Assembly (NCBI GenBank): GCA_023249255.1
Contig: JAHFCY010000076.1
Span: 4,081 to 12,880 of the forward strand
Length of the DNA stretch: 8,800 nucleotides
Reading direction: 5' to 3'
Source of the DNA: Candidatus Lindowiibacteriota bacterium
Lineage (GTDB): Bacteria > Lindowbacteria > 2-12-FULL-62-27
Under the pieces are notes generated by a model that ran no database searches, was not told the origin of the DNA, and worked only from the letters and a program-made list of their open reading frames with translations. Positions 1-8,800 of the stretch are shown here, in pieces (position 1 is the first letter of the stretch; every line of letters begins with the position of its first letter). The translations under genes were made by a program, and so were the position numbers.

Positions 1-33
1 TCTTTCACTTTTCTTTCTGGTTTTCGGTTTCAT
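1..33 (-). CDS. Start of an unidentified gene, cut by the left edge
   Basis: Only the first eleven codons are inside the window, reading MKPKTRKKSER on the minus strand. The ATG is preceded by GAGGCGG about 5 bases upstream, an acceptable Shine-Dalgarno sequence, and the frame is open to the edge. The very basic N-terminus and the GGGACAC-type repeat just upstream recall REP-associated tyrosine (Y1) transposases, which often follow such repeats. That identity is only a guess, because no catalytic motif is visible. A chance open frame of eleven codons cannot be excluded. Confidence 0.3.
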   Translation of the reverse strand, partial: MKPKTRKKSER

Positions 34-46
34 ATCCGCCTCATTA

Positions 47-69
47 GAAAGAAGTGTCCCTGTTTTTCC
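47..69 (-). repeat. REP-like GGGACAC repeat fragment
   Basis: On the minus strand this stretch contains AAAACAGGGACAC followed by TTCTTTC, just upstream of the ATG at position 33. From memory, sequences of this form are dispersed in multiple copies in several environmental bacterial genomes, often beside Y1 (RAYT) transposase genes. No second copy was noticed in this window, so calling it a repeat rests on that recollection. Confidence 0.3.
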
Positions 70-94
70 ATACTGATAAATTAACCCGAATCTG

Positions 95-301
95 CTACGG
101 CCGAGCGGCGGCGACAGGAGATTTCATCAGAGCCGGTATCGGCAGGCGCAACTTGGCGTCGAGAATTTCGATTCCGACGATTTTGTCATTCTCTGTGACG
201 TGGAGGATGACCCCCTCGCGCACCTCGACCGCGGCCTGCGGCCGGGTCTTGGACAACCGAAAATAGGCGGCGTCCGCCTCAGGATCGTAGGTGAATTTCA
301 T
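95..301 (-). CDS. DUF2283 family protein
   Basis: A complete 68-aa protein that matches the DUF2283 pattern along most of its length: MKFTYDPEADAAYFRLS at the start, a central GVILHVTENDKIVGIEIL stretch, then DAKLRL. Family members are small beta-rich proteins of about 60-75 aa and no biochemical role is established. They are often found next to DUF4258-type genes and have been suggested to form toxin-antitoxin-like pairs. The start is the ATG at 301 and not the in-frame ATG at 316, because GGAAGGAG lies between the two, 6 bases before the 301 start. The start codon overlaps the stop of an upstream remnant as ATGA, which points to former translational coupling. The C-terminal tail after about residue 55 is not part of the domain. 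Confidence 0.85.
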   Translation of the reverse strand: MKFTYDPEADAAYFRLSKTRPQAAVEVREGVILHVTENDKIVGIEILDAKLRLPIPALMKSPVAAARP

Positions 302-387
302 GATCGCTCCTTCCATCCGCGTTTGAGCGGATAAGCCGAGATGATGGCTTTGTCTGCGTCATTAGTGACAACCTTCAACGAAAATCA
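298..387 (-). pseudogene. C-terminal remnant of a DUF4258-like partner gene
   Basis: In the frame that ends with the TGA overlapping the DUF2283 start (ATGA), the last 28 codons include KVVTNDADKAIISAYP. This resembles the C-terminal strand pair of the small DUF4258-type proteins that commonly precede DUF2283 genes. The frame is interrupted immediately upstream by TGA at 385-387. Upstream of that TGA the same frame stays open to 576 (63 codons from an ATG), but that part has no recognisable N-terminal motif and overlaps the end of the next gene. The simplest reading is a decayed partner gene. A recoded TGA or an unrecognised real protein is less likely. The family assignment rests on a short segment. 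Confidence 0.4.
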
Positions 388-550
388 CGCGTACTTCGCC
401 GAGAACAGATTTAAGTATATCGTGTATTTGCCTTCGGTGGCAACTTTATTCGATATCTGAATGGTTTGATCCACGTCTACCCGATCAATCTTGAAGAGGT
501 GGAAAGCAACCAAGCCGGGAAGATTCGCAACGGCGGGAAATATCCGCCGC
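388..550. other. Region without a convincing gene
   Basis: No complete gene is supported here. The plus strand has a 39-codon frame at 341-460, and the minus strand has the open continuation of the interrupted frame described for 298-387. Neither has a Shine-Dalgarno sequence or a recognisable motif. The base composition is more AT-rich around 395-460 than in the flanking genes, as expected for decayed or intergenic DNA. A stem-loop lies at the right end (531-549). Confidence 0.5.
531..549 (-). terminator. Stem-loop after the envelope operon
   Basis: A perfect 6-bp inverted repeat, CGGCGG (531-536) and CCGCCG (544-549) with a 7-base AT-rich loop, lies one base downstream of the stop codon of the last operon gene. 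The following minus-strand bases are only mildly T-rich (TTGCGAATCTT), so this is either a weak intrinsic terminator or a 3'-end stabilising hairpin. Confidence 0.35.
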
Positions 551-730
551 CTAATCGGACCGATATTCCTCGACAAAAATCTCGCGTCTGAGTGCCCTTG
601 CCTTTTCCCGGTATCGGTCGAGCCGTTTCTGATGGAGGGCGCGAATATTTGGATCTGTTTGAACGGCCAGTTTCCGCGCGATGAAGGAGATGATGGCGTT
701 GAGATGACGGATTTTGGCCAGCCGGCACAT
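551..730 (-). CDS. Small helical protein, last gene of the envelope operon
   Basis: A 59-aa protein, MCRLAKIRHLNAIISFIA at its start and ending IFVEEYRSD. It begins 8 bases after the stop of the membrane-protein gene upstream, so it is probably translated by reinitiation. The nearest ribosome-binding-like bases (AGGGG) are about 17 bases before the ATG. The sequence is rich in Arg, Lys, Glu and Leu and looks like two amphipathic helices: residues 4-23, fairly hydrophobic, and residues 27-56, highly charged with a coiled-coil tendency. Codon choice is GC-rich at third positions, especially in the first half, as in the neighbouring genes. I recognise no family. A cytoplasmic partner of the preceding membrane protein is a guess from position only. 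Confidence 0.5.
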   Translation of the reverse strand: MCRLAKIRHLNAIISFIARKLAVQTDPNIRALHQKRLDRYREKARALRREIFVEEYRSD

Positions 731-738
731 GGTGGGTT

Positions 739-996
739 CTATTTCGACCCCTGATCCGCGCCGGCAACTCGCCCCGCAGGCACCGCCGTTGCGGATCGGA
801 CATAGTCAACACATCCGACAACCGCGTGCCGGAATCGGTTCACGCTGTTTTTGGCGACGGTCACGAGGCCGGTGGTCATCATCTGTGGGTCGACATAGAC
901 GGAAAGCGACGTAAAGCGAAAGAGCAGAAAGAGGATCAAACAGAATTTGAGCGATTCCTTGACTGGCCAGAAGAGAATTTTGAAAAGGGTGAACAT
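739..996 (-). CDS. Small single-pass membrane protein
   Basis: An 85-aa protein with one strong hydrophobic segment at about residues 13-34 (LKFCLILFLLFRF is its core), preceded by MFTLFKILFWPVKES. It could be an inner-membrane protein or carry an uncleaved signal anchor. The rest, including VDPQMMTTGLVTVAKNSVNRF, is hydrophilic with no known motif. The start is well supported: GGGAGGT lies 8 bases before the ATG. The gene is 37 bases downstream of the second LPP20-like gene, and the 59-aa gene follows after 8 bases, all on the same strand. This makes it the third member of a four-gene operon. Family and function are unknown. Confidence 0.65.
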   Translation of the reverse strand: MFTLFKILFWPVKESLKFCLILFLLFRFTSLSVYVDPQMMTTGLVTVAKNSVNRFRHAVVGCVDYVRSATAVPAGRVAGADQGSK

Positions 997-1033
997 GGCG
1001 GTTACCTCCCTGATGGTTTTTGTTGCGGCCGGA

Positions 1034-2032
1034 TCAACCCCGGACAGATTTCAAGAGTTCATGGCCGTACTCCTGTAAAAATTCGTTGACGGCCAGCACC
1101 AACGCGGCTTCGATGGTGCGGGCATAGGCACGTTTTGTGTCCGAAATGACCCGCTCCGTCACGATTAATCCGGACGGGGTTCGGTCCTGAATTCGAAGAA
1201 CAAACCGGGCGGCGATGAATTTGCGGTCGTAGAGGGTGTTTTCCAGATCGACGCAGGTTGTGACGTTGAGAATCCTTGGACATGGACCCGTTTCGGGGGC
1301 GGCGTTCAACAGGGCGATCCCTGATTTTGAAAGATACCCTGCTATTTCATCCATGATCTGATTGGCGCCAGACGCTGCCGGATCTGTCTGACAGATCACA
1401 ATGCCCTTTGCGGAGAATGAGTATTGGCTCTGACTCGAAGCGCGGCGACGCGCGATTTCCAGAATGGCTTTTTCAAGTTCGATCCTCGGGACTTCCGCCA
1501 GGACATGCGCCGTCCAGAATTCCTGTTTTTTCTCTTCATTGTAGAACCGCTGAACAAACCACGTTTTTGGATTGATCCGGCTGACGAACGCGTCTGACAA
1601 GATTGCCGTGGAGGAACTGGCGTCGACCACGATGGCGCCGTCGGCCGCGGTGGAGTTTCGGGTTCGGATTTCCGCGGAAGATCGCGATATGTCCTGCCCG
1701 ACGTAGTCGGTGACTTGCCGCACCACGTCCTGCATGGCGCTTGACCGGGCTTCGATTTCGCTCCGAGCGGAACCGGAAAGGCCGACAAAAAACATGAGAT
1801 AGGGCGTAGGCTCCGGCGTCGTGAGCGACCACAGGGGACGGTCGGCCGGTACCGCCTCGATGAGACGGCAGCGGCCTTCGTCCGAAAAGCAAACCTGACC
1901 TGTGAGGTGGCAGATCAAGGCCAAAGTCAGGATAAAGGCAACACACAAGCAAATGTGCCCCCTCACCCTGACCCTCTCCCCCATCTGCGCCGGAGGAGAG
2001 GGGATATTTCTGGCGCGGGACACGGCAGACAC
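1034..2032 (-). CDS. LPP20/FlgT-N-like envelope protein with an extra C-terminal domain
   Basis: Up to 332 aa. A hydrophobic segment (residues 29-46 when counted from the GTG at 2032) looks like a Sec signal or membrane anchor; no good lipobox is visible. Residues 65-113 (RPLW, then ARSEIEARSSAMQDVVRQVTDYVG) and 152-196 (INPKTWFVQRF, then FWTAHVLAEVP) form a domain clearly paralogous to the upstream lipoprotein and similar to LPP20/FlgT-N domains of periplasmic or outer-membrane lipoproteins. Residues about 205-332 form a further domain absent from the paralogue, with the pattern AARFVLRIQD, VTERVISDTK and EAALVLAVNEFL; such ends occur in CsgG/FlgT-like proteins, but this match is loose. The start is uncertain. 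The GTG at 2032 directly follows the previous stop and has no ribosome-binding site. The GTG at 1966 (GGAG 9 bases upstream) and the TTG at 1948 (GAGGGGG 9 bases upstream) have better sites, both supplied by a repeat. Confidence 0.75.
   Translation of the reverse strand: MSAVSRARNIPSPPAQMGERVRVRGHICLCVAFILTLALICHLTGQVCFSDEGRCRLIEAVPADRPLWSLTTPEPTPYLMFFVGLSGSARSEIEARSSAMQDVVRQVTDYVGQDISRSSAEIRTRNSTAADGAIVVDASSSTAILSDAFVSRINPKTWFVQRFYNEEKKQEFWTAHVLAEVPRIELEKAILEIARRRASSQSQYSFSAKGIVICQTDPAASGANQIMDEIAGYLSKSGIALLNAAPETGPCPRILNVTTCVDLENTLYDRKFIAARFVLRIQDRTPSGLIVTERVISDTKRAYARTIEAALVLAVNEFLQEYGHELLKSVRG
1957..2004. repeat. Dispersed palindromic repeat of the CCCTCACCC/GGAGAGGG type
   Basis: The stretch begins CCCCCTCACCCTGACCCTC and contains a perfect 8-bp inverted repeat, CCCTCTCC (1972-1979) and GGAGAGGG (1995-2002), with a 15-base loop. 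From memory, this CCCTCACCCTgACCCTCTCCC pattern is a widespread intergenic repeat in many bacteria. Read on the minus strand it encodes the low-complexity peptide SPPAQMGERVRVRG, familiar as an artefact at the ends of predicted proteins. Here it lies in the first codons of the second LPP20-like gene. Confidence 0.6.
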
Positions 2033-2650
2033 CTAAAATTTCGGAGCGGCCGTGTGCACGACCGCAAGCTCGTTTGCATTCAGGGAATACGTGGGGTTCT
2101 GCGTTTCGTATGCATTCGTGGCGCGGGCCGTGCGCGTGATTTCACGCTGAACCGCTTCGCGCGGCGCTTCAACCAGAACGAATGCCTGCCATAGAATTTT
2201 CGCGTTTTCCGTTTGAACTTTCTCCAGATACCACGACTTGGGTCGGACTTGCGAAACCGCGACCTGAACCGTCGCCCGGGCCGAGTTGCTGCTCTCAATC
2301 TGCAGGTTTCGATCCTTGCCGGAACTGTTGTCGTCCTTGCGCGTCTCACTGCGATCCTTCGCGACAAAATTCAACACGTAATCGGCGATTTCCTGCCGGG
2401 CGCGGAAAAGCGCGTGGTCCCGGGCGTCGAGTTCCGTGCTGAACCGGTCAGACACTCCGGTAGCGTAGAAAAACGCGCCCTGTTCGGCGTTTTCGATCAG
2501 CGTCCATTCGGGACGCGGATCGTGCGAGCGATAAAGAACCTTCTCGCCGGGATCAGACGTTACCGCCATATTCGGGTGTTTGGTGCAGGCCGTTGAAATC
2601 AGCAGTAAAATCGTGGGTAAGACAAGTGCCAGGAGTTTTTTGAAATTCAC
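2033..2650 (-). CDS. LPP20/FlgT-N-like lipoprotein, first gene of the envelope operon
   Basis: A 205-aa predicted lipoprotein. MNFKKLLALVLPTILLL is a typical signal sequence and ISTAC gives the probable lipidated Cys at residue 22; Ser at -3 is a weaker lipobox than Leu. The mature part carries RPEWT (residues 46-50), then ATGVSDRF and a long helix ARDHALFRARQEIADYV (76-92), a polar insert (100-125), and VRPKSWYLEKV to LWQAFVLVEAP (135-163). This is the pattern of LPP20/FlgT-N domains in periplasmic lipoproteins. The start is GTG at 2650: GGAGGT lies 7 bases upstream, whereas the in-frame GTG at 2665 would put that site inside the gene. Compared with the next gene it lacks the whole C-terminal domain and stops at YSLNANELAVVHTAAPKF, where the paralogue continues. 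The role in the envelope is unknown. Confidence 0.75.
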   Translation of the reverse strand: MNFKKLLALVLPTILLLISTACTKHPNMAVTSDPGEKVLYRSHDPRPEWTLIENAEQGAFFYATGVSDRFSTELDARDHALFRARQEIADYVLNFVAKDRSETRKDDNSSGKDRNLQIESSNSARATVQVAVSQVRPKSWYLEKVQTENAKILWQAFVLVEAPREAVQREITRTARATNAYETQNPTYSLNANELAVVHTAAPKF

Positions 2651-2833
2651 GATAACCACCTCCACGGATATTTTGTTTTAAAAGATCTTTGTCGTTCTGA
2701 GAGGACTAAACGTCCGAAACGTCGGGATTTTTCAAATCGAACGGCGGAAAGATTGCAATTCTATGATGACGAGGCAATAACCGGCTTACCAGCACGCCCA
2801 AGGGTGGACATGTCTCGAACGAGCGCGCATTCC
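2651..2833. other. Divergent intergenic region between the envelope operon and the carboxylase gene
   Basis: No gene is supported here. It holds a perfect 10-bp palindrome AAAGATCTTT (2681-2690), close upstream of the lipoprotein start, and a tandem pair AAACGTCCG (2708-2716) and AAACGTCGG (2717-2725). Both are possible regulatory sites. I saw no convincing sigma70-type promoter for the minus-strand operon. On the plus strand the carboxylase frame remains open back to a TTG at 2753, but that part has no family similarity. Confidence 0.45.
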
Positions 2834-2862
2834 TTGACGCCCGACGCGGGCGTTGGTCTAAT
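2834..2862 (+). promoter_or_regulatory. Sigma70-type promoter of the pyruvate carboxylase gene
   Basis: TTGACG (2834-2839) and TCTAAT (2857-2862) are each one mismatch from consensus and are separated by exactly 17 bases. Transcription would begin near 2868-2870, only 3-5 bases before the ATG at 2873, giving a nearly leaderless mRNA. The spacer holds an inverted repeat, ACGCCC (2838-2843) and GGGCGT (2848-2853), which could be an operator or chance in GC-rich DNA. Confidence 0.6.
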
Positions 2863-2872
2863 TGCGCTCACT

Positions 2873-5800
2873 ATGCCATTGAAAAATAAACAGACTGAAC
2901 GCCATCCCATTCGCAAACTCATGGTGGCGAATCGCGGGGAGATCGCGATCCGCATTTTCCGTGCCGCGACGGAACTTGGACTGGGGACCGTGTCCGTCCA
3001 CACCCACGAAGACCGGTTTGCGCTGCACCGGTTCAAATCGGATGAATCGTATCTGATCGGGCCCGAAGGCGGAGGCGAGCCGGTCAAATCGTATCTGAAC
3101 ATTTCGCAGATCGTCGCGGTCGCCCGGGATCACGGGGTCGACGCGATCCATCCCGGCTACGGATTTTTGGCCGAAAATGCCGACTTCGCGCGGGCCTGTG
3201 AAGAACACGGAGTGATTTTTGTCGGCCCTACGCCGCACCAGCTCGATTTGTTCGGCGACAAAACCGCAGCGCGGCGGGCAGCCCGGGATGCCGGCATTCC
3301 CATTCTGCCCGGAACCAACCGCGCGCTGAAAAATCTGCAGGAGGTCCGGGACGCGGCGAAAAAAATAGGGTACCCGGTGATCATCAAGGCGAGTTTCGGC
3401 GGCGGCGGCCGCGGCATGCGGGTCGTGCGAACCGCGGCGGAGTTGGCCGGCAAATTGGAGGAGGCGAGGCGCGAAGCGGGCGCGGCGTTCGGCAAGTCCG
3501 ACGTTTTTCTCGAACGATTCATCACCCGCGCCAAGCACATCGAAGTCCAGCTTCTCGGCGACAGCGACGGCCGGCTCGTCCATCTCTGGGAGCGCGACTG
3601 TTCCGTCCAGCGCCGCCACCAGAAAGTTGTCGAGGTTGCGCCGAGCCTGTGTCTGTCCGCCGACGTCCGGCTCGCCATCTGCGAGTCCGCGGTGCGGCTC
3701 TGCAAGCCGCTCAAGTATCGGAGCGCGGGAACCGTCGAATTTCTTTACGATCTCGACGAGGAAAAATTCTATTTTATCGAAGTCAATCCGCGGATTCAGG
3801 TCGAGCACACGGTCACCGAGGAGGTCACCGGCATCGATCTCGTCAAAAGCCAGATACTGATTGCCGATGGCCTCAAGTTGACCGATCCTGAACTCCACGT
3901 TCCGCCGCAAAACGAGATCGAGACGCGCGGCTATGCGATGCAGTGCCGGATCACCACGGAAGATCCGGCGAACCGATTCATTCCAGACTACGGACGGCTG
4001 ACGACCTATCGGTCGCCGGCGGGGTTCGGCGTCCGGCTGGACGGCGGATCTGCCTATGGCGGCGCCGTCATCACGCCCTATTACGATTCTCTGCTCGTCA
4101 AAGTCACCACGCGGGGTGCGACTCTCACCGAAAGCGTCCGGCGGATGGACCGGGCGCTTCGGGAGTTTCGTGTTCGCGGGGTCAAGACCAACATCCCGTT
4201 TTTGACGAACCTTATCGGCCATCCGACGTTCACTTCCGGGCAGGCGACAACCGCATTCATCGATGAAACGCCGGATCTCTTCCGGTTTCGAGTTCCGCGT
4301 GACCGCGCAACGAAACTTCTGTCGTATCTCGGCGATGTCATCGTCAATGGCCGGCCGGATGTCAAAAAGAAAATCGACCGCAAGCGTCGTTTTGCCGCAC
4401 CGATCGTGCCAGCACATCCGAAAGGCACGCCGCCGCCGACCGGGCTTCGTCAGTCTCTCCTCGACCTCGGCCCTGAAAAATTCTGCCAAAAAATCCGCGC
4501 GGACAGGAAACTCCTCTTCACCGACACGACGATGCGCGACGCACATCAGTCGATTCTGGCGACCCGCGTCCGCACCTACGACCTTCTGGCCATCGCCGAC
4601 GCGACCGCTCATCTGGTTCCGAATCTCTTCAGCCTCGAAATGTGGGGCGGCGCGACGTTCGACACCGCGATGCGATTTTTGCAGGAGGATCCGTGGGACC
4701 GCCTGATCGAACTTCGAAAACGGATCCCGAACATTCCGTTTCAGATGCTTCTGCGCGCGTCCAACGCCGTCGGATACACAAATTACCCGGACAACGTCGT
4801 TCGGGAGTTCATCAAGCTGTCCGCGCGGCACGGGATCGACATTTTCCGGATTTTCGATTCGCTCAACTGGACGGCCAACATGAAAGTTGCAATGGAAACC
4901 GTCCGGGAGCACACCAACGCCGTGTGCGAAGCCGCGATCTGCTACACGGGAGACATCCTGGATCCGGGACGGCCGAAATACAGTCTGAAATATTACGTCT
5001 CGATGGCCAGGGAACTTAAAAAAATGGGCGCGCACATTCTCGCGATCAAGGACATGGCGGGTCTCTGCAAGCCTTACGCCGCGCTGGCGCTCTTTAAGGC
5101 TCTCCGGGACGAAATCGATCTGCCGATCCACTATCACACGCACGACACCAGCGGCGTCACGGCCGCCAGTGTCCTTCGCGCGGCTGACGCGGGCGTCGAC
5201 ATCGTGGACGCCGCGCTCGCCTCCATGAGCGGCTCGACCAGCCAGCCCTGTTTGAACTCGCTCGCGGCGGCGATCCGCCATACGCCGCGCGACAGCGGCC
5301 TCGACGGCGTATCGCTCGATCAGCTTAGTGATTATTGGAAATCCGTCCGTGAGTTTTATTACCCGTTCGAGGAAGGCCTCAAGTCGCCCACGTCCGACGT
5401 CTACCGCCACGAGATGCCGGGCGGGCAGTACACGAATCTTCTCCAGCAGGCCAAGAGCCTGGGACTTGAATCCCGCTGGCCGGAAGTCTGCGACGCGTAC
5501 GCCGCGGCCAACCGGCTGTTCGGGGACATCGTCAAAGTCACGCCGTCGAGCAAGGTCGTCGGCGACATGGCGCTTTTCATGGTCACCAACCATCTCACGG
5601 TCGACGACGTGTTGTCGTCACAGAAACCGCTGTCGTTTCCCAGGAGTGTCGTCGAAATGATGCAGGGACTGCTCGGCCGCCCGCAGGAGGGATGGCCGAA
5701 AAAAATACAGGAGATCGTCCTGAAATCCGCGCGCGCCAAGGCCATCCGGGGCCGGCCCGGCGCGAGTCTCAAGAAGGTGAACCTCGACACGTCCCGGCGC

Positions 5801-6367
5801 GATCTGGCCGCCAAAATCGGCCGGGATCCGACCGGGGAGGAACTTCTGTCGTTCCTCCTCTATTCGCAGGTGTTTCTCGACTACGACAAACATAACCGGC
5901 AGTACGACAACGTCGGCGTCATCCCGACACCGCAGTTTTTCTACGGCCTTCAGCCCGGCGAGGAAATTTCGATCGACATCGAGGAAGGCAAAAGACTCAT
6001 TCTCAAATTCCTCACGACCGGAGAGCCTCACGAAGACGGCACGCGAACCGTTTTCTTTGAACTCAACGGCCAGCCGCGCGAGGTCAACGTCGTGGACCAT
6101 TCGCTTGAAGGCAAACTCCACAAACATCCGAAGGCAAATCCGGACAATCCGGACCACATCGCCGCGCCCATGCCGGGAAAAGTTTCGAATGTGGTCGCGG
6201 CCAAAGGCCAGGCGGTGAAATCGGGCGATCCGATTCTGTCCATTGAGGCGATGAAAATGGAAACGGCGATCTACTGTCCGAGGGACGCCAAGGTTGCCGA
6301 CATTCTGGTCCAGTCCGGCATGCACATCGAAGCCGGGGACCTGCTTATGGTTCTGGAGGCCGGCTGA
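2873..6367 (+). CDS. pyc: Pyruvate carboxylase, single-chain form
   Basis: Biotin- and ATP-dependent carboxylation of pyruvate to oxaloacetate, a cytoplasmic anaplerotic step feeding the TCA cycle and gluconeogenesis. The 1164 aa match the usual length of about 1150. The biotin carboxylase half (about residues 10-490) has K172 and the ATP loop GGGGRGM (176-182), RDCSVQRRHQKVVE, and EVNPRIQVEH with E303, N305 and R307. The carboxyltransferase domain has TDTTMRD with metal ligand D551, IKDMAGL with K726 (the lysine that is carbamylated in the family), HYHTHD with H755 and H757, and VTPSSKVVGD with T890. The C-terminal biotinyl domain has EAMKME, with the biotin-accepting K1128 located 36 residues before the end. 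The ATG at 2873 is chosen because the family similarity begins just after it and a strong promoter ends 10 bases before it. There is no Shine-Dalgarno sequence, in keeping with a leaderless start. Alternative in-frame starts are ATG 2810 and TTG 2753. The gene appears monocistronic. Confidence 0.97.
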   Translation: MPLKNKQTERHPIRKLMVANRGEIAIRIFRAATELGLGTVSVHTHEDRFALHRFKSDESYLIGPEGGGEPVKSYLNISQIVAVARDHGVDAIHPGYGFLAENADFARACEEHGVIFVGPTPHQLDLFGDKTAARRAARDAGIPILPGTNRALKNLQEVRDAAKKIGYPVIIKASFGGGGRGMRVVRTAAELAGKLEEARREAGAAFGKSDVFLERFITRAKHIEVQLLGDSDGRLVHLWERDCSVQRRHQKVVEVAPSLCLSADVRLAICESAVRLCKPLKYRSAGTVEFLYDLDEEKFYFIEVNPRIQVEHTVTEEVTGIDLVKSQILIADGLKLTDPELHVPPQNEIETRGYAMQCRITTEDPANRFIPDYGRLTTYRSPAGFGVRLDGGSAYGGAVITPYYDSLLVKVTTRGATLTESVRRMDRALREFRVRGVKTNIPFLTNLIGHPTFTSGQATTAFIDETPDLFRFRVPRDRATKLLSYLGDVIVNGRPDVKKKIDRKRRFAAPIVPAHPKGTPPPTGLRQSLLDLGPEKFCQKIRADRKLLFTDTTMRDAHQSILATRVRTYDLLAIADATAHLVPNLFSLEMWGGATFDTAMRFLQEDPWDRLIELRKRIPNIPFQMLLRASNAVGYTNYPDNVVREFIKLSARHGIDIFRIFDSLNWTANMKVAMETVREHTNAVCEAAICYTGDILDPGRPKYSLKYYVSMARELKKMGAHILAIKDMAGLCKPYAALALFKALRDEIDLPIHYHTHDTSGVTAASVLRAADAGVDIVDAALASMSGSTSQPCLNSLAAAIRHTPRDSGLDGVSLDQLSDYWKSVREFYYPFEEGLKSPTSDVYRHEMPGGQYTNLLQQAKSLGLESRWPEVCDAYAAANRLFGDIVKVTPSSKVVGDMALFMVTNHLTVDDVLSSQKPLSFPRSVVEMMQGLLGRPQEGWPKKIQEIVLKSARAKAIRGRPGASLKKVNLDTSRRDLAAKIGRDPTGEELLSFLLYSQVFLDYDKHNRQYDNVGVIPTPQFFYGLQPGEEISIDIEEGKRLILKFLTTGEPHEDGTRTVFFELNGQPREVNVVDHSLEGKLHKHPKANPDNPDHIAAPMPGKVSNVVAAKGQAVKSGDPILSIEAMKMETAIYCPRDAKVADILVQSGMHIEAGDLLMVLEAG

Positions 6368-7424
6368 CCGGCGCGGGCGCGCCTTCCTTTGAAAAAGTGA
6401 GTTCGAGTTGTCGTTCGTCCGTCTGATAATTGCGGTCTGGCCGGACCCAGAAAAACGGCCGCGAGATCGGCAGGCGCTTGATCGACGTCGGACGGGCGTA
6501 GATATCGAGATATTCAGATAGAGCCGCCTGAAAGTCGGGTAGAAACGAAAACGACGACAGGGGGTTCGACGACCCGGCCGTTTTTGCGTACCATTCACAT
6601 AAAAATTTTCGGCTCGGTACTTCCCTCGGAACAATATGAATCTGAAATCTCGGATGACGTTTCAGCCACCGAAACGCGTGCGGAAACAGCACGAGGCTCC
6701 GGCGCGGAACCAGAAGATGCACGATGGCATCCGCGGGCGTGTGTGAATCAACCCATTTGAGAAAATAGAGCATATCCGGTTTGACCGGTTGAGTCGCGGG
6801 CCGTCGGGCGATTGCTCGAAGAACGCGGCTGATCAGCGTGTCGTCTTTTGACACGGCGGGCGGATTGTCGAGATGCCGCGCCGACGATTTGACATCCTGC
6901 GTGAGAAGCGCCACCGCGAAGGATTCATCCGACGCGATATAGACGCCCGAAATCTCCCGGGCGTTAAGATAAAACGATTCGTCATGCCGGAATTTGAATT
7001 CATCGTCGACCGGTTTTAATCCGTAGGATTTCCAGATGCGCTGAACGGCGCTGCGGCTGATTCCCAGAAATTTTGAGATGTTTCGAACCGACCAGCGGCG
7101 GCCCCGGACGGGCCATTTCTGGAGCGTCGTTTCAACGACCTTCCGAATTTCCTCATCATCGTGCCGGCGGCGGGTGATTTTTTGCCGGCCCATGACCTGA
7201 TCCAGCCCGCCCGCGCAAAACCGGTTGCGCCAATAGAGGACAGTCGAGGCCGACACGCCAAGCCGTGCGGCAATGCCGGCGGTCGGGTGGCCGGCCGCGG
7301 ACAACAAAATGATCCACGCGCGGATGATCGCCCGAAGCGGAACGCCCGCCCGGTCGACCAGCGCCTCGAGGGCCTTCCGGTCTTTCGATGTCAGTTTGAG
7401 AGTTCCCGTTTCCCCCGCTCTCAT
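6345..7424 (-). CDS. IS630-type transposase-derived protein, catalytic residues lost
   Basis: An intact 359-aa frame with the architecture and length of IS630 (Tc1/mariner superfamily) transposases. A first helix-turn-helix lies at residues 34-68 (IAARLGVSASTVLYWRNRF), a second at 110-137 (LGISRSAVQRIWKSYGLKP), followed by an RNase H-like region and the family C-terminus (IYARP, then RPFFWVRP). By eye, against my memory of the family, the alignment is ungapped around the active site, yet the residues differ. The first Asp (usual VDEKSQ) is T175 in LLTQDVKS. The second Asp (usual LDNY) is P240 in LLVPRRS. The final Glu (usual LVERFF) is C276 in FLCEWY, with E277 adjacent. About 30 residues of the core between the first two are missing. 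It should not transpose; a DNA-binding or regulatory role is inferred. The start at 7424 is supported by a promoter just upstream. The last codons overlap the end of the carboxylase gene by 23 bases. Confidence 0.8.
   Translation of the reverse strand: MRAGETGTLKLTSKDRKALEALVDRAGVPLRAIIRAWIILLSAAGHPTAGIAARLGVSASTVLYWRNRFCAGGLDQVMGRQKITRRRHDDEEIRKVVETTLQKWPVRGRRWSVRNISKFLGISRSAVQRIWKSYGLKPVDDEFKFRHDESFYLNAREISGVYIASDESFAVALLTQDVKSSARHLDNPPAVSKDDTLISRVLRAIARRPATQPVKPDMLYFLKWVDSHTPADAIVHLLVPRRSLVLFPHAFRWLKRHPRFQIHIVPREVPSRKFLCEWYAKTAGSSNPLSSFSFLPDFQAALSEYLDIYARPTSIKRLPISRPFFWVRPDRNYQTDERQLELTFSKEGAPAPVSRPPEP
6359..6390 (+). terminator. Possible weak terminator of the carboxylase gene
   Basis: Two short GC hairpins overlap the stop codon. 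The first is GCCGG (6359-6363) with CCGGC (6368-6372). The second is GGCGC (6370-6374) with GCGCC (6379-6383), followed by TTCCTTT. They share bases and so are alternatives. The second, with its pyrimidine tail, is the better intrinsic-terminator candidate, but the stem is only 5 bp and the T-run is broken. Confidence 0.3.
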
Positions 7425-7443
7425 ATCCCCATATCCCGGCAGT

Positions 7444-7472
7444 AGAGTAAGGCACGACGACCGAAATGTCAA
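7444..7472 (-). promoter_or_regulatory. Promoter of the transposase-derived gene
   Basis: On the minus strand a perfect TTGACA (7467-7472) is followed after exactly 17 bases by TACTCT (7444-7449), which keeps the TAnnnT core of the -10 box. The start of transcription would be near 7437, about 13 bases before the ATG at 7424, so the leader is very short and carries only a weak GGGG. Confidence 0.55.
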
Positions 7473-7478
7473 CTTCGG
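7461..7478. promoter_or_regulatory. Inverted repeat over the -35 box in the divergent promoter region
   Basis: CCGAA (7461-7465) and TTCGG (7474-7478) form a 5-bp inverted repeat whose 8-base centre contains the minus-strand -35 box. A dimeric regulator bound here would cover that promoter, so it is a candidate operator, possibly for the neighbouring helix-turn-helix protein itself. It is short enough to be chance. Confidence 0.35.
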
Positions 7479-7523
7479 AAATCGCCTTGACGCGCGAGCC
7501 GCATCCATGTTTTTCCTGTGCTC

Positions 7524-8800
7524 ATGAATTTCCGGAAATGGAACGCACGATTCTGGGTCATCTTCGGATGCATCGTCTTCAAGGCGATCTGTCTTCTGTC
7601 CTACCTCGATCACAGCCCGTTTGTCGGAATGCCGGTGATGGACTCGGCTGTCTACGTTCAATGGGCGCTCAAAATCCACGACGAAGGCTGGATGGGGCGC
7701 GAAATTTTCTACCGGGCGCCGCTGTATCCGTATTTCTTGAGCCTGATCCTCCGGGTGACGCATGACAATCTTCTGCCCGTTTATCTGATCCAATCCGCGA
7801 TGGGAATATGGATGGTTGGCCGGATCCATCGACTGGCCGCGGCGCTGATTTCCGAGCGGGCGGCACATATCGCCGCTGTGGCCGCGATCCTCTACGCACC
7901 CCTGACTTTTTACGAAACGAAAATTCTGCCGACCACCCTCGGTCTCGTCCTCGAGGTGGCCGCGCTGGAATGGCTGGTCCGAGCCGGGCGAACGCAGAAG
8001 GTTCTGGACTGGGCGACCGGCGCCGCATTTCTGGGTCTGACCATTCTCTGCATGCCGCAGTTCATTCTGACATGGCCCATTCTGATCGCCGTAACATCCA
8101 TCCGATATCGCCGGGCAGAGGCGCTTGGGCGAATCCTCGCATCAATCCTCATCATCCCCGCTCTCTTGATCGGTATCGTCACAGTCAGAAATTATATCGT
8201 ATCCGGGGATTTCGTTTTGATCAGCGCCAACGCAGGCGTGACGTTCGCGCAGGGGAATAATTCCACGTCCCTCGGGTCCATGTCCGTCGTACCGGGATTG
8301 GTCGGGCCCGCGAGTCTCCAGCGCGAAATGGAAACTCGAGTTGCCGAAGACGCAGCCGGAAGAAAATTGCGGCCGTTGGAAGTGAACTCATACTGGTTTC
8401 AGCGGGGACTGGATTTCATCCGGGAACATCCGCTGGATTATCTGAAACTCCTCGAAATGAAAATCGCCCTCGCCTTCAACAGCGTGGAACTGCCGGGCAA
8501 CTATCTGCTCGACATCGACCGCGAACTCACACCGGTCATCCGTCTGGCATTTTTGCCGTTCGGCGTGATCGCGGCGCTCGCGATATGCGGCCTATCTGGG
8601 GGTTTTCGCCGGGGAACGGACATCGCCCTGCCGGCCGCGTTTTTCGGATCGTTCATCTGTCTTTTGATGTTCTATGTGAACACGCGATATCGGATGCCGA
8701 TGATCCCCCCTCTTCTGATTTTTGCGGCCGCGGGCGCCGAGGATATTTTTCGGAACTCGAAATCCATCCGCGCGACGACGACGCGACTCATCCTGGCCGG
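7524..8800 (+). CDS. GT39/PMT_2-type membrane glycosyltransferase, cut by the right edge
   Basis: The frame is open from ATG 7524 to the window end: 425 codons with no stop. The product is a multi-pass inner-membrane protein resembling the PMT_2/ArnT-like (GT39, GT-C fold) glycosyltransferases, which transfer sugars from polyprenyl-phosphate donors on the periplasmic side. Features are a first membrane segment at about residues 11-26, then the first-loop acidic motif MDSAVYVQWA (D40 is the expected catalytic position), APLYPYFLSL, YAPLTFYETK, a run of hydrophobic helices, REHPLDYLKLLEMKIALAF, and VNTRYRMPMIPPLL in the last segments. Relatives in environmental bacteria often continue into C-terminal TPR repeats, which would lie outside. 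No Shine-Dalgarno sequence precedes the ATG. TTGACG at 7487-7492 lies 37 bases upstream, nearly the same position as in the carboxylase promoter, but the -10 match is poor. It is transcribed divergently from the transposase-derived gene. Substrate unknown. Confidence 0.85.
   Translation, partial: MNFRKWNARFWVIFGCIVFKAICLLSYLDHSPFVGMPVMDSAVYVQWALKIHDEGWMGREIFYRAPLYPYFLSLILRVTHDNLLPVYLIQSAMGIWMVGRIHRLAAALISERAAHIAAVAAILYAPLTFYETKILPTTLGLVLEVAALEWLVRAGRTQKVLDWATGAAFLGLTILCMPQFILTWPILIAVTSIRYRRAEALGRILASILIIPALLIGIVTVRNYIVSGDFVLISANAGVTFAQGNNSTSLGSMSVVPGLVGPASLQREMETRVAEDAAGRKLRPLEVNSYWFQRGLDFIREHPLDYLKLLEMKIALAFNSVELPGNYLLDIDRELTPVIRLAFLPFGVIAALAICGLSGGFRRGTDIALPAAFFGSFICLLMFYVNTRYRMPMIPPLLIFAAAGAEDIFRNSKSIRATTTRLILA

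Follow-up and report, generated by a model that had tools for sequence, protein, structure and literature searches.

The question raised by this locus is whether an IS630-type transposase gene that has kept its reading frame, but seems to have lost its active site, is a decaying insertion or has been taken over by its host. The window, a stretch of 8,800 nt, corresponds to positions 4081–12880 of contig C317 in a genome of the phylum Lindowbacteria, a little studied group. This source genome (G000; 3.35 Mb, 366 contigs) was compared with two others of the phylum, Candidatus Lindowbacteria bacterium RIFCSPLOWO2_12_FULL_62_27 (G001), which belongs to another genus, and G002. The gene is found at 6345–7424 on the minus strand, with an ATG at 7424 and the stop codon at 6345–6347, and codes for an IS630-derived, catalytically dead protein of 359 aa, here called P0001. 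A homologue from contig MFPR01000020.1 of G001, P0002, starts at the matching methionine. The uninterrupted 359-aa frame that a sequence-only reading had reported, without naming the strand, is thus present, on the minus strand. The open frame alone is weak evidence for a gene, since the window, which is rich in G+C, also contains long open frames in antisense; one of these, of 911 aa, lies opposite the pyruvate carboxylase gene.

The stop end of the P0001 gene overlaps the 3' end of this convergent pyruvate carboxylase gene (2753–6367, plus strand) by 23 bases, and a divergent gene for a PMT_2-type membrane protein starts upstream of it at about 7524 (plus strand). The pyruvate carboxylase is 55–57% identical to the enzymes of G001 and G002, which share 75% with each other, whereas gyrB is about equally distant among the three genomes. 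It may possibly have been acquired horizontally or be an old paralogue. Contamination of the bin, raised by this divergent enzyme, was rejected, as the tetranucleotide profile of the contig fits the genome (r 0.964); it is also countered by the sole close homologue of P0001 coming from the same phylum. The first 4 kb of the contig, upstream of the window (L005 1–4000), have a lower G+C content (0.50) and a tetranucleotide correlation of only r 0.70 with the rest of the genome and are possibly an acquired segment. Within the window, two adjacent ORFs of 332 and 210 aa (1034–2665, minus strand) are without a Pfam match at E ≤ 0.1, the 210-aa one having a lipoprotein-like start, and a small DUF2283 protein is encoded at 95–316 (minus strand). 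The end of the contig (window 8674–8800) overlaps the end of contig C343 (L103 11882–12008) over 127 bases at 97%, which probably represents the continuation of the PMT-type gene.

The N-terminal 140 residues of P0001 match the Pfam families HTH_23, HTH_29 and HTH_32, and the NCBIfam IS630 model matches residues 35–140, in agreement with the claim that both helix-turn-helix regions are kept. The first of them comprises residues 31–76 (7197–7334, minus strand; HTH_23, E 1.5e-14; pLDDT at or above about 90 for most residues), the second residues 90–135 (7020–7157, minus strand; HTH_32 over 61–131, E 3.7e-9), with structural likeness to the bipartite domains of Tc3, SETMAR and PAX. The N-terminal half is a double helix-turn-helix of the IS630/paired type. 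Together with a near full-length alignment to IS630 proteins, this bipartite domain places the descent of P0001 within the IS630 family (IS630-Tc1-mariner group). Both have two N-terminal helix-turn-helix units and the same order of core segments, including a FRWLKRHPRF-type stretch between the second and third catalytic sites, and they are about 25–29% identical over most of their length.

The catalytic core gives a different picture. P0001 has no Pfam match to DDE_3 (PF13358) at E ≤ 0.1, while this profile scores an intact homologue at 75 bits. Alignments were made of P0001 with 17 IS630 proteins from related loci and further ones from genome searches, yielding a comparison set of about 30 ordinary IS630 homologues. 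In these, P240 (6705–6707; DNY replaced by PRR) and C276 (6597–6599) align gap-free to the second Asp and to the Glu, with 35 residues between them, as is the spacing in IS630; P0002 has Pro and Gln at the two positions. At the first catalytic Asp the ungapped alignment places T175 (6900–6902); when further sequences are added, however, MAFFT opens a two-residue insertion that brings D177 (6894–6896; all on the minus strand) to this site. P0002 has Ala there and no Asp nearby. Hence neither protein has a DDE or DDD triad, P0001 reading T (or D177)/P/C and P0002 A/P/Q. Of the claim that all three catalytic positions are replaced, the part on sites 2 and 3 is firm, as is the gap-free alignment around them, while site 1 depends on the alignment. 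Nearly all of the other homologues retain D, D and E. Exceptions are L076, where site 1 is aberrant, and the gene designated both L012 and L072, which codes for an otherwise ordinary IS630 transposase of full length with Asn in place of the first catalytic Asp; furthermore, L074 and L080 cover only fragments, and the core of L015 is disrupted.

A block of the core around THDYKRHGTTTLFAAL (rough limits) is missing from both P0001 and P0002. Counted from the sequences, 64 residues lie between sites 1 and 2 in P0001, 72 in P0002 and 82 in the IS630 homologue L041. The core had been described as shortened by about 30 residues; one block is indeed missing, but relative to L041 P0001 has a net loss of 18 residues and P0002 one of 10. 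The C-terminal tail, residues 316–342 (6399–6479, minus strand; KRLPISRPFFWVRPDRNYQTDERQLEL), has been rebuilt and is common to these two proteins only.

In AlphaFold2 models of both proteins the two helix-turn-helix units are confident (pLDDT mostly 80–96) and the remainder is low. The part modelled with confidence is similar to the bipartite DNA-binding domains mentioned above, all scores being weak: Foldseek returned no match with E below 0.001 for either model, and its first rank for P0001, Mos1, had E 0.011 (VIA Z 5.7, rmsd 22.9), with low pLDDT in the core. The predicted core elements are two short strands (162–172), a helix (218–228), a strand (234–240), a helix (248–255), a strand (260–265) and a helix (271–283), an arrangement that would fit an RNase H core minus strands 2–3.

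P0002 is the only homologue in G001 and is 54% identical to P0001. Thus, a triad-less homologue, as looked for in support of domestication, exists in another genus of Lindowbacteria. Both proteins lack the core block, carry LPRRS instead of the DNY motif, and share PHAFRWLKRHPRF as well as the new tail (KRLP...PFFWVRPDRNYxTDExQLEL), with an insertion of about eight residues before the PFxW motif. Because the deletion, LPRRS and the tail are derived and shared, the most economical reading is that the common ancestor of both was already catalytically dead. A maximum likelihood tree groups the two with 100/100 support, and the stem leading to them is very long, at about 3 changes per site. The particular T/P/C replacements are not conserved: sites 1 and 3 differ and the Pro of site 2 is the only one in common. 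No homologue was found in G002, a genome 81% complete. A first scan of genome contigs with peptide patterns found no close relatives, and a second one only the G001 gene and an IS630 of Acidobacteria. Viral contigs and phages held no close relatives, and plasmids only homologues of less than 60% identity, the annotated ones being IS630 transposases. In two samples of about 390 genomes, the matches that were aligned included no other dead homologue.

The pairwise comparison of the P0001 and P0002 genes (NG86) gives dN 0.404, dS 1.56 and dN/dS 0.26, far below 1, with 0.15 for residues 1–145 and 0.36 for residues 146–359; as dS is nearly saturated and one pair of sequences was compared, these ratios are rough. 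By codon position the genes differ at 37%, 25% and 57%. When neutral drift of the gene over half that distance per lineage was simulated, a mean of 13 stops accumulated and none of 2000 runs remained stop-free. Both halves of the protein are evidently under purifying selection, the helix-turn-helix half, which is 64% identical between P0001 and P0002, being the most constrained. Between G000 and G001, gyrA is 86%, gyrB 84% and pyruvate carboxylase about 56% identical. Compared with the gyrases the P0001 gene, at 54%, evolves faster, yet it is held.

G000 contains a single gene of the P0001 type, and a search of this genome with PF13358 found no DDE_3 protein; a near-identical active copy, which would have pointed to one recently mutated insertion, is therefore not found in this genome. 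G001 and G002 each have one DDE_3 protein, detected by the DDE_3 profile only and not among the matches of P0001. Terminal inverted repeats bracketing the gene were found neither in G000 nor in G001 by an ungapped search for 11 nt or more. An orthologue at a matching locus had been anticipated; however, the flanking genes differ, pyruvate carboxylase and the PMT-type membrane protein in G000, gyrA and a GDPD gene in G001. The latter site is not comparable in G000, because the gyrA contig there ends 76 bases past gyrA. Under domestication one therefore has to assume a rearrangement, or movement before fixation. The differing loci are the main weakness of this reading and count, together with the lack of a homologue in G002, against simple vertical descent. 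Further points against it are the unlike residues at sites 1 and 3, the single, nearly saturated comparison behind the selection estimate, and the low pLDDT of the core model.

The different loci also fit the view that P0001 and P0002 are merely two decaying IS630 insertions whose frames are open by chance, as do the different residues at sites 1 and 3; in addition, the long antisense frames of the window weaken the evidence from the open frame. Against this stand the shared derived features, which indicate an ancestor already dead, and a dN/dS of 0.26 since then with neither stop nor frameshift, so that we regard two pseudogenes as quite improbable. The different positions would likewise be expected of a gene that is still mobile, be it as a divergent transposase whose active site has been relocated, for which D177 might replace the first Asp in P0001, or as a protein mobilised by another transposase. 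However, sites 2 and 3 lack a carboxylate in either protein, P0002 has Ala at site 1, the core block is deleted, and the gene is a single copy devoid of detectable inverted repeats. Continued mobility is thus very improbable.

Two other explanations accept that the protein is dead and kept. A dominant-negative inhibitor would be expected to combine an intact DNA-binding half with a dead core, and P0001 might bind to related IS630 elements at their ends and block their transposase. Yet G000 has no related active IS630, the DDE_3 proteins of G001 and G002 are not among the matches of P0001, and given so long a stem it is doubtful whether the protein would recognise present-day IS ends; we consider such an antagonist unlikely. 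A host protein whose present role does not involve DNA binding could be proposed because no target DNA is known, but it is precisely the helix-turn-helix half that is most constrained and still matches its profiles. This possibility therefore appears extremely remote.

The P0001 gene is, then, quite probably a domesticated IS630 transposase kept as a single-copy host gene. Its ancestry, the loss of catalytic residues and the dead state shared with P0002 are apparent from the alignments, and an inactive transposase under purifying selection is seen across two genera. The takeover by the host, as first proposed, gains its deciding support from the triad-less homologue in a second genus and further support from this selection, and domestication can be called well supported, by two sequences only. 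According to the scenario we favour, an IS630 transposase gene would have lost its terminal repeats and the DDE chemistry before the two Lindowbacteria genera split: the second Asp became Pro, the Glu was lost, the first Asp was lost or displaced, and a core block, taken to be strands 2–3, was deleted. A new C-terminal tail would have been gained in the ancestor, and the gene since retained as a single-copy host gene. As the helix-turn-helix half is conserved, we infer that P0001 now serves as a DNA-binding protein. The paired-type double helix-turn-helix may bind specific DNA, and the degenerate core with the new tail may act as a dimerisation or protein-contact module, the outcome being a putative regulatory or architectural factor acting in trans and of presumed benefit to the host. 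We would give somewhat better than even chances to a more specific idea: an entire dead IS630 transposase may have been turned into a DNA-binding regulator or an architectural protein of the chromosome that is peculiar to this phylum, its decayed core and new tail serving as a module for protein interaction. It would then be a bacterial parallel to CENP-B of mammals that arose independently.

Vertebrates have a dozen genes that originated from pogo transposases, including CENPB, and in CENPB, TIGD3, TIGD4 and TIGD5 the triad can no longer be recognised (PMC7386202). As in P0001, a full-length transposase of the IS630-Tc1-mariner group has become a host protein with an unrecognisable triad (PMC7386202). 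Unlike P0001, these proteins are eukaryotic and pogo-derived, and the DDE domain is said to be wholly preserved in them, whereas P0001 lacks a core block; the dead state is of independent origin. From IS630 transposases themselves P0001 differs by the absence of carboxylates at sites 2 and 3, the deleted core block, the new tail, its single copy without inverted repeats found, and the unmatched DDE_3 profile. Among prokaryotes, TnpA-REP (RAYT) has been called the first domesticated transposase (PMC8266576), a class to which P0001 would belong. However, TnpA-REP is of the HUH type, stands near the IS200/IS605 family and still cleaves REP sequences. TldR proteins, which derive from TnpB, likewise descend from a transposon protein, in bacteria or phages. 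They regulate transcription as RNA-guided transcription factors (PMC13418256). Unlike P0001, they have no DDE transposase as ancestor, and nothing in our reading of P0001 implies a guide RNA.

For vertebrates there is good documentation that IS630-Tc1-mariner transposases have been domesticated as host DNA-binding proteins. The bacterial domestications in the open-licence literature searched have other origins (TnpA-REP, TldR), and no domesticated bacterial IS630 was found there. If our reading is true, a dead, selectively maintained IS630 protein would show that bacteria can follow this route as well, and P0001 and P0002 would form a defined pair for testing why a dead DDE core is retained.
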